Position numbers and translations under genes: made by a program. Of a DNA stretch of 64,000 nucleotides, positions 1-64,000 are shown piece by piece. The DNA lies in the NCBI RefSeq assembly GCF_000146325.1, contig NZ_GL397067.1, positions 375,747-439,746 of the forward strand. Direction: 5' to 3'. The number at the start of each line of letters is the position of its first letter. The first letter of the stretch is position 1. The notes under the pieces are model-generated. The model ran no database searches and had not been told where the DNA came from. It saw only the letters and a program-made list of their open reading frames with translations. This DNA comes from Pediococcus acidilactici DSM 20284. Its GTDB lineage: Bacteria > Bacillota > Bacilli > Lactobacillales > Lactobacillaceae.

Positions 1-771
1 GGTATCTCGACGTGACTTAGCATATTTAGGGTTGCTAATTGGATCATAGTTAGTAGGGGACTGTGGCATTCCGGCCAACAACGCTAACTGAGCTAAATCA
101 AGCTTGTCCAGCGATTTACCAAAGTAGTATTTAGCGGCAGTTTCCATGCCATATACGCCGTTTCCCATGTATACCTTGTTAATGTAGAATTCTAAAATTT
201 GATCCTTGCTGTACTTTTTGTCAACTTGCAAAGCTAACCAAGCTTCCTGAGCTTTAACCTTTAAGGTACGGTCGGAAGCATCCGTTGAGAAAACGGATAG
301 TTTTACTAATTGTTGGGTAAGGGTACTAGCCCCTTGTAGTCCCAGGGAAGAGCCGGTAAAGTTGGCTAATGCGGCCCCAACGATTCGTACGGGGTCGATC
401 CCATTATTTTTATAGAAGCGCCGGTCTTCAATGGAAACAATCGCGTGTTTTAAAGTCTTCGGGATCTCTTCTTTTTTAACATATTCCCGGTTCTGCGACC
501 CTAGACGGGTTAACACCTTACCGTCTTTATCGTAAATAACGGTGGCATTGTCGCTAGATAATTGCGCTTCCGTAATCTTGGGCGCGCTTTGGGCGTAATA
601 CATAAATAAACCGCCGCCAAAAACAATTAACGCAACTAAAAAGCCAACCGCCGCTAATAAGAGCTTTTTAATCCATGAAGAAGGACCTCTCTTATTAGTA
701 TGAGAACGTTGCATTTGCGAATGTTGCGTTCGCCGCAGGGGCTGTTCATGATTATCATTTCTACTATTCAT
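1..771 (-). CDS. pbp1A: Class A penicillin-binding protein 1A, N-terminal part (runs off window)
   Basis: Bifunctional peptidoglycan glycosyltransferase/transpeptidase of the cell membrane. Only the first 257 codons are in the window. A polar, basic cytoplasmic tail (residues 1-35) is followed by one membrane anchor (about 36-60). The GT51 glycosyltransferase domain then shows motif EDRRFYKNNGID with the catalytic Glu near residue 115, GASTLTQQLVK near 148-157, and the KYSKDQILEFYIN and AGMPQSPTNYDP blocks. The transpeptidase domain lies beyond base 1. The start ATG at 771 is preceded by an AAGGAG site. The gene lies 33 bases downstream of recU on the same strand, the usual Firmicute recU-pbp pair, probably co-transcribed. 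Confidence 0.95.
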   Translation of the reverse strand, partial: MNSRNDNHEQPLRRTQHSQMQRSHTNKRGPSSWIKKLLLAAVGFLVALIVFGGGLFMYYAQSAPKITEAQLSSDNATVIYDKDGKVLTRLGSQNREYVKKEEIPKTLKHAIVSIEDRRFYKNNGIDPVRIVGAALANFTGSSLGLQGASTLTQQLVKLSVFSTDASDRTLKVKAQEAWLALQVDKKYSKDQILEFYINKVYMGNGVYGMETAAKYYFGKSLDKLDLAQLALLAGMPQSPTNYDPISNPKYAKSRRDT

Positions 772-804
772 ATCTAATCTCCTTGCTCTTTAAAAATCGA
801 TTCA

Positions 805-1404
805 CTATATAATTTGATCTACTGCCTCAAGATATGGAATTAACGGGTTAATCTGGTAGTTAATTTCATAACCATTTTGTTCAAATACAGAAAGCGGAAT
901 CGATTTTCGACCACCATTTTTGATATTTTTCCAAAATTTGAATAAGTCTGTTGCCGGTAGTAAAAATATCTTATCCAATTTTACAAATTTTACTATGGTA
1001 AAGCAAACTCCACCAACTTTTTGGCATTGCTCCATATGGGTAATTTGATGTTCGTGAAAGTTACTTAATGGAAAAGAAGTCGTACTCGTAGTTTCCTTTG
1101 CATCAAAATCAATGTATTTACCCTTGTATACGCCGTTATAGTCAGTAGTGGAAGCTTTACTAAAATATGCTTCTTTAATTCGTGCTGCACTACGTTTAGG
1201 GTAGTCAACCTTTACAATTTGAATTGGGGTTGGCTTTTTATGCACTACGGCAATTCCACGAGATAAGTAGTAACGATTACTTTCGTTAAGCTCTTCTTCT
1301 AAAGACATTCCCCGTTTTCCGTAAATCGGCACGCTCTGTTTCTGTGGACGATCAACACTAGGGTGGTTATTAAGTGTTGATCCAGTTGGGTAGTTAAATT
1401 TCAC
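805..1404 (-). CDS. recU: Holliday junction resolvase RecU
   Basis: Cleaves four-way DNA junctions in recombination and chromosome segregation. The 199-residue length is normal for the family. Residues matching the catalytic set of Bacillus RecU are visible: Asp88 in TTDYNG, Asp101 in IDFDAKET (Glu in Bacillus), and Lys103. The N-terminal segment has the typical IYGKRGMSLEEELN block near residues 27-40. It precedes pbp1A on the same strand, the conserved recU-pbp operon. The start has a GGAGGATGAG site directly upstream. Confidence 0.96.
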   Translation of the reverse strand: MKFNYPTGSTLNNHPSVDRPQKQSVPIYGKRGMSLEEELNESNRYYLSRGIAVVHKKPTPIQIVKVDYPKRSAARIKEAYFSKASTTDYNGVYKGKYIDFDAKETTSTTSFPLSNFHEHQITHMEQCQKVGGVCFTIVKFVKLDKIFLLPATDLFKFWKNIKNGGRKSIPLSVFEQNGYEINYQINPLIPYLEAVDQII

Positions 1405-1560
1405 GGCTCATCCTCCTGATAGCTTATTATACTATGCTAATAAGCTCTTTAAGATTACAAAAGACTTAAAAATAGGGGAACCACAAAACAATTTAGTTTT
1501 TCTGCGTACCTATAATGTAGTAAACTTCATTTACAGATGGTATGAAATGGGAGCGATAAA

Positions 1561-2112
1561 ATGAGTCGGCTTTGGTTAACAGGTTACCGTAGTTATGAAT
1601 TAGGGATTTTTTCGGATAGTGATCCCAAATTAAAAGTGATTAAGTTTGCCCTAAAAAATCGGTTGATTGAAAAAATTGAAACGGGAACGACTTGGGTGAT
1701 TGCAGGACCGCAATTAGGAACTGAACAATGGGGATTGATGGTAGCAAATGAACTAAAAAAAGACTATCCCGAGCTACAAACAGCAATGATGGCACCATTC
1801 GCGGATTTTGGTCAGCAATGGAAGTCAGAAAAACAAGAGCAATTGGCCGCTCTTAAAGCAAAGGTAGATTTTTACGGTCAGGTAAGTGATTTGCCATACA
1901 AAAATCCACAACAATTAAAAAATTATCAAAGTTTTATGTTAGAACATACCGACGAAGCACTTTTGTTATATGATAGTGAGCGGGAAGGAAAAACCAAATA
2001 TGACTTAACGGCAATTCAAAGATATCAAAACCAAAATGCGTACGACCTTACCACCATCGATTTTTATGATTTAGAAGATGAAGCTAATGCATACGCAGAA
2101 AACCAGGAATAA
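1561..2112 (+). CDS. ypsA: YpsA-type SLOG-domain protein (DUF1273)
   Basis: 183 residues, the usual size for the Firmicute YpsA family, whose SLOG/Rossmann fold is thought to bind a nucleotide-like ligand. The N-terminal block LWLTGYRSYELGIF and the GPQLGTEQWG motif (about 50-60) are family signatures. It sits between recU, transcribed away from it, and gpsB; in Bacillus ypsA and gpsB are also neighbours and both have been linked to cell division. The biochemical activity is unknown. A TATAAT box at 1511-1516 could be its -10 element; the GGGAGCGATAAA site fits the ATG at 1561. Confidence 0.9.
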   Translation: MSRLWLTGYRSYELGIFSDSDPKLKVIKFALKNRLIEKIETGTTWVIAGPQLGTEQWGLMVANELKKDYPELQTAMMAPFADFGQQWKSEKQEQLAALKAKVDFYGQVSDLPYKNPQQLKNYQSFMLEHTDEALLLYDSEREGKTKYDLTAIQRYQNQNAYDLTTIDFYDLEDEANAYAENQE

Positions 2113-2116
2113 TTCT

Positions 2117-2144
2117 TTGAATTTCCAAGAAGTTTTGATACAAT
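2117..2144 (+). promoter_or_regulatory. Probable sigma-A promoter of gpsB
   Basis: TTGAAT (2117-2122), a 16-base spacer and TACAAT (2139-2144), 44 bases before the chosen gpsB start. It lies just after the ypsA stop, so gpsB can be expressed on its own. Confidence 0.55.
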
Positions 2145-2187
2145 AGAATACAGTTATTTGATCAATAGTAATCAACGAGGTGCAGCG

Positions 2188-2529
2188 ATGGACAACATTA
2201 ATTTTACTCCAAAGGATATTTTGCAAAAAGAATTCAAACCGAAGATGCGGGGTTATGACCCAGCAGATGTCGATACTTTCTTAGATTCCGTAATTAAAGA
2301 TTACGAAAACTTTGGGAAAGAAATCGAACGGCTTAAAGACGAAAATGAACGGTTATCAGATAAGGTTGACGAATTAGGTAAGCAAGTTTCCGCTGGTGCA
2401 ACCGTTGAAGAATCAGCACCCGTTAGTGGAGCAACTAATGTGGATGTCTTGAAACGTTTATCCAATCTTGAACGTCGCGTATTTGGTGCTCAACTTGAAG
2501 ATAACGGCAACGATTCGCATCGAATCTAA
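2188..2529 (+). CDS. gpsB: Cell division protein GpsB (DivIVA-like)
   Basis: Small cytoplasmic coiled-coil adaptor that couples septal and peripheral wall synthesis by binding penicillin-binding proteins. 113 residues from the ATG at 2188. The DivIVA-like lipid-interacting head [19 protein letters not shown] and the following [13 protein letters not shown] are intact, then a heptad-rich coiled coil (about 38-65), a variable linker, and a conserved C-terminal trimerising segment ([15 protein letters not shown]). A TTG 30 bases upstream is in frame, but the AACGAGGTGCAGCG site places the start at 2188. A pbp1A gene lies 1.4 kb away. Confidence 0.95.
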
Positions 2530-2544
2530 ATTAAATATCATTTT

Positions 2545-2929
2545 GTAAATCTCGGGTAATTGCGGCTAACATCGGTTAGCTGAGGAAAGTCCATGCTCGC
2601 ACAAGCTGCGATGCTTGTAGTGTTCGTGCCCGGTGAAAAAATAAGCTGGGGCATCTGATTTCAGATGACGGCAAGCCAACGAGCTAAAGCTTCGGCCATG
2701 CTCTAGTAGCTTTGAAAAGTGCCACAGAGACGATCTTATTAAGAAATTAATAAGTTGGAACGCGGTAAACCCCTCGAGCGGGAAACCCAAACTATGGTAG
2801 GGGAGCTTCACATCGTGGAAATGAACTAAGATGTGGGGGCAGATTTAAAATCTGCAGATAGATGATTACCCAAATTTAAATTTTTCCTGAGAATTTATTT
2901 TGGACAAAACATGGCTTATAGAGGTTTAC
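2545..2929 (+). ncRNA. rnpB: RNase P RNA, B-type
   Basis: Catalytic RNA of tRNA 5' maturation. The universally conserved 5' block GAGGAAAGTCCATGCTCGC is at 2581-2600, and the 3' block GACAAAACATGGCTTATAGA precedes the end. The ends pair as helix P1: GTAAATCTC at 2545 with GAGGTTTAC ending at 2929, one G-U wobble. CTGATTTCAG and CAGATTTAAAATCTG hairpins and the ACGCGGTAAACCCCTCGAGCG core are also present. It lies 15 bases after gpsB and is followed by a strong terminator. Confidence 0.97.
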
Positions 2930-2940
2930 AAATTCAGGGA

Positions 2941-2980
2941 GGCTAGGGTGAAAGTTTACTTTTATCCTAGCCTTTTATTT
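2941..2980 (+). terminator. Intrinsic terminator after rnpB
   Basis: GGCTAGGG, a short loop region, then CCTAGCC followed by TTTTATTTT. It closes the gpsB-rnpB unit. Confidence 0.8.
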
Positions 2981-3012
2981 TACTAATAAACAATTCTAAT
3001 AGGGAAGTTATT

Positions 3013-4143
3013 ATGAAAAATTACAAATTATTAGCAACCATGGCAAGTGGTTTAGAAAGTTTGACTAAAAACGAATTAAAGGATTTAGGTTATGATGTCC
3101 AAACAGAAAATGGGCGAGTAAGGTTTGAAGGAACTTTTGAAGACGTTATTCGCACTAATTTATGGTTGCGGACTGCTGACCGAATCAAAATTATTGTGGG
3201 AGAGTTTAAAGCAGTCACTTTTGACGAGCTTTTTGAACAGGTTAAAGCATTACCGTGGGACGAGTTAATCCCGATTAACGGTGCTTTTCCAGTAAATGGT
3301 AAGTCTAAAAAATCCCAATTACATAGTGTGCCGGACGTCCAGGCGATTACCAAAAAGGCAATTGTTGAAAAACTTCGCGAGGTTTACCACTGGCGCAATC
3401 AACTACCGGAAACTGGGGCTAAGTATGGTTTAGAAGTCAGCATTGATAAAGATCACGTATTAATTACGCTGGATACTACCGGAGATAGTTTGTTTAAGCG
3501 GGGGTATCGTTTGTATAAAGGATCAGCCCCTCTTAAAGAAACCATGGCCGCGGCATTAGTAATGCTAACTAATTGGCACGCTGATAAACCACTAGTAGAC
3601 CCATTTTGCGGGTCAGGAACGATTCCAATTGAAGCAGCCCTGATTGGACAAAATATCGCCCCTGGCTTTAACCGTAGCTTTGCTTGTGAAAGCTGGGAAA
3701 TGGCTGACAAGGAATTAGTGGAACGGATCCGGGCCGAAGCAGACGAAAAAGCTGATTACGATGTCGAACTCGACATTACCGGTTATGATATTGACGGTAA
3801 AATGGTTGAGATAGCAAATAAAAATGCTGAAGAAGCTGGATTAGCCGGAATCATTAATTTTAAACAACAAGCCGTTAAGGACTTTAAAACGGAGCAAAAA
3901 AATGGGGTAATGATTGGAAATCCACCATATGGCCAACGGTTAAGCGACCAAAAAGCAGCCCGCGAAATTTATCGTCAATTAGGCACGGTAACTAGGCCAC
4001 TAGTCACTTGGAGTAAATATTTCATCACTAGCGACCTCGATTTTGAAAAATACTACGGGCAATCAGCCACTAAAAAACGCAAATTATATAACGGAGCGTT
4101 ACGAACGGATTATTTTCAATTTTGGGGTAAACGTGAAAGGTAG
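3013..4143 (+). CDS. rlmL: THUMP-domain RNA methyltransferase (RlmL/YpsC type)
   Basis: S-adenosylmethionine-dependent methyltransferase, by family a guanine-N2 methylase of 23S rRNA. 376 residues. Order: N-terminal ferredoxin-like/THUMP region (about 1-165, including DVQAITKKAIVEKLR), then a Rossmann methylase with the SAM motif DPFCGSGTIPIEAAL (196-210) and the amino-methylase motif NPPYGQRL (303-310). It corresponds to the N-terminal half of the fused E. coli enzyme. The ATG at 3013 follows AATAGGGAAG. The next gene starts 9 bases after its stop. Confidence 0.92.
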   Translation: MKNYKLLATMASGLESLTKNELKDLGYDVQTENGRVRFEGTFEDVIRTNLWLRTADRIKIIVGEFKAVTFDELFEQVKALPWDELIPINGAFPVNGKSKKSQLHSVPDVQAITKKAIVEKLREVYHWRNQLPETGAKYGLEVSIDKDHVLITLDTTGDSLFKRGYRLYKGSAPLKETMAAALVMLTNWHADKPLVDPFCGSGTIPIEAALIGQNIAPGFNRSFACESWEMADKELVERIRAEADEKADYDVELDITGYDIDGKMVEIANKNAEEAGLAGIINFKQQAVKDFKTEQKNGVMIGNPPYGQRLSDQKAAREIYRQLGTVTRPLVTWSKYFITSDLDFEKYYGQSATKKRKLYNGALRTDYFQFWGKRER

Positions 4144-4152
4144 GTCTTACTG

Positions 4153-5259
4153 GTGAAAATTGCGGTAATTGGTAACGGGATTGTAGGAGCTACGTTTGTT
4201 AGCGAAATGCTAGAGCGTTTCCCGGAAAACCAAATTGTTCAATTTGATGGCATTAAAGGAACGGCAACTACCGCTTCTGCTGGAATTATAGCTCCCTGGT
4301 TATCAAAACGAAGGAATCAAAAATGGTATCACTTGGCTCGATTAGGTGCCGAATATTTAAATCAGCTCGCCCAAAAATACGAAATGCCAGCTGACGTTTA
4401 TTATCAGAGCGGCGTCATTTATACTAGAGACCAAGCTGATAAGTTAAGTGAGTTGTACCAACTAGCCCAGACGCGGATTAAACAAGCGCCTCAAATGGGA
4501 GAATTTGAAATTGTCGACCATCAGACAATTCAAAAGGAATTTAATTTTATCCAAACCAAAAATGACGGACTTTACGTAAAGGGCGGCGCTCGAATTGATG
4601 GGCGCCAGTTCATTAATTTTTTACAAAAGCGTAATCAAGGTAAATTTGAGTTTCGCCATGACGTTGCCCAATTGAAACGAGAAGGTTCGCACGTGCTCGT
4701 TAATGGCGAACATTTTGATTTGGTTATTTTGGCTTGTGGGGCATGGTTAAAACAAACTTTGGCACCACTTGGGGTGGAAGCCTTGATTCGGCCACAAAAA
4801 GGGCAGTTAATTGAAGTTACGCTACCTGAGCACGCACGGATGGCTGACAAGGCACCCGTTCTAATGCCAGAAGGTGAACGGGATTTTATCCCCACTAATC
4901 AAGGAACCTTGCTGATTGGGGCTACGCACGAAAATGATCAAGGTTTTGATTTACAAGTTAGCTCCCAAATTGTGGAGGACTTATTAGCGAGCGGTCAACG
5001 AGTAATCCCCGGGCTTACTCAAGCAATGGTTAAAAGTGTTCGCGTAGGTACCCGAGCATATACAGCAGATTTCGCCCCATTTTTTGGTTATTTACCTGAA
5101 TTTCCAGAAATTATGGTTGCATCCGGTCTAGGATCTTCTGGATTAACCACGGGACCAATCATTGGGAAGTTACTAGTAGACTTAGTTGCGGATCCTCAGC
5201 GCGACGTTACCTCTTTGACTAAGCCAGTCGGTGATTACGTTAAATTAGGAGGAATCTAA
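4153..5259 (+). CDS. FAD-dependent oxidoreductase, DadA/D-amino-acid oxidase family
   Basis: 368 residues, soluble. The N-terminal dinucleotide-binding loop IGNGIVGATF (6-15) and the C-terminal FAD-contacting motif GLGSSGLTTGP are those of the DAO family (glycine/D-amino-acid oxidases and dehydrogenases). The substrate cannot be read from the sequence. It starts with GTG, and its stop overlaps the ATG of the following ebsA-like gene by one base, indicating translational coupling. The gene is common at this place in lactobacilli, between the rRNA methylase and fhs. Confidence 0.85.
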   Translation: MKIAVIGNGIVGATFVSEMLERFPENQIVQFDGIKGTATTASAGIIAPWLSKRRNQKWYHLARLGAEYLNQLAQKYEMPADVYYQSGVIYTRDQADKLSELYQLAQTRIKQAPQMGEFEIVDHQTIQKEFNFIQTKNDGLYVKGGARIDGRQFINFLQKRNQGKFEFRHDVAQLKREGSHVLVNGEHFDLVILACGAWLKQTLAPLGVEALIRPQKGQLIEVTLPEHARMADKAPVLMPEGERDFIPTNQGTLLIGATHENDQGFDLQVSSQIVEDLLASGQRVIPGLTQAMVKSVRVGTRAYTADFAPFFGYLPEFPEIMVASGLGSSGLTTGPIIGKLLVDLVADPQRDVTSLTKPVGDYVKLGGI

Positions 5260-5642
5260 TGAAAAAAGTAGAGAGTTTTTATTATCAACCTGATTTTTTA
5301 AACAACATCATTTCATGGTGTTGGACATTCTTGATTTTAATCGTTGGGGTCATTTTTTGGCTGGAAGTTACCACGTTTAATTGGATTACGGCAGTTTTCT
5401 TTGCACTGTTTGTAATGGTAATTAGTATTCAAACGGTAAGCCGAAGGGTCGAAGTAATTGGCTCGGAAGTTATTATCAATCGGGTGTTTAAAAGCAATTT
5501 TACCGTACTAAGCATCGCTAATATCGAAGACGTTACTCGCGGAAAAATCTCGATAGGTTTCCAATATGATCATAAAAGATATAAACTATTGATGAGGCGT
5601 CGCTCGGTAAATCGCCTTTATGAAATTCTTACAAAGGAGTAG
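5259..5642 (+). CDS. EbsA-family membrane protein
   Basis: 127 residues with two predicted membrane helices (about 18-36 and 41-60) and a basic cytoplasmic C-terminal domain. The N-terminal FYYQPDFLNNIISWCWTF block resembles EbsA proteins of enterococci and lactobacilli, whose exact function is unclear. It overlaps the upstream oxidoreductase stop by one base and lies 6 bases before fhs. The family name rests on remembered similarity, not on a search. Confidence 0.65.
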   Translation: MKKVESFYYQPDFLNNIISWCWTFLILIVGVIFWLEVTTFNWITAVFFALFVMVISIQTVSRRVEVIGSEVIINRVFKSNFTVLSIANIEDVTRGKISIGFQYDHKRYKLLMRRRSVNRLYEILTKE

Positions 5643-5648
5643 ATCATT

Positions 5649-7316
5649 ATGAACGATATTGAGATTTCCCAAAATGCAGAAATGCTACCCATTCAAGAAA
5701 TTGCCCAGCAGGCGGGATTTAATGAAAAAACCGTCGAACCATATGGGCGTTACAAGGCAAAGATTGATATTTTTGCTGAAGACGAAGAAGCTGCTCAATT
5801 AGGTAAACTAGTTTTGGTTACTTCAATTAATCCTACCCCGGCTGGAGAGGGTAAGTCGACGGTCACGGTGGGGCTTGGCGACGCTTTAAATGAAATGACT
5901 GGTTCTGCAATGGTAGCGCTAAGAGAGCCTTCACAAGGCCCTGTAATGGGCATGAAGGGCGGTGCTACTGGTGGAGGATATTCACAAGTAGTCCCAATGG
6001 ATGAAATTAACTTGCATTTTACCGGCGATATGCACGCATTGACCGCTGCTAATAATACATTGGCAGCCTTGATTGATAACCATATTCAGCAGGGAAATCA
6101 ACTCAATATCGATCCGCGAACCATTGTTTGGCGGCGGTGCTTAGATATTAACGATCGGGCGCTTCGAAACATCGTGATTGGCATGGGCGGTCGCTTTAGT
6201 GGGGTGCCGCGGGAAGATCACTTTGACATCACCGTTGCAAGTGAATTAATGGCGATTTTGTGTTTGGCAGAAAGCTTGACGGACCTTAAAAAGCGGATTA
6301 ACCGAATTTTAATTGCTAAAAATTATGCTGGAGAACCAATTTTTGTCCGTGATCTAAAGGTCGGCGGTGCGATTACCGCCCTCTTAAAAGATGCTTTAAA
6401 GCCTAACCTTGTCCAAACATTAGGTCATACTCCAGCATTAATTCATGGTGGTCCATTTGCTAATATTGCACATGGCTGTAACAGTGTTTTAGCAACTAAA
6501 ACGGCGCTAAAACACGCTGACTACACAATTACGGAAGCCGGTTTTGGAGCAGACTTGGGTGCTGAAAAATTTTTGGACATTAAGACTCCCGTTTTAGGTA
6601 AAGAACCTGACGCGATCGTCATTGTGGCTACCGTACGGGCGTTGAAGTACAACGGAGGCGCTAAGCTAGCTGACTTGCAAAACGAAGACCTTGTCGCCTT
6701 GGAAAAGGGTTTTGTAAACTTACAAAGACACATTAAAAATATGCAACGTTACCAAGTGCCAGTAGTGATTTCGATAAACCATTTTACTTCTGACACTGAT
6801 CAAGAAATTGCCGAACTCAAGCAATTAGTAGAACAGACTGGCGTACAAGCAGTAGTTACTGATGCTTGGGCGAAGGGCGGTGCTGGCTGTAAAGAGTTGG
6901 CCCAGGCCGTGATTACAGCTACCGACACAAATTCAGATGTTACGATGCAACCGTTGTATGATGTGGCAGCTCCTATTCAAGATAAAGTTAAAGCGATTGT
7001 GCAAAAAATGTACGGGGGCGCTGAAGTTCAATATTCAGCAACGGCTTTGAAGAAAATTAAAGAATGTGAGCAAAATGGTTGGGATAAATTGCCAATTTGC
7101 ATGGCTAAGACCCAATATTCCTTCACCGACGACCCTAAACAATTAGGGGCACCGACAGGATTCACTATGCACGTTAATGACATTAACATTCGCTTAGGGG
7201 CTGGATTCTTAGTTGTACTAACTGGCAAAGTATTAACCATGCCTGGACTACCTAAGCAACCGGCTGCATTAAATATTGACGTTAATGATAAAGGAGAAAT
7301 CACTGGATTATTTTAG
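5649..7316 (+). CDS. fhs: Formate-tetrahydrofolate ligase
   Basis: ATP-dependent synthesis of 10-formyl-tetrahydrofolate from formate, feeding purine and formyl-Met synthesis. 555 residues, full length. The P-loop TPAGEGKST lies at 63-71, followed by the conserved [19 protein letters not shown] segment and the [11 protein letters not shown] motif. It consumes the product of the folate operon at 28500-32936, so this genome can probably both make folate and load it with formate. AAAGGAGTAG precedes the ATG at 5649. Confidence 0.97.
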
Positions 7317-7328
7317 TGATTAGAAGTT

Positions 7329-7781
7329 ATGAAATACACTGCTTATATTTTTGGGCTAATTCTATTAATAGCTGATCAAGCATTTAAATTTTTTATTAGC
7401 CACACGATTCCCTTAGGTGCAGTATGGCCATTAATTCCAGGTGCACTGTCGTTAACTAATTTACGTAATGACGGGGCAGCCTGGAGTATTTTGGCAGGAA
7501 GCCAACTTTTATTTACTCTAATCACAATCGTTGCGCTCTTTGTTTTGGGCTATTTATTAATTACGCAGCATAACCACGTTTGGTATCGTTGGGGCTTGAG
7601 CCTAATGATTAGTGGCACGCTGGGTAATTTTATTGACCGCATTCGGTTAAAGTACGTGGTGGATATGTTTCAAGTGGATTGGTTTAATTTTCCAATCTTT
7701 AACATTGCCGATAGTTGCTTAACCATCGGAGTGCTCATTTTAATGATTGCGATTATGCGAGATAACCGAATTGAAGGATAA
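7329..7781 (+). CDS. lspA: Lipoprotein signal peptidase II
   Basis: Membrane aspartyl protease that removes signal peptides from lipidated prolipoproteins. 150 residues, four membrane helices. Catalytic aspartates are present: Asp112 in VVDMF and Asp128 in FNIADS; the GNFIDRI block precedes them. It sits 12 bases after fhs and 9 before the pseudouridine synthase; the lspA-rluD pair is standard in Firmicutes. Confidence 0.96.
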   Translation: MKYTAYIFGLILLIADQAFKFFISHTIPLGAVWPLIPGALSLTNLRNDGAAWSILAGSQLLFTLITIVALFVLGYLLITQHNHVWYRWGLSLMISGTLGNFIDRIRLKYVVDMFQVDWFNFPIFNIADSCLTIGVLILMIAIMRDNRIEG

Positions 7782-7790
7782 GGGGATTTT

Positions 7791-8699
7791 ATGAAAGAAA
7801 TTAATTTTACGATTGAAGAATCTGCAAAGGGGCGTTTGGATAAGGTGATTGCGGAAAACGTCGCTGATCTAACCCGTTCTCAAGTGCAAAGCTTGATTAA
7901 AAAAGGGCAGATTCTGGTAAACGACGTGCCTACTACCAATCGTTATCAAGTTAAACCGAACGATCAAGTTATAATCAAGCTACCAGATCCGGTAGCAATT
8001 GACGTTCAGCCCGAAAAAATGGATTTAGATATTGTATATGAAGATGACGACGTGATTGTTGTTAATAAGCCCCAGGGTATGGTTGTCCATCCTGCTCCCG
8101 GGCACGATCATGGAACTTTGGTGAACGGACTACTGGCCCACACGCCTTTGGCAACGATTAATGGGGAGTTGCGCCCTGGAATTGTGCATCGAATTGACAA
8201 GGATACTTCCGGATTGCTTATGGTTGCTAAAAACGACCAAGCTTTAGTAAGCTTGAGCAAACAGTTAAAGGACAAAACTAACCAACGTAAGTATTGGGCA
8301 ATCGTTCATGGTAATATCAAAGAAGATACTGGTACGATTAATGCACCAATTGGTCGTTCTAAAAAAGATCGCAAAAAAATGGCCATCAACGAGGAAGGTC
8401 GCCCGGCGGTCACACATTTTAAAGTTTTAGAACGGTTTGGCGAATATACCCTCATAGAATGCCAGCTAGAAACCGGACGAACCCATCAAATTCGGGTGCA
8501 CCTTAAGTACATTGGTCATCCCGTAGCGGGAGATCCGTTATACGGTCCCCGAAAGACCTTGAAGGGAAACGGCCAGTTTTTACATGCTAAATTACTAGGG
8601 TTTAAACACCCGCGGACTGGCGAAGAAATGGTGTTTGAAGTTGATCCACCAGCTATTTTCCAGGCCACTTTAAAAAAATTACGAGCCATTAGTGACTAA
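7791..8699 (+). CDS. rluD: RluD/YlyB-family rRNA pseudouridine synthase
   Basis: 302 residues. An S4 RNA-binding domain (about 13-70) precedes the RluA-family catalytic domain with HRIDKDTSGL (133-141), where Asp136 is the catalytic residue. Conserved ETGRTHQIRVHL lies further on. The target is likely 23S rRNA by family; the exact uridines cannot be inferred. It directly follows lspA and precedes pyrR, the same order as in Bacillus. Confidence 0.94.
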   Translation: MKEINFTIEESAKGRLDKVIAENVADLTRSQVQSLIKKGQILVNDVPTTNRYQVKPNDQVIIKLPDPVAIDVQPEKMDLDIVYEDDDVIVVNKPQGMVVHPAPGHDHGTLVNGLLAHTPLATINGELRPGIVHRIDKDTSGLLMVAKNDQALVSLSKQLKDKTNQRKYWAIVHGNIKEDTGTINAPIGRSKKDRKKMAINEEGRPAVTHFKVLERFGEYTLIECQLETGRTHQIRVHLKYIGHPVAGDPLYGPRKTLKGNGQFLHAKLLGFKHPRTGEEMVFEVDPPAIFQATLKKLRAISD

Positions 8700-8779
8700 G
8701 AAATTTTTGCACAAGGTTGAAAAAGATTTAGATAACGTAAGTATGGCGTTGATATTAAAACTACGGAGGAGCTGACATT

Positions 8780-9313
8780 ATGGAAAAAGAAATTATGGAT
8801 GCAATGGCGATGAAACGAGCGTTGACTCGCATTACATATGAAATCATCGAACGGAATAAGGGCGTTGAAGATATTGTTTTAATTGGCATTAAAACTCGGG
8901 GAGTGTACATTGCTAAACGAATTGCTGAACGCCTGAAACAATTAGAGAATATTGATATTCCAGTTGGCGAGTTGGATATTGCGGAGTATCGCGACGATCA
9001 ACGCGATGGGGCAGGCAAGCGGCCTACCAAAACTAATGCTAACCTATCTAAAATTGACTTGAAAGACAAGAAGGTTATCTTGATCGACGACGTATTGTAT
9101 ACTGGGAGAACGATTCGGGCGGCAATGGATGCCATTATGGACATTAACCGGCCAGCGCAAATTAGTTTAGCTGTTTTGGTCGACCGCGGACACCGTGAAT
9201 TACCAATTCGAGCAGATTTCGTCGGGAAAAACATTCCTACTGCCCAGAATGAAAAAATAAACGTCTCCGTTCGTGAAATCGACGATGAAGACGTTGTGTT
9301 ATTAACGAATTAA
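8780..9313 (+). CDS. pyrR: PyrR: pyrimidine operon regulator / uracil phosphoribosyltransferase
   Basis: RNA-binding attenuation protein that senses UMP/UTP, with weak UPRT activity. 177 residues. The PRPP loop [13 protein letters not shown] (99-111) and the conserved [18 protein letters not shown] segment are intact, so this copy looks functional. AACTACGGAGGAGC precedes the ATG. No PyrR-binding-loop consensus or attenuator hairpin is visible in the 80 bases upstream or in the 28 bases before carA, so if it regulates this block it does so differently; it may act at pyr genes elsewhere. Confidence 0.93.
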
Positions 9314-9341
9314 AGGTGCATTAAATTGTGGAGGTGGCATT

Positions 9342-10427
9342 ATGGCAGACCGTTACTTGATTTTAGAAGATGGTTCTGTTTTTAAAGGCAAAGCATTTGG
9401 CTCACGAGCAACCACCTTTGGCGAAGTTGTTTTTAATACCGTAATGACCGGCTATCAGCAGGTGATTACTAATCAAATTTACCATAATCAAATTATTGTT
9501 TTTTCTCAACCAACCATTGGTGCGGTCGGTATTGACCGCTCGAGTTATGAATCTGTTGACCCAACTTGTAAGGGAGTGATTGTCCGTGATGTCGCCGACG
9601 TTTCCATTAACCGGCGTCGGCGCCTTTCGCTGGACGAATATTTAAAGCGACAAAACATTCCGGGAATTTCTGGAATTGATACCCGTGCATTAATTAAAAA
9701 ACTACGCACCAACGGTAAAATGAAGGGAAGCATTATCGATCCGGTTAAGGATTTAGAACATGCATTTGACCAACTCCGGGCGATTGTCTTGACTAATCAA
9801 CAGGTAAACCAAGTTTCAACCCCTAAACCATTCCCTAATCCAGGAAATGGTAAAAATGTGGTGGTAATTGATTTAGGACTAAAATATGGTATTTTACGGC
9901 AGTTAAACCAACGAGATTGCAACGTTACGGTTTTAACTTATTCAGCAACTGCCGATACTATTTTTAGCCTTGATCCGGACGGTGTGATTATTTCCACGGG
10001 TCCCGGGAATCCCAATGATTTACCAGCGGAAGTTATCGAAATGATTCAAACCGTACAGCGCAATAATATTCCTTTATTTGCGATTGGGTTGGGGCATGAA
10101 GCATTTGCAATTGCAAATGGTTGCCAAATTAGTGAACTAACCTCTGAGCATCACGGCGCTAATCATCCAATTTTATCGGTAATTACCGACGAAATAATGT
10201 ACGCATCACATGGTCAGGGATACACGGTAGACCCAGCAACCGTGAACCGCAAGGATTTAATTGTTACGCATTATGATATGATTGATCACTCAATTCAAGG
10301 TTTACGGCACCGGGACTTCCCCGCATTTAGCGTCCAATTTTTCCCTGATAGTTCACCAGGACCTCGCGAAGCAACCGAAATGTTTGATGAATTTATGGAA
10401 ATGATGACGACAAGAGGGGGCCGTTAA
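9342..10427 (+). CDS. carA: Carbamoyl-phosphate synthase small-subunit homologue, glutaminase triad lost
   Basis: 361 residues, full family length, with the N-terminal CarA domain (1-150) and the class I glutaminase fold (170-355). The nucleophile elbow normally reads GICLGHQ; here it is AIGLGHE, with Gly249 in place of the catalytic Cys. The distal motif HPEASPGP reads FPDSSPGP, so the catalytic His and Glu are Phe334 and Asp336. The conserved SQNHG reads SHGQG (289-293). It should not hydrolyse glutamine. The frame is open, a GGAGGTGG site precedes the ATG, and CarB starts one base after its stop. The name reflects homology only, not activity. Confidence 0.85.
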   Translation: MADRYLILEDGSVFKGKAFGSRATTFGEVVFNTVMTGYQQVITNQIYHNQIIVFSQPTIGAVGIDRSSYESVDPTCKGVIVRDVADVSINRRRRLSLDEYLKRQNIPGISGIDTRALIKKLRTNGKMKGSIIDPVKDLEHAFDQLRAIVLTNQQVNQVSTPKPFPNPGNGKNVVVIDLGLKYGILRQLNQRDCNVTVLTYSATADTIFSLDPDGVIISTGPGNPNDLPAEVIEMIQTVQRNNIPLFAIGLGHEAFAIANGCQISELTSEHHGANHPILSVITDEIMYASHGQGYTVDPATVNRKDLIVTHYDMIDHSIQGLRHRDFPAFSVQFFPDSSPGPREATEMFDEFMEMMTTRGGR

Positions 10428-10428
10428 G

Positions 10429-12888
10429 TTGGCTAGATTTCACGCAAGAAACGTTTTAATTATTGGTAACGGACCAACGCAAATTGGTCGCGATACGGAA
10501 AGCGAAGCAGCAGCCGCACAAATTATTGAGATTTTTGCGCAAAAGGGACGTAATTTATTTTACGTAACCAACGATGCTAACTCCGTAATCCCGCAACTAG
10601 ACGTGCCAATTAACTTTATCGTCACCGAATTAACGGTGAACAATTTAATCCAGATTCTTCGAGAACATGAAATCGACGTAATCTTGCCGGTAGTAGGTAA
10701 TACTGGCGGGCTACAGTTAGCGGAGCAGTTAAATGAATCTGGGATCCTAAAAGAGCTTAATATTCGGACAATGGGCGTCACGACCACTACGATCCACAAC
10801 ATCAATAATCCTGAATTGATGAATAAAGTCCTGCGACATATTAAGGAACCAATTATTCCGACGACGGTAGTGGAAAACGAAAAAAACGCGGTTATGTTTG
10901 CTAAGCGAGTGGGGTTCCCGATATTAATCAAACCGATTGCTTCCTTAACTAAGACAAACCGAATTAAATGCGATAACGAACACCAGTTACAAGAAGTGTT
11001 AGAGACGGCCTTCAAGGTCTCGACAACTAACCAAGTTGCCGTAGAAAAGAGCGTAGTGGGCTATAAAGAGATTGAGATGACCGTGATTAGAGACGCAGAA
11101 GGTTCGAAGCTACTTATTAATGGTGCCGAAGACCTTAACCCAATCGGTGTTCATTCGGGTGATTCGATTATCTTTAGTCCAACGCAAACGTTGACCGATA
11201 CAGAATTTCAAGAATTGCGGGCTTCGGCATTAAAAATTACCGAAGTTTTGAAGATTAAGGGCGTTTGTCATGTCCAATACGCACTTGACCCGACGAACGG
11301 CAAGTACTTCGTAACACGAATCAATCCGTTCTTTGACCGGACTACGGCTTTTGCAGCGCGAGCAACTGGCTATCCCGTTGCTACAGTAGTGGCCGAGATC
11401 TTATTAGGAAAGAACCTTCGCGAAATTGAGCTAACCGGAGTGCAAAAACACGACGCCTTGGCATTAATTGAGCCTACGTTAGATCATATTGCGGTACGCT
11501 TTCCGACATGGTCGTTTGCTAGCTTTAAGAATGCGGATCAAGAGTTAAATACGAAAATGAAATCAACGGGAGCAGTAATGTCTTTCGGACGGAGCGCGGA
11601 AGAAGCTCTTCAAAAGGCGATTCGCTCAGTAGATTCGACGACAGCTGCGGAACAAGCGGCCCTGGACGAATCCCAATTGAGCGAGGCGCAACTGATTAAC
11701 GTCTTGATCCACGAGCGGGCGGGCGAAGTTTACTATTTACTAGAGGCTTTACGACGAGGTTATACAGTTGACGAGCTTGCTGAAATGACGCACATTGACG
11801 CTTTTTATTTCTACAAATTACGGCATTTAATTAAAGTTGAAAACCGTCTAAAGGCCCACCATTTTGATGCCGAGGCTTTACGAGAAGCGAAATACTTTGG
11901 ATTTGGAGACACACAAATTGCCCACCTCTGGCGCACCACTCCTAGTGCAGTACGTAAATTTCGGACGGAAACGGCTAAAGTATTTCCGACCTACAAGGGC
12001 GTTGAGCCTACCGCTGGGGAATTTCCATACCTCACCAACACCTATTATTCAACTTTTGAAGATGAAGACGAGGCTGTGCAGATTTCCGGTAAAAAGGTGT
12101 TAGTTTTAGGCACGGCAAACAGCCAGGTGGGAACGAATAGTGCTGCAGAGTATACCACTTTTCAAACCTTACGGCGGTGTAAGACTTTAGGGTACAAAGT
12201 GATTTTAATTAACAATAACCCTAACGCAATTACTTTTAACCAGCAATTAGCGGACAAAGTCTATTTAGAGCCCTTAACCGTGGAAAATTGTTTGAATATT
12301 ATCCAACGTGAAAAGCCTGATAAAGTGCTGGCTCAAGGAAAATGGCAAATTGTTACACAGTTAACCGAACAAAACATTGAAATTGCGCAAATCCCTCTAA
12401 GCCGAACGACGCGGTCAGAAAACATCGGAGCTGATTACATGGCGGTAATTAGTAAGATAAATGGTCAAACCCATCTATTTGGCATTATCGGGGTAGATCA
12501 GAATAGACTGTTTAGTTTTGCTGAGAACTCAGTCGTGGATCAACAGTTAGATACCTCGGCAATTGATGAGGAAGCTAATCAAATTGAACATGACGGAATC
12601 TTTTCGGTAATGTTGAAAAAAGAAGCTTCCGCGTTGAAGGTGATTAGCTGTGTACCGGTGGCAATCCAGGATTTACCATTCTTATCCCTTGCATTTAACC
12701 AAGATTTTGCAGGAATGATTACTGAAATTACGCTTACCGGAACGTTCCAAATTGAAGAACACCCGGTTCGGATGGCTAGGTATCACTACGAACATGTTTA
12801 TCCGTATAAGCAATTTGGGTTAACGCAACCACAAAGGGCGCCATACTCCTTAGCAATTGGTGCCAAACTAGAACAAGCTGACTCATAG
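10429..12888 (+). CDS. carB: Carbamoyl-phosphate synthase large-subunit homologue, shortened and catalytically degenerate
   Basis: 819 residues against about 1060 for active CarB. Residues 1-400 match the carboxyphosphate ATP-grasp half and 400-550 the oligomerisation domain. The glycine-rich ATP loop (GGTGGG) is replaced by LTKTNR (173-178), and the metal-binding motif EVNPR by RINPF (297-301), losing Glu and Arg. The second half keeps its N-terminal Rossmann part (about 552-655), but roughly 150 residues of the second ATP-grasp are missing and its tail reads VISCVPVAIQD where VLEVNPRASRT is expected. The C-terminal MGS-like allosteric domain is absent. Start is TTG after GAGGGGGCC, coupled to carA. 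Confidence 0.82.
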   Translation: MARFHARNVLIIGNGPTQIGRDTESEAAAAQIIEIFAQKGRNLFYVTNDANSVIPQLDVPINFIVTELTVNNLIQILREHEIDVILPVVGNTGGLQLAEQLNESGILKELNIRTMGVTTTTIHNINNPELMNKVLRHIKEPIIPTTVVENEKNAVMFAKRVGFPILIKPIASLTKTNRIKCDNEHQLQEVLETAFKVSTTNQVAVEKSVVGYKEIEMTVIRDAEGSKLLINGAEDLNPIGVHSGDSIIFSPTQTLTDTEFQELRASALKITEVLKIKGVCHVQYALDPTNGKYFVTRINPFFDRTTAFAARATGYPVATVVAEILLGKNLREIELTGVQKHDALALIEPTLDHIAVRFPTWSFASFKNADQELNTKMKSTGAVMSFGRSAEEALQKAIRSVDSTTAAEQAALDESQLSEAQLINVLIHERAGEVYYLLEALRRGYTVDELAEMTHIDAFYFYKLRHLIKVENRLKAHHFDAEALREAKYFGFGDTQIAHLWRTTPSAVRKFRTETAKVFPTYKGVEPTAGEFPYLTNTYYSTFEDEDEAVQISGKKVLVLGTANSQVGTNSAAEYTTFQTLRRCKTLGYKVILINNNPNAITFNQQLADKVYLEPLTVENCLNIIQREKPDKVLAQGKWQIVTQLTEQNIEIAQIPLSRTTRSENIGADYMAVISKINGQTHLFGIIGVDQNRLFSFAENSVVDQQLDTSAIDEEANQIEHDGIFSVMLKKEASALKVISCVPVAIQDLPFLSLAFNQDFAGMITEITLTGTFQIEEHPVRMARYHYEHVYPYKQFGLTQPQRAPYSLAIGAKLEQADS

Positions 12889-12905
12889 TTTTAAGATTAG
12901 AGCAT

Positions 12906-12999
12906 AAAAAAACTGTCATTATAAAGTCAATTATGAATACACCTGAGAACTTAACTTCTAAGTGTGTTCCGTTATCTGACTTAATATGACAGTTTTTTT
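12906..12999. terminator. Long bidirectional terminator between carB and rqcH
   Basis: An imperfect inverted repeat of about 94 bases: outer arms AAAAAAACTGTCAT and its complement ATGACAGTTTTTTT are perfect, and inner arms (AAAGTCA / TGACTTA; ACACCT / AGTGTGT) pair with mismatches. Poly-A on one side and poly-T on the other let it stop both converging genes. Confidence 0.8.
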
Positions 13000-13010
13000 G
13001 AATTAGTTAG

Positions 13011-14726
13011 TTATTTTTTCTGCATCAATTTTTGAACGACCGTAATCTGTGGGGTAACTTTTAAAGTACGTTGCCCTTCGTAAATCACAAATCCCGGTTT
13101 AGCGCCATTCGGTTTACGGATATTCTTTACTGGTACGTAATCAACAGGTACGTTAGCTGAATTCTTTCCCTTTGAATAATATGCTGCAATTGTAGCTGCT
13201 TCAATCAGGGTTTGTTCTGACGGCTGGCTACTTTCTATGATAACGTGTGAACCAGGAATATCTTTAGCATGTAGCCAATAGTAATCTTTTTTGGCGGTCT
13301 TCAATGTTAAACGATCGTTTTGGGCATCATTTTTTCCCACCAAAATAGGTGTTTGATCGCTGGAAATAAACTGCTCCGGCTTACTAATAACGTTTTTGAC
13401 ACGTTTTTTAGGATTCCTTTGCTTACGAAGGTAACCTTCATTTTCCAACTCGATTTTAATTTCGGCCAAATCTTCTGGTTTAGCCAAATCAATTTGAGTT
13501 TCAATATTGTCCAGAAAAGCAATTTCACTTTCGGTCTGCGCAATCTGTTCGCTAACGTACTTGACGGCATTTTTTTCCTTTTGGTACTTTTTAAAATACT
13601 TTTGTGCGTTCTGCGACGGTGATAATTGGTTTGATAGTTTGATCGTAATTGGTTGATTCTGATCATAAAAGTTGGGCAATTCAACGGAAGTCATTCCACG
13701 CTTGATCTGGCTTAAATACGTGGTTAATACCTCTCCTTTAATCCGGTAGCTATCAGCATACTGGGTTTGAGCCATTGTATTTTGCAATTTTTTTAGCTTT
13801 TTACGATTTTTCTTTAATTCATTACGCACTACCCGAATTAATTGATGTCCCCGTTGCTGAACCCGATCCCGTTGGACTTTCTCAAAATAGTATTGATCCA
13901 GCATTTCAGAAAGGCTATTAAAGGCTTGCAAATTTGGTTGATCCGCAGTTAACGTAGGCTGGATTGCTGAATAGGTTAACTTTTTAGCCTGAGACTCGTA
14001 AATAAATCCTTTTGGGCCCGTATTGAAGCAATCTAAGAACTCGTGGACAATCGTTGCGGGAGTTTGTCCATTAATTAAGCGATAAGCTAATTCAAGGGCA
14101 TTTTCTTTGCCAAAGCCTTGAAATGTGGCTTGAATTTGCTTAGCTAAAACTTCATAATTTGGGTAATCCCGAAGCAAATTGTCCCAGGTTTGCTGGTTAG
14201 AGTCAGTAAAGGGGTTCAATAATTCTTGAGCGGGTGGGGTAATGTATTGTGCGCCCGGAACTAACATCCGATATCGGTTTTGATCAGCAGAAATGTGTTT
14301 GATCGTGTCGATAATTTTTTGCGAGCTGCCTAAGTACAAAATAACGTTACTACGCCGACCCATAATCTCAACTGATAGGATTACGTCTTCTTCGTCACCA
14401 ATATCGTTACGGTGTGAAAAATAGAAGTTAATAATACGGTCATTATCCAGTTGCTTAACCGACTTTAAAATAGCGCCCTCAAGGTGTTTCCGTAAGCTCA
14501 TTACAAAATTGCTAGGAGTAGCGGGGTTGGATAGGGCTTGGTTAGTAACTTGAACACGTGCATAATTAGGGTGCGAGGAAATTAGTAAAGGAACGTTTTT
14601 CCGATTTGCTCGGATAGTGAGTACTAATTCACTTTGGTAAGGTTGGTAAATTTTAGCTACGCGGCCACTTTCAAGACTGCGTAACTCGTTAACCATGGCG
14701 TGGGTAAATAAACCATCAAAGGCCAT
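13011..14726 (-). CDS. rqcH: RqcH (NFACT-family ribosome quality-control protein; older name FbpA)
   Basis: Binds stalled 50S-peptidyl-tRNA complexes and directs C-terminal alanine tailing of stuck nascent chains. 571 residues: NFACT-N domain (1-about 210) with Asp96-Arg97 matching the essential Asp-Arg pair of Bacillus RqcH, a helix-hairpin and long coiled-coil middle (about 285-430), and the NFACT-R domain with WLHAKDIPGSHVII (about 484-497). It was formerly annotated as fibronectin-binding protein. It is transcribed away from marR through a shared symmetrical promoter region. Confidence 0.93.
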   Translation of the reverse strand: MAFDGLFTHAMVNELRSLESGRVAKIYQPYQSELVLTIRANRKNVPLLISSHPNYARVQVTNQALSNPATPSNFVMSLRKHLEGAILKSVKQLDNDRIINFYFSHRNDIGDEEDVILSVEIMGRRSNVILYLGSSQKIIDTIKHISADQNRYRMLVPGAQYITPPAQELLNPFTDSNQQTWDNLLRDYPNYEVLAKQIQATFQGFGKENALELAYRLINGQTPATIVHEFLDCFNTGPKGFIYESQAKKLTYSAIQPTLTADQPNLQAFNSLSEMLDQYYFEKVQRDRVQQRGHQLIRVVRNELKKNRKKLKKLQNTMAQTQYADSYRIKGEVLTTYLSQIKRGMTSVELPNFYDQNQPITIKLSNQLSPSQNAQKYFKKYQKEKNAVKYVSEQIAQTESEIAFLDNIETQIDLAKPEDLAEIKIELENEGYLRKQRNPKKRVKNVISKPEQFISSDQTPILVGKNDAQNDRLTLKTAKKDYYWLHAKDIPGSHVIIESSQPSEQTLIEAATIAAYYSKGKNSANVPVDYVPVKNIRKPNGAKPGFVIYEGQRTLKVTPQITVVQKLMQKK

Positions 14727-14804
14727 GTAATCAGTCCCTTCTAATAATTAATTACTAATTTCAAGTATACCGTTTATAGATTTTAGTTGCAAAGAATTGC
14801 TTAT

Positions 14805-14839
14805 TTGCATTATACAACTATTTTAGTTGTATAATGCAA
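14805..14839. promoter_or_regulatory. Perfect palindrome carrying mirror-image promoters (probable MarR operator)
   Basis: TTGCATTATACAACTA, a 3-base spacer TTT, then its exact complement TAGTTGTATAATGCAA. Each strand reads TTGCAT, 19 bases, TATAAT, so the site contains promoter-like elements both for marR (rightward) and rqcH (leftward). A 16-bp perfect arm length is typical of a dimeric regulator's operator, and the adjacent MarR protein is the obvious candidate. Confidence 0.75.
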
Positions 14840-14859
14840 TACGAAGGAGAGGATCATTT

Positions 14860-15270
14860 ATGCAAGCCAGTTTAACTGCCTTAGAGCAAATTGCTCATAT
14901 TCGTAATAACTACTTAAAAAAATATTGTTATGAAATGACGGGGACCGTTGCAGATTGGAAGATGGTGAATTACGTTAACGATGCTAGACTAACGACCCTA
15001 AATTTAGTGGAACTAAGCGGCTTAGATAAATCAACCGTTAGTCGTCAATTAAAACATGCTATCCAGCATAATTTTTTGCAAAAACAAAGTAATGAAATCG
15101 ACCAACGTAAAAGTACTTTTACGATTACCGATAAAGGCGATACCTTAAGAACTTACGTTAACCAAAAAATGGCTGAGTTTGACCGGCATCTTTTTGATAA
15201 CTGGAGTGAAGAGGAATCCGCCATGTTTCAAATCTTAATTAATCGCGTATTAAAAAACGCTTTAAAATAG
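14860..15270 (+). CDS. MarR-family transcriptional regulator
   Basis: 136 residues from the ATG at 14860, chosen because AAGGAGAGGATC stands just before it; an in-frame TTG at 14827 lies inside the palindrome. The winged helix has a recognition segment LSGLDKSTVSRQLKHAI (about residues 55-71) and a wing with DQRKSTFTITDKG. No ligand can be inferred. It begins 21 bases after a perfect palindrome, so negative autoregulation is likely, and the divergent rqcH would be under the same control. Confidence 0.88.
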   Translation: MQASLTALEQIAHIRNNYLKKYCYEMTGTVADWKMVNYVNDARLTTLNLVELSGLDKSTVSRQLKHAIQHNFLQKQSNEIDQRKSTFTITDKGDTLRTYVNQKMAEFDRHLFDNWSEEESAMFQILINRVLKNALK

Positions 15271-15355
15271 GGCTGTCGTGTCAAGTTATGGGAGCATTCA
15301 ATAAAGAATTATGGTATAGTGATTGTTATGGATTTTAAATGAAGTAGGTGTACTA

Positions 15356-16219
15356 ATGAAAACAGCTATTGTTACTGATAGTACTTGTTATTTAACGGAT
15401 AAAGAAATTGAAGAAAATAATATCACGGTTGTTCCAATTCCAGTAATTATCGACGGAAAAAGTTATAAAGAAGGCGTTGATATTACTACCGAAGAATTTT
15501 ACGAACGCCTGCGTACGTCGCAATCATTTCCTAGCACATCACAGCCTCCACTAGGAGAAATGATTGAACTTTACCAAGATTTAGCTAAACAGGGTTATGA
15601 AAATATCATCAGTATCCACTTAGCTAGTACGATTTCAGGTTTAGTGGCGAGCTTAAAGAGTCTAGAAGGGACCATTGACGGAGTTAACCTAGTAGTTTAT
15701 GATTCTCAACTAACGATTCGCTTAATGGGAGTACTTGCGCTTGAAGCTGCGCGTATGGCAAAAGAAGATGCCGATATCAACGACATCATTGCGCGACTCG
15801 ACTTTTTACGTTCGACATTTGACGAGTATTTTGTTGTGGATGATCTACAAAACCTTGTCCGCGGGGGCCGTCTATCTAACGCTTCTGCTTTCGTGGGAAG
15901 CTTATTAAAGATTAAGCCGATTTTAACTTTCAACGACAAGCACGAAATTGTCGCTTTCGAAAAGGTTCGGTCGCGTAAAAAGGCAATGGCACGGGTTGAA
16001 AAACTCTTTGCGGAGGCCTACAAATCAGTAGATTATCCTCTGCGAGCCGTAGTCATTCATGCCAATGATGAAAAGAGCGCGATTAAATGGCGGGAGAGCC
16101 TAAAAGAAAAGTATCCTAGCTTACCAATTGATATATCTTACTTTGGTCCCGTAATCGGAACCCATTTAGGTGAGAAAGCAATTGCTTTGGCTTGGTTAAT
16201 TGATTACACAAAAAAATAA
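15356..16219 (+). CDS. DegV-family fatty-acid-binding protein
   Basis: 287 residues from the ATG at 15356 (GAAGTAGGTG upstream). The DegV signature TDSTCYL at the N-terminus, the SFPSTSQPPLGE loop and the HLASTISGL segment that holds the fatty acid carboxylate are present. FakB-type members deliver host or medium fatty acids to the FakA kinase; which lipid is bound cannot be read from the sequence. It follows marR by 85 bases and may be co-expressed. Confidence 0.9.
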   Translation: MKTAIVTDSTCYLTDKEIEENNITVVPIPVIIDGKSYKEGVDITTEEFYERLRTSQSFPSTSQPPLGEMIELYQDLAKQGYENIISIHLASTISGLVASLKSLEGTIDGVNLVVYDSQLTIRLMGVLALEAARMAKEDADINDIIARLDFLRSTFDEYFVVDDLQNLVRGGRLSNASAFVGSLLKIKPILTFNDKHEIVAFEKVRSRKKAMARVEKLFAEAYKSVDYPLRAVVIHANDEKSAIKWRESLKEKYPSLPIDISYFGPVIGTHLGEKAIALAWLIDYTKK

Positions 16220-16224
16220 ACGAA

Positions 16225-16575
16225 TTACAGTTGGCTGCCAAGAGCTGCCAGAAGTAATCCGCCTAGTAAACTCGCGAGTGCGTAAAGCACCGCGAGTTTT
16301 TTTGTATTTGGTTGTTTGAATAGGGTGACTACCTCATTTGCAAACGTTGAGAAGGTTGAAAAACCTCCAAGGACACCGCTAGTTAGCAAAATTTGGGTAA
16401 GGGGGCTGGTAATTACGCTAGTTAAATAACCAATCAAAAAACAAGCTAGCATGTTAATTAAAAAGGTTGACCAAGGGAAGCTTTCAGAAAGGGCCTGCCG
16501 ATTAATGAAGGTGGTTGCCCAAAAACGAAAAAGGGCGCCTAGAGCACTTCCAAGGCTCACAATTAATAAACTCAT
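16225..16575 (-). CDS. crcB: Fluoride exporter CrcB/Fluc, second subunit
   Basis: 116 residues, four membrane helices. Fluc signatures GALFRF near the N-terminus, NMLACFLIGYL (canonical N-x-x-GSF-x-x-G), and GGFSTFSTF with the Phe-box residues lining the fluoride path. The ATG at 16575 shares its A with the stop of the upstream crcB and has AAGGAATGGGAG in front; longer in-frame starts lie inside the upstream gene. Tandem crcB genes form heterodimeric channels in many lactobacilli. Confidence 0.92.
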   Translation of the reverse strand: MSLLIVSLGSALGALFRFWATTFINRQALSESFPWSTFLINMLACFLIGYLTSVITSPLTQILLTSGVLGGFSTFSTFANEVVTLFKQPNTKKLAVLYALASLLGGLLLAALGSQL

Positions 16576-16976
16576 TACTCCCATTCCTTTCGATAATGAT
16601 GCAAAATCTGTTTGCCGCCAATTTGGCCCGCATAGGCGCAAAGTACTCCTAGAAGAAGGGAAAGTATCATAAAGCTACCACCGTTAATCCATTGCAAATG
16701 TACCAGCAGTTTATCTGAGGATAGAATAAATGTTGAAAAGGTAGTAAAGCCGCCCATTAATCCCGTCGTAAGCCCCACGTTAATAAAATCAGAAGTTTCT
16801 AACGCAGTTAATAGGCCCCCTGTTAGAATACCTAGAAGAAAAGACCCCAGGAGGTTAATGATTATTAAATCTAATGGAAAAGCAGTGGCACCGTGATGGA
16901 AAAATGACTGTAATAGCAGTCGCAAAGCACCGCCAATTGCTCCAAACAGAGCAACACTAACACTTTTTTTAAACAA
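16575..16976 (-). CDS. crcB: Fluoride exporter CrcB/Fluc, first subunit
   Basis: 133 residues, four membrane helices, with GAIGGALRLLL, NLLGSFLLGILTGG and GGFTTFSTF motifs. A longer basic N-terminus than its partner. Its stop codon overlaps the start of the second crcB by one base, so the two chains are translationally coupled, in keeping with an antiparallel dual-topology dimer. The upstream region (16977-17100) does not show a recognisable fluoride riboswitch. Confidence 0.92.
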   Translation of the reverse strand: MFKKSVSVALFGAIGGALRLLLQSFFHHGATAFPLDLIIINLLGSFLLGILTGGLLTALETSDFINVGLTTGLMGGFTTFSTFILSSDKLLVHLQWINGGSFMILSLLLGVLCAYAGQIGGKQILHHYRKEWE

Positions 16977-17157
16977 ATTAATTCAATCCCTTTCAATTGA
17001 AAATAAGCAACATTAAATAAAATATCATAAAATAAGCGTTCATCATAGCAGGAAAGTAAGATTTCAGTATGATTACAATTAAGCCCTAGTGTCAACCTCA
17101 AAGGTTCAACTATGCTAAACTACTTTAGTAAGCTTAAATTTAAAGGGGTTACTTTGC

Positions 17158-17514
17158 ATGTCAACAATTGAATTTCTACATAGTATTGTGTGGATTTTGG
17201 TCGGAATGATTTGCGCGTATGGATTAACAATTGACCAGTTTCAACAAACATTAATCGCGCAGTACAGTTCACGGGTATTATATATATTTGTTATTCTTAC
17301 GGGACTGTTTAATGTAGTTCACACAGTTGCCATGTCGCCATTATTAGTTTGGATACAGTTTATTTTAGAAATTATTACCATCGGATTATTTGACTTTTTG
17401 CTGACGTACAAACGCAATAAACGTGGCTTTAAAAGCAATTTTGTGATCCTGCTCATCTTTGCATTTGCAATTACATCGCTACTTGCGGTAGTGATTCAGT
17501 ATTTTTATGGCTAG
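17158..17514 (+). CDS. YisL-like small membrane protein (DUF1516)
   Basis: 118 residues with four predicted membrane helices (about 5-22, 40-60, 63-82, 95-115). The VLYIFVILTGLFNVV and LEIITIGLFDFLL segments resemble the corresponding helices of Bacillus YisL/DUF1516 proteins. Function unknown. It stands alone between the divergent crcB pair and a terminator; AAAGGGG lies ahead of the ATG. Confidence 0.7.
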   Translation: MSTIEFLHSIVWILVGMICAYGLTIDQFQQTLIAQYSSRVLYIFVILTGLFNVVHTVAMSPLLVWIQFILEIITIGLFDFLLTYKRNKRGFKSNFVILLIFAFAITSLLAVVIQYFYG

Positions 17515-17622
17515 TCGAATCGTAAAAGATGAGCATCTTATAAAAAATACCTTGTTGTGTGTTAACTTTAGTAAAGTCAAAACGTGCACCTAACGTCAGC
17601 TGAGCTGGTTGCACTTAACTCG

Positions 17623-17665
17623 AAAGCGACCATTATGCCAAATTCTGGTATAATGGTCGCTTTTT
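17623..17665. terminator. Bidirectional terminator between the YisL-like gene and lacI
   Basis: AAAGCGACCATTAT, a 15-base loop region, then ATAATGGTCGCTTTTT. Symmetrical stem with A-run and T-run on opposite sides, placed between converging genes. Confidence 0.85.
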
Positions 17666-17703
17666 GTTAATGCTCACAAGCTACCTAACTTTTAAATTTA
17701 GTT

Positions 17704-18636
17704 TTAACGAATGATTAGGTCGGATTCAATGGCAATTTGACGAACGTCTCCAGAGATTGCTAAACGTCCCGCAGCTTGTCCTAATTGACGAAGATGGTGG
17801 TCAATAGTGGGAATTTTTAATAATTTCCCGGATATTTGATTTTCTTGGCCCATCATTTTCGGTAATTTCAATTGATTATCTATGTAATACTGGTAGACTC
17901 CAGCAATCACGTCATCGATGTTGCCAAAGATAAAATCTGGGTGGATTTGAGCGATCCGGGAAGCAGCTTGGTAAGCAACTGGATGACTATCAACTCCCTC
18001 AAAAATCAACTGGTCGTCTGGAAAAGTTTCGAAAACGTCTCGATAGGCTTGCAAAGTTACCTTACTAGTTGCACTAAGTTGGTAGGGCCGGCTTAAATTA
18101 ATGGCAATCTTAGAATACCGGTTTTTTTTAATCCAATTAAAAGCAGCCACGTAAGTCTTTTTTCGTAAAACATACGCCGCTGCAATTGGCGTAACCCCGG
18201 GGTCTTCACAGCAGATTACCGGACCGTATTTTTGATAGGCAGCTAAACGTGCCAATGGTAGCTTGTGTGAAGTAAAGATGAGCGCATCAAAAGCTTTGCG
18301 ATGCAATTTTTCTAAGTATTTTTCTTCCAGTTGCTCATCGTAACGCGATTCTAGCACAGAAACGTGATAGTCCGCAGCAAAGGCGGTATCCATAATTCCG
18401 TTAATTAATTCAGTAAAGAACGGGTGCTGCATTTGTGGGATTACGATACCGATCGTGTTAGATTTACCCTTACTTAAATCGCGAGCAAGCGCGTTGGGTA
18501 CGTAATCTAGTTCGTCGATGACTTGTTGGATAGCTTGCTTCGCCGATTGGGATACGTAACCAGTCTGATTGAGAAAGCGGGAAACAGTAGATGCCGAATA
18601 CCCAGATTTTTTAGCAATGTCTCTAATGTTGGTCAT
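17704..18636 (-). CDS. LacI/GalR-family transcriptional repressor
   Basis: 310 residues: N-terminal HTH (NIRDIAKKSGYSASTVSRFL), hinge with YVPNALARDLSKGK, and a periplasmic-binding-like effector domain. The start is set at 18636: TTAGGAG lies 9 bases before it, whereas the ATG at 18645 abuts the Shine-Dalgarno site. It faces a 91-residue gene and a YfcC-type transporter across a region with three operator-like palindromes, so it probably controls both itself and that operon. The effector is unknown; there is no sugar gene nearby. Confidence 0.9.
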   Translation of the reverse strand: MTNIRDIAKKSGYSASTVSRFLNQTGYVSQSAKQAIQQVIDELDYVPNALARDLSKGKSNTIGIVIPQMQHPFFTELINGIMDTAFAADYHVSVLESRYDEQLEEKYLEKLHRKAFDALIFTSHKLPLARLAAYQKYGPVICCEDPGVTPIAAAYVLRKKTYVAAFNWIKKNRYSKIAINLSRPYQLSATSKVTLQAYRDVFETFPDDQLIFEGVDSHPVAYQAASRIAQIHPDFIFGNIDDVIAGVYQYYIDNQLKLPKMMGQENQISGKLLKIPTIDHHLRQLGQAAGRLAISGDVRQIAIESDLIIR

Positions 18637-18675
18637 GTAATCCATCTCCTAATCCTGATAAGTCTATTTTAATAT

Positions 18676-18764
18676 ATGAAACGCGTTTCATAACAAATTA
18701 GGTAAAAGGGAACCCGTTCCAGTTGACAAAATAAAGTACTTCACTTGATGTGAAACCGATTTCC
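18676..18764. promoter_or_regulatory. Three LacI-type operator sites and a promoter in the lacI / transporter intergenic region
   Basis: Site 1, ATGAAACGCGTTTCAT (18676-18691), is a perfect palindrome. Site 2, GGAACCCGTTCC (18709-18720), and site 3, GAAACCGATTTC (18752-18763), are near-palindromes with the same half-site. TTGACA at 18723-18728 is a good -35 for rightward transcription; the -10 is weak and would overlap the start of site 3. Centres are about 31 and 43 bases apart. Confidence 0.7.
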
Positions 18765-18798
18765 CCCTTTAAACTCCAAGGTAAAGGGGGAGATTTAT

Positions 18799-19074
18799 AT
18801 GTATACGTATTTTGAAGTAATCGCTGGTAGTCATGGTCAAATGTATTATGCTAACCTTAAATGCCATAATGGATATTTGGTTATTTCCAGCACTAGTAAG
18901 TTTAGTTGTTCAATAAAGCTCAGCGATATTATTTACGTAACCCAAAGTGATTTTCTAGGTACTAAAGTATATTCCTTTAATTACCAGGGCACGCAGATGA
19001 AATTTTTCGAAAATGGGCTAGGGATCGGCGAATATTTACGAAACCAATTTAAAGATGTCTTAGTTAAGCTTTAA
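18799..19074 (+). CDS. Hypothetical 91-residue protein, LacI-linked
   Basis: Not recognised. 91 residues, soluble, rich in aromatic and beta-forming residues; the alternation in residues 1-75 suggests a small beta-sheet domain, ending in a helix (about 76-90). There is no signal peptide or membrane helix. A very strong AAAGGGGGAG site precedes the ATG. It is the first gene after the three operator sites and lies 113 bases before the YfcC-type transporter, so a linked role is likely but unproven. Confidence 0.7.
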   Translation: MYTYFEVIAGSHGQMYYANLKCHNGYLVISSTSKFSCSIKLSDIIYVTQSDFLGTKVYSFNYQGTQMKFFENGLGIGEYLRNQFKDVLVKL

Positions 19075-19187
19075 AGTTAATACGCTTAAAAGGCTACAAA
19101 ATGTATCCTGACAATTGTTTTTTTGTTCAAAAAAACTTATCATCATTTTAGGTACATCAATGTGCAATTTGAATGAAAGGTGATGAG

Positions 19188-20705
19188 ATGACTATGAACA
19201 AAAAATTTAAGTTCAAAATGCCATCCGCGTATACCGTTTTAGTATTTATTATCATTATGATCGGTATTTTAACGTGGTTCATTCCAAGCGGTCACTACGC
19301 AATGGACAAAGCGGGGCGGATTATTGCTGGAACTTACCAGCAGACGGGATATCGTCCCCAAGGCATTTGGGATATTTGTATGGCCCCAATCATTGGAATG
19401 ATCGGGAACAAGTACACAGACGGTGCCATTTCAATTTCCTTATTCATCCTGGTAATTGGGGGATTTTTAGGAGTGGTTAATAAAACCGAAGCTTTAGATA
19501 AGGGGATTAATCAAATCGTCTACAAGCTACAAGGGCGTGAAAAAGCACTCATTATTATTTTAATGATTTTATTTTCCCTTGGGGGCACAACTTTTGGAAT
19601 GGGGGAAGAAACCATTGCGTTTTATCCCTTACTAATTCCAGTAATGATGAAAGTAGGCTTTGATTCCCTTACTGCAGTTGGGATTGCGTTAATTGGTACG
19701 CAAATTGGATGCTTAGCTTCCACGGTTAATCCGTTTGCTACCGGAGTTGCTTCCCAAACGATTAATATCTCGATGGGAGACGGATTATTTTCTCGGATTC
19801 TCTTGCTAGTTCTATTCGACGTTATTAGTATTACGTTCGTTTATCGCTATGCTACTAAGATTAAAAAGGATCCTACTAAATCTCTGGTTTATGGTCAACG
19901 CGAGGCCGATCAGAAGCGCTTTTTACAAGGATTTGATGAGAATCAGGCTGCTGAAACTGAAAAGTTAACCAAGGCGCAAAAACGGGTGCTTTTCATCTTC
20001 TGTTTAACTTTCGTACTCATGATTATTGCTTTGATTCCGTGGAGTTCAATTAACCCAAACTTTACTTTTTGGGACCAGTCGGTTAAGTGGCTAACTGGAA
20101 TTCCATTCCTTGGCAAGTTACTTGGAACAGATATTGTACCGTTTGGTAGCTGGTACTTTAATGAAATTACCATGCTTTTCATCGTAATGTCGGTTGTGAT
20201 TATGTTTGTAACCCACATGAAGGAAAGTGAATTTATTGAAGCCTTTATGAATGGAATGAGCGAGCTATTAAGTGTAGCAATCATTGTCGCCGTTGCTCGG
20301 GGGATCCAAGTAATTATGAATGATGCTGCAATTACAGATACCGTTCTTCACTGGGGTGAAATGGGGCTCAAGTCGTTACCAAAGACTGTTTTCATTATCT
20401 TGACGTACTTGTTCTACATTCCAATGTCGTTCCTAATCCCATCTACTTCTGGATTAGCATCGGCAACAATGGGAATCTTAGGTCCAATGGCGAACTTTGC
20501 TCACGTTGCAGAAAGCACCGTAGTAACTGCATTTCAAGCTGCGTCAGGCTGGGTAAACTTGATTACGCCAACCTCTGGGATCGTGGTCGGTGCGTTAGGA
20601 ATTGCGCATGTTAACATTACCGTTTGGTGGAAATGGATGGCTAAATTGATGGTCGTTTTATTGATTGCCACGTGCGTATATTTAGCAGTACTTGCAATTA
20701 TCTAA
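19188..20705 (+). CDS. YfcC-family membrane transporter (DcuC/ArcD-like superfamily)
   Basis: 505 residues, about 12 membrane helices. The FSLGGTTFGMGEETIAFYPL segment and the later PSTSGLASATMGILGP segment are typical of YfcC/arginine-ornithine antiporter-like carriers. The substrate may be an amino acid or carboxylate; the sequence does not decide. Start taken at 19188, 5 bases after AAAGGTG; an ATG at 19173 overlaps that site. It is placed downstream of the LacI operators and the 91-residue gene. A terminator follows at 20722. Confidence 0.85.
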   Translation: MTMNKKFKFKMPSAYTVLVFIIIMIGILTWFIPSGHYAMDKAGRIIAGTYQQTGYRPQGIWDICMAPIIGMIGNKYTDGAISISLFILVIGGFLGVVNKTEALDKGINQIVYKLQGREKALIIILMILFSLGGTTFGMGEETIAFYPLLIPVMMKVGFDSLTAVGIALIGTQIGCLASTVNPFATGVASQTINISMGDGLFSRILLLVLFDVISITFVYRYATKIKKDPTKSLVYGQREADQKRFLQGFDENQAAETEKLTKAQKRVLFIFCLTFVLMIIALIPWSSINPNFTFWDQSVKWLTGIPFLGKLLGTDIVPFGSWYFNEITMLFIVMSVVIMFVTHMKESEFIEAFMNGMSELLSVAIIVAVARGIQVIMNDAAITDTVLHWGEMGLKSLPKTVFIILTYLFYIPMSFLIPSTSGLASATMGILGPMANFAHVAESTVVTAFQAASGWVNLITPTSGIVVGALGIAHVNITVWWKWMAKLMVVLLIATCVYLAVLAII

Positions 20706-20721
20706 AGTTTCCTAATTAAAT

Positions 20722-20778
20722 AAAAACACGTACTTTGTCAGCGAATTAAATTCAACGTTGTAAGTGCGTGTTTTTTTA
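20722..20778 (+). terminator. Terminator after the YfcC-type transporter
   Basis: AAAAACACGTACTT pairs with AAGTGCGTGTTTTTTT across a 28-base loop; T-run follows. Confidence 0.75.
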
Positions 20779-21073
20779 TATGTGGTGTAAAAAATGATTG
20801 TATAGCATTAAGAAACTACATAGCAGAACGTTAACCGCCAATTTAACCGTTGTAAACAGCTTAAGCTTGGTATAACTTGGTACAGATAAAGAATGCAAAG
20901 CTATCTGATCTGGGACAAGTCAAATGTCTATGAATCCTGGGGAAAGGAAGAGTGGGGACCATTAAAGTGCAGATGAATTGCTACTGAATTAGTTTTCTTT
21001 TTCTAGTTTACATAATATATATTATTGAAAGTAACGTACAATTTTAATAATGGTCTGATTTTATAAGTAATCT
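20779..21073. other. Intergenic stretch, no supported gene
   Basis: About 295 bases. The only coding-like signal is a 27-codon frame at 20893-20976 without a Shine-Dalgarno site; its tryptophan-rich content may be a fossil of a lost gene. No RNA gene or repeat is recognised. Confidence 0.4.
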
Positions 21074-21147
21074 AAAAAATCCATGATTACTACAAAATTT
21101 AATAAAGTACAAATAAATACTCTTCTTGTAATAATCATGGATTTTTT
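21074..21147. terminator. Bidirectional terminator downstream of the LCP gene
   Basis: AAAAAATCCATGATTA and its exact complement TAATCATGGATTTTTT enclose a 42-base loop. Poly-A and poly-T ends allow function in both directions. Confidence 0.75.
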
Positions 21148-21190
21148 GAGCTGCTACTACGCTTAAACTATTTGGTTAGTACAATACCTG

Positions 21191-22216
21191 CTAATAAGTG
21201 TTATCTGTATAGTAAGTTGTGTCTAGTCCCGCAGTATTATACGTGGTGCTGTTAGGATTGCTAAAGAAATCAGTGTTCAATTCGTTGAGCTTAGTTTCTG
21301 TATTGTGCAATTTCTTAGATGTTAGTCCAAGATTTTTGCGCAACTGGTCTGACGCGCTTTGTAAACTAGCAGTATCGATTACTTGATAAGAACTTCCGTT
21401 GATCCAAGCTTCTCGGCCAACGAGTTGTTTTGTCACGACGTGCTTAGTACATTGATGGTAATGACTAATTAATTTTTCGATTTGCTGCGTAGTTAAGTCG
21501 GTACTAATATGCGAACCTAATTTGTTCATCAAAGTTGGTATCCTAAACATATATTGTGGAGACTGCAATTTGTGGACGATCTGCATTAAAACTTCTTGCT
21601 GTCGTAATTGTCGTCCGTAGTCCCCACGCGGATCCTGATAACGCATCCTGGTGTAAGCTAAAGCTTTTTCACCATTCAGATGATGGGTACCCTTTGGAAT
21701 TGTTTGACCATCAAAGCTAACCACAATGTCAGTTTTGACGGTCACCCCGCCCACAAAGTCGACTAACTCTTTTAAAGCGCCCATATCAATGGTTACACTG
21801 TAATCAAGTGGCATACCTAAAAAAGCGCTCACAGTTTTCTTAGCAACTGGTGCTTTACCAATTTCATAAGCAGCGTTGATTTTCTGAACGTCTTTTTTAG
21901 CATGGTTGGTCTTAATTTCGGCCAAAGAATCTCGTGGGACCGAATAAAGCAGCGTCTGCTTAGTGCGTGGGTTTAGCGTCGCGACCATCATCGAATCGGA
22001 TAATCCTCTATCAATCCGGCCGTCAGAGCCCGTGTCAACGCCTAATAGTAGAACCGAGAACGGTTTTTGCTGATTAATTTTATTAGATACCGAAGAAGTA
22101 CTAGTTTTTATCGTCTTAAACGCTTTATACTCGTAAAACTTAAAAACTAGTACTCCAATCACCGAAAGCACTAACACTATTGCTGCTACATATCCAAATA
22201 CTTTTTTCGCTCTCAT
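21191..22216 (-). CDS. LytR-CpsA-Psr (LCP) family wall-polymer ligase
   Basis: Transfers anionic polymers (teichoic acid or capsule) from lipid carrier to peptidoglycan at the outer membrane face. 341 residues: cytoplasmic basic start, one membrane anchor (about 7-27), then the LCP domain with LLLGVDTG, the RGLSDSMMVATLNP block, SVPRDS, and the C-terminal YTRMRYQDPRGDYGRQLRQQ motif carrying pyrophosphate-binding arginines. A Thr/Asn/Tyr-rich tail follows. Single gene with its own terminator. Confidence 0.93.
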   Translation of the reverse strand: MRAKKVFGYVAAIVLVLSVIGVLVFKFYEYKAFKTIKTSTSSVSNKINQQKPFSVLLLGVDTGSDGRIDRGLSDSMMVATLNPRTKQTLLYSVPRDSLAEIKTNHAKKDVQKINAAYEIGKAPVAKKTVSAFLGMPLDYSVTIDMGALKELVDFVGGVTVKTDIVVSFDGQTIPKGTHHLNGEKALAYTRMRYQDPRGDYGRQLRQQEVLMQIVHKLQSPQYMFRIPTLMNKLGSHISTDLTTQQIEKLISHYHQCTKHVVTKQLVGREAWINGSSYQVIDTASLQSASDQLRKNLGLTSKKLHNTETKLNELNTDFFSNPNSTTYNTAGLDTTYYTDNTY

Positions 22217-22356
22217 AATACAGTTCCTCCAATCTTAAAACCCTTTAATTCAGCTGTAAATATAAAATTACCTGCGCTATATTTAAAAGTCCTATACAAT
22301 CAATTTTATTTAGTATCGTCCCGGTTATTATTCATATTTTGATGGGCCAAAATTTG

Positions 22357-25014
22357 TTAAATGAAGCCCTTGTAACGACGAATATAGGTTGATTTAACGA
22401 TCGTGGCAAGCGCAAGATAGCTAAAGATTGTTACTACTAACCAAATCCAATAGCTACCTGGTACAGCGGTCAAGCCTAAACTTTTGCCAATCGGAGTAAA
22501 TGGAATAACGGTGCCGATGACAATACTCAAACTCGTGATTATCGTTAGGACGGCTGAGGCACTACTTTGAATAAACGGAATTTTGTCGGTTCTTAGCGCG
22601 TGTAAAACCATGGTTTGGGACCATAGTGACTCAATAAACCAGCCGCTTTGAAAAAGCGCGATGAAATACATTTGATTTGGATGGGTCAAATGTATAAAAT
22701 CACCGCCCACAATCGCGGGACAGATAACGAAAAACATTAGTAAATAGGTGGTGATGTCAAAGATAGAACTAGTTGGGCCAAACCAAACCATGAATTTGCT
22801 GATACTGTTAACTTGCCATTTTTTATGCCTTTCTAAATAGTCTTTGTCCATCGTATCCCAAGGAATGGACATACAAGAAAGGTCATAAATGAAGTTTAAT
22901 AAAAGGATCTGAAGGGGGAGCATTGGCAAAAATGGCAGGAAGATGCTTGCAATTAATACGGAAAACATATTTCCAAAATTAGAGCTCGCGGTTGCTTTAA
23001 TATACTTCATGATATTGCCAAATACTTCCCGGCCAATTAATATTCCATGCTTCAAAATAACTAAGTCGCTTTCCGTTAAAATTACGTCAGCAGTTTCTTT
23101 TACTACGTCTACGGCCGAATTAACGGATATTCCAACATCAGCCGCTTTAATTGCTGGAACGTCATTAATTCCATCGCCTAAAAAGCCCACGGTGTGTTTA
23201 TTTTTTCTTAACGCCTTTATGATTCTTCGCTTGTTTTGCGGGGTTAGTTTTATAAAAACATTATTTTGGGTGACCACCGGACCTAGTTCCTGGTCGGTTA
23301 AATGATCAATATTTTCACCGCTTACTATACCAGTTACCCTTAAGCCGACTTGTTGACAGATTGCTTTAGTCACAATTGCATTATCCCCCGTCAAAACTTT
23401 GATGGTAATCCCCTTTGACTTCAAGGCTGATAGGGCCTGCTTAGCAGTCGGTTTAGGAAAATCTAAGAACGATAGAATTCCGATAAAGCTGAGGTTGGTT
23501 TCATCTTCAACAGAACAAGTGTTCGGGGCAGTCGCTAAGCGCTTATGAGCAACCGCCACCACCCGTAAACCAGCTTGGTTTAACTGGCTAACTTGCCTTA
23601 AAATTTCGTGCTTGATTTCTATTGTTAGCGGGATCAAGCTACCTGCAGAGTAAACCGTATTAGTGATTTCAAGCATCTCTTCTACCGCACCTTTGGTAAT
23701 TAGCTCGTAATGGCGCTGGGATTGATCTTTAAGAATAACGGTCATTCGCCGACGCTCAAAGTCGAAAGGAATTTCATCAACCTTTTGGTAATTAGCTGCT
23801 TGAGCTTTAACTTCCGGTTTAGCTGCGTCGATAACGGCCTGATCCAACGGATTATTAAAACCAGTTTGGTAACGACTGTTTAAATACGCCCATTTTAAAG
23901 TTTCTTCGTCCGTCGTCCCCTTCCAATTTAAATAATGGTTTAAGGAAAATTGATTTTGGGTTAACGTACCCGTCTTGTCCGTGCATAAAACGTCAATCGC
24001 TCCTAAATTTTGAATTGCTTTTAAATTTTTAATGATCGTTCCACCCTTGGCCATTTTAGTTGCTCCCTTAACTAAATTAGTAGTAACGATCATCGGTAGC
24101 ATTTCGGGGGTGAGACCGACCGCTACTGAAAGACCAAATAACAACGCTTCTAGCCAATCCCCTTTGGTTAAACCGTTAATTAGGAAAATAATGGTAGTCA
24201 TTATCACGGTGAATTTTATAAAAAGGTACGAAGTTTTTCGAATTCCTAGATCAAAATTAGTTTCGGTCGACGTAATTGATGCCGAATGGGCAATCCCGCC
24301 GAATAAAGTTTGGTTTCCAGTCGCTATTACCAGTCCTTCAGCTTGTCCGTTAGTAACGTAGCTTCCCATAAAAATTAAGTTTTCGTAGTCCGTTTCGCTT
24401 TTAACGGTCTTCTTAGATTGCAAATGGTTCTTTTCCACTGGATAGCTTTCGCCGGTGAGTGATGCTTCAGAAACCAATAAATCTTTTGACTTAATTAATC
24501 GAATGTCAGCAGGCACCATGTCTCCTACGGAAAGCTGTACTATATCCCCACAAACCACGTGATCTACTGGGATTTTTTGGATTCCGTTCGCCCTTTTGAC
24601 TGTGGTGACAGATTTAATCATGGTTTTTAATTGTTCTACGGCTTTTGTAGACCGAAGTGACTGTATAAGGGTCATCGTTCCGCTTATAATTACCATTCCA
24701 AAAATTATTCCACTCCCCAGATAGTTACGTTCCCCAGGCGGAGCTAAAACCACGTCGGTAATGAAGGACACTAAGCCAATGCAAATTAAAACAATCGTAA
24801 ACGGCGTAATGTATGCTCCTAAGATCGCACTGATAATTGATTTTTTCGCATTATCCGTTAGCTTATTAGGGCCAAACTTATTTCGCATTTTTTGAACCTG
24901 GGTTTGCCTAAGGCCCGTCGTCGTGATATTAAAATCTTTAAATAACTCACGAATACTTGCCTTAGCAAATTTTTCGTAATTTGGTTTTAAATTTGTCTTA
25001 CCTACATTTTTCAT
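22357..25014 (-). CDS. mgtA: Magnesium-translocating P-type ATPase
   Basis: Type IIIB P-type ATPase importing Mg2+. 885 residues: N-terminal cytoplasmic tail, actuator domain with LTGESYPVEK (186-195), phosphorylation site DKTGTLT (Asp346), nucleotide-binding domain, LGDGINDVPAIKAADVGISV hinge, and about 10 membrane helices with the characteristic C-terminal set. The ATG at 25014 follows AAGGAGGGAG. An M-box riboswitch with an attenuator stem lies directly upstream, so transcription should rise only when Mg2+ is scarce. Confidence 0.96.
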   Translation of the reverse strand: MKNVGKTNLKPNYEKFAKASIRELFKDFNITTTGLRQTQVQKMRNKFGPNKLTDNAKKSIISAILGAYITPFTIVLICIGLVSFITDVVLAPPGERNYLGSGIIFGMVIISGTMTLIQSLRSTKAVEQLKTMIKSVTTVKRANGIQKIPVDHVVCGDIVQLSVGDMVPADIRLIKSKDLLVSEASLTGESYPVEKNHLQSKKTVKSETDYENLIFMGSYVTNGQAEGLVIATGNQTLFGGIAHSASITSTETNFDLGIRKTSYLFIKFTVIMTTIIFLINGLTKGDWLEALLFGLSVAVGLTPEMLPMIVTTNLVKGATKMAKGGTIIKNLKAIQNLGAIDVLCTDKTGTLTQNQFSLNHYLNWKGTTDEETLKWAYLNSRYQTGFNNPLDQAVIDAAKPEVKAQAANYQKVDEIPFDFERRRMTVILKDQSQRHYELITKGAVEEMLEITNTVYSAGSLIPLTIEIKHEILRQVSQLNQAGLRVVAVAHKRLATAPNTCSVEDETNLSFIGILSFLDFPKPTAKQALSALKSKGITIKVLTGDNAIVTKAICQQVGLRVTGIVSGENIDHLTDQELGPVVTQNNVFIKLTPQNKRRIIKALRKNKHTVGFLGDGINDVPAIKAADVGISVNSAVDVVKETADVILTESDLVILKHGILIGREVFGNIMKYIKATASSNFGNMFSVLIASIFLPFLPMLPLQILLLNFIYDLSCMSIPWDTMDKDYLERHKKWQVNSISKFMVWFGPTSSIFDITTYLLMFFVICPAIVGGDFIHLTHPNQMYFIALFQSGWFIESLWSQTMVLHALRTDKIPFIQSSASAVLTIITSLSIVIGTVIPFTPIGKSLGLTAVPGSYWIWLVVTIFSYLALATIVKSTYIRRYKGFI

Positions 25015-25059
25015 TTTTCTCCCTCCTTAAAAACCTATAAAAGTTGTTGAGGTGGAGAC

Positions 25060-25300
25060 TTCAGGGCAAATAAAAAACGACTTTTTGCCCCGAAGCTCAG
25101 CAAAAAGCCGCATTTAGTTTATAGTAAGTAAACGCTGATCTATTCGTTGAGCTTTAGCACTATACAACGTAAAAATTTTCCAATTTTAGCTACCTTAAGA
25201 AAAGCCTTGAATTCGACAATTCCTGTTCTACCCATTAGTGTCTCTCGACATTTTTGGGCAGCAGCCTATGTTTGTATAGGAGCCTCACCTAACAAATGTA
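25060..25300 (-). promoter_or_regulatory. M-box (ykoK) Mg2+ riboswitch with attenuator, mgtA leader
   Basis: On the minus strand the conserved M-box core reads GTTAGGTGAGGCTCCTATAC (about 25293-25274), then CATAGGCTGCTGCCCA, GTCGAGAGACACTAATGGG, AACAGGAATTGTCGA and AAGGCTTTTCTTAAGG. It is followed by a terminator hairpin, CGGCTTTTTGC / GCAAAAAGTCG with a TTTTTTAT tail (about 25065-25112), about 50 bases before mgtA. In this class Mg2+ binding favours the terminator. A TATGAT box at 25334-25339 is a candidate -10. Confidence 0.93.
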
Positions 25301-25728
25301 TTCAATTAAAACAGAGTACCCTGTTATGGTTTCATCATACTTTATATTTACAAATAAAACTAACGCAAACCAAACACTTAACTAATTATTTATAATTTTT
25401 TCTTGACGGTTAATAGTAACGATTTTGGGAAAGGGGGCCTCCCCAGCTAAATCCCGACTAAATTATATAAAAAGAGTGACTAAAAAAACACTTTTTTGAT
25501 TATGCTTTTTAGTATTTATAAAGTTATTCTTCAAAAGGTTCGCTCACGGTAATGGGCGAATGTTGCATGTAAAATAATTAATTGTTACCCTAGTAAAGAT
25601 ATGCAAAATGGGAAGATAAGTGTAGAAAGAAGGTTTAAATAATCGAATATAAAGACTTTATCTCATGTGTGACAGTAATTAAATTAGGACGTTTTTCTTA
25701 AAAAATATTAAATAAAGGAAGTATAAAA
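25301..25728. other. Intergenic stretch between the mgtA leader and the MFS gene
   Basis: AT-rich, about 430 bases, holding the mgtA promoter at its left. AAAAAGAGTG / CACTTTTTT at 25470-25498 could be a weak hairpin. No gene is seen; translation of both strands gives only short frames without Shine-Dalgarno sites. Confidence 0.4.
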
Positions 25729-26904
25729 ATGAAAAACGTCCAAAAACAAGTTCCATCTTTAATGATTATTATCGCATTAGTGGGTTTCCCGCAAATTAGT
25801 GAATCCATCTTCACTCCCGTCCTCCCTGCCTTGAGTGCTAATTTAAATGTAGCCGATCGGACTGGTCAATTAGTAATGAGCACTTACTTTGTTGCTTTTG
25901 CAGCGGGGGTATTATTTTGGGGGAAGCGTTCAGATGTCAAGGGCCGCAAACCTGCGATGTTAGAGGGCTTATTAGTCTACCTTGTCGGCAACGTCGGACT
26001 ATTTTTTGCGCCTAATTTTATAGTCATGATTTTCTTTAGATTGATCCAATCTTTCGGAGCTAGCGTGGGATCGGTAGTGACCCAGACAATCATGCGAGAA
26101 AGTTTCTCGGGAAGTAAGGGAGCTAAGGTTTTCGCTAACGTAGGTGCGGCCTTGGCCCTCTCCCCTGCGATTGGTCCCCTGCTTGGTGGATACGCCCAAA
26201 CTTACTTTGGCTATCGCAGCGTTTTTGGTGTGCTAATTGCTATTGCAGTTTCATTGATAATTTATACCGGGGCGCGGTTGCCAGAAACCAATCCGGCAAT
26301 CGGTGTTAAAGGACCCAAAATTTCTCTGATTGCGGTAGTTCGGCGTCTTTTTACAGACCATAATGTACTGGCCTATGGTTTATTGATCAGTGGAATTAAC
26401 GGAATTTTATTTAGTTTCTACGCGGAAGCTCCGTTTATTTTTATTGATCATTTTCGTTTCTCACCAGTCCAATATGGAATCATAGGTATTATAATTGCCT
26501 TATCCAGCATCATTGGTGCCATAATGGTTAACAAGTTAGTCTTAATCTGGTCGCCCACTAAGATTATTAAATTAGGTTTGATTTTTTCTTTATTTGGCGG
26601 ACTATTTATGTTTCTAACGGTTTTACAAGATTCAGTAATCGGATTTATTACTGGTACCTTTATTGTTTTCTTAGGTTTATATACTGTACTCCCCCTTTCC
26701 TTAAACCTTGCTTTAGTAGGTTATGAAAAAATTATAGGGGTGGCTAGTGGAATTTTTAGCTTTGCTTATTACCTAGTGATTAGTTTTCTAACCTATCTAA
26801 TTAGCGTGTTCCACACTGGCTGGGTCGGCATCTTACCAATTTATATTTTTATAGTAGTTGGGATCATGTCCCTGGTTTATTGGCTTAGTTTTAATAAACA
26901 GTAA
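25729..26904 (+). CDS. MFS multidrug exporter, Bcr/CflA family
   Basis: Proton-driven drug or metabolite efflux. 391 residues, 12 predicted membrane helices. MFS motif A in the first cytoplasmic loop reads GKRSDVKGRKP (about 65-75); the antiporter-type motif C region ALALSPAIGPLLGGY follows at about 141-155. GESIFTP-like start (SESIFTPVLPALS) is typical of Bcr/CflA. AAAGGAAG precedes the ATG. The substrate cannot be inferred, and no regulator is adjacent. Confidence 0.88.
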   Translation: MKNVQKQVPSLMIIIALVGFPQISESIFTPVLPALSANLNVADRTGQLVMSTYFVAFAAGVLFWGKRSDVKGRKPAMLEGLLVYLVGNVGLFFAPNFIVMIFFRLIQSFGASVGSVVTQTIMRESFSGSKGAKVFANVGAALALSPAIGPLLGGYAQTYFGYRSVFGVLIAIAVSLIIYTGARLPETNPAIGVKGPKISLIAVVRRLFTDHNVLAYGLLISGINGILFSFYAEAPFIFIDHFRFSPVQYGIIGIIIALSSIIGAIMVNKLVLIWSPTKIIKLGLIFSLFGGLFMFLTVLQDSVIGFITGTFIVFLGLYTVLPLSLNLALVGYEKIIGVASGIFSFAYYLVISFLTYLISVFHTGWVGILPIYIFIVVGIMSLVYWLSFNKQ

Positions 26905-27180
26905 AGCCTGATTCATTAAAAAACAATAATGATTAGCTATTAACTTGGTTAATGAAAGACCATCAACTGAAGATATACAAATTATTAAGTAAATGGATTA
27001 ATTAGTAAGTACCTTGCGTGCTCCTAAGTTACCTTTTTTACGGCTTATAATTTTGGATATTGTTCGGGGATGGTCTTTTTATATTAGATTAGATACGGTA
27101 GATGATTTTTGAATTCTAAGCTTTATACAAATGGATGCCTAGTTGACATTTAGAACATAAAATAAAAACAATACCCTCTA
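26905..27180. other. Intergenic stretch, no supported gene
   Basis: AT-rich, 276 bases with no frame worth calling. TTGACA at 27144 lacks a convincing -10 at normal distance. Confidence 0.4.
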
Positions 27181-27209
27181 TTGAATAAAACGCTTTCAAG
27201 AGATACACT
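27181..27209 (+). promoter_or_regulatory. Promoter with an overlapping cre-like site before the oxidoreductase gene
   Basis: TTGAAT (27181-27186), 17 bases, TACACT (27204-27209). AAAACGCTTTCA at 27187-27198 matches the core of the CcpA cre consensus but lacks the leading TG. If real, the gene would be under carbon catabolite control. Confidence 0.4.
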
Positions 27210-27241
27210 TAGGATATAAATAAAAAGGAAGGCGACATTTC

Positions 27242-27811
27242 ATGAAAACTATCATTTACGTACATCCCTGGGACGGCAGTTTTAATCACGCAATTCTTGA
27301 AAGTGTAAAAAAGAAATTTGACCAAAAGCATGAGGATTACCAAGTAATCGATTTGTATAAGGATCAATTTAACCCTACTTTTTCCGCTGAAGAACTGAGC
27401 ATGTTCAATGCCGGAGATACTCCTTATCTAAAGGTTAAAGAGTATCAAAAAATGATCAAAGATTCTTCGGAATTGGTTTTCATCTTTCCAATTTGGTGGT
27501 TCTACTTGCCAGGAATTTTAAAGGGCTTCTTTGACAAAGTGATGTTGAAAAAATTTGCTTACCAAGTCGACGAACAAGGCACTTGGACAGGTCTCTTAAC
27601 CAATATTAAGAAAGTAACCGTCATTACTACGGCTTCCATGACTAAGGACATTTTAAAAGCTAGCGGTGATCCAATTCAAGGACTGTTTATTAACGGCACC
27701 TTAGGATCCGTTGGGATTACGCCTGATAAAGTTAACTGGCTTCATTTTGGAAACGTGGAAACTGCATCTCCAGAAGAACACACTGCGTTCTTAGAAAAAA
27801 TACTTGATTAG
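27242..27811 (+). CDS. Flavodoxin-fold NAD(P)H oxidoreductase (quinone reductase type)
   Basis: 189 residues, soluble, of the NAD(P)H dehydrogenase (quinone)/YwrO-MdaB group binding FMN or FAD. N-terminal HPWDGSFNHAIL flavin phosphate loop region, FPIWWFYLPGILKGFFDKV (about 80-98), and a C-terminal region with GSVGI. It likely reduces quinones or similar electrophiles. A GGAAGG site lies before the ATG. Stand-alone gene ended by a strong terminator at 27816. Confidence 0.87.
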   Translation: MKTIIYVHPWDGSFNHAILESVKKKFDQKHEDYQVIDLYKDQFNPTFSAEELSMFNAGDTPYLKVKEYQKMIKDSSELVFIFPIWWFYLPGILKGFFDKVMLKKFAYQVDEQGTWTGLLTNIKKVTVITTASMTKDILKASGDPIQGLFINGTLGSVGITPDKVNWLHFGNVETASPEEHTAFLEKILD

Positions 27812-27815
27812 ATAT

Positions 27816-27860
27816 AAAAACAGCCCTGGCCATTAGAATTAATGACTAGGGTTGTTTTTT
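27816..27860. terminator. Bidirectional terminator after the oxidoreductase gene
   Basis: AAAAACAGCCCTGGCCATTA and its near complement TAATGACTAGGGTTGTTTTTT. It can also stop leftward transcripts of the small frame at 27878-27985. Confidence 0.8.
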
Positions 27861-27877
27861 ACTATTTATAACGATGC

Positions 27878-27985
27878 TTACCTATTCCAGTGACCAGTTT
27901 TAACTTTAAAATACACCTGAGCGCCAAAAAATACTAAATAAGATAGCCCTAAAAATATTAAAGCTCCGGTAATGATACCTGGCAT
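27878..27985 (-). CDS. Possible 35-residue single-helix membrane peptide
   Basis: A short frame, not a recognised family. It encodes a hydrophobic helix (about residues 3-25: PGIITGALIFLGLSYLVFF) followed by a basic, aromatic tail (YFKVKTGHWNR). AAAGGGAGCG stands 8-10 bases before the ATG and a shared terminator lies 18 bases after the stop, which argues for expression. Size and layout recall small membrane peptides, including type I toxins, but no antisense RNA was shown. Confidence 0.45.
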   Translation of the reverse strand: MPGIITGALIFLGLSYLVFFGAQVYFKVKTGHWNR

Positions 27986-28042
27986 TTAACTCACGCTCCC
28001 TTTGCTTGATTTTATTTTGATTGATGATATCATAATAGAAAA

Positions 28043-28064
28043 GGCAAGGGGTGCCTCCCTTGCC
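28043..28064. repeat. Perfect GC-rich hairpin
   Basis: GGCAAGGG and CCCTTGCC around a 6-base loop, preceded by an A-run (GAAAA) and without a T-run on the plus strand. It may act as a terminator for leftward transcripts or as a small structured element. Confidence 0.4.
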
Positions 28065-28087
28065 ACGCCGATGGGTTTTAATGTGCG

Positions 28088-28118
28088 AGCTAATTACTTA
28101 ATGTGATTAGCTTTTTTT
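28088..28118 (+). terminator. Terminator-like hairpin on the plus strand
   Basis: AGCTAAT, 11-base loop, ATTAGCT then TTTTTTT. It ends a rightward transcript of unknown origin and overlaps the 3' end of the small leftward frame at 28094-28189. Confidence 0.5.
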
Positions 28119-28133
28119 ATTATCTCGTAAGCT

Positions 28134-28214
28134 TTAGCCAGAAGCAAAATGCCCCGGCATACCACGTAGAAAGCAAGCGCCCACGCCATTAACAATCCCT
28201 TTCAAGTTATTCAT
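28134..28214 (-). CDS. Possible 26-residue peptide with a strong ribosome binding site
   Basis: MNNLKGIVNG start, preceded at 5-6 bases by GGAGGTG, the best Shine-Dalgarno site in this stretch. The same region carries, one frame over, a 31-codon frame (28094-28189) for a hydrophobic peptide with a basic end. Either the first is a leader for the second or only one is real. No family is recognised. Gene-free otherwise up to the folate terminator. Confidence 0.3.
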   Translation of the reverse strand: MNNLKGIVNGVGACFLRGMPGHFASG

Positions 28215-28401
28215 ATCTGACACCTCCACGCCTCTGGATTTTTTTGAAGGGTGCCATATAAAAACTCAAACGGCGGCAATTTTTCGGGGGTTGCAGATCC
28301 CCTACTTAATTACGTATCCGATCATATCATTTTGTCCCGGCTGATCACATTTCCTTCTACTTTTTAATGGGTGTATGCCAGTAGTTCCCAGTTTTATTAA
28401 A

Positions 28402-28438
28402 TAAAAAAGAGCGCGAAACAAACTAACTTTTGTCTCAC
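28402..28438 (-). terminator. Terminator of the folate operon
   Basis: Read leftward: GTGAGACAAA, loop, TTTGTTTCGC (10 pairs with G-U wobbles), then GCTCTTTTTTATTT. It lies about 60 bases past the folP stop. Confidence 0.6.
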
Positions 28439-28499
28439 CCTCACCGAAATAGCTTTTTAAGATTTTTATCCAATTACTCATCATTTAGTGTGATTAAAG

Positions 28500-29630
28500 C
28501 TAACTGCCAAACCAATACCCATTTTGGATGACGTCCAACATTTTAGCTAGTTGAACCGTTTCGGCAATGTCGTGGACTCGTAAAATCCGGCCACCATGCA
28601 GATACATATATGCCTCAGCCACCAGCGTTACCGGGAGCCGGTCTTCTTTTGGTAACCCGAATAATTTAGCCCCAAACCCTTTTCTCGAAATGGCAATCAT
28701 CATGGGCCGGTTTAGGTAATTAAACTGGTCGATATTTTTCATCATCGCGTAGTCTTGATAGCCATCCGCTTTTTTCGCGTAACCAATCCCCTGATCTAAC
28801 GCAATTCGATTAATATTAATTCCGTTTTGAACTAGCGTGGCAATATTTTCTTCAAAGAATGTCTTCATTTCTGCCGTAAGGTTATCGTAATCTTTATTAC
28901 GCGCACTGTGCATCGTTAGCAGTCCAACATTAGAATTACGCATCAGTGCCAGCTTTCGTTGGTCATCGGTAAAGGCGTTGACGTCATTAATGATATCGAC
29001 ATAATCGATCACCCGTTCCATTACCGCGTATTTATAAGTATCAATCGCTACCGCCACTTGACTAAAGTTCTTTTGAATTAGGTCGAGTACTTGGGTAACT
29101 CGTTTGAGCTCTTCCTCCGGGGGAATTTCTACAAAGCCTGGCCGAGTAGTTTGGCCACCAACTTCGATAACGTCTACTCCGGCGCCAACCATTTCAGAGA
29201 CCCGTTTTAAGATTGCGGTTTCACTTTGATACCAGCCGCCATCGTAAAAAGAATCGGGAGTAACATTTAAAATCCCATAGATTACGGGACGTTCAGTAAG
29301 GTTAAATTCAAAGCGACCAGCTTGCCACAGCACCCGGTACCTTTGATTTAGATTGTTCATTTGTTGGTCTAAACTCGGATCATTAAAAATTTCCGTCAAT
29401 TTTTCCTTAAAAAGGGCTAAGTTAACCTGTGGTAAAAGTAAGTCTACTTTTAGCCCCTCCACTGTATGAATTAAATCCATCTGGTCTAATAGTTTGGCTA
29501 ACAACCTTAACTTCGCAGCGTCATCAGCAATTACCTTTAACGCTAAATAACGCTGCCGGTTAAGCAGGTCATCCCATATTTTATTTTCCAATTGACTGCT
29601 AAATTGTAAATGCCGTTCGTAGATTTCCAT
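28500..29630 (-). CDS. folP: Dihydropteroate synthase
   Basis: Joins p-aminobenzoate to 6-hydroxymethyl-dihydropterin pyrophosphate. 376 residues; the TIM-barrel catalytic domain begins near residue 118 (YGILNVTPDSFYDGG) and carries GVDVIEVGGQTTRPG and IDTYKYAV. The first 110 residues are an N-terminal extension seen in lactobacillus FolP proteins, of unknown role. In the canonical signature the Gly-Gly replaces the usual Gly-Glu-Ser of GGESTRPG (here GGQTTRPG). Last gene of the folate operon. Confidence 0.93.
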   Translation of the reverse strand: MEIYERHLQFSSQLENKIWDDLLNRQRYLALKVIADDAAKLRLLAKLLDQMDLIHTVEGLKVDLLLPQVNLALFKEKLTEIFNDPSLDQQMNNLNQRYRVLWQAGRFEFNLTERPVIYGILNVTPDSFYDGGWYQSETAILKRVSEMVGAGVDVIEVGGQTTRPGFVEIPPEEELKRVTQVLDLIQKNFSQVAVAIDTYKYAVMERVIDYVDIINDVNAFTDDQRKLALMRNSNVGLLTMHSARNKDYDNLTAEMKTFFEENIATLVQNGININRIALDQGIGYAKKADGYQDYAMMKNIDQFNYLNRPMMIAISRKGFGAKLFGLPKEDRLPVTLVAEAYMYLHGGRILRVHDIAETVQLAKMLDVIQNGYWFGS

Positions 29631-29641
29631 AACTGATTCCT

Positions 29642-30238
29642 TTATATAAAGTAGCTGTCCAATAAATTCTGAACCGCCTTTGTCCGATGCAATAGCGGTA
29701 TTTTTTCGTCGTTAGGCAGTTCCGCTAGCGTAGCGTTTTTTCCCGGGACTTCCAATATTAGATCAAAACTTTTCCCATTGTTTCCGCGGGGCTCGGCACT
29801 AATTTGCCCAACAAATTTACCGGTTGCTTTAAGGACGTGAGGTTGGTTTACCGCCACCAAAGTAGACTGCATGGTTACTTCCCTACTTTGATTGGCAACC
29901 ATCTTTAAAATTTCTTGGTTCAACGCCGAATCCGTAGTTTGGTCCATGTGTAAATCTCGCGAAGTAGTGATTCCTAAACTTTGAGGGCATGCTTTTAACA
30001 TCATCCCAGTATCGTCAGCCACGATCCACTTTCCCGGAAGTTTTTGAGCAATCCAGTTGGCCTTGGTAAGCGCATTTTCGGAATAACTTGTGGTACCTTC
30101 CTTAGGAAAATCAACTCGCCCTAGCAAAGACTGGTACGAAATTGCCTGCTGCCCAAACCATTCAAAAATCTGAATCAGTTCCCTAGTTTTATTTCTATTA
30201 TTGGAAGCAATTATAAAGTTAGTTGGCATTGGAAACAT
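29642..30238 (-). CDS. RdgB/Ham1-type nucleotide pyrophosphatase in the folate operon
   Basis: 198 residues of the non-canonical purine NTP pyrophosphatase family. The N-terminal SNNRNKTRE loop (canonical T-G-N-x-x-K) and GKSFDLILEVPGKNATLAEL are recognisable. The central motif reads ADDTGMMLKAC, where typical RdgB has ADDSGLEVDAL, so it is divergent. In this position lactobacilli carry a Ham1 paralogue proposed to remove pyrophosphate from dihydroneopterin triphosphate, the missing FolQ step; that is inference from context. It overlaps the folC end by 20 bases. Confidence 0.85.
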   Translation of the reverse strand: MFPMPTNFIIASNNRNKTRELIQIFEWFGQQAISYQSLLGRVDFPKEGTTSYSENALTKANWIAQKLPGKWIVADDTGMMLKACPQSLGITTSRDLHMDQTTDSALNQEILKMVANQSREVTMQSTLVAVNQPHVLKATGKFVGQISAEPRGNNGKSFDLILEVPGKNATLAELPNDEKIPLLHRTKAVQNLLDSYFI

Positions 30239-31523
30239 TCGGTACCTCCAGCTCCTTGATCAAATAAAATGAACCGGTAACTACAATGGTCGTATCTGCA
30301 TCAGCTAATGTTAAAGCCTGTTGCAAAGCGGTATATAGGTCACGATAACTACCCACGACTTTATTGCCTAACACGGTCTGAATCGTTGTCGGACGTAGTG
30401 CTCGGGATGGATTGTCTGGTTGAACCGCAAAAATCCGATCGGCCGCTTTAGCATACAAGTGCAACATTCCTGAATAATCTTTGTCTTTTAAGAACCCTAA
30501 AATAAAAAATAATTTGTGATTGGCGTTCAAATTGGACAATCCCTTAATCAGGGCTTGAGTACCGTCCACGTTATGAGCCCCGTCTAAAATAACCAACGGA
30601 TCCCGTTGCAAAACTTGAAATCTATCCGGGATTTGAATGTGCTGCATCATTTCTATTAGTGGTTGCCAATCGTTAATCACTTGCTGATTAAACAGCCATT
30701 CGTAAACTGTTACCACGGTCGTTAAATTATCAATTTGGTAATCGCCCAGCAATTTAAACGGCGTCGCTGCAATGTTAATGGTCTTGGCATGCAGGCTAAC
30801 TTTGAACCCAGTTATCGAGCGCTTAATCACTTGAATTGTTCCCGGAACTGCTTGGATTACCGAAGTGGCCCGCTTTTGAACCGCCTTTTTTTCAAGGATT
30901 GTCCGCACCTGCTGCGTTTGTTTGGGGGCGATAAAGACGGTTGCATCTTTTTTGATAATTCCCGCCTTATTTTGCGCAATTTGTTCTAAGGTATCACCTA
31001 AAATTTGTACGTGGTCGTAATCAATGTGGGTGAAAACGACCGCTGCGGGATGTTCAATAATGTTGGTTGCGTCATTTTCGCCACCGAGTCCTGCTTCGAT
31101 AATTGCCCACTCTACGCCATTTTCAGCAAAATATTCCAACATAATCAACGTAAACCATTCAAAGATTGAAATACTTGCCGTTGTGATAGTTTGGGGAAGT
31201 TTTTGTGCGATTTTTTCGTATAAAGCCACAAAGGCTTCTTTTTCAATCATCGAGCCGTTAATTTGAATTTGTTCGCGCTGGTCAATCATTGCCGGGCTGG
31301 AAAAATGGCCCGCCCGGTAGCCCGCGTTTTCGAGACTTTTTGCAAGCATAGCGCCTGTAGAACCTTTCCCGTTGGTCCCCGCTAAGTGGATGATTCGATA
31401 ATTTAAATCAGGATGTCCTAAGGCTGCGAGGACTGTTTTTAGTAATGGAATGCGATCTTGGTGACTAACCAGCATGTTATGATTTAATTTTCGAATTAAT
31501 TCTTCGTAAGCTGTTTTAGGCAT
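30219..31523 (-). CDS. folC: Folylpolyglutamate synthase / dihydrofolate synthase
   Basis: Adds glutamate to dihydropteroate and folates. 434 residues. The P-loop LAGTNGKGSTGAML (about 43-56), FSSPAMIDQREQIQING, EAGLGGENDATN and the C-terminal ILDGAHNVDG domain are complete. The gene overlaps folE by 8 bases. Order folB-folK-folE-folC-xtp-folP matches the Lactobacillus plantarum cluster. Confidence 0.95.
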   Translation of the reverse strand: MPKTAYEELIRKLNHNMLVSHQDRIPLLKTVLAALGHPDLNYRIIHLAGTNGKGSTGAMLAKSLENAGYRAGHFSSPAMIDQREQIQINGSMIEKEAFVALYEKIAQKLPQTITTASISIFEWFTLIMLEYFAENGVEWAIIEAGLGGENDATNIIEHPAAVVFTHIDYDHVQILGDTLEQIAQNKAGIIKKDATVFIAPKQTQQVRTILEKKAVQKRATSVIQAVPGTIQVIKRSITGFKVSLHAKTINIAATPFKLLGDYQIDNLTTVVTVYEWLFNQQVINDWQPLIEMMQHIQIPDRFQVLQRDPLVILDGAHNVDGTQALIKGLSNLNANHKLFFILGFLKDKDYSGMLHLYAKAADRIFAVQPDNPSRALRPTTIQTVLGNKVVGSYRDLYTALQQALTLADADTTIVVTGSFYLIKELEVPNVSNAN

Positions 31524-32088
31524 TTTGTTGTCCGACCTGCTGGAAAAAGTTAGCCCTTAAAGCTTGATCCGTTTTAAAAACCCCGGTCATTTTTGAAGTA
31601 TAGGTAAATAAGTTCGATTGATTAATACCACGCATTTCCATACATAAATGCCGTGCTGACACGGTAACTGCGACCCCTTGAGGATCTAAGATGTTAGCTA
31701 ATTCGGTGCTGATTTGGGTAGTTACTTTTTCTTGCATTCCGGGCCGTTTAACAACAAAGTCAACCAACCGGGGGATTTTGCTAATCCCAATGACTTTGCC
31801 ATCCTTAGGGACATAAGCGACGTTGACGTTACCAAAAAATGGTAATAGATGGTGCTCACATACCGAATAAAACGGAATCTTTTGAACTAAAACCATTTCA
31901 GGCTCTTCGTCTACGTGAAAGATCTTATAATCGGTAAAATCGGTCGCCTGGTGGTTTAGTCCCGCAAAAATTTCTGCGTAAGCTTTCGCCACTCTTTTAG
32001 GCGTTTCCACCAAACCTTCTCGTTGGGGGTCTTCCCCAATTCCTTCTAATAAATCACTGACTGCTTTTTCAATTTTGGGTAGGTTCAA
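31516..32088 (-). CDS. folE: GTP cyclohydrolase I
   Basis: Converts GTP to dihydroneopterin triphosphate, first step of folate synthesis. 190 residues. Zinc and catalytic residues are in SVCEHHLLPFFG and the later SARHLCMEMRG. The TTG at 32088 is preferred because AGGAAG lies 7 bases before it and the protein then begins just ahead of the conserved NLPKIEKAVSDLLEGIGED; an ATG at 32109 has no such site. Either way it starts inside folK, whose stop is at 32069. Confidence 0.92.
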   Translation of the reverse strand: MNLPKIEKAVSDLLEGIGEDPQREGLVETPKRVAKAYAEIFAGLNHQATDFTDYKIFHVDEEPEMVLVQKIPFYSVCEHHLLPFFGNVNVAYVPKDGKVIGISKIPRLVDFVVKRPGMQEKVTTQISTELANILDPQGVAVTVSARHLCMEMRGINQSNLFTYTSKMTGVFKTDQALRANFFQQVGQQNA

Positions 32089-32578
32089 TGTTTTCACTTC
32101 CTGAATCATATATTCTGACCATATTTTTGTCCGAAGTTGCATCAAGTAAAGCTTGGATTGCTTGATGAAGTTTAGGATCGTCCTGACTGACTTCCAACAT
32201 CGGAATTAAAACAAAACGCCGATTTGGAATCTCCGGATGGGGAAGCGTTAATTCCGGAGAAGACACATGGTCGTTATTAAAAAATAAGATGTCTAAATCA
32301 ATCGTCCTCGGACCCCAGTGGATGATTCGTTTACGTTTTAAAGCTTTCTCAATCGCGTGCAAATCATCTAATAGCTCATAAGCACTCTTCGAAGTCTTAA
32401 CTTGAATCACCATATTAAGAAAATCATCTTGTTTGACGCCACCCACCGGTTCAGTTTCATAAATATGGGAAAGTCGGCTAACTTGAGCCACCTGATTTAA
32501 CTTCTCAATTGCTAATTCTAAATTCTTTTTACGATCCCCTATATTACTGCCAATGCTTAAATAAGCCGTATTAACCAT
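32069..32578 (-). CDS. folK: Hydroxymethyl-dihydropterin pyrophosphokinase
   Basis: Pyrophosphorylates 6-hydroxymethyl-dihydropterin. 169 residues. YLSIGSNIGDRKKNL at the N-terminus, ETEPVGGVKQDDFLN, and the catalytic WGPRTIDLDIL block with two Asp Mg2+ ligands followed by PHPEIPNRRFVL are complete. The ATG at 32578 overlaps the folB stop by 8 bases; a longer start at 32590 lies further inside folB. Confidence 0.95.
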   Translation of the reverse strand: MVNTAYLSIGSNIGDRKKNLELAIEKLNQVAQVSRLSHIYETEPVGGVKQDDFLNMVIQVKTSKSAYELLDDLHAIEKALKRKRIIHWGPRTIDLDILFFNNDHVSSPELTLPHPEIPNRRFVLIPMLEVSQDDPKLHQAIQALLDATSDKNMVRIYDSGSENIEPTQN

Positions 32579-32936
32579 TCTGTTGACCACTCACTTCTAT
32601 TTCTACGTTATCAAAATGTCCGTTAATCGGGACGCTGTATTTTCTAATTTTCAACTGCACGGCTTGAAGACTTGGATACTCACGTAAAATCAATTCTAAT
32701 AGGTGATTAGCAACGCTTTCGATCAAGTCATAGTTATGAGTTAAAACAAATTCTTCGACCGTTTTATAAACGGCCGAATAACTAACCGTTTCGGTTAAAT
32801 CGTCATGTTTAACTCGTTCTTCAATTGGATAAGTTAGCTCGGCATCAATTTCGATTTTTTGCCCTAGCTTCTTTTCTTCCGGTAAAACACCGTTGTAAGT
32901 ATAAAACTGCATGTTGTTAATTCTAATCTTTCCCAA
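32571..32936 (-). CDS. folB: Dihydroneopterin aldolase
   Basis: Cleaves dihydroneopterin to 6-hydroxymethyl-dihydropterin. 121 residues, normal size. Start block IRINNMQFYTYNGVLPEEK with the conserved Tyr and Glu-type residues, SYSAVYKTVEEFV, and the C-terminal RKYSVPINGHFDNVEIEV containing the catalytic Lys-region. First gene of the operon; upstream bases hold AT-rich promoter-like sequence but no THF riboswitch was recognised. Confidence 0.94.
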   Translation of the reverse strand: MGKIRINNMQFYTYNGVLPEEKKLGQKIEIDAELTYPIEERVKHDDLTETVSYSAVYKTVEEFVLTHNYDLIESVANHLLELILREYPSLQAVQLKIRKYSVPINGHFDNVEIEVSGQQNG

Positions 32937-33253
32937 CGAAACTCACATCCAATCCTCGTTAATAGTTATAATAATACCATTAAAAATATTCCCTAAAAAC
33001 TATGCTGCATCAGTAAAAAATATGTTAAACAGTGGAAGCCTTGGTAACGGCCCGTTGATAGGTTAATTTAAAAATTGAATTAATGCTAAACGCGAGGTCT
33101 CTTTTATGATTAAGTCGTAAAATCCTTTTTGGGAGCCACAAAATATGTCAACTCGGAGAATTAAAGGGGAGTTTAATCGTTTGAATTAAAAAAATTATCC
33201 CCAAAATTAGATTTTAGTTCATAAAAGATTAAAATTTAATTACATACATTCTA
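32937..33253. other. Divergent intergenic region between folB and the YjeM-type permease
   Basis: About 320 AT-rich bases with no gene seen. Contains GGGGA / TCCCC arms around 33168-33203 that could form a weak stem. Confidence 0.4.
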
Positions 33254-33282
33254 TTGACTTTTTTTTCTGCTACAATTATACT
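33254..33282 (+). promoter_or_regulatory. Sigma-A promoter of the YjeM-type permease gene
   Basis: TTGACT (33254-33259), 17 bases, TATACT (33277-33282), 54 bases before the ATG. Confidence 0.75.
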
Positions 33283-33336
33283 CATATTTAATTTATTTTT
33301 ATTCATAAAAGGAAAAGTTAGGAGAAGATATTCAAT

Positions 33337-34839
33337 ATGGGTGAACAAAAGAAAAAACTATCGCTCGGCGCTTTAGTTTTGATGATATTTACCACCATCT
33401 TTGGTTTTGGTAATACCCCTACTGCTTTCCAGCAAATGGGTTACGGAGCAATTTTTTGGTACATTTTAGGTGCAATTTTATTCTTTATTCCCGCTGGCTT
33501 AATGTTTGCAGAATACGGGGCAACCTTTAAGGAAGCTAAGGGGGGCCTTTACTCCTGGTTGGAACAATCCATCGGTGAAAAGTGGGCCTTCATCGCCACA
33601 TTTATGTGGTTGGCTTCATGGATCATTTGGATGGTAATGATCGCACAAAAGATTTGGATTACCTTGGCAACCATCATTTCTGGGCACGATACTACTGGTA
33701 GCTGGTCACTATTTGGAATGAATTCAACCATGACGATTGGATTACTCGCCATTCTATGGGTAGTATTTGTAACTTGGGCCGCTTCTCGAGGAATTAATAC
33801 TTTGGCAAAGGTTTCCTCATTAGGCGGTTTAGCCGTAATGGCAATGAACGTAATCTTACTATTAGCTAGTGTGTTCATTTTAATCGCTAACCACGGTCAC
33901 TTGGCTCAACCAATCAATCATTTAAGTGATTTTGCAACTTCGCCAAGTGCCCAATTCCAAAACCCCATCGCGATGATTTCCTTCGTAATTTACGCGATCT
34001 TCGCTTACGGTGGTTTGGAATCCATGGGGGGAATCACTGATAGTTTAGATAAGCCTGAAAAGACCTTCCCTAAAGGGGTTATGATCGGTGGAATCGTAAT
34101 CGCGGTAGGTTACTCATTTGCGATCTTCCTCTGGGGAGTTTCAGCAAACTGGCACACCGTAATTTTGGAACAAAAAGCTAACTTAGGTAATATCACGTAC
34201 GTAATGATGCAGAACTTAGGATTAGAGTTGGGTAAAGCAATGGGCTTGAGTAGTTCAGCTGCAGTTGCGTTAGGAACGGCCTTCTCAAGATTCTCTGGTT
34301 TAGGAATGCTGTTAGCTTACGTTGGTTCCTTCTTCGTTTTAAGTTACTCACCATTAAAATCATTCATCTTAGGTTCACCTAAAGAATTGTGGCCAAAGAA
34401 AATGACCGAACTAAACAAAAACGGCATGCCTGCTAACTCAATGTGGTTACAAGCAATCGTAGTTAGCGTATTTATCGCTGGAATTTCTATTTTAGCTTCA
34501 ATTACTCACAAAGAAGCCACTTTCTTCTACAACGTGTTGACTTCCATGAGTAACGTTTCAACTACTTTGCCATACATCTTCTTAGTAGGGGCATTTCCAT
34601 TCTTCAAGGCTAAAAAAGACCTTGATCGGCCATTTGAAGTTTACCGCAGTCGGCCTTGGATGCTAACCATCGTTACGGTAGTGTTAATTACCGTCGGCGT
34701 CGGAATTGTCTTTACCGCAATCTCACCGTTCATTTCCGGAGATTTGTTCACCGGATTATGGACCGTGGCAGGACCGTTATTCTTCGGTTTAATTGCTTGG
34801 GCATTCTTAGTTAGACGTGAAAAGAATAAAAATATTTAA
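33337..34839 (+). CDS. yjeM: YjeM-type amino-acid permease (glutamate/GABA antiporter group)
   Basis: 500 residues, 12-13 membrane helices, APC superfamily. FGFGNTPTAFQQMGYGAI near the start, FAYGGLESMGGITDSLDKPE (about 226-245) and the conserved SYSPLKSFILGSPKELWP closely follow E. coli YjeM in order and length. The transported amino acid has not been firmly set for the family. TTAGGAGAAG precedes the ATG. Single gene with a near-perfect bidirectional terminator after it. Confidence 0.88.
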   Translation: MGEQKKKLSLGALVLMIFTTIFGFGNTPTAFQQMGYGAIFWYILGAILFFIPAGLMFAEYGATFKEAKGGLYSWLEQSIGEKWAFIATFMWLASWIIWMVMIAQKIWITLATIISGHDTTGSWSLFGMNSTMTIGLLAILWVVFVTWAASRGINTLAKVSSLGGLAVMAMNVILLLASVFILIANHGHLAQPINHLSDFATSPSAQFQNPIAMISFVIYAIFAYGGLESMGGITDSLDKPEKTFPKGVMIGGIVIAVGYSFAIFLWGVSANWHTVILEQKANLGNITYVMMQNLGLELGKAMGLSSSAAVALGTAFSRFSGLGMLLAYVGSFFVLSYSPLKSFILGSPKELWPKKMTELNKNGMPANSMWLQAIVVSVFIAGISILASITHKEATFFYNVLTSMSNVSTTLPYIFLVGAFPFFKAKKDLDRPFEVYRSRPWMLTIVTVVLITVGVGIVFTAISPFISGDLFTGLWTVAGPLFFGLIAWAFLVRREKNKNI

Positions 34840-34844
34840 TAAAT

Positions 34845-34889
34845 AAAAATCGTAAGTTTCAAGCATGTGCTTGGACTTACGATTTTTTT
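34845..34889. terminator. Bidirectional terminator between yjeM and msrA
   Basis: AAAAATCGTAAGT and ACTTACGATTTTTTT with an inner CAAGCA-TG-TGCTTG hairpin; almost perfect over 20 pairs. Confidence 0.9.
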
Positions 34890-34901
34890 ATTTGCGCCTT
34901 T

Positions 34902-35417
34902 TTATTGCCAATGGGTTTGTTTAAATTGACTTCGCCCGCCAGCCTCTTCAATTTGGTATCTCCGCGGATTCTTTTTATAAAATTGCTGGTGTTCTTCTTC
35001 TGCCGGATAAAACGGTTGGGCATCCTCAATGGTAGTGACGATTGGTTCGTCAAATCTACCTGATTCCGCGAGTGCTTTACGGGAAGCCAACGCAACCTGG
35101 CGCTGTTCTTCGCTGTTAACGTAAATTACCGGTCGATAGTTGTCCCCTCGGTCTTGGAATTGCCCCATCGCGTCTGTAGGGTCCGTTTGTTGCCAATATA
35201 TTTCTACTAACTCCCGATAAGAAATAATTTCAGGATCAAAAGTGATCTGGACCGCTTCAGTATGGCCGGTGGTGTGCGAAGCTACCTGTTCATAAGTGGG
35301 ATTTGGTACATGTCCCCCAGTATAACCAGAAACGACGTTTAAGATTCCAGGCTGCGTTTCAAATGGTTCGACCATACACCAGAAACATCCGCCCGCAAAA
35401 ATAGCTGTTGATGTCAT
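34902..35417 (-). CDS. msrA: Peptide methionine-S-sulfoxide reductase
   Basis: Repairs Met-S-sulfoxide in proteins. 171 residues. The catalytic Cys lies in [13 protein letters not shown] near the N-terminus; [15 protein letters not shown] and the HHQQF-like [14 protein letters not shown] block are present. It begins 3 bases after msrB, forming a two-gene oxidative repair operon. Confidence 0.96.
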
Positions 35418-35420
35418 AAG

Positions 35421-35873
35421 TTACCCTTCTTTATCAAAGATTTTTTTCAAATAGCCGAGGTGATGCTCTTCCAATTCATCGTACGGGATGAACTTCAGCG
35501 CTGCCGAATTAATACAATAACGCACGCCTCCAGCTTCTTGTGGACCATCCAAAAACACGTGTCCTAAATGGGAGTCAGCTTGTTTGCTGCGCACTTCCAC
35601 ACGTTCCATTCCCCAGGATTGGTCCCGGTGTTCGGAAACTAACTGAGGGTCAATTGGTTGGCTAAAGGCTGGCCATCCACAGTGAGCGTCATATTTAGCA
35701 GTAGAGCTAAATAATGGTTCTCCACTGACTACGTCAACGTAAACTCCTTTTTCATAGAAGTTATCATATTTCCCGCTAAAGGGACGTTCTGTAGCCGCTT
35801 CTTGCGTCACCGCATATTCTTCAGGACTAAGCTTTTCTTTTAGCTCAGCTTTAGAAAGTTTTTTGTTCTCCAT
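35421..35873 (-). CDS. msrB: Peptide methionine-R-sulfoxide reductase
   Basis: Repairs Met-R-sulfoxide. 150 residues from the ATG at 35873, which follows TAGGAGTGC; a TTG-context ATG three codons earlier overlaps that site. The catalytic Cys is in [21 protein letters not shown] is present with a single Cys, so the two CxxC zinc pairs found in many MsrB enzymes are missing and this is a zinc-free form. Confidence 0.95.
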
Positions 35874-36066
35874 TTGCAGCACTCCTAACCACTAAAATGA
35901 ATATAAATACATATTTATGGGTAATTTTGTTTAATTAGCCCCCTAAATATACAATTGGAAGATTAAAATAGAATTAGATCTTCGATCATTGTGGCTACAT
36001 TATAAGCTGAATATTTTCAAAAGCAAATAATTGGCTTGCCCGTAAATTTATGGGACAAAAGGGTTC

Positions 36067-37221
36067 TTATTTGACCGAACCAATTCCTTTCTTAATTAAC
36101 CGAGCGATATTCTCCGCAACTTGGGCAACATCATGAGGACCAGTTGCCAAAGCTTCGCGTAGCGACTTAACTCCGGATACGCTCGTAAAAATTGCGTCAA
36201 TTGCGTTATCTGCGTATAATTCATCAATTCCCTTGCCGACGTTACCAGCAATTACAATCACCGGTGCATCTGGAGCAACTGCCTTAGTGGTTAGTGCTAC
36301 CCCATAGGGAGTTTTGCCATACTTAGTTTGAAAATCGATTCCCCCTTCTCCGGTAAATACGTAGTCCGCATTTTGCGCCTTATTTTTTAATCCGCTGTAT
36401 TCGATTACGATGTCGATCCCTTTTTTCATGGTTGCGTTAGTAAATGCTACTAGCCCGGCACCTAAACCGCCTGCAGCGCCCGCACCAGGGCGTTTAGCTA
36501 AATCAAGCCCTAAATCGCGCTGTAAGACTTTTGCATAATGAGTAAGGTTTTGATCCAGAAGTTGAACCATCTCGGGAGTCGCGCCCTTTTGGGGACCAAA
36601 AACCGCCGATGCGCCTTGTTTACCAATTAAGGGATTGGTGACGTCTGAGGCGATGATAATTTCCGTTTTTTTGATTCGGGGATCGATTTGGTTAACCTTA
36701 ATTTGCTTAAGTTGGTTTAAATTGCCCCCGCCTAGTTGAATAGCTTGACCACCATCGTCTAGCAACTCTGCTCCAAGAGCTTGGGCCATTCCGGCACCGC
36801 CATCGTTAGTGGCACTGCCACCGATGCCAATGATTAACCGATCAACTCCTTGATCAAGTGCCTTTAAAATCAGTTCGCCCGTCCCGAAAGTAGTTGCTTT
36901 TAATGGATTCCGAGTGGTTTTCGTAACGTATTGGATTCCACTGGCTTGCGACATTTCAATCACGCCGGTATGCTGGTCACCTAAAATTCCATAAGTGGCG
37001 TTTACGGGCTTACCAAGTGGACCGGTAACTTCAGCAGTCAACAGCCGTCCCTTAGTGGCGTCAACTAAAGATTGTACGGTTCCTTCACCACCGTCTGCCA
37101 TGGGAACGAGTGTATAAGTCGCTTCCGGAAAAATTCTTTTAAGTCCCGTTTTAATGGCGTTAGCGGCTTGTTTAGCCGTCATTCCATTTTTAAATGAATC
37201 TGGTGCAATCACAAATTTCAT
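36067..37221 (-). CDS. Glycerate kinase (GarK/GlxK family)
   Basis: Phosphorylates glycerate using ATP. 384 residues. DSFKNGMTAKQAANAI at the start, VPMADGGEGTVQSLV, and GIGGSATNDGGAGMAQALG in the middle are family motifs; GAGAAGGLGAGL lies in the C-terminal part. Whether the product is 2- or 3-phosphoglycerate is not decided by sequence. It is 15 bases after a GntP-type permease, which probably imports its substrate. Confidence 0.93.
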   Translation of the reverse strand: MKFVIAPDSFKNGMTAKQAANAIKTGLKRIFPEATYTLVPMADGGEGTVQSLVDATKGRLLTAEVTGPLGKPVNATYGILGDQHTGVIEMSQASGIQYVTKTTRNPLKATTFGTGELILKALDQGVDRLIIGIGGSATNDGGAGMAQALGAELLDDGGQAIQLGGGNLNQLKQIKVNQIDPRIKKTEIIIASDVTNPLIGKQGASAVFGPQKGATPEMVQLLDQNLTHYAKVLQRDLGLDLAKRPGAGAAGGLGAGLVAFTNATMKKGIDIVIEYSGLKNKAQNADYVFTGEGGIDFQTKYGKTPYGVALTTKAVAPDAPVIVIAGNVGKGIDELYADNAIDAIFTSVSGVKSLREALATGPHDVAQVAENIARLIKKGIGSVK

Positions 37222-37236
37222 TATTCTACTCCTTTA

Positions 37237-38529
37237 TTAAAAGAATCCATACATTACGGTTGCAACGATGGTCATTGACAATCCGACCAAGGTTTCATAG
37301 ATAATTGAACGAGAACGTTCCTTAATTTCCATATGCATGGCATTGGCTGTAACGTGAAAATAATTCCCGTGTGGCAAGTGATCAATTACCGTCGCCCCAG
37401 TATGTACCATCGCAGCAGCGCCTAACGGACTTACCCCAAAACCTAAGATGGCCTTACTAAAGGAGCCTGTCGCTAAGATAACCCCCGTCGACGTTGAAGC
37501 AGTTGCCGCCGCCATTAAGATTCCAGCTAACGGCGCCAAGAAGACTCCAGAAACGTGGCTGATTTTGATTAATTCAATAATTTTATTTGGCAAACTAGAC
37601 GTGGTAATTAACGCGCCAATCATTCCTGCTCCGATTAAAATCATGACTACATCGGTCATTCGGGCAATTCCAGATTGAGCGTAAGCCTTTAATTGTCGTC
37701 CCTTTCGCATTGCTAACGTCCCAACTACGGCAGCAAAGGGAAGCACGTAGGTGGCATCCAAATTTAAATTAGTTAAACCGTGAATATGTAAAAGTGAACT
37801 TAACGGATTTAGTAGCAACAAAACAATCGCTAAAATCGGGGTTACCAAGGCTGTGGCCAATGATGGCAACTCCGTAGGTTGCTTAGGCTTAGTTAAATTT
37901 GCAATATCCGTATCTAAGACCGCACTCCCACGATGTTTCAAAAAGGAAGCCACTAAAACTGCCACGATTAAACCAACGACACTGGGAATAAAGTCTGCAA
38001 TCATGATCTGACTTAGATTAACGCCAAACCCTTTTGCTGCAGCAATCGAATTGGGATTTGGTGAAATAATGTTTCCGGCTTTGCCGCCTCCGGAAAGGGC
38101 AACTAAGAGCGCCAATTTTGAAATATGCATGCGTTGGCCAACTTCAAGCGCAATCGGCGCAACGATTAAGACGGCAACTGGGATAAAGACTCCCACTCCC
38201 GTAATTACCATTGTCGCTAATGCTAAACTAAATAGCGCTAACTGATCCCCCAGTTTGTTAACAATGGTCTTAGCGATCACATCCGCTGCGCCGGATTCCA
38301 TCATCACCCCGGCAAGCATTCCGGCTGCAATTACCCGTAACACAGTTCCCATAACGCTTTGCGAGCCTTGAATGAGGACGTTAATGGTTTGGCTAAGTCC
38401 TGCTCCACCTAGCAAACAACCTAAAATTGCCCCCAACATTAACGAATAAACGGGGTTTAATTTCTTGAGAATAAGGATAATGGCAACGGCTAACCCCACT
38501 AGCGCTGCCCACCATGGTAATAAATGCAT
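37237..38529 (-). CDS. GntP-family gluconate/glycerate:H+ symporter
   Basis: 430 residues, about 12-14 membrane helices. The start at 38529 has AAAGGAG 6 bases before it; an ATG 7 codons earlier lacks a site. Typical segments: GAILGCLLGG, SGGGKAGNIISPNPNSIAAA and HTGATVIDHLPHGNYFH. The coupling to glycerate kinase suggests glycerate as the substrate; no gluconate kinase is nearby. A cre-like palindrome stands upstream. Confidence 0.88.
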   Translation of the reverse strand: MHLLPWWAALVGLAVAIILILKKLNPVYSLMLGAILGCLLGGAGLSQTINVLIQGSQSVMGTVLRVIAAGMLAGVMMESGAADVIAKTIVNKLGDQLALFSLALATMVITGVGVFIPVAVLIVAPIALEVGQRMHISKLALLVALSGGGKAGNIISPNPNSIAAAKGFGVNLSQIMIADFIPSVVGLIVAVLVASFLKHRGSAVLDTDIANLTKPKQPTELPSLATALVTPILAIVLLLLNPLSSLLHIHGLTNLNLDATYVLPFAAVVGTLAMRKGRQLKAYAQSGIARMTDVVMILIGAGMIGALITTSSLPNKIIELIKISHVSGVFLAPLAGILMAAATASTSTGVILATGSFSKAILGFGVSPLGAAAMVHTGATVIDHLPHGNYFHVTANAMHMEIKERSRSIIYETLVGLSMTIVATVMYGFF

Positions 38530-38564
38530 GAAATACTCCTTTCTTGTCAATCAATTCACATAAC

Positions 38565-38622
38565 ATTATACAGCTAATCACAAAGTAAAATAACCTCCTT
38601 TTCAAAAGTAAGCGCTTAACTT
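38565..38622 (-). promoter_or_regulatory. Promoter and cre-like site of the permease/glycerate kinase operon
   Basis: TATAAT on the minus strand at 38570-38565 with no strong -35. Upstream, AAGTAAGCGCTTAACTT (38606-38622) is an almost perfect palindrome around AAGCGCTT, the CcpA cre core. Its position, about 40 bases upstream of the -10 element, would suit catabolite control. Confidence 0.5.
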
Positions 38623-38632
38623 AGCAAATATG

Positions 38633-38695
38633 TAAAAAGGCTCTCCGTGACCAGATCCTCACCCTTCAGTGAGCATTGGTAGCGAAGAACCACGT
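38633..38695 (-). terminator. Terminator after the UvrA-like gene
   Basis: Read leftward: GGTTCT ... CTCAC, loop, GTGAG ... AGAGCC then TTTTT, a long stem with some mismatches and G-U pairs. Confidence 0.6.
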
Positions 38696-38703
38696 AATAA
38701 TTA

Positions 38704-41235
38704 TTAATCTTTTGCTGTGTTCTTAAAACGGCGCCAATAATTTGCTAAATATTGGGTGGTGAGACTTTGAGGGTCTTTAATTAATTCGCCAGGCTGACCG
38801 GTTGCAACAAGCTTGCCACCGTTTTGACCACCAGTAGGACCTAAATCAATTAAGTAATCCGCATTTACCATTAAATCGAGATCATGGGTAATCACAATAA
38901 TGGTTGCCTGTCGATCCAGCAAACGTTGAATGACTTGTAAAAGTACGCGGACGTCTAAAGGATGCAATCCAATGGTTGGTTCATCAAAAACAAATAGAGT
39001 GTTGGCTTGTTGTTGATTGAGATGCTTCACTAGTTTCAAGCGTTGCGCTTCTCCGCCCGATAAGCTAGGAGTATTTTCACCCAAATGTAAGTATCCTAAC
39101 CCGACTTCCATTAAGTTTTGCAAATCTTGTTGAATCTTGGTTTCGTCCTTAAAGACGGTAATCGCTGATTTTACGTCCAAGTTTAAAACGTCCACGATCG
39201 ACAAACCGTGCCATTTAATTTGCTGAATTTCAGGATTGTACCGTTCTCCATGACAAGTTGGGCAGACTTGTTGCATGTCTGGTAAAAACTGAATATCTAA
39301 AGTAATGCTTCCCGTCCCACCACAAGTCGGGCAGGCGCCCTGCTTGTTGTTGTAGGAGAAGTAGCTTGCCGTGTACTTTCGTTTTTTTGCTGCAGGTTGG
39401 CTAGCATATAGTTTACGTAAATTGTTCATGATATTAGTATACGTGGCAACCGTTGATCGAACACTTTTGCCAATTGGTTCGGCGTTGACGCTGACTACCT
39501 TTTTCAACGGGGTTTTTAGCTGCGTTACTTGTTTAGGGAGACTACGTTTTTGGGATTGCGCGGTGATTGCTGGGACTAAACTATCTAGGATTAAACTAGT
39601 CTTCCCCGCACCGGAAAAGCCGGTAACCGTGGTAAGCCGGTTGACGGGGATTTCAGCCCGCACATTTTGTAAATTGTAGTAGTCTTTAACGGTAAAATCG
39701 ATTAATTTAGCAGGGTCCTGATTATTGATTTTCCGGACGTGAATCGTTGCCGTTCCCTTCAAGTAAGGGCCAATCAAGGAATCGGGATCTTCGGCCAATT
39801 CTGCTGGAGTGCCTTGATTCAAAATATAGCCGCCTTCCTGACCAGAGCCGGGGCCAATTTCAATAATTTGATCAGCAGCGCGGATAACGGCTAAATTATG
39901 GTCAACGACCACCAATGAATTTCCTTGATCAACTAATTCCCGAAAGACTTTTAGCAAACCACTGACGTTATCGGGATGCAAACCAATGGAAGGTTCATCC
40001 AACACGTATAAGACTCCCGTAGTCTTTGTACGTAAAGTTCGTGCTAATTGGATTCGTTGTAACTCCCCTGTCGAAAGACTATTACCGTTTCTTGAAAGGG
40101 TTAGATAATCTAAACCTAGATCGAGTAAAGGACGTAAGTTATGGCTAAATTCGGCAAACAAACTATCCGCCATCTTTTGCATGTCCGCGGGAAGTTCTGC
40201 GAGGACCTTTTCCATCCAGGAGTTTAAGTCGCCTAAGGCAAGGTCAGAAACTTCGGCAATGTTTTTTCCGCCGGTCGTCTGCTGCATTAATTCCGGTTTC
40301 AACCGGCTTCCGTGACAGACGGGACAAGTCGAATAGTTAAAAAATTGACTTATCCGAGCCTGCGCCCGTTCGCTTTTGCTCGTTTTAGCTGATTCGAGTA
40401 CGGCCTGATGCGCATTTTCGTATAAAGCGTTAAAATCGTGGAAAACCCGGCCGGTTCCCGAACGAAAGTCCATCCGGTATTTTTTCTGGGGACCGTTTAA
40501 GATAAAGTCCTTTTCTTTAGCAGTCAATTCTTTGTAAGGCACGTTAATCCGCACACCGGCCTGTTCGGCAACCTTGGGCATAAAGTTTCTTCCTGGAAGA
40601 TGCCAGGAAGCGACTGCACCATCAGCAACACTAAGGTTAGGATCACCGATTAATTTATCTTCGTCCAGTTGCCGGACTTTTCCAGTCCCCTGACAACGCT
40701 CGCAAGCTCCGTCACTATTGAAGGAAAATTGCTCCGCACTAGGGACGTAAAAGGCAACTCCACAAACGGGACAGGTGATTCTACCCATTGCATCACCACT
40801 TTCACTCATTGCTTGAGCAATCGCTAAGCTGGGCTTTACTCGGTGACCATTGGGGCAAACGGGCGAACCTAAACGAGAAAAAATTAACCGGATTACGTTT
40901 AAGGTCTCGCTCATCGTCCCAACCGTGGCCCTTTCGGACGGAACACTCGGTCGTTGCCGAAGCGCCAAGGCGGATGGAATGTGTTCTACACTAGTGACGT
41001 CCGCCTGTGAGCCTAGTTTAATCCGTCTTCTTGTGTAGGTCGACAGGGCTTCCAAATATCGCCGAGAGCCTTCTTCATAAAGGATTCCCATGGCTAACGA
41101 ACTCTTCCCGGATCCGGAAAGGCCCGAAATTGCAACAAATTGGTGTAAAGGAATGTCCACGTCAATATTTTTTAAATTATGGACACGTCCTCCGCGAACG
41201 TTAATTTGGGTTGGTAAGACTGCTTGATTTTCCAT
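38704..41235 (-). CDS. UvrA-like ABC ATPase lacking the UvrB-binding domain (UvrA2/DrrC type)
   Basis: 843 residues against about 940-960 for UvrA. Two ABC cassettes: Walker A SGLSGSGKSSL (about 35-45) and TGFSGAGKTSL; ABC signatures LSTGELQRIQLARTL and LSGGEAQRLKLVKHL; Walker B VLDEPSIGLHP and VFDEPTIGLHP. Zinc Cys pairs CPVCG, CERCQG, CPVCHG, CPTCGG are kept. The UvrB-interaction insert between CPNGH and the second Cys pair is gone. Such paralogues are linked to drug or DNA-damage tolerance in actinobacteria; the role here is unknown. No UvrB or UvrC gene is adjacent. Confidence 0.88.
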   Translation of the reverse strand: MENQAVLPTQINVRGGRVHNLKNIDVDIPLHQFVAISGLSGSGKSSLAMGILYEEGSRRYLEALSTYTRRRIKLGSQADVTSVEHIPSALALRQRPSVPSERATVGTMSETLNVIRLIFSRLGSPVCPNGHRVKPSLAIAQAMSESGDAMGRITCPVCGVAFYVPSAEQFSFNSDGACERCQGTGKVRQLDEDKLIGDPNLSVADGAVASWHLPGRNFMPKVAEQAGVRINVPYKELTAKEKDFILNGPQKKYRMDFRSGTGRVFHDFNALYENAHQAVLESAKTSKSERAQARISQFFNYSTCPVCHGSRLKPELMQQTTGGKNIAEVSDLALGDLNSWMEKVLAELPADMQKMADSLFAEFSHNLRPLLDLGLDYLTLSRNGNSLSTGELQRIQLARTLRTKTTGVLYVLDEPSIGLHPDNVSGLLKVFRELVDQGNSLVVVDHNLAVIRAADQIIEIGPGSGQEGGYILNQGTPAELAEDPDSLIGPYLKGTATIHVRKINNQDPAKLIDFTVKDYYNLQNVRAEIPVNRLTTVTGFSGAGKTSLILDSLVPAITAQSQKRSLPKQVTQLKTPLKKVVSVNAEPIGKSVRSTVATYTNIMNNLRKLYASQPAAKKRKYTASYFSYNNKQGACPTCGGTGSITLDIQFLPDMQQVCPTCHGERYNPEIQQIKWHGLSIVDVLNLDVKSAITVFKDETKIQQDLQNLMEVGLGYLHLGENTPSLSGGEAQRLKLVKHLNQQQANTLFVFDEPTIGLHPLDVRVLLQVIQRLLDRQATIIVITHDLDLMVNADYLIDLGPTGGQNGGKLVATGQPGELIKDPQSLTTQYLANYWRRFKNTAKD

Positions 41236-41486
41236 TACTGCTTATGGATCTCCTTTCGAATAACAACATTTTTAAGATAGCCATGGAGTTGTAGGCAATA
41301 AGAAAAGTTGAATATTTTTCCGTGAAACCTGCTAACTGCAATTCTATTCTCATTAGATAATAAATTAAAATTGTGTTTGTGATACTTTTTAAAACGACAA
41401 TATTTTTTATTAAAAATATGAACTATTTTACGAGTACTAATTTTCAAGCAAGGTCATAGAGTTTCCTTGTTTACTTTTCTATTGGA

Positions 41487-42806
41487 TTAGTCATGCCTCC
41501 GATGCCAATCTTTAATTTGTTTTAACCGCTCTTTAAAGCGACCTTCCTTGCCTTCTTCCGTCGGAATATAATATTCGTTGCCAGCCACTGAAGGCGGCAT
41601 GGTTTCCATGGTGGTTAGTTTGTCTTTGGCATTGTGTGCTAATTCATATCCGGTTCCGTATCCTAAATCTTTCATTAATTTAGTAGGTGCGTTTCTTAAT
41701 TGTAGAGGGACTGGGTCGTTGGCAGTTTTTTTAACATCCTTTGCAGCAGCTAAACGAGCCTTGTAAACGGCATTAGATTTAGGTGCTAGTGACAAATAAG
41801 TAACGGCTTCCACCAAATGAACGTCACATTCTGGCATTCCTAAAAATTGACAAGCTTGAAAAACGATAATGGTAATGTTTAGGGCGTTAGGGTCAGCTAA
41901 TCCTACGTCCTCACTTGCAAAACGAACTAGTCTCCGAGCTATGTAAAGAGGATCTTCACCACCTTCAAGCATTCGCGAGAGCCAGTAAATTGCAGCGTCA
42001 ACATCACTATTGCGCATTGATTTATGCAGAGCGGAAATAATATTGTAATGCTCTTCCCCGTTTTTATCATAAAGAACAAACTTGCGACTAATCAATTGGC
42101 CTAAATCGTCCTTAGTTATTGTAATAGCCTCACCTTGTTTTTTTCCATTTAGGACCGCCATTTCAAGTATATTCAGCGCTTTTCGGGCATCGCCATCAGC
42201 AAAGTTTGCAATGGCATTAATTTGATTTTCTTCAATTTTGATTTTTTGATTATCAAAAGCTTGGGAATTGCTGATCACATTCTGAATTAATTTAACAAGA
42301 TCCCCTTGTTCTAGAGGTTTAAGAACAAATACTTTACATCTGGATAATAAAGCGGAATTCACTTCAAAAGAAGGATTTTCCGTAGTAGCGCCAATTAAAA
42401 TAATGCTACCTTTTTCCACATAAGGCAGGAAGGCATCTTGTTGAGACTTATTAAAACGATGAATTTCATCAACAAAGACCAAAGTTTTCTGGCCGATTTC
42501 GCGGTCTAATTCAGCTTGTTGCATAATTTTTTTTATTTTACTAATACTACTATCAACTGCACTAAAAGTTAAAAATTTGGAGTTAGTTTTATTAGCAATA
42601 ATTTGAGCTAAAGTAGTTTTGCCAACCCCAGGTGGTCCCCAAAAAATCATCGAGGAGAGCTGATCATTTTCAATGATTTCACGCAATATCTTACCAGGGC
42701 CTAATAGATGCTCCTGACCAACAAATTCGTCTAAATTACTAGGACGTACTCGGTTAGCCAAGGGCGTGTTATTAAATTTGTTTTCGAAAAGTGAACCTTG
42801 TCGCAT
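41487..42806 (-). CDS. rarA: Replication-associated recombination protein A (RarA/MgsA)
   Basis: AAA+ ATPase acting at stalled replication forks. 439 residues: Walker A GPPGVGKTTLA (about 58-68), Walker B LVFVDEIHRFNKSQQD, arginine-finger region NPSFEVNSALLSRCKVF, and the C-terminal tetramerisation domain. Divergent from merR. AGGAGATG precedes the ATG at 42806. Between its stop and the UvrA-like gene 250 AT-rich bases hold no supported gene. Confidence 0.95.
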   Translation of the reverse strand: MRQGSLFENKFNNTPLANRVRPSNLDEFVGQEHLLGPGKILREIIENDQLSSMIFWGPPGVGKTTLAQIIANKTNSKFLTFSAVDSSISKIKKIMQQAELDREIGQKTLVFVDEIHRFNKSQQDAFLPYVEKGSIILIGATTENPSFEVNSALLSRCKVFVLKPLEQGDLVKLIQNVISNSQAFDNQKIKIEENQINAIANFADGDARKALNILEMAVLNGKKQGEAITITKDDLGQLISRKFVLYDKNGEEHYNIISALHKSMRNSDVDAAIYWLSRMLEGGEDPLYIARRLVRFASEDVGLADPNALNITIIVFQACQFLGMPECDVHLVEAVTYLSLAPKSNAVYKARLAAAKDVKKTANDPVPLQLRNAPTKLMKDLGYGTGYELAHNAKDKLTTMETMPPSVAGNEYYIPTEEGKEGRFKERLKQIKDWHRRHD

Positions 42807-42901
42807 TCGTCAAACATCTCCTCTACTGAATATAGCGCTAAAAATAAATGCTATAATACATTCTAGTCTATAACGTTACGTAACAGTCAAGAGGTGTTTG
42901 T

Positions 42902-43702
42902 ATGTTAAAAATTAGTGAAATGGCTAAGCTAGCTGATACTACTCGGCGAACTCTAATTTTTTATGATGAAAAGGATGTCTTCAAACCAGCACGTAAGACA
43001 AGTACAGGCTACCGGTATTACACGTATGATCAGCTGTATGATTTAATGTTTATTCGAGGATTACGCAGTCTAGATATTCCTTTAGATAAGATTAAAAAAA
43101 TAAAGAACACTAATGAAGCAACTAGTGAGTTATTAGCTACTCAAAAACAAATTGATCAAAAATTAAGCGAATTAATTAAAATTAAGAAAATTATCAATAA
43201 ACGTCTGGAAAAGAATAACTGCTTGAAATTGGAAAACTTATACCAGCCAATTATTAAAGAACACAATCAATTATTTTTTTGGTGTTCTCCGCAATCGATC
43301 AGTTGTACCGCAGAAGAAGTTGCGGAAATGTTTTCTAAATTTTATAAAGAGCTCGATGATTTGGCAGTAGTTAATACTGGAAAATCTGGATTTTTAACAA
43401 ATTTATCGCTTAAGGATCCTAATGGATACGATGAAGCTTCTTTCAGAATTATTAAGGAAAACGACTTAGCGAAGCGCTCCGCAGTTATGCCGATGATTGA
43501 ACGGCCTTCGGGGAAGTATGTTTCAATTTGCATTGAAAATACTCTTAAAGGAATTCATAAGGGACTGAACCAGCTAAAAATCTTTTGTACGCAAAATAAT
43601 TTAAAAACTAACGAGTATCTCTGGCAAATCAATGCTTCTGATGATTTAGTAGAAAACGGTGCTTCAAAATACGGCTGGTTAGAGTATTCAATTATAAATT
43701 AA
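42902..43702 (+). CDS. MerR-family regulator with GyrI-like effector domain
   Basis: 266 residues: winged HTH (ISEMAKLADTTRRTLIFYDE; about 3-70), a dimerisation coiled coil (about 75-115), and a C-terminal domain (about 120-266) of the kind that binds small hydrophobic ligands. It faces rarA divergently; a TATAAT box at 42852-42857 lies between them. No obvious target transporter is adjacent, so its regulon is unknown. Confidence 0.85.
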   Translation: MLKISEMAKLADTTRRTLIFYDEKDVFKPARKTSTGYRYYTYDQLYDLMFIRGLRSLDIPLDKIKKIKNTNEATSELLATQKQIDQKLSELIKIKKIINKRLEKNNCLKLENLYQPIIKEHNQLFFWCSPQSISCTAEEVAEMFSKFYKELDDLAVVNTGKSGFLTNLSLKDPNGYDEASFRIIKENDLAKRSAVMPMIERPSGKYVSICIENTLKGIHKGLNQLKIFCTQNNLKTNEYLWQINASDDLVENGASKYGWLEYSIIN

Positions 43703-43766
43703 TCATATGTAAAACTTGGTAAAGGGATAGTAATTAATAAAGCCACTCTAAAAATAGTAGTCAAAA

Positions 43767-43810
43767 GAAAAAAAGCTCCCCAAGAATATTGGATTCTTGA
43801 GGAGCTTTTT
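43767..43810. terminator. Bidirectional terminator between merR and ppaC
   Basis: AAAAAAGCTCCCCAAGAAT and ATTCTTGAGGAGCTTTTT around a short loop; strong GC stem for converging genes. Confidence 0.88.
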
Positions 43811-43925
43811 AAAGTAAACACTAAAAGCTAATTGGTTGTTTTTACTTAATTTAAAACTGGTAACTATATCAAACTTAGAGATAATTTTGTTTTCGTTAAA
43901 TATACTACTTAGCTTTTAACGCTGA

Positions 43926-44858
43926 TTATTCAAAAGCCTTCATGAGTGGTGGTACCACTTGCTTCTTCCGGGATACAACGCCAGGAAGGTCGGCAATGTT
44001 ATGGTCACTTAACTTAACGTCAAAGGCCTTTTCAACCATTTCCTTAGGTTCGCCAACTACTAATAGACGAGAATCGCTTGTCAAAATGTTAGTTGCCAAT
44101 AGTAAGAACATGTCGTAACCGTTCTTTTGGTTTTCGTCTTCCATTGTCTTAACTAAGGCATCTTCACGAGCGAACACGTCGTCCAAATCAACGGTGTTTA
44201 CTTGGCCAATGCGAACTTTCTTACCGCCCATGTCGAAGCTCTTTGCGTCGCCATCAACTAGTTCAAGTTCACTCTTGCTTGATAAATCAGTACCTGCTTT
44301 TAGCATCGCCAAACCGTATTCTTCAACGTTAACGTCAGCAATCTTAGCTAAAGTTTCTACAGCCTTACGGTCGTCATCCGTAGTGGTTGGTGACTTAAGT
44401 AAAAGCGTATCGGAAATAATTGCTGAAAGCATTAGTCCAGCAATCTTAGCTGGAATTTCAATTCCTGCTTCTTTAAACATCTTGGTTAAGATGGTGCTTG
44501 TGCAGCCAACTGGTTCAGCACGGTAGAATAGTGGTTGAGCAGTTTCAAAGTTGGCAATCCGGTGGTGATCAACTACGGCCGTTACCGTAACTTGGTCTAC
44601 ATCTTGTGCACTTTGTTGCTTTTCGTTGTGGTCTACTAACATTACAGAGTCCACTTCGTTAGCCACGGTTTCAACCACCCGAGGAGCTGGTTCGTTAAAG
44701 TGATTTAAAACGTATTCCGTTTCTGGATTAGGGTTACCTAATGCAACGGCTTCAACGTCCTTTACGCCCATTTGAGTTTGGTAATATGCAAATGCCTTTG
44801 CCGCAACAATGGCATCTGTATCAGGGTTAGAATGTCCAAAAATAAGTTGTTTAGTCAT
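43926..44858 (-). CDS. ppaC: Manganese-dependent inorganic pyrophosphatase (family II)
   Basis: Hydrolyses pyrophosphate, driving biosynthesis. 310 residues: DHH domain with GHSNPDTDA near the N-terminus and VDHHRIANF (about 91-99), and the DHHA2 domain with the substrate-binding [10 protein letters not shown] near the end. No CBS insert. Its start overlaps the lysR stop by 8 bases, so the two are translationally coupled, an unusual pairing. Confidence 0.96.
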
Positions 44859-45837
44859 TATCTGAATGCTCCTTTAATCTATTATTAGTTATCTCTTCTA
44901 ATCTTTCAGTATACCCTTTTTTGGCTAAGTATGCCTCAAATTCATTCAAAAAGCTTTCGATTCTTGGAATGCTATCTTTATCTCTTCTAAAGACAAAGTC
45001 TAAATCAAACGAAATTACCGGATCCAACTTAGCCGTAAAGACTCCCTTTTTACGTGGGTGAGCCATTACGTATGATTCTGGCAACGCGGTTACCACGTCG
45101 GTCGCGTTCACAAAATGCCGAATCTGGTCGGGAGTGGTAAAGCAAGCGACACTATGCGGGCGGTTAACTAAGGCATTTTTATAAGCCTCTTTGATTACCC
45201 CATCTAAATAGAACTCTTCAGGGTAAGTTACCCAATTGTAGTTGATTGTTTTTTGCAACTTAATCCGCTTTTGACGAGCGATTTTTTCATCATGATGAAT
45301 AAAAACTAAGCTTTCACTCGTGATTTTGCGGGACTGGTATGGTTTCCAGTTTTTAATACTGTCGTCTGGCAAATACATAATTGCTAGATCCACTTTATTA
45401 TTTTCTAGATTTTCCCAAATTTCTTTTCTAGTCAGCATGTGGACAATGATTTTAATTCCGGGTTCCTTTTGGTAATAGTGCGCAATAAAGTCTTCGAAAA
45501 TTTGGGTCTCAATCGAGGATAAAATTCCAATTGAAATTTCACCTTGACTTGCATTTGACGACTGTTGAATTTCGTCAGTTGCATTATTCAAGACACGGTT
45601 AATTTCATGACTAGCACTTAACATTGTGTATCCGGCATCGGTCAACCGCAATTTTTTCCCTACCGAATAAAATAGCGGTGCTCCAATGGTGTGCTCTAGT
45701 TTTTTAATTTGCTGGGTAAGCGCAGGTTGCGTAATCCCTAGAATTTGCGCAGCTTGCGTATAGTTCATCGTATCTGAAAGTTGCAAAAAATATGTCAACG
45801 CTTTTGAAGAAAAGATCTTTTCTTGTTTAGTCCGCAT
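44851..45837 (-). CDS. LysR-family transcriptional regulator coupled to ppaC
   Basis: 328 residues: HTH ([20 protein letters not shown], about 24-43) and a periplasmic-binding-like effector domain (about 95-300). The last bases overlap the start of ppaC. The target and effector are unknown; LysR proteins of this type in streptococci and lactobacilli often sense metabolites. Two ATTAAG-TTAAT repeats lie upstream, suggesting autoregulation, so pyrophosphatase would come under its control. Confidence 0.88.
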
Positions 45838-45857
45838 GTTCGTACACCTCGAGTTTC

Positions 45858-45899
45858 ATTAAGCTTAATCGTCTAATAATCATTATAATTAAGTTTAAT
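45858..45899. promoter_or_regulatory. Twin operator-like repeats upstream of lysR
   Basis: ATTAAGCTTAAT (45858-45869, perfect palindrome) and ATTAAGTTTAAT (45888-45899), 30 bases apart start to start, close to three helical turns. Fits two LysR dimers bound on one face of the DNA; they lie 21-62 bases upstream of the lysR start. Confidence 0.6.
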
Positions 45900-45932
45900 A
45901 TTACTCCCTGTAAAGAGCAAGGGGTAATCGCT

Positions 45933-48386
45933 TTATTTCGCTTCGTTGACTGCTGGATCCAATGTTTTCAAGCGCATTGAAAGCGGATTACCCTCGGAGT
46001 CAATATCGATCACAAAACTACCGTTGGAATAACGTTCATTTAACGGATGTTCCATCGGCAAAATGTCATGAACTAAGCCGCGGGAAGTTAGAACTTCAAA
46101 GGCTTGGTGTTCGTTAACTACCGCAATATCAACCACCCGGTGAGGTTCTTTCTTAAGTTCACGCAAAATTTGTACTCCGCGCCGAGCTCGACTCGTTACG
46201 CTAATTTCGCTAACCTTCATCCGCTTGAAGGAACCGCGGTTAGTTATTAAGCCAATCTGGTCTTCATCGTTAACTAGCACAAAGTTAGCTACCTGATCAT
46301 CCCTCAAGTCCATTGATTTAACGCCGGCAGCCCGGGGTCCTACGGTTGGAATTTCAACTAAGTCGTAGCGTAAACCATAACCATGTTCACTCGCTAATAG
46401 AATGGTTGCTGGAGCAGTTTTAGGATCTACTTGCACAACGTTAACTACCTTAGCACCTTGCTTTTTCAACTTAGCGTAGGTAATGGCTTTTTTACGATAG
46501 GTTCGCCCTGGTTTCAAATCTTGCAAAGCAGTTTGCTTAATGTATCCATCATCCGTCGCGATCAAGAAATTAATTGGTTGTTTAAAGTTTTTGACATCAT
46601 AGGCCTTTAAGATAATTTCATCGTCAGCTAACCCAATAGTCTGGGAAACGTGTTCTCCAGTATCTTTCCAACGCGCTTCGGTAATTTCATATACCGGCCG
46701 GTAAATCAAATTACCTTTATTGGTAAACATCAACAGATGATCTAAGGTGCTCAATTCATGTTTGAAAACGGGTTGGTCGCCATCTTTAAGGCCATCTTCA
46801 TCCGCAGACGCTTTATAAGAACGCAAGCTGCTGCGTTTTAGATAACCTGCTTGGCTAACTAACACCATCACTTGTTCTTCCGGTACGGTAACCGTGCGAT
46901 CAATCTTAATTTCTTCAATTTCGTCCTGAATTTCTGATAAGCGCGGTGTGGCATATTGCTTTTTAACCTTCCGCAATTCTGCTGATAATACCCGTGATAA
47001 CTTAGCTGGATCGTTAAGAATTTGGTTAAACTCGGCAATCGATTCGTTTAATTGCTGAGCTTCCGTCTTTAGCTCCGTTACGTCGGTATTAGTCAAACGA
47101 TAAAGTTGCAAGGAAACGATTGATTCGGCTTGCTTTTCACTAAAGTCAAACCGTTCCACCAAGTTGTGCTTAGCATCCTTTTTGTCTTTACTACCCCGGA
47201 TAGTTTTGATCACTTGATCCAGAATTGAAAGGGCCTTAATCAAGCCGTCAACGATGTGTAAACGGGCCTCTGCCTTTTGCAAATTAAATTGCGTTCGCTT
47301 AGTGATTACTTCTTTTTGGAAGTCCACGTAAGCTTGAATGATTGGCTTAAGCCCCATTCGTTCGGGACGTAACTTATTGATTGCGACCATGTTGAAATTA
47401 TAAGAAACCTGTAAGTCGGTGTTCTTTAATAGATAGTTGAGCACCCCTTGGGCATCAACGTCCTTCTTTAATTCAATCGCGATTGATAGGCCTTCACGGT
47501 CGGATTCGTCACGTACTTCAGCAATTCCATCGATCTTTTTCATTACCCGAATTTCATCAATTTTTTTAACTAGTTGCGCTTTATTAACTTCGTAAGGAAT
47601 TTCCGTAATTCGAATTTGCTGTTTGCTACCGCGCAATTGCTCAATGGCTGTCCGAGAACGGACGACCACTCGGCCCCGACCGGTTTTATAAGCTTGTTTT
47701 AAGCCGTCACGTCCTTGGACAATTCCACCAGTGGGAAAATCGGGACCTTTAACAAATTCCATCAATTTTTCTAACGAAGGATCTGGATGTTTGATGGTAT
47801 ATAAAACGGCGTCAATTACTTCCCCAATATTGTGTGGAGGAATTTCCGTCGCGTAACCAGCAGAGATCCCCGTTGCTCCATTCACCAAGAGGTTCGGGAA
47901 ACGCGCCGGTAGAACGGTGGGTTCGTACTCCGTATCATCGAAATTTAGCACCATGTCGACCGTTTCTTTGTCGATATCTTGCAGCATTTCTTCGGCTGCC
48001 TGGCTCAACCGCGCCTCGGTATACCGCATTGCGGCTGGGGGATCATTGTCAATCGAACCATTGTTACCATGCATTTCAATTAACGGCACTCGCAGTTTCC
48101 AGTTTTGACTCATGCGGACTAAAGCTTCATAGATGGAACTATCACCATGCGGATGAAAATTACCCATTACGTTACCGACTGATTTAGCCGATTTACGAAA
48201 GGCTTTATCATGAGTATTACCATCTTTATTCATTGCAAAGAGGATGCGTCGTTGCACGGGCTTTAAGCCATCGCGAACGTCAGGCAACGCGCGTTCTTGG
48301 ATGATATATTTAGAATACCGTCCAAAACGGTCGCCCATAATATCTTCAAGTGCTAATTCTTGAATTTTTGATTGATTATCAGCCAT
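45933..48386 (-). CDS. parC: DNA topoisomerase IV subunit A
   Basis: Decatenates daughter chromosomes. 817 residues. Catalytic Tyr122 in AMRYTEARLS; the quinolone-resistance region reads HPHGDSSIYEA, with Ser and Glu at the positions that mutate on resistance, so this copy is of the susceptible type. The C-terminal part has six beta-pinwheel repeats. It follows parE by 18 bases in one operon; AAAAGGGG before the start. Confidence 0.96.
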   Translation of the reverse strand: MADNQSKIQELALEDIMGDRFGRYSKYIIQERALPDVRDGLKPVQRRILFAMNKDGNTHDKAFRKSAKSVGNVMGNFHPHGDSSIYEALVRMSQNWKLRVPLIEMHGNNGSIDNDPPAAMRYTEARLSQAAEEMLQDIDKETVDMVLNFDDTEYEPTVLPARFPNLLVNGATGISAGYATEIPPHNIGEVIDAVLYTIKHPDPSLEKLMEFVKGPDFPTGGIVQGRDGLKQAYKTGRGRVVVRSRTAIEQLRGSKQQIRITEIPYEVNKAQLVKKIDEIRVMKKIDGIAEVRDESDREGLSIAIELKKDVDAQGVLNYLLKNTDLQVSYNFNMVAINKLRPERMGLKPIIQAYVDFQKEVITKRTQFNLQKAEARLHIVDGLIKALSILDQVIKTIRGSKDKKDAKHNLVERFDFSEKQAESIVSLQLYRLTNTDVTELKTEAQQLNESIAEFNQILNDPAKLSRVLSAELRKVKKQYATPRLSEIQDEIEEIKIDRTVTVPEEQVMVLVSQAGYLKRSSLRSYKASADEDGLKDGDQPVFKHELSTLDHLLMFTNKGNLIYRPVYEITEARWKDTGEHVSQTIGLADDEIILKAYDVKNFKQPINFLIATDDGYIKQTALQDLKPGRTYRKKAITYAKLKKQGAKVVNVVQVDPKTAPATILLASEHGYGLRYDLVEIPTVGPRAAGVKSMDLRDDQVANFVLVNDEDQIGLITNRGSFKRMKVSEISVTSRARRGVQILRELKKEPHRVVDIAVVNEHQAFEVLTSRGLVHDILPMEHPLNERYSNGSFVIDIDSEGNPLSMRLKTLDPAVNEAK

Positions 48387-48404
48387 TCGGATTCCCCTTT
48401 TACT

Positions 48405-50450
48405 CTAGTTATTTTCTAAATCTAATTTTAATTCTTCAAACGTTTCGTTTTCTTTTCCTTTAGGGGTAGTTGGCTTAGATTCATGTTCAGCTTTAACAGC
48501 TTCGTTATCAAGCAAGCTACCATCCTCTTCGAGGGTGAAGGAAACGTTGCTTTCAATCCACTTCCGACGTGGTTCAACCTTATCACCCATTAAAGTGGTT
48601 ACCCGGCGCTCAGCTAAGGTATCATCGTCAATTCGAACCCGCACTAAGGTCCGGGTATCCGGATTCATGGTGGTTTCCCATAGCTGATCGGCGTTCATTT
48701 CACCAAGTCCCTTAAACCGTTGCAAGGAAAAACCGCGGCCCATTTTTTTGCTAACTTCCTCAAGCTCTTCATCGGTCCACGCGTATTCAATCTTGGTCTT
48801 TTTATTAGCGCCCTTTTGTAGCTTATAAAGGGGTGGCAAAGCGATGTAAATCTTACCAGCATCGATCATTGGACGCATATATTTATAAAAGAACGTCAAC
48901 AATAGTGTCTGGATGTGGGCTCCATCGGTATCCGCATCGGTCATGATAATTACTTTGTCATAATTGCTATCTTCAACCTTAAACTCGGGACCTACTCCAG
49001 CGCCAATGGTGTAAATGATCGTGTTGATTTCTTCGTTTTTTACGATGTCTTGTAGCTTAGCTTTTTCCGTGTTCAAAACCTTACCACGAAGCGGCAGGAT
49101 TGCTTGGAATTTACGGTTACGGCCTTGCTTAGCACTACCTCCCGCAGAATCCCCTTCGACAAGGAACAACTCATTTTTCTTAGCGTTTTTGGATTGAGCA
49201 GGAGTCAGTTTACCAGATAAAATCCGATCTTGCTTTTTGCGACGTTTGCCGGTTCGGGATTCGTCCCGTGCTTTTCGCGCAGCCACGCGCGCATCACGAG
49301 CATTGATTGCTTTACGAACTAGTTGTTGAGCAAATTCCCCATTTTCCATCAAGAAGAAGCCCAGTTGTTCACTAACCACGGCTTCAACAATTGGACGAGC
49401 TTCAGGAGTTCCCAATTTTTCTTTGGTTTGACCTTCAAACTCAAGTAATTCTTCAGGAACCCGAATTGAAATCACTGCCGACAAACCTTCTCGAACATCA
49501 GAGCCTTCCAAGTTTTTATCTTTTTCCTTTAAAAGTCCGACTTTTCGAGCAAATTCGTTGAAGGCCTTGGTCCAACCCGAACGCATCCCTACTTCGTGGG
49601 TTCCGCCATCCTTAGTCCGGACGTTATTAACGAATGACAACACGGTTTCGGAGTAACCATCGTTATATTGTCCAGCAATTTCAACTTCAATGCCGTGTTT
49701 AGAACCGTCGAAGTACATGATGTTTCCCAGAGTATCCTTATCTTCGTTAAGGTATTCTACGAACTCCTTAATCCCTTCTTCATAAAGATATTCTTCAGCT
49801 TGCTCATGTCCCGCACGTTCATCAGTAAGGGTAATCTTAACCCCCTTTAGTAAGAAGGCAGATTCACGTAGTCGAACCGCTAAGGTATTAAAGTTAAAAA
49901 CCGTCGTGGTAAAAATCGTCGGATCCGGTTTGAAAGTTACCGTAGTCCCGTTAGATTCTTTGGTTTTTCCCACTTTTTTTAGCGTTCCGACCGGATGTCC
50001 GCCATTCACGAAGTTTTCTTCGTATTTCATTTTGTCCCGAACGATTTCCACCGTTAGTTTTTCAGACAATGCGTTTACCACGCTTGCCCCCACTCCGTGC
50101 AATCCTCCCGAAGTCTTATAACCGCCTTGGCCGAATTTTCCTCCGGCGTGTAAAACGGTAAAGATTACTTCGGCAGTCGGTTTGCCAGACTTATGCATTC
50201 CAACTGGCATTCCGCGTCCGTGGTCCACGACCGTAATACTGTTATCTGAGCGGATTGTGACATTAATTTCTTTTCCGTACCCAGCTAACGCTTCATCGAC
50301 TGCATTATCAACAATTTCATAAACGAGATGATGTAATCCGCGTCCATCAGTGGATCCGATGTACATTCCGGGGCGTTTTCGAACGGCTTCAAGCCCTTCA
50401 AGCACCTGGATGGAAGAATCATCATATGTTGTTTTACCTATTTTTGCCAT
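48405..50450 (-). CDS. parE: DNA topoisomerase IV subunit B
   Basis: ATPase subunit of topoisomerase IV. 681 residues. GHKL ATPase motifs EIVDNAVDEALAGYG, VDHGRGMPVG and GGLHGVGASVVNAL, then the TOPRIM domain with VEGDSAGGSAKQGR and MTDADTDGAHIQ. It is told apart from GyrB by operon partner parC. AAAGGAGTAACGTG leads the ATG; promoter-like TATGAT lies upstream, facing plsY. Confidence 0.96.
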   Translation of the reverse strand: MAKIGKTTYDDSSIQVLEGLEAVRKRPGMYIGSTDGRGLHHLVYEIVDNAVDEALAGYGKEINVTIRSDNSITVVDHGRGMPVGMHKSGKPTAEVIFTVLHAGGKFGQGGYKTSGGLHGVGASVVNALSEKLTVEIVRDKMKYEENFVNGGHPVGTLKKVGKTKESNGTTVTFKPDPTIFTTTVFNFNTLAVRLRESAFLLKGVKITLTDERAGHEQAEEYLYEEGIKEFVEYLNEDKDTLGNIMYFDGSKHGIEVEIAGQYNDGYSETVLSFVNNVRTKDGGTHEVGMRSGWTKAFNEFARKVGLLKEKDKNLEGSDVREGLSAVISIRVPEELLEFEGQTKEKLGTPEARPIVEAVVSEQLGFFLMENGEFAQQLVRKAINARDARVAARKARDESRTGKRRKKQDRILSGKLTPAQSKNAKKNELFLVEGDSAGGSAKQGRNRKFQAILPLRGKVLNTEKAKLQDIVKNEEINTIIYTIGAGVGPEFKVEDSNYDKVIIMTDADTDGAHIQTLLLTFFYKYMRPMIDAGKIYIALPPLYKLQKGANKKTKIEYAWTDEELEEVSKKMGRGFSLQRFKGLGEMNADQLWETTMNPDTRTLVRVRIDDDTLAERRVTTLMGDKVEPRRKWIESNVSFTLEEDGSLLDNEAVKAEHESKPTTPKGKENETFEELKLDLENN

Positions 50451-50619
50451 TCACGTTACTCCTTTAAGGTCAGTACTATTATCATAACTTATTTTTAATC
50501 TGATGAAAACATTTCGATAAATGTTATAATACTGCATTGTGACTGAAATTTTATCACTGTTAAAAACCGTGCTAAAATTTATTGAAACTTAAATTATTAA
50601 TTAGAAAAGAGGAAGTCCC

Positions 50620-51231
50620 ATGTTAAAGATTTTAATCATGTTGGTGATTGCCTACTTATTGGGCTCGATTCCCTCGGGAGTGTTGGTCGCCAAACATTTT
50701 AACAAAGATTTACATAAAGAAGGTAGCGGAAACACCGGGACAACCAATACGTTTCGGGTTCTCGGCGTTAAACCTGGATTACTAGTTTTGTTAATGGACC
50801 TTTTAAAAGGAACTTTAGCCACGTTACAACCCATCGTTTTTCATGTTACCACGGTTAACCCCCTCATTATTGGCTTAGCGGCCATTTTAGGGCACACCTT
50901 TTCCGTTTTTGACGAATTTCGTGGTGGTAAAGCGGTAGCCACTAGTGCGGGAATGCTGTTAGCGTACAACCCCAGCTACTTCATCATTGCTTGCTGTCTA
51001 TTTGTTGGTTTCATCTACATTTCCAGCATGGTTAGTTTTTCGAGCATCGTTTCGGCAATCTTACTCGTTATTATTTCGTTTTTCTACCATGATTGGGTGC
51101 TTTCAGTAGTGGCCATTGGGCTAACTAGTTTTATTATTTATCGTCATCGTTCGAACATCAGTCGAATCTTGAGCGGAAATGAGAACCTGGTTCCCTTTGG
51201 GATCTATTACCGTCTCAAGCATAAAGGCTAA
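50620..51231 (+). CDS. plsY: Acyl-phosphate:glycerol-3-phosphate acyltransferase
   Basis: First acylation in phospholipid synthesis, using acyl-phosphate. 203 residues, five to six membrane helices. Motif 1 YLLGSIPSGVLVAKHF, motif 2 GSGNTGTTNTFRVLG and motif 3 FRGGKAVATSAG are complete. AAAGAGGAAG precedes the ATG; TATAAT at 50525-50530 may be the -10 element. Always located next to parE-parC in Firmicutes. Confidence 0.96.
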   Translation: MLKILIMLVIAYLLGSIPSGVLVAKHFNKDLHKEGSGNTGTTNTFRVLGVKPGLLVLLMDLLKGTLATLQPIVFHVTTVNPLIIGLAAILGHTFSVFDEFRGGKAVATSAGMLLAYNPSYFIIACCLFVGFIYISSMVSFSSIVSAILLVIISFFYHDWVLSVVAIGLTSFIIYRHRSNISRILSGNENLVPFGIYYRLKHKG

Positions 51232-51234
51232 ACT

Positions 51235-51272
51235 AAAAACCCTTGAAACTTATCTTAGTTTCAGGGGTTTTG
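51235..51272. terminator. Terminator after plsY
   Basis: AAAAACCCTTGAAACT / AGTTTCAGGGGTTTTG, a stem of about 15 pairs with T-run; also lies just past the epimerase stop and may serve both. Confidence 0.85.
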
Positions 51273-51276
51273 TTTT

Positions 51277-52161
51277 TTAGAAGAATGAAATTGTGAAGCT
51301 TTGGTTAAACGTCTCTCCAGCGGCTAATTGGTTCATTCCTAATTTTTCACTCAATTCGCCATTAAAGTCTACGGTATCCGCAATCCCCCACCAAGGTTCC
51401 AAACAAACGAAGTCTCCTTCAGCAGGATATGGGGACCAAATTCCCAGATAAGGCGCATCTTCCACCGTAAGGGCGACCCCATGGTCATTAACACTATTTT
51501 CTAGCATTACGGTCGTTGACTTTCGTTGAAGGTCAAGAATTAATGCATCTTCAGCGAAGAGCTCGTGACTTAACGCAATTGGCTGCGTAGCATCAAGATC
51601 CTGCAAATGTTTTGGATCTGTGTAAGGTGCTTGTAACGGAATTTGATTGAAAACTTTTTTAGGAGCAATCCGCATTTGACTTTCCGCCATCCCGATCCTT
51701 GGGTCACCTAGGTTAAGGTTAAATCCCGGGTGACCACCGATTGCAAACCAGAGACCGTCCTTTTCAGCCGGATTATGAACTTCGTAACGTTCGGTTAGTT
51801 CGTGGTCGTGTAGTTCAAAATGCAACCGTAAATCAAAATCAAACGGGAATTTTTCGCGCGTTTCCGCGGTACTCTTTAATTCCATTACCACTTGTTCGTC
51901 ACTTGCTGAAATCACCGTAAAGCGCATGTCGCGAGCAAAACCGTGTTGCCCCATTGGATAACGCATGCCGTTAACCTTAAATTGATCGTCTTTTAAGCGA
52001 CCCACGAACGGAAAGAGAACGGGAGCATGTCTCCCCCAGATTTGGGGATCGGCTTGCCAAACGTACTCAATTTGGTCGTCGTTAGACTTAACGCTGGTTA
52101 GCTCCGCGCCTAATTCATCAATTGTGACCGTTAAAAATTTATTTTTTAAAACTGCCGCCAT
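51277..52161 (-). CDS. Aldose 1-epimerase family protein (LacX type)
   Basis: 294 residues of the galactose-mutarotase beta-sandwich family; the WGRHAPVLFPFVGRL block (about 42-56) and IGGHPGFNLN with the catalytic His point to the LacX subgroup. The catalytic base region near the C-terminus is WWGIAD. It probably interconverts anomers of a sugar or sugar-phosphate; the substrate is unknown. It follows hslU by 12 bases on the same strand. Confidence 0.87.
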   Translation of the reverse strand: MAAVLKNKFLTVTIDELGAELTSVKSNDDQIEYVWQADPQIWGRHAPVLFPFVGRLKDDQFKVNGMRYPMGQHGFARDMRFTVISASDEQVVMELKSTAETREKFPFDFDLRLHFELHDHELTERYEVHNPAEKDGLWFAIGGHPGFNLNLGDPRIGMAESQMRIAPKKVFNQIPLQAPYTDPKHLQDLDATQPIALSHELFAEDALILDLQRKSTTVMLENSVNDHGVALTVEDAPYLGIWSPYPAEGDFVCLEPWWGIADTVDFNGELSEKLGMNQLAAGETFNQSFTISFF

Positions 52162-52173
52162 AAAAATTGCCTC

Positions 52174-53586
52174 CTACAAGATAAACTCGCTCAAGTCTTT
52201 GTTACCCGCGATGCTACCAATCTTACTATCAACGTATTTTTCGGTAATGGTTACTTCGCCCATTTCCATCGATGGACCTTCAAAGAGGATGTCTTCCAAT
52301 AGTTTTTCTAGAATGGTATGCAAACGCCGCGCACCAATGTTTTCCGTTTCATGGTTAACTTGTTCAGCAATTTCAGCAATTCGTTCAATTGCTTCGATAG
52401 TAAAGGTAACTTTCACGTTATCCGTGCCAATTAGGGCAATGTATTGCTTAACCAATGCATTCTTTGGTTCGGTAAGGATCTTGACAAAGTCGTCCTTCGA
52501 AAGGTCGTTTAGTTCAACCCGAATTGGGAAACGACCCTGCAATTCAGCAATTAAATCGCTAGGCTTGCTTTCGTGAAACGCCCCCGAACCGATGAAGAGG
52601 ATGTGGCTGGTGTCTACCAAACCATACTTAGTGTTAACTTGAGACCCTTCTACAATTGGTAAAATGTCTCGTTGCACCCCTTGCCGGGACACGTCGCTAG
52701 AAGTGTTTTGTCCTGAACCAGTGATCTTATCAATTTCATCAATGAAGATAATTCCGGTGTTTTCCGCCCGTTGGATTGCATTATGATACAGATCCCCATG
52801 GTTAACTAATTTGTCGGACTCTTCTTTAATTAGAATTTCACGAGCTTCCCGCACGGGTACCGTTCGACTAATTTTCTTCTTTGGTAAGAGCCCGCTCAAC
52901 GATTCGTTAAGATCGATGCCCATTTGGTTCATCATATTGTTATTATTATTTTGCTTAGGGTCGTCCATTTCAATGGTGACCATCTCGTTTTCGAGGAGTC
53001 CCTTAGCTAACTTGCTTGCCGTGTCCATCCGCTTTTCCTTGATGTCATCCGGCACATTTTGTCCACTTGGTTGAAAATCAGTTGGTGTCTTTCCCTGTTG
53101 CATTTGCGTAAACATGTTCATCATGTTTTGGAAGTCTACCGCTGAATTTTGCTTAGGATCTTCTGGCACCGGTACAAGCAATTCGACAATGCGGTGATCC
53201 GCATTCTTAGCTGCTTCCATCCGGACATCCTTAAAGGCCCGTTCTTCTTCTAAATGCACAGCATTTTCAACTAAGTCACGCACCATCGACTCAACGTCCC
53301 GTCCGACGTAACCAACTTCGGTAAACTTAGTTGCTTCGACCTTCACAAAGGGAGCGTTAACGATTTTGGCCAACCGCCGGGCAATTTCAGTTTTGCCGAC
53401 CCCGGTTGGTCCAATCATTAGTAGGTTCTTGGGGGTGATGTCTTCTTGCATGTCGGCAGAAAGCTGAAGCCGCCGGTAACGATTCCGTAAAGCAACCGCA
53501 ACGGCACGCTTAGCTGATTTTTGACCAATTACAAATTCGTCTAATTGGTTAACAATTTCTTGCGGGGTTAGGTTCTCTTTTAACAT
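52174..53586 (-). CDS. hslU: ATP-dependent protease ATPase subunit HslU (ClpY)
   Basis: AAA+ unfoldase of the HslUV protease. 470 residues. Walker A GPTGVGKTEIARR (about 58-70), pore motif GYVGRD, the I-domain insertion (about 115-245), Walker B IIFIDEIDKI, and the sensor RRLHTILE and C-terminal EFIL tail that docks into HslV. It follows hslV by 3 bases, the codVWX-type operon. Confidence 0.97.
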   Translation of the reverse strand: MLKENLTPQEIVNQLDEFVIGQKSAKRAVAVALRNRYRRLQLSADMQEDITPKNLLMIGPTGVGKTEIARRLAKIVNAPFVKVEATKFTEVGYVGRDVESMVRDLVENAVHLEEERAFKDVRMEAAKNADHRIVELLVPVPEDPKQNSAVDFQNMMNMFTQMQQGKTPTDFQPSGQNVPDDIKEKRMDTASKLAKGLLENEMVTIEMDDPKQNNNNNMMNQMGIDLNESLSGLLPKKKISRTVPVREAREILIKEESDKLVNHGDLYHNAIQRAENTGIIFIDEIDKITGSGQNTSSDVSRQGVQRDILPIVEGSQVNTKYGLVDTSHILFIGSGAFHESKPSDLIAELQGRFPIRVELNDLSKDDFVKILTEPKNALVKQYIALIGTDNVKVTFTIEAIERIAEIAEQVNHETENIGARRLHTILEKLLEDILFEGPSMEMGEVTITEKYVDSKIGSIAGNKDLSEFIL

Positions 53587-53589
53587 TGC

Positions 53590-54144
53590 TTAATTGTCCT
53601 CCTTGAAATCTAAGGCGATTACGTTGTGGTTAGTGAAAATATCAATATCTCCGGCAACGTTGATTGCGGTTTTAGCAATTTCCTTAGCGGTCATATCCTT
53701 GGCATGTTGTTTTAAAGCCTTAGCAGCTGCTAAAGCAAAGTTTCCGCCTGAACCAATGGCTAAAATTCCATCGTCCGGAGCGATTACTTCCCCACTTCCA
53801 GAAACCAAGTACATTTCCTTTTGATCCATTACGATCAACATGGCTTCCAGCTTTTGTAACTGTTGGTCGCCCCGCCAGATCTTTGCCAGTTCGACGGAAG
53901 CGCGTTGTAAATTACCGCTATATTCGGATAATTTCTTTTCAAATTTTTCTTCCAGGTTGAAAGCATCGGCCACACTGCCTGCAAAGCCCACGATGACTTT
54001 TCCATCGTAAATTCTGCGAACTTTTCGTGCCGTGCCCTTCATGATGAATTTTTCACCCATGGTAACCTGACCATCACCGGCCATGGCGTTTTCCCCATTG
54101 TGATTAATGGCGATTATGGTTGTTGCGTCAAATTTTACTGGCAT
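53590..54144 (-). CDS. hslV: ATP-dependent protease subunit HslV (ClpQ)
   Basis: Proteolytic core of HslUV. 184 residues from the ATG at 54144, which follows AAGGAGAAC. The [20 protein letters not shown] segment starts at residue 7, so as in Bacillus ClpQ a short N-terminal extension precedes the Thr pair used as nucleophile in other species. [14 protein letters not shown] and [10 protein letters not shown] are intact. The start five codons upstream lies on the Shine-Dalgarno sequence. Confidence 0.96.
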
Positions 54145-54164
54145 AATGTTCTCCTTCATTAAGA

Positions 54165-55070
54165 TTAAGACTTAGTCGAGCGCGGAAAAAACTTCCGATA
54201 GCTCTCTTGTAATTTTTCTTTTGTAACGTGCGTATAAATTTGGGTTGTTGAGAGGCTAGCGTGCCCTAGTAGTTCCTGAACGGTTCGTAAATCTGCACCA
54301 TTGTTTAACATAGCGGTTGCAAAACTATGACGGAGCATATGCGGATGAATTTTTCCGTTCAAACTACTGTTCTTGATAATTTGGTTTAAAACATATTCTA
54401 CTCCAGCCACGGTAATCGGCTGTCCATAATGGTTAACGAACACGTATTGATGAGTTTGGTGATACTTTTCCAATAGACTGGTCCACTCGTTTTGGTGGTA
54501 ATCCTCTAATGCATGCTTAGCATAACGACCGAAGGGCACGTAACGTTCCTTATTTCCCTTTCCTAAAACTAGGATGGTCTGCATAGAAAAGTCAATATCC
54601 GTCCAGCGTAAATTAGTACATTCACTAACCCGCATCCCGGTTCCGTAAAGTACCTCTAACAAAGCAGCGTTACGTAAATGCAAGGGACCTTGATCTTGAT
54701 AAACCGTATCAAAAAGCTGGTTCATCTCTTTTTCATAGAAAAAACGCGGAAGGTGGTCAGCGTGCTTTTTTAATTGCACAAATTCAAAAGGGTTTTTGGC
54801 AATCACGTCATTTTTTATCAAAAAACGATAAAAAGCACGTAAAGACGAGACTTTTCGTGAGATTGAGGTTCTTTTTAAATTTTGGTCAAAGAGGTAACTC
54901 ATGAAGACGTTCGCGTCAAAACGGTCCACTGCTAAAAGCTCCGGTTTATTTCCGGTAGTCTGAAGAAACTTTTGAAATTCTTGCAAGTCTTCCAGATAAG
55001 CTGTAACCGTTTTATCAGAATACTGCCGCTCCACGGTTAAATACCTTTTAAATTGCTCTATCCAGTCCAT
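54165..55070 (-). CDS. xerC: Tyrosine recombinase XerC (CodV)
   Basis: Resolves chromosome dimers at dif. 301 residues from the ATG at 55070 after GGAGGTTTTTTT; an earlier in-frame ATG at 55121 includes the Shine-Dalgarno region. SAM-like core-binding domain (1-90), then the catalytic domain with [14 protein letters not shown] (Arg), [13 protein letters not shown] (His-Arg) and [15 protein letters not shown] (His and the nucleophilic Tyr). Same operon as hslVU and topA. Confidence 0.95.
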
Positions 55071-55141
55071 AAAAAAACCTCCAACAATTGACACTGTAGC
55101 AAATTGTGGAGGGAAACTCAATTTATTTATCGTTTTTTAAG

Positions 55142-57214
55142 CTATTTTTGAGGTTCTTCCTCGTAGTCATGATTTGGACAAACGATTTGTTTACCGCCCT
55201 TAATTTTCTTTTCAATTAAGAAGCTGTGACATACGGGACACTCCCGCGCAATTGGCTTGTCCCAAGAGACAAATTCACAATCTGGGTAACGCGAGCAACC
55301 GTAGAATACGCGTCCACGCTTGGATTTGCGTTCGATAATCTGTCCTTTATGGCATTGTGGACAGGTTACCCCAATTTCCTTAACAATTGCCTGGGTGTTA
55401 CGACAGTCAGGGAACCGGCTACAAGCAAAGAATTTACCATAGCGGCCCATTTTAACTACCATTGGTGCCCCACAGATCTCACAGTTAAAGCCGGCTGGTT
55501 CGTCTTTAATTTGAATCTTTTCAATTTGCCCCTGGGCTTTTTCCAATTCTTTAGCAAACGGCTTGTAATACCGGTCAACTACCTTAATCCAATTTTCCTT
55601 ACCCTCTTCAATGGAATCAAGGTCTTTTTCTAAGCCAGCGGTAAAATCAATGTTAACGATGTCCGGGAAGAAGTCGTAAATGATTTCGTTGACGATTTCT
55701 CCTAGCTCCGTTGGTTCGAAACGCCGGGAGACTAACTTAACGTAGTAGCGACGTTGAATCGTATCCAGGGTTGGTGCATAGGTAGATGGACGACCGACGC
55801 CGTTTTCTTCCAAAGCCTTGATCAAAGCGGCTTCAGTATAGCGGGCTGGTGGCTGAGTAAAGTGTTGGTTTGGATTATTATTAACCAGCTTAACTTGGTC
55901 GCCTTCGGCAAGGTTTGGCAGCACGTTATCCTTGTCCTTATTAGTTTTATACACCTTTGTGAACCCTTCAAACTTGGTCTTCGAACCGTTTGCCCGGTAC
56001 TGGACGTCGTTTTGTTCAATTGTAACGGTCATCGTATCGGAAACTTCGGGCGTCATTTGACTTGCAACAAACCGGGCCCAAATTAGTTTATAAAGCTTAA
56101 ATTGGTCGTTATTAAGGTACTCTTTAATTTGTTCCGGCGTCCGCTTAACCGAAGAAGGACGGATCGCTTCGTGGGCGTCTTGCGCCCCTTCCGGCATCTT
56201 CCCCTTCCGTGGCTTAGTAGCCGCGTATTCTGCACCGTATTGATCATGAATAAATAAGGAAGTTTCGTGCTTAGCAACTTCTGAAATTCGGGTCGAGTCC
56301 GTCCGCATATAGGTGATCAACCCAACCGTTCCTTCTTTACCAATGTTAATTCCTTCATAAAGCTGTTGAGCGGTCATCATGGTTTTACGAGTCCGGAAAT
56401 TAAGGGTTTTATTAGCCTCTTGTTGCATAGAACTCGTGGTAAACGCCGCTGCTGGGTACCGCTTCCGTTCACGCCGTTTAACTTCCGTAATGTCAAAGTC
56501 GCCTTTAGGGTCAATGTTCTTTAGGACTTCTTGGACCTTTTCATTATTTGGTAACTTCATTTTTTTATGGTGCATACCATAAAAACTAGCCTTAAACTTT
56601 GAACGGCCCTTTTTAAATTCAGAATCAATTGACCAGTACTCTTCGGGTTTAAAGGCGTCGATTTCTTTTTCACGTTTAATGATTAAGCTTAACGCGATGG
56701 ATTGCACTCGACCCGCACTGAGGCCCTTTTTAACTTTTTGCCAGAGCAATGGTGAAATTGAATACCCCACTAACCGGTCTAAAATCCGGCGCGCTTGTTG
56801 GGCATCAACCAAGGTAGTGTCAATGCTGCGCGGGGTTTTAAAGGCGTTTTTAACCGCGTCTTTAGTAATTTCGTTAAATACCACCCGATTCTTATCTTTC
56901 GGATCTAGTCCTAATAGGTAGGAAAGGTGCCACGCAATTGCTTCTCCTTCCCGGTCCGGGTCAGAAGCAAGGTAAACCTTTTTAGCTTTTTTGGCTTCTT
57001 TACGTAAATTTTTAATGGTGTCACCCTTACCGCGGATCGAAATGTAGTGGGGCTCGTAGTCGTTTTCAATATCGACTCCCATTTTACTTTTCGGTAGATC
57101 CCGGATGTGGCCTAAACTAGCCACGACTTTATAAGAGCGACCCAAGTATTTTTCAATGGTTTTTGCCTTAGAAGGTGATTCTACGATCACCAAGTTTTTT
57201 TTAGTAGTCGGCAT
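55142..57214 (-). CDS. topA: DNA topoisomerase I
   Basis: Relaxes negative supercoils. 690 residues: TOPRIM domain ([17 protein letters not shown] at the start, [14 protein letters not shown]), catalytic Tyr in [13 protein letters not shown], and three C-terminal zinc fingers ([23 protein letters not shown] starts). AAAGGAGCAAC precedes the ATG. Upstream are a TTGACA box and a T-box-like motif (57287-57300). It is followed by xerC. Confidence 0.97.
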
Positions 57215-57286
57215 TTGTTGCTCCTTTGCCTTAAATTAGAATTTATAGTCACCATGTTATTGCATTAGAATCTAAATTGTCAAATA

Positions 57287-57300
57287 GCGGGTACCACCCT
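57287..57300 (-). promoter_or_regulatory. T-box-like motif in the topA leader
   Basis: On the minus strand AGGGTGGTACCCGC, one base longer than the canonical T-box AGGGTGGTACCGCG. There is no room for a full stem I-III leader between dprA and topA, and no terminator follows, so it may be a fossil or chance match. Confidence 0.3.
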
Positions 57301-57339
57301 AAGCGATTGACGTAGTCTCTGATAGCCACTGTTATAACG

Positions 57340-57375
57340 GTGCTAATCAAGTTTACATATTAGCACGACTTTTTT
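57340..57375 (+). terminator. Plus-strand hairpin with T-run downstream of the T-box-like motif
   Basis: GTGCTAAT, 10-base loop, ATTAGCAC, GAC, TTTTTT: a perfect 8-bp stem and a T-run. It points rightward, against the flanking leftward genes, so its transcript is unknown. Confidence 0.5.
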
Positions 57376-57386
57376 AAAATGTATAT

Positions 57387-58256
57387 TTATCTTTGTAAAC
57401 CAACCTCTTCAAGAACGTCATTTAAAGAGATTAATGGGCGTGCTCCCGCAGCAATTAGCTCGTTGGTTCCCCGACTATTTTCGCTAAAAATACTCCCGGG
57501 CACCGCTAAAACGTTGCGATTTTCCCCTAAGGCTAGGCTGGCAGTAATTAAACTGCCTGATTTTTGTTTTGCTTCGATAATACAAGTGGCCTGAGCTAAG
57601 CCAGCAATAATCCGATTACGTTCCACAAAGTGATGACGCAGCGGTCGTGCTCCCTGAGCATACTCACTGAGCAACAGCCCGGTTTGTTGGACCTGGTCTT
57701 GTAAAACCGCGTTTTGCTTAGGATAAGTAACGTCTAAGCCGTTACCAATTACCGCAATTGTTTTCCCAGCTCCGTCCACGGTAGCTTGGTGAGTCATCGC
57801 ATCAACACCGCGAGCCAAACCACTAACGGTAACTAACTGGTGTTCAAGCAAACCAGGAACCAGTTTTTTAACCGTCGCCATTCCGTAACGGGTCATGTTT
57901 CGAGCACCCACAATCGCAATCATTCGCGGTTCTTGGAGTAAATCTAGCCGGCCCCGGTAAAACAATACGGTGGGCGGACAATAAATTTCACGTAAAATGT
58001 CGGGATATGCTGGATCCGCAATCGTTAGGATTCCCCCGTTTTGCTCATTTTCATGAATCTTACGCTTTAATTTTGAACTATGCAAATAGTTAACTAAATC
58101 ACTTCGCTGTTCGTCGGCAATTAACGGGCTTGTGTGTACCCATTCAGATATCGATAGCTCTGGCTGGTCGCGGACCGTTTGATAAATTTGAGATTGCTTT
58201 TTAATGCCAAAAGTAGTGCCGATTTTAATGCGAATTAAAAAATCACGAAGTTCCAT
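57387..58256 (-). CDS. dprA: DNA-processing protein A
   Basis: Loads RecA on single-stranded DNA during transformation. 289 residues from the ATG at 58256 after GAGGTGAAAG. Rossmann-fold core: VGARNMTRYGM, SGLARGVDAMTHQATVDGAGKTIAVIGNG region, and RNRIIAGLAQ (about 219-228). The C-terminal winged helix of longer DprA proteins is absent. It lies between rnhB and topA, the standard place. Confidence 0.95.
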   Translation of the reverse strand: MELRDFLIRIKIGTTFGIKKQSQIYQTVRDQPELSISEWVHTSPLIADEQRSDLVNYLHSSKLKRKIHENEQNGGILTIADPAYPDILREIYCPPTVLFYRGRLDLLQEPRMIAIVGARNMTRYGMATVKKLVPGLLEHQLVTVSGLARGVDAMTHQATVDGAGKTIAVIGNGLDVTYPKQNAVLQDQVQQTGLLLSEYAQGARPLRHHFVERNRIIAGLAQATCIIEAKQKSGSLITASLALGENRNVLAVPGSIFSENSRGTNELIAAGARPLISLNDVLEEVGLQR

Positions 58257-58301
58257 TCTTTCACCTCGAATGTACAATACGTGATTTTAGTAAATAATAT
58301 T

Positions 58302-59069
58302 TTATTGTCGAACAAATTCTGGAACCGGTTCAAAAGTCAACCGATGTAGCGGGGTAACTCCTAACTCCTTTAAACCTTCCAGGTGCTGCTTGGTTCCGTA
58401 ACCCACGTTTTGATCGAAACCGTAGCCGGGATAAACTTTATTGTACGAGCGCATGAGGTGATCCCGGTAGACTTTGGCCACAATTGAAGCTGCCGCAATG
58501 CTAATACTCTTAGCATCCCCTTTATACATCACCGTCTTAGGAATACTCGTAGGAACCTGAACTGCATCAATTAACAAGTGTTCCGGAGTTACATTTAAAT
58601 GGCTAATCGCGTCGTTCATTGCCGCTTTGGTGGCGTTCAAAATTCCCATTTGATCAATTTGCTGGTTAGAACGCACCCCGATACCAACGCTAACTGCTTC
58701 AGATAGAATTTGGGCGTACAGAGATTCCCTAAGCTTTAAGGACAACTGTTTGGAGTCGTTAACTTCTACCAAATCAAAATGGTCGTCTAGGACCACTGCC
58801 GCCGTCACCACTGGTCCAGCTAAACATCCGCGGCCTACTTCATCAATCCCAGCCACAAACTGCTTGCCGGACTGCCATAACTCATTTTCCAAGGAAAACC
58901 GCTTTTGAAAGGCGAGGCGTTGTTCAGCTATTTTTTGGAGCACCTTTTCCTTTTGCCGTAATAGTTTTTGCACTCCAGCCCGGTCATCGTCAGCTAGAGC
59001 CAAAAAGTAAGGATCATTAACGTCTTGAACGGTTACTAAGCGTTCCTTAATTTCTTTAATCGTCGCCAC
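58302..59069 (-). CDS. rnhB: Ribonuclease HII
   Basis: Removes ribonucleotides and RNA from DNA. 255 residues. Catalytic acidic residues in GIDEVGRGCLAGPVV and LLIDAVQVP, and SIAAASIVAKVYRD. The start is taken as GTG at 59069, 10 bases after GGAGGAGC; this overlaps ylqF by 14 bases. The N-terminal 70 residues form the extension typical of Bacillus-type HII. Confidence 0.94.
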   Translation of the reverse strand: MATIKEIKERLVTVQDVNDPYFLALADDDRAGVQKLLRQKEKVLQKIAEQRLAFQKRFSLENELWQSGKQFVAGIDEVGRGCLAGPVVTAAVVLDDHFDLVEVNDSKQLSLKLRESLYAQILSEAVSVGIGVRSNQQIDQMGILNATKAAMNDAISHLNVTPEHLLIDAVQVPTSIPKTVMYKGDAKSISIAAASIVAKVYRDHLMRSYNKVYPGYGFDQNVGYGTKQHLEGLKELGVTPLHRLTFEPVPEFVRQ

Positions 59070-59919
59070 GGTCGTTAAGCTCCTCCACAAAATCTAAGTT
59101 AAAACGACCTAATTTGCCCTTCCGAGCATCCAACAAGATTCGTTGGCTAGCACGATCATAGTCGTCTCTCATTCCTAACTTCTGGGTGATTAACAGTAAA
59201 AGTTCTGGCAAAGGCTGATCAAAGTCTTCATCCGTTAAATGATACCGCTCCATTAAACCGTTACGATATTTTTCGCTAAAAATCTGCAAGCCAAATAATG
59301 CCACGTCATCATTGGCGTATAAGTTGTCCTTAATTGCCCCAGTAAATGCTAACTTACTGCCAACCGACTGGTCTTCAAACTTCGGCCATAAAATTCCGGG
59401 GGTATCTAATAGGTACAAACCTTGCCGTGACTTAAGCCATTGTTGTTTTTTAGTAACGCCAGGACGGTCCCCAGTAATGGCAACTTTTTTGTTAACCAGA
59501 TGGTTTAGCAAGGTCGATTTTCCTACATTAGGGATTCCGATACACATCGATTTAATCTCCGTCTTCTTAATTCCCCGACTTTCCCAGTTTTCGAGCTTAT
59601 CCGCTAAAATTGCGCGGGTATGTTTTAGGATAATTTTTTCCGTTGAAGGCTCTTTAGAGTTCAACGCCACGGCATGGTCGCCATTTTTGCGGAAGTACTC
59701 TAACCACCGTTGGGTCTCTTGAGGATCGGCCAAGTCCGCCTTGGTTAAAATTAATAAATGCGGCTTATCTTTAATAACCGACTCAATCATCGGATTGCGT
59801 GACGAAACTGGAATCCGCGCGTCGACCAGTTCAAAAACAACGTCAACGAGCTTTAATTTTTCCTCAACTTGCCGAATGGCTTTGGCCATGTGGCCCGGAT
59901 ACCATTGTATAATAGGCAT
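59056..59919 (-). CDS. ylqF: Ribosome biogenesis GTPase YlqF/RbgA
   Basis: Circularly permuted GTPase needed for late 50S assembly. 287 residues; motif order G4 (LTKADLAD, about 58-65), G5, then G1 (GIPNVGKSTLLN, about 128-139), G2 and G3 (LDTPGILWP). The C-terminal domain (about 200-287) binds the ribosome. AAAGGAG stands before the ATG. First gene of the ylqF-rnhB-dprA-topA run. Confidence 0.96.
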   Translation of the reverse strand: MPIIQWYPGHMAKAIRQVEEKLKLVDVVFELVDARIPVSSRNPMIESVIKDKPHLLILTKADLADPQETQRWLEYFRKNGDHAVALNSKEPSTEKIILKHTRAILADKLENWESRGIKKTEIKSMCIGIPNVGKSTLLNHLVNKKVAITGDRPGVTKKQQWLKSRQGLYLLDTPGILWPKFEDQSVGSKLAFTGAIKDNLYANDDVALFGLQIFSEKYRNGLMERYHLTDEDFDQPLPELLLLITQKLGMRDDYDRASQRILLDARKGKLGRFNLDFVEELNDRGDD

Positions 59920-60184
59920 ATTCTCTAACTCCTTTTATATCAAGGCTTTAAACACCTTGTTTGTTTTATTTTTTAAAATTGGGCAAAAATTGGGCAAATT
60001 CAAAATCTAGTAATCGCCAAATCAATTTTACCATCTTCAAAGCTGTTTGCTACTACATCTTGAGTATCCGTGTCGTTTCTAATAACGAGCATTGGGCAAA
60101 TTTAGTAAGTCGAAAAAAAGCTGTTTACACGATGTTCAATATTTAATTAGCAGTTAACTAATCTTTACTAGCCCTTAATAAAAT
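59920..60184. repeat. Gene-free stretch with three ATTGGGCAAA repeats
   Basis: ATTGGGCAAA occurs at 59978-59987, 59989-59998 and 60091-60100. Read rightward these encode IGQKLGK, like the C-terminus of many phage integrases in lactobacilli. Between them, on the minus strand, is a 30-codon frame (60000-60092) without a ribosome site. Probably a fossil phage attachment or integrase end. Confidence 0.35.
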
Positions 60185-60227
60185 AAAAAACAGAAATCAA
60201 TTCCTCGAAAATTTGGTTTCTGTTTTT
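60185..60227. terminator. Bidirectional terminator
   Basis: AAAAAACAGAAA and TTTCTGTTTTT around a 20-base loop. It separates the core block from the accessory end. Confidence 0.75.
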
Positions 60228-60278
60228 GTGTGCATCAAATCTATTCATAAAGATCCATACATACACTAGGACAAACAA

Positions 60279-60303
60279 AAAGAGAACCAAACTCGTTCTC
60301 TTT
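60279..60303 (-). terminator. Terminator after the 72-residue membrane protein gene
   Basis: Read leftward: GAGAACG, AGTTT, GGTTCTC then TTTTTG. Lies 22 bases past the stop. Confidence 0.65.
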
Positions 60304-60324
60304 CACTAGTGAAATTGATTTTGT

Positions 60325-60543
60325 CTATCCTAAACGGTCTTTATCACCAAATTCATCCTGCATTGCCATACAAAACACGTAAATGGAAAAGAATAACATT
60401 ACGAAAAATGATCCAACTACAAAATCTGCGCTTTCTTTAAGTGGCGTAAACGAAGTCATTACTAACATTAATGAGTTAGCAATTATCCAAACAATATACA
60501 GCCTTTTAGTTCGTTTCGTTAGGTTTGCCTTTTTTAATTTCAT
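60325..60543 (-). CDS. Hypothetical 72-residue membrane protein
   Basis: No family recognised. A basic N-terminus (KLKKANLTKRTKR), two membrane helices (about 15-35 and 43-62) and an acidic tail (EFGDKDRLG). GAGAGTGATTC lies before the ATG, and a terminator follows, so it is likely expressed alone. Confidence 0.6.
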   Translation of the reverse strand: MKLKKANLTKRTKRLYIVWIIANSLMLVMTSFTPLKESADFVVGSFFVMLFFSIYVFCMAMQDEFGDKDRLG

Positions 60544-60882
60544 GATGAATCACTCTCTTTACTTCACACATGCTAACTATTCCAACTTTTCTTAATTCAC
60601 AAAGCCCCTTTTAACAATTGTTATTGAAACTTCTATTAGGTTCAAATATCTACTGAATTCTGACTTTTAAAATTTGTCTTTTAGCCTATTCATACTTATA
60701 CATAGTACATTTTTGAATTAGAAAACGTTCCTACTCCCTCATTTTAATTGTAATCTTTTTTCATTCGTTTGCAAACGCTTTTTTAATCCTGAATGTCCGG
60801 CTTCGTATTTTAAGAAAAACTGCTTACCATTTAGTCAAGTATACTTTTTACAATTTTTTGAATTTTACTCAAAACTAAAAAA
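60544..60882. other. AT-rich gene-free stretch before the ISL3-family element
   Basis: No gene. Contains a perfect palindrome CGTTTGCAAACG (60766-60777) and, at 60859-60881, a copy of the 3' end of the transposase gene (see findings). Confidence 0.4.
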
Positions 60883-62324
60883 GAGCTCTATAATAACAAG
60901 TGTGGATGAACAGTAAAAAACTGTTTGTCGACACTTTTTTCATACAAAAAAGGACATATCATCATCCTTAATGCTACAAACATGTCGACCGAAACCAAAT
61001 TGAAAGCAGGTGATAATATGTCTCGTAAAGGTATTATACAAGATAATTTAACTAAAAGTGACCCTAATCTAGAAGTAAAATCTGTTATGGAAGAAAAGGA
61101 GGTTTATCGTGTGATCGGTAAATTAACCTATCGGTTAACCTCCTGTGCTTATTGTCATACAAGAAGCATTGTAAAAAACGGGTTTAAAACTGTGTATATC
61201 CGTGATATTCCCTTTAATGACAAGCCCGTCATTCTTCAGATAGATAAGCAACGCTTTTTATGCAAGGCATGTCACCGCTCTATTATCGCTCAGACTAATT
61301 TGATAAAAAAGTACGCCCAGTTAACTCAAAGATTGAAATTTAGCATTATTAACTATTTAGCTAAAGACTTATCCGTTAACAATATCGCCCAAGAATTAAA
61401 TGTTTCCCCAGTTTCAGTAAATCGAATAGTCACGGACTTGCATGATCAATGGGTCCACCCGAAAGCCACTTTACCAGAACACCTTTCTATTGATGAGGTT
61501 AGAACTACCCAACATCAAATGAGCTTTTTTGGCTATCAACGCTGAGAGTGGCGCACTAGTAACCTTATTACCTGATCGCCTTTCCCAAAAATATTATCGA
61601 TCATTTTGAACGATGTTACTCATTAACAGCTCGTAGAGCTGTCAAATCCGTAGTCTTAGATTTTAATTCTAGTTACCATACTTTTATTAAACGGCTTTTT
61701 CCAAACGCTAAAATTGTCGTGGATCGCTTCCATCTAATTCAAATGCTAAATCGCTTAATTACGCAAACTAGAATCTCTGTAATGCGTCAATTTAAATGGA
61801 ACTCCAGAAATTACCGTCTTCTTAAATATTATTGGAAACTTTACTTAAAACCGTTTAACAATCTGGCGATTAAACATCCATTTTGAAAAAACATTTAAAA
61901 GACCGATTAACTGAAACTCAAATTGTTTCGAAGGAATCAATACCGATCTGGAATTGGCTAAAGTTTATTACATTACCCAATCTTTAGCAGAAGCCATTCG
62001 AAATAATAACCATGCTCAACTAGTAAAGTTACTACAAACAAAAACCAAAAATTCATCATTACATACTTTGCTTAAAACCTTTAATGCCAGAGCTAAATCT
62101 ATTATTAACGCTATGCGTTCGCCATTATCCAACGGACGAATCGAAGGAGTTATTCGTAAAATCAAGCAAATTAATCGCACAGCCTACGGCTACCGAAATT
62201 GGCAACATCTAAGAGATCGCGTCTTTATTGAATTTTCACTCAAAACTAAAAAAAGGAAACCAATTCGTCGCTAAACGAAATGATTTCCTTAACAGCTTCT
62301 ATCCACACTTGATGACAGAGAGCC
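60883..62324 (+). mobile_element. Decayed ISL3-family insertion sequence
   Basis: Left end GAGCTCTATAATAACAAG (from 60883) and right end, read inward, GGCTCTCTGTCATCAAGTG (from 62324) share the CAAGTGTGGAT core typical of ISL3 inverted repeats. Length about 1.44 kb, normal for ISL3 members. Encloses one frameshifted transposase. Clear target duplications were not seen; both flanks are A-rich. Confidence 0.8.
61018..62274 (+). pseudogene. ISL3-family transposase, frameshifted
   Basis: From the ATG at 61018 (GCAGGTGATAAT upstream). N-terminal zinc motif CAYCHTRSIV and CKACHRS, HTH NIAQELNVSPVSVNRIV, DDE-family region VVLDFNSSYHTFIKRLFPNAK and VDRFHLIQMLNR, and C-terminal GRIEGVIRKIKQINRTAYGY. 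Reading frame must change near 61525 (T-run), 61585 (A-run), 61885 (A-run) and about 61945. The total, 1257 bases, equals 419 codons, normal for ISL3, so the element has suffered small indels rather than loss. Confidence 0.9.
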
Positions 62325-62653
62325 AAAAATATAGCGATCCTCAAAAGTTAGACCAGGAGTCTAGCTAATGCGAGTTGCCATATAAAATCGTTGTCTTTTA
62401 GTTTGTCTAATATTTTAAAAACTATACTCTAATTAAAATAATTCATTATTTAACTGGGGTTGGTTCGGTCCATACCCAGTTAGATATTCGCTTATTAAGC
62501 TACCACTTTCCATTTACTTGAATCAATTAATCTTGATGACGAACGCTTTCTTTATTATGAACAATTTCTTCATTATCATTCGAGCCTTCCAAAACAACAA
62601 AACTATAAGATATGCATTTTGCTGCGTTACCATCAATTTTGAAAATAAAAATA
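62325..62653. other. AT-rich stretch with a possible gene fragment
   Basis: On the plus strand about 47 codons (roughly 62500-62640) read LESINLDDERFLYYEQF and onward without a start or ribosome site; they may be a remnant of a lost gene. Nothing else recognised. Confidence 0.3.
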
Positions 62654-63200
62654 TCAAGATTCATTATGCAATTTTTCCAACTGAAGTCTAACTTCATTTT
62701 TTAATTTACTAAACTCACATTCTGTCATCAAATTATCACGCTTAAATCCCACATATTCTCTAATTCCTTATAAATATTTTTCAGATAATCATATTTTTCA
62801 GTATAAATTTTTGAACCATCCACACCCACTTCAAAAGGAGATTCAAAAACAAATGTATTTTGGATCTCCTGGCAAGCATTTAGAAAAATCAATGTATATT
62901 CAATAACTCTGATATATTTAAATTGGACTGGGCTATTAATATATGTAATTTCCTTATCTCTAAGATAGGCTAACCCTTCTGCAGGTATCCCTATAGAATT
63001 TATTGTCTGTCTGTATTCTATACTATCAACATACTCTTTTTTATCATATTTTTGAATTTAACATAGTTTATATAGTGCCAATACCAATTAATAATTGGTA
63101 TAAACAAAGCCGTTAAAATAAAGCGCAAACACTTTATAAAAAAATCAATGTTTTCTTTTGTTATTACTTTTGAACTTATTTCTACAACAACTTGAATCAT
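62654..63200 (-). pseudogene. Frameshifted unknown membrane-anchored protein gene
   Basis: Starts at an ATG overlapping the stop of the upstream gene (ATGA). Residues 1-50 include one membrane helix (about 19-40, FIKCLRFILTALFIPIINWY). After a lost A in an A-run near 63035 the frame continues KKEYVDSIEYRQTIN and onward (about 100 codons), then after a second lost base near 62755 REYVGFKRDNLMTE to the stop at 62654. With both bases restored the length is exactly 183 codons. No family recognised; AT-rich, unlike the core genes. Confidence 0.6.
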
Positions 63201-63667
63201 ATAATTGGTTTCCAATCGTCTGTAAATAACTGTTGAACCGTATTATCTTCTAAATTTATTGGGGATTCTCTTATGTCATCAAGTTCAAAATCTACCCATT
63301 CAATGCAATAAGAAATATCATATTTTTCATTTTCAGGCATTCTATTAATTGCACCGATTAAATAATAATGTTTTGTACTGCTAATAAGATTATCGTCCGT
63401 AACATTACAGACAATACCTACCACTTTTTTTAAGGAATTTGCATAGTCAACAATATACCCTTTGGTTAAAGTTCCAGAAACACCAACTATATTAGCAATT
63501 TCTTTTTCAGATATATATAATTTATCTTTTCCCAATAAGTTACGTTTATTAAACAATTCAATAAATAAACTCAATTGTTTTTTTGCTGTTTCAAGTTCAT
63601 CTATTAAACCATGAACAGTAAAAAAACAATCTTTTGAGTCATTATACATGCTTTGTATATATTTCAT
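63197..63667 (-). CDS. Hypothetical 156-residue protein, coupled to a membrane-anchored partner
   Basis: No family recognised. A predicted helical N-terminus (about 20-45), a middle segment EKEIANIVGVSGTLTKGYIV that could be an HTH-like helix pair, then mixed alpha/beta and an acidic C-terminus (WVDFELDDIRESPINLED). The stop overlaps the next start as ATGA, so the two are translationally coupled. AT-rich and next to a decayed IS: likely acquired. Role unknown; a phage- or defence-linked pair is only a guess. Confidence 0.65.
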   Translation of the reverse strand: MKYIQSMYNDSKDCFFTVHGLIDELETAKKQLSLFIELFNKRNLLGKDKLYISEKEIANIVGVSGTLTKGYIVDYANSLKKVVGIVCNVTDDNLISSTKHYYLIGAINRMPENEKYDISYCIEWVDFELDDIRESPINLEDNTVQQLFTDDWKPII

Positions 63668-64000
63668 AAAATTCTCTCCATAGTTATTACATATTAAATA
63701 ACAAAAACTGACTTAACTAAACAAAAAAATTTCGAGCCAGTTCCGAATATATCTAGGTTTTAACAACAATTTATCAACCATTTTTTCTGATAATAATTAG
63801 ATGTGTTTATAACCGAAAATATGATAAATGAACATTAATTTAACACATGATTCCTTTTAAATAAATGCTTAATAGCCCACACCTCATACAGTAATACTTT
63901 AGGGCGTATACACTTGTTAATTATATGTTTATATTTAAAATGATTCTACTAAGAAAGCACCATATCCATTAATATGCAATATATCCTCAACAAAATTTTA
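63668..64000. other. AT-rich gene-free end of window
   Basis: No frame, RNA gene or repeat is recognised in the last 330 bases. Confidence 0.4.

Follow-up and report, generated by a model that had tools for sequence, protein, structure and literature searches.

The genes carA'-carB', which lie directly behind pyrR in the Pediococcus acidilactici DSM 20284 window (the whole analysed stretch of 64,000 nucleotides), encode a CarAB paralogue that, judged from sequence, is a pseudoenzyme pair under strong purifying selection. The residues that we take to be catalytic have been lost, the same replacements are conserved among orthologues, gene order is conserved with pyrR in most loci, and the pair is retained where a working carbamoyl-phosphate synthase (CPSase) is missing; absence of catalysis is predicted. 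The pair is a widespread family of the Lactobacillaceae, mostly located beside PyrR, and not a local oddity. The same new residues recur in the remodelled active sites of its members, and it usually stands next to pyrR; a sensing or regulatory function is therefore probable, in place of catalysis.

Organisation of the locus

The gene order around positions 9342-12888 is fhs-lspA-rluD-pyrR-carA'-carB'-rqcH, the names rluD, lspA and rqcH being assigned from the type of sequence. The features are as follows.

7329..7781, forward strand: lspA, conserved neighbour upstream
7791..8699, forward strand: rluD-type pseudouridine synthase, conserved neighbour upstream
8780..9313, forward strand: pyrR, pyrimidine attenuation regulator/UPRTase, directly 5' of carA'
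9342..10427, forward strand: carA', paralogue of the CPSase small subunit, 361 aa, ATG start
10429..12888, forward strand: carB', shortened paralogue of the CPSase large subunit, 819 aa, TTG start
13011..14726, reverse strand: rqcH-type gene, convergent neighbour downstream and right border of the locus

No PyrR other than that at 8780..9313 was detected in this genome. The open, coupled carA-carB pair reported in the preliminary description is confirmed: the two genes comprise 1180 open codons, the ribosome-site sequences ggaggtgg and agagggggcc precede the reading frames, and a gap of one base separates the carA' stop from the carB' start. A terminator scan of 8500-13100 returned one weak site, below the count in shuffled sequences, and promoter-like sites in the same interval were about as numerous as in shuffles.

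Loss of catalytic residues in CarA'

Alignment with E. coli CarA placed Gly249 of CarA' at Cys269 and Phe334 at His353, as originally described, and Glu253 at a Gln. Asp336 had been listed as a further lesion, of a catalytic Glu; this was mistaken, since each of the 22 canonical CarA in the alignment has Asp. Gly replaces the catalytic Cys in 35 of 35 aligned locus copies and in 0 of 22 canonical CarA. In a sample of 80 named relatives, picked by similarity to the query, the exchanges Cys to Gly, Gln to Glu and His to Phe are invariant (80/80), so that the Cys-His glutaminase pair is missing throughout, and equally invariant is a new HAFDQL motif. The full subfamily motif, HAFDQLxAxVLTNxQV, spans CarA' 140-155. 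Conserved positions number 128 in CarA' and 117 in canonical CarA, and 57 of the 128 are conserved in the pseudo set only. The predicted CarA' structure is weak (pTM 0.52, low pLDDT at 147-168, whole-chain TM of about 0.5 to CarA), too weak to support claims on interfaces.

Rebuilt first half and shortened second half of CarB'

In the first half of CarB', the ATP loop and metal motif are lost, in agreement with the preliminary description. In E. coli numbering, the substitutions in the first ATP-grasp are R129 to P, R169 to K, GGTGGG to TKTNRI, N283 to H, E299 to R and R303 to F, while E215, Q285 and N301 are retained. The rebuilt site of CarB' contains R178, H281, R297 and F301. Among named relatives, the metal-ligand Glu (E299) is K or R, and R303 is Y or F, in all 79 that have a residue at the respective position; the loop Gly is replaced by R178 in 78/79 and N283 by H in 76/79, and E215 is kept in 78/79.

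The second ATP-grasp had been called gone. Part of it is indeed missing, the positions of R715 and E761 being absent, but in the AF2 model (pLDDT 84.9; Z 41.7-43.1 to ten CPS structure entries) residues 3-819 align to E. coli CarB as far as 922-923, so that the C-terminal lobe persists in degenerate form. The pre-ATP-grasp domain is matched by residues 555-648, and the oligomerisation domain, said earlier to be kept, is recognised by PF02787; CarB' thus has the overall CPS fold. No residue aligned to canonical 930-1057, the allosteric domain. Conservation is far lower in CarB' than in working CarB (102 against 483 conserved positions).

Distribution, selection and origin

Of the 37 Lactobacillaceae genomes sampled, 33 have the pair or a relative, as do three genomes of another family (f4) of the same taxonomic order. 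Contig ends aside, the reading frames are open in the locus copies read. Recurrence of the same substitutions across the aligned locus copies exceeds chance, and dN/dS of CarA' is 0.005-0.022 (five unsaturated pairs). Orthologues sharing the lesions (35/35 for Cys to Gly) together with a dN/dS well below 1 had been set beforehand as the test of a new function, and both were found.

A single origin is likely but not proven. In a tree of CarA only, the 35 copies did not all group, and the AU test left one clade unrejected (p 0.50). With CarA and CarB columns joined, 34 copies fell on one side of a branch with SH-aLRT 99.8, in a quick tree that carried long-branch and composition warnings. Both trees omit G003, whose CarB' is cut by a contig end; canonical G010 and G040 were dropped for lack of a full CarA.

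The second, complete carAB that the preliminary description had proposed to look for is present at another site of the window's genome, and the canonical and pseudo pairs occur together in many sampled genomes. Five others (G001, G007, G023, G025 and G034) gave no PF00988 match except the pseudo carA, and no second CarB was seen in them. In G030 the canonical carAB is present as fragments only and the pseudo pair is whole; the three f4 genomes have one CarA each. The pair thus persists in genomes without a working CPSase.

Association with PyrR

The gene pyrR adjoins the pair in 69 of the 80 named loci. It is not adjacent in the other 11 (Paucilactobacillus, Limosilactobacillus and relatives), of which 11 have rluD and 10 have rqcH, nor in G013 and G015. 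Two of the three f4 genomes have the order pyrR-pyrB-carA'-carB'; the f4 stretches taken gave no match to rluD or rqcH. Three of the four Lactobacillaceae without the pair (G021, G022 and G035) have canonical pyr genes with their PyrR; the fourth, G027, gave no PyrR match. In G019 PyrR itself has lost its PRPP motif and the trio is still kept.

PyrR RNA elements were found 5' of pyrR at eight pseudo-pair loci, four of them exceeding the gathering score; none reached that score within the window. In the five genomes with pseudo carA as the only PF00988 match, PyrR elements precede permease genes of the uracil/xanthine or cytosine type, with a nucleoside deoxyribosyltransferase gene between element and permease in one of the two cases in G025.

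Distance covariation was calculated from 94 loci with all four genes, thinned to 30. The partial r was 0.62 for PyrR-CarA' and 0.42 for RluD-CarA', but 0.21 and 0.49, respectively, without the outlier G019, and 0.35 and 0.56 when four more divergent loci were also removed (25 loci). For CarB', PyrR and RluD gave 0.39 and 0.50 without G019 and 0.58 and 0.52 in the 25-locus set. As PyrR, CarB' in the 25-locus set apart, did not exceed RluD once G019 was removed, covariation was rejected as proof of a PyrR link. Covariation between CarA' and CarB' was maintained in all three sets (0.87, 0.84 and 0.58).

Proposed role and alternatives

The earlier interpretation as a pseudoenzyme complex is supported, and we infer a sensing or scaffold role. 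We lean, with modest confidence, towards a selected pseudo-CPSase complex that serves PyrR-linked control of pyrimidines as sensor or adaptor, its ligand and partner being putative. The paralogue behind pyrR lost the residues for the glutaminase and both phosphorylation steps and retained most of the CPS fold. According to this model, CarA' and CarB' would form a heteromer whose former active sites accept a small ligand but do not convert it, and their occupancy would be relayed to PyrR, or to the PyrR-controlled expression of genes for making pyrimidines and taking up uracil. Contacts are likely to be made by helix 138-156 of CarA' and, within the oligomerisation domain of CarB', by patch 426-464, both of them pseudo-specific; the clusters concerned (CarA' 140-160, CarB' 426-464) were chosen after inspection of the data, and their p values are accordingly descriptive.

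A regulatory or dominant-negative partner of working CarAB, joining its oligomers through the oligomerisation domain, would suit the retention of that domain, the densest patch of pseudo-specific conservation lying there, and the many genomes with both pairs. We regard it as improbable, since only the pseudo set, not the canonical set, conserves the residues of this patch, and the pair is retained in the five genomes with no other PF00988 match, in G030 and in the three f4 genomes; as the sole role, helping CarAB is rejected by this retention where working CarAB is missing. The conserved replacements (Gly, Glu and Phe in CarA'; Arg, His, Lys/Arg and Tyr/Phe in CarB') and the nearly universal E215 could also belong to an enzyme with a new reaction at the rebuilt sites. 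To this we give little credence: the Cys position has no nucleophile, the second ATP-grasp is incomplete, and in both the window and core relatives the first half has lost its Gly-rich ATP loop, R303 and the metal-ligand Glu.

Service to RluD, LspA or RqcH, or some function that has nothing to do with pyrimidines, is favoured by the company of rluD and rqcH where pyrR is not adjacent, and by RluD covariation that without G019 at least equals that of PyrR, the 25-locus value for CarB' being the exception. The two f4 loci behind pyrB, the f4 stretches without rluD or rqcH matches and the PyrR status of the four Lactobacillaceae without the pair speak against such a role, which we consider quite unlikely. 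Finally, a decaying pseudogene pair that has yet to acquire a stop would account for the lost catalytic residues and shortened second half, but open frames, the G030 locus with its intact pseudo pair and fragmented canonical carAB, and above all CarA' dN/dS and the shared replacements refute neutral decay, the probability of which is practically nil.

Relation to known systems

Compared with CarAB (E. coli 1JDB/1C30; TIGR01368, TIGR01369), the pair has the same domain order and fold and is paralogous, but is without nucleophile, His, ATP loop, metal-ligand Glu and catalytic Arg, and CarB' has an incomplete second ATP-grasp and no allosteric domain.

Human CPS1 is an ammonia-dependent CPSase whose glutaminase part has lost its nucleophile, as has CarA'; unlike the pair, CPS1 retains both ATP-grasp sites and produces carbamoyl phosphate. 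In Pseudomonas aspartate transcarbamoylase, the inactive dihydroorotase PyrC' is a dead pyrimidine-pathway enzyme retained as a structural partner; enzyme, partner and fold differ. Should our reading be true, much of the Lactobacillaceae would possess a catalytically dead but selected twin of an enzyme central to the synthesis of pyrimidines and arginine, and would retain it where the genuine enzyme was lost.

In the pyrimidine pathway, bicarbonate is used at the CPSase step. In CarB' the bicarbonate/ATP site shows near-universal exchanges in the named set (metal-ligand Glu to Lys/Arg, loop Gly to Arg, Arg of EVNPR to Tyr/Phe), as if made for holding an anion with no Mg2+ and no turnover. The pyrR2 locus of L. 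plantarum (PyrR2, lp_1782) is the same locus: this species has two PyrR, and PyrR2, which is encoded outside the pyr operon, adjoins carA'-carB'. From the operon name pyrR1BCAa1Ab1DFE, its authors had presumably already listed pyrAa2/pyrAb2.

PyrR2 has been reported, in the accessible parts of the literature, to mediate inorganic-carbon control. The pair may be the missing inorganic-carbon sensor behind PyrR2, signalling the level of bicarbonate (or glutamine, or a carbamoyl-phosphate precursor) to PyrR via CarA', a tentative proposal that we consider unlikely. If true, it would provide a tangible candidate for the way in which PyrR2 of L. plantarum senses inorganic carbon and would bear on the CO2-dependent growth of lactic acid bacteria. 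The accessible papers do not describe the CPS genes at this locus as pseudoenzymes, and no description of the pair was found in the largely non-subscription literature covered, which includes PMC7911632, PMC3582564, PMC3766115, PMC5313477, PMC3412718 and PMC5712122.

Scores against curated family models

CarB' scores below the curated cut-offs (TIGR01369, 545.9 against 1027; NF003671, 513.2 against 599). CarA' of the window passes both NF009475 (424.2 bits, cut-off 221) and TIGR01368 (359.5, cut-off 307.35) and would by score be named a CPSase small subunit. The CarA' of the five genomes in which no second CarB was seen are likewise above both cut-offs. Such genomes would thus be assigned a glutamine-using CPSase subunit, although this protein is predicted to be unable to use glutamine, and predictions of auxotrophy would be misled.

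The carA′-carB′ locus and its lesions

In the window the gene order is fhs-lspA-rluD-pyrR-carA′-carB′, followed by a convergent rqcH-type gene; fhs, lspA, rluD and rqcH are names that we take from sequence type. Plausible ribosome sites precede both frames of the pseudo pair (products CarA′ and CarB′), and the frames are closely spaced.

8780–9313, pyrR, directly 5′ of carA′
9342–10427, carA′, directly 3′ of pyrR, CarA′ of 361 aa
10429–12888, carB′, following carA′, CarB′ of 819 aa
13011–14726, rqcH-type gene, convergent with carA′-carB′

The preliminary description had proposed looking for another, complete carAB in the genome. Such a pair is present on the same contig, with frames of 367 and 1068 codons and intact catalytic residues (stretch L072).

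Lesions were called by comparison with E. coli carbamoyl-phosphate synthase (CPS, CPSase) and 22 canonical pairs from the sampled genomes. In CarA′ of the window the nucleophile Cys269 is replaced by Gly and His353 by Phe, so that the catalytic Cys and His are missing, as first described. Asp at the Glu355 position had likewise been counted as a lost active site; it was ruled out as a lesion, being common to all 22 canonical CarA. In CarB′ the changes are R129 to P, R169 to K, the Gly-rich loop to TKTNRI, N283 to H, E299 to R and R303 to F (E. coli numbering), and E215, Q285 and N301 are kept. The reported loss of the Gly-rich ATP loop and the EVNPR metal motif from the first half is borne out by these changes.

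CarB′ was modelled with confidence by AF2 (pLDDT 84.9, pTM 0.87). The model aligns over its full length with E. coli CarB, ending at residue 922–923, and superimposes on 1jdb over 787 residues (rmsd 3.5, Z 42.9), so the CPS fold persists. The claim that the second ATP-grasp is gone is therefore right only in part: compared with canonical pairs a portion of the domain is absent, but the fold continues to E. coli residue 922–923. No CarB′ residue aligned to the canonical allosteric part, 930–1057.

Selection and conserved replacements

Nei-Gojobori estimates gave dN/dS well below 1, which the preliminary description had named, together with shared catalytic losses, as support for a new function. 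Between the window and its nearest relative (G009), CarA′ has pS 0.482, pN 0.004 and dN/dS 0.005; the corresponding ratios are pyrR 0.002, rluD 0.023, lspA 0.099 and canonical carA 0.048. The four other CarA′ pairs short of saturation gave 0.008, 0.011, 0.015 and 0.022, and CarB′, where dS was computable, 0.014, 0.028, 0.033 and 0.053. All other CarA′/CarB′ comparisons are saturated (pS 0.74–0.86, pN 0.03–0.14). The C-terminal remnant of CarB′, 661–819, is its least constrained part (0.195, one pair).

REPLACEMENTS are conserved among the copies of the pair. The expected sharing of catalytic losses among orthologues was found: Cys is replaced by Gly in 35/35 aligned locus copies versus 0/22 canonical CarA. 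His353 is Phe in the 26 core copies save three with Ser (G023, G033, G036). In the nine divergent members (G014, G018, G032, three genomes of f4, another family of the order Lactobacillales, and the full-length G020, G024 and G031), sites other than Cys vary: His becomes Glu, Gln, Ser, Asp or Tyr, or is kept (G054); E299 of CarB is still Glu in several, and G031 retains most first-half CarB residues.

A scan of named records with CarA′ found 464 relatives, and the best 80 of these, picked by likeness to the query and hence a biased sample, were kept. In this set Gly249, Glu253 (for Gln), Phe334 and HAFDQL of CarA′ each occur in 80/80. One CarB′ row ends at a contig edge before these sites; of the other 79, all have Lys or Arg at E299 and Tyr or Phe at R303, 78 have Arg178 where the Gly loop was, and 76 have His at N283.

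Positions conserved to at least 92% were counted in the core pseudo copies (26) and the canonical set (22), leaving out divergent members. There are 128 in CarA′ versus 117 in canonical CarA; 57 reach this level only in the pseudo set, and ten are fixed for a different residue, including Cys, Gln and the Ser matching E. coli Ser47. The conserved set of CarA′ has shifted without being lost, as expected if the protein took on a new function. CarB′ is conserved at far fewer positions than canonical CarB (102 versus 483); 14 of its 20 pseudo-only positions lie inside 426–464 of the oligomerisation domain, an interval picked post hoc.

Distribution and order of events

The distribution was followed in the genome itself and 59 relatives. 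A shortened CarB-like ORF occurs in 12/12 sampled genus members and in 17/25 Lactobacillaceae genomes of other genera; CarB′ of G003 is truncated at a contig end. At the equivalent locus G020, G024 and G031 have a full-length but degenerate CarB, and G019 a very diverged pair of 347/659 aa. Altogether 33 of 37 sampled Lactobacillaceae have the pair or a relative of it; G021, G022, G027 and G035 are without. A canonical pyr operon with PyrR, the pyrimidine attenuation regulator, is present in G021, G022 and G035, and in G021 and G035 lies directly behind rluD, so that the pseudo pair of the other genomes lies where these have their pyr operon.

In three f4 genomes the Cys of CarA is replaced by Gly, and CarB′ measures 577–579 aa. 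Two of them, G039 (stretch L069) and G054 (L071), have the order pyrR-pyrB-carA′-carB′ and no second CarA match; their aspartate carbamoyltransferase (ATCase) may draw carbamoyl phosphate from a different source. The best 80 of the 464 named relatives come from Pediococcus, Lactiplantibacillus including L. plantarum, Secundilactobacillus, Levilactobacillus, Paucilactobacillus, Periweissella, Weissella, Limosilactobacillus, Furfurilactobacillus and some uncultured or unplaced records; CarA′ identity is 73–93% in Pediococcus stilesii, pentosaceus, cellicola, damnosus, ethanolidurans and argentinicus.

The CarB of G020, G024 and G031 (1054–1067 aa) has broken sites, but some 130 of its residues align with the allosteric part of canonical CarB; that of G031 has a dead second half and mostly kept first-half residues. 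Judging from these sequences, loss of Cys and of the sites can precede shortening. In a joined CarA+CarB tree 34 pseudo copies fall on one side of a branch (SH-aLRT 99.8); the CarA-only tree did not resolve their grouping.

Proposed link to PyrR and likely role

The pseudo carA is the sole PF00988 match in G001, G007, G023, G025 and G034, where no second CarB was seen and ATCase is missing or represented by a below-cut-off relative only. PyrR elements there precede permease genes of PF00860 (uracil/xanthine) or PF02133 (cytosine/purine/uracil), with a nucleoside deoxyribosyltransferase gene in between at one of the two sites in G025. In G030 the pseudo pair is whole and the canonical pair is left as fragments (L207:1455–2887, a 244-aa CarA piece and a 241-aa CarB C-terminal piece). 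The pair thus outlives its ancestral enzyme and is, in our sample, confined to genomes that also have a PyrR gene, adjacent or elsewhere. PyrR matches in 40 genomes are single in 38, two in G024 and none in G027.

RF00515 PyrR RNA elements lie just 5′ of pyrR at eight such loci (G001, G020, G024, G031, G032, G039, G047, G054), above gathering score at four; none reached that score in the window, and none was found in G030 or G019. In G019, pyrR-carA′-carB′ is still contiguous (L206:5042–6558), with HAFDQL and Cys to Gly present, and by eye its PyrR has lost the PRPP motif DDVLYTGRT. L. plantarum EGD-AQ4 has two PyrR genes, one adjoining carA′B′ and the other 5′ of an ATCase gene.

The pair almost certainly has no CPSase activity and is maintained by selection, as far as sequences can tell, and we call it a pseudoenzyme born from CPSase. 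The most likely reading, held with moderate confidence, is a pseudo-CPSase heteromer of CarA′ and CarB′ that would bind a ligand and act as a sensor or adaptor in PyrR-linked control. The step from a dead, selected pair to PyrR is one we infer from synteny, co-occurrence and the physiology of PyrR2, the L. plantarum PyrR outside the pyr operon, which is reported to mediate inorganic-carbon control. Adjacent pyrR in 69 of the 80 similarity-picked loci favours it; against it, pyrR is not adjacent in the other 11, nor in G013 and G015, and distance covariation does not point to PyrR in particular. In a bolder and rather improbable reading the pair would sense inorganic carbon through an anion site that holds no metal. 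A pyrR2 mutant reportedly requires high CO2; retention of the pair in genomes without ATCase speaks somewhat against carbon sensing solely for de novo synthesis.

In L. plantarum the second set of CPS genes has presumably been listed earlier, as the suffix 1 in the operon name implies. A literature search, with most subscription papers outside its scope, found in the accessible text no account of the family, of the replacements fixed in it, of its span or of its persistence where CPSase is lost.

Other features of the window

An RNase P RNA of bacterial class B lies at 2548–2923 and an M-box magnesium riboswitch at 25132–25303 on the minus strand. Two adjacent overlapping minus-strand ORFs at 16225–16976 resemble what we take to be a paired fluoride channel (crcB type). 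GC falls to 0.29–0.33 in 60001–64000, where the ORF at 60925–61545 looks, by eye, transposase-like.
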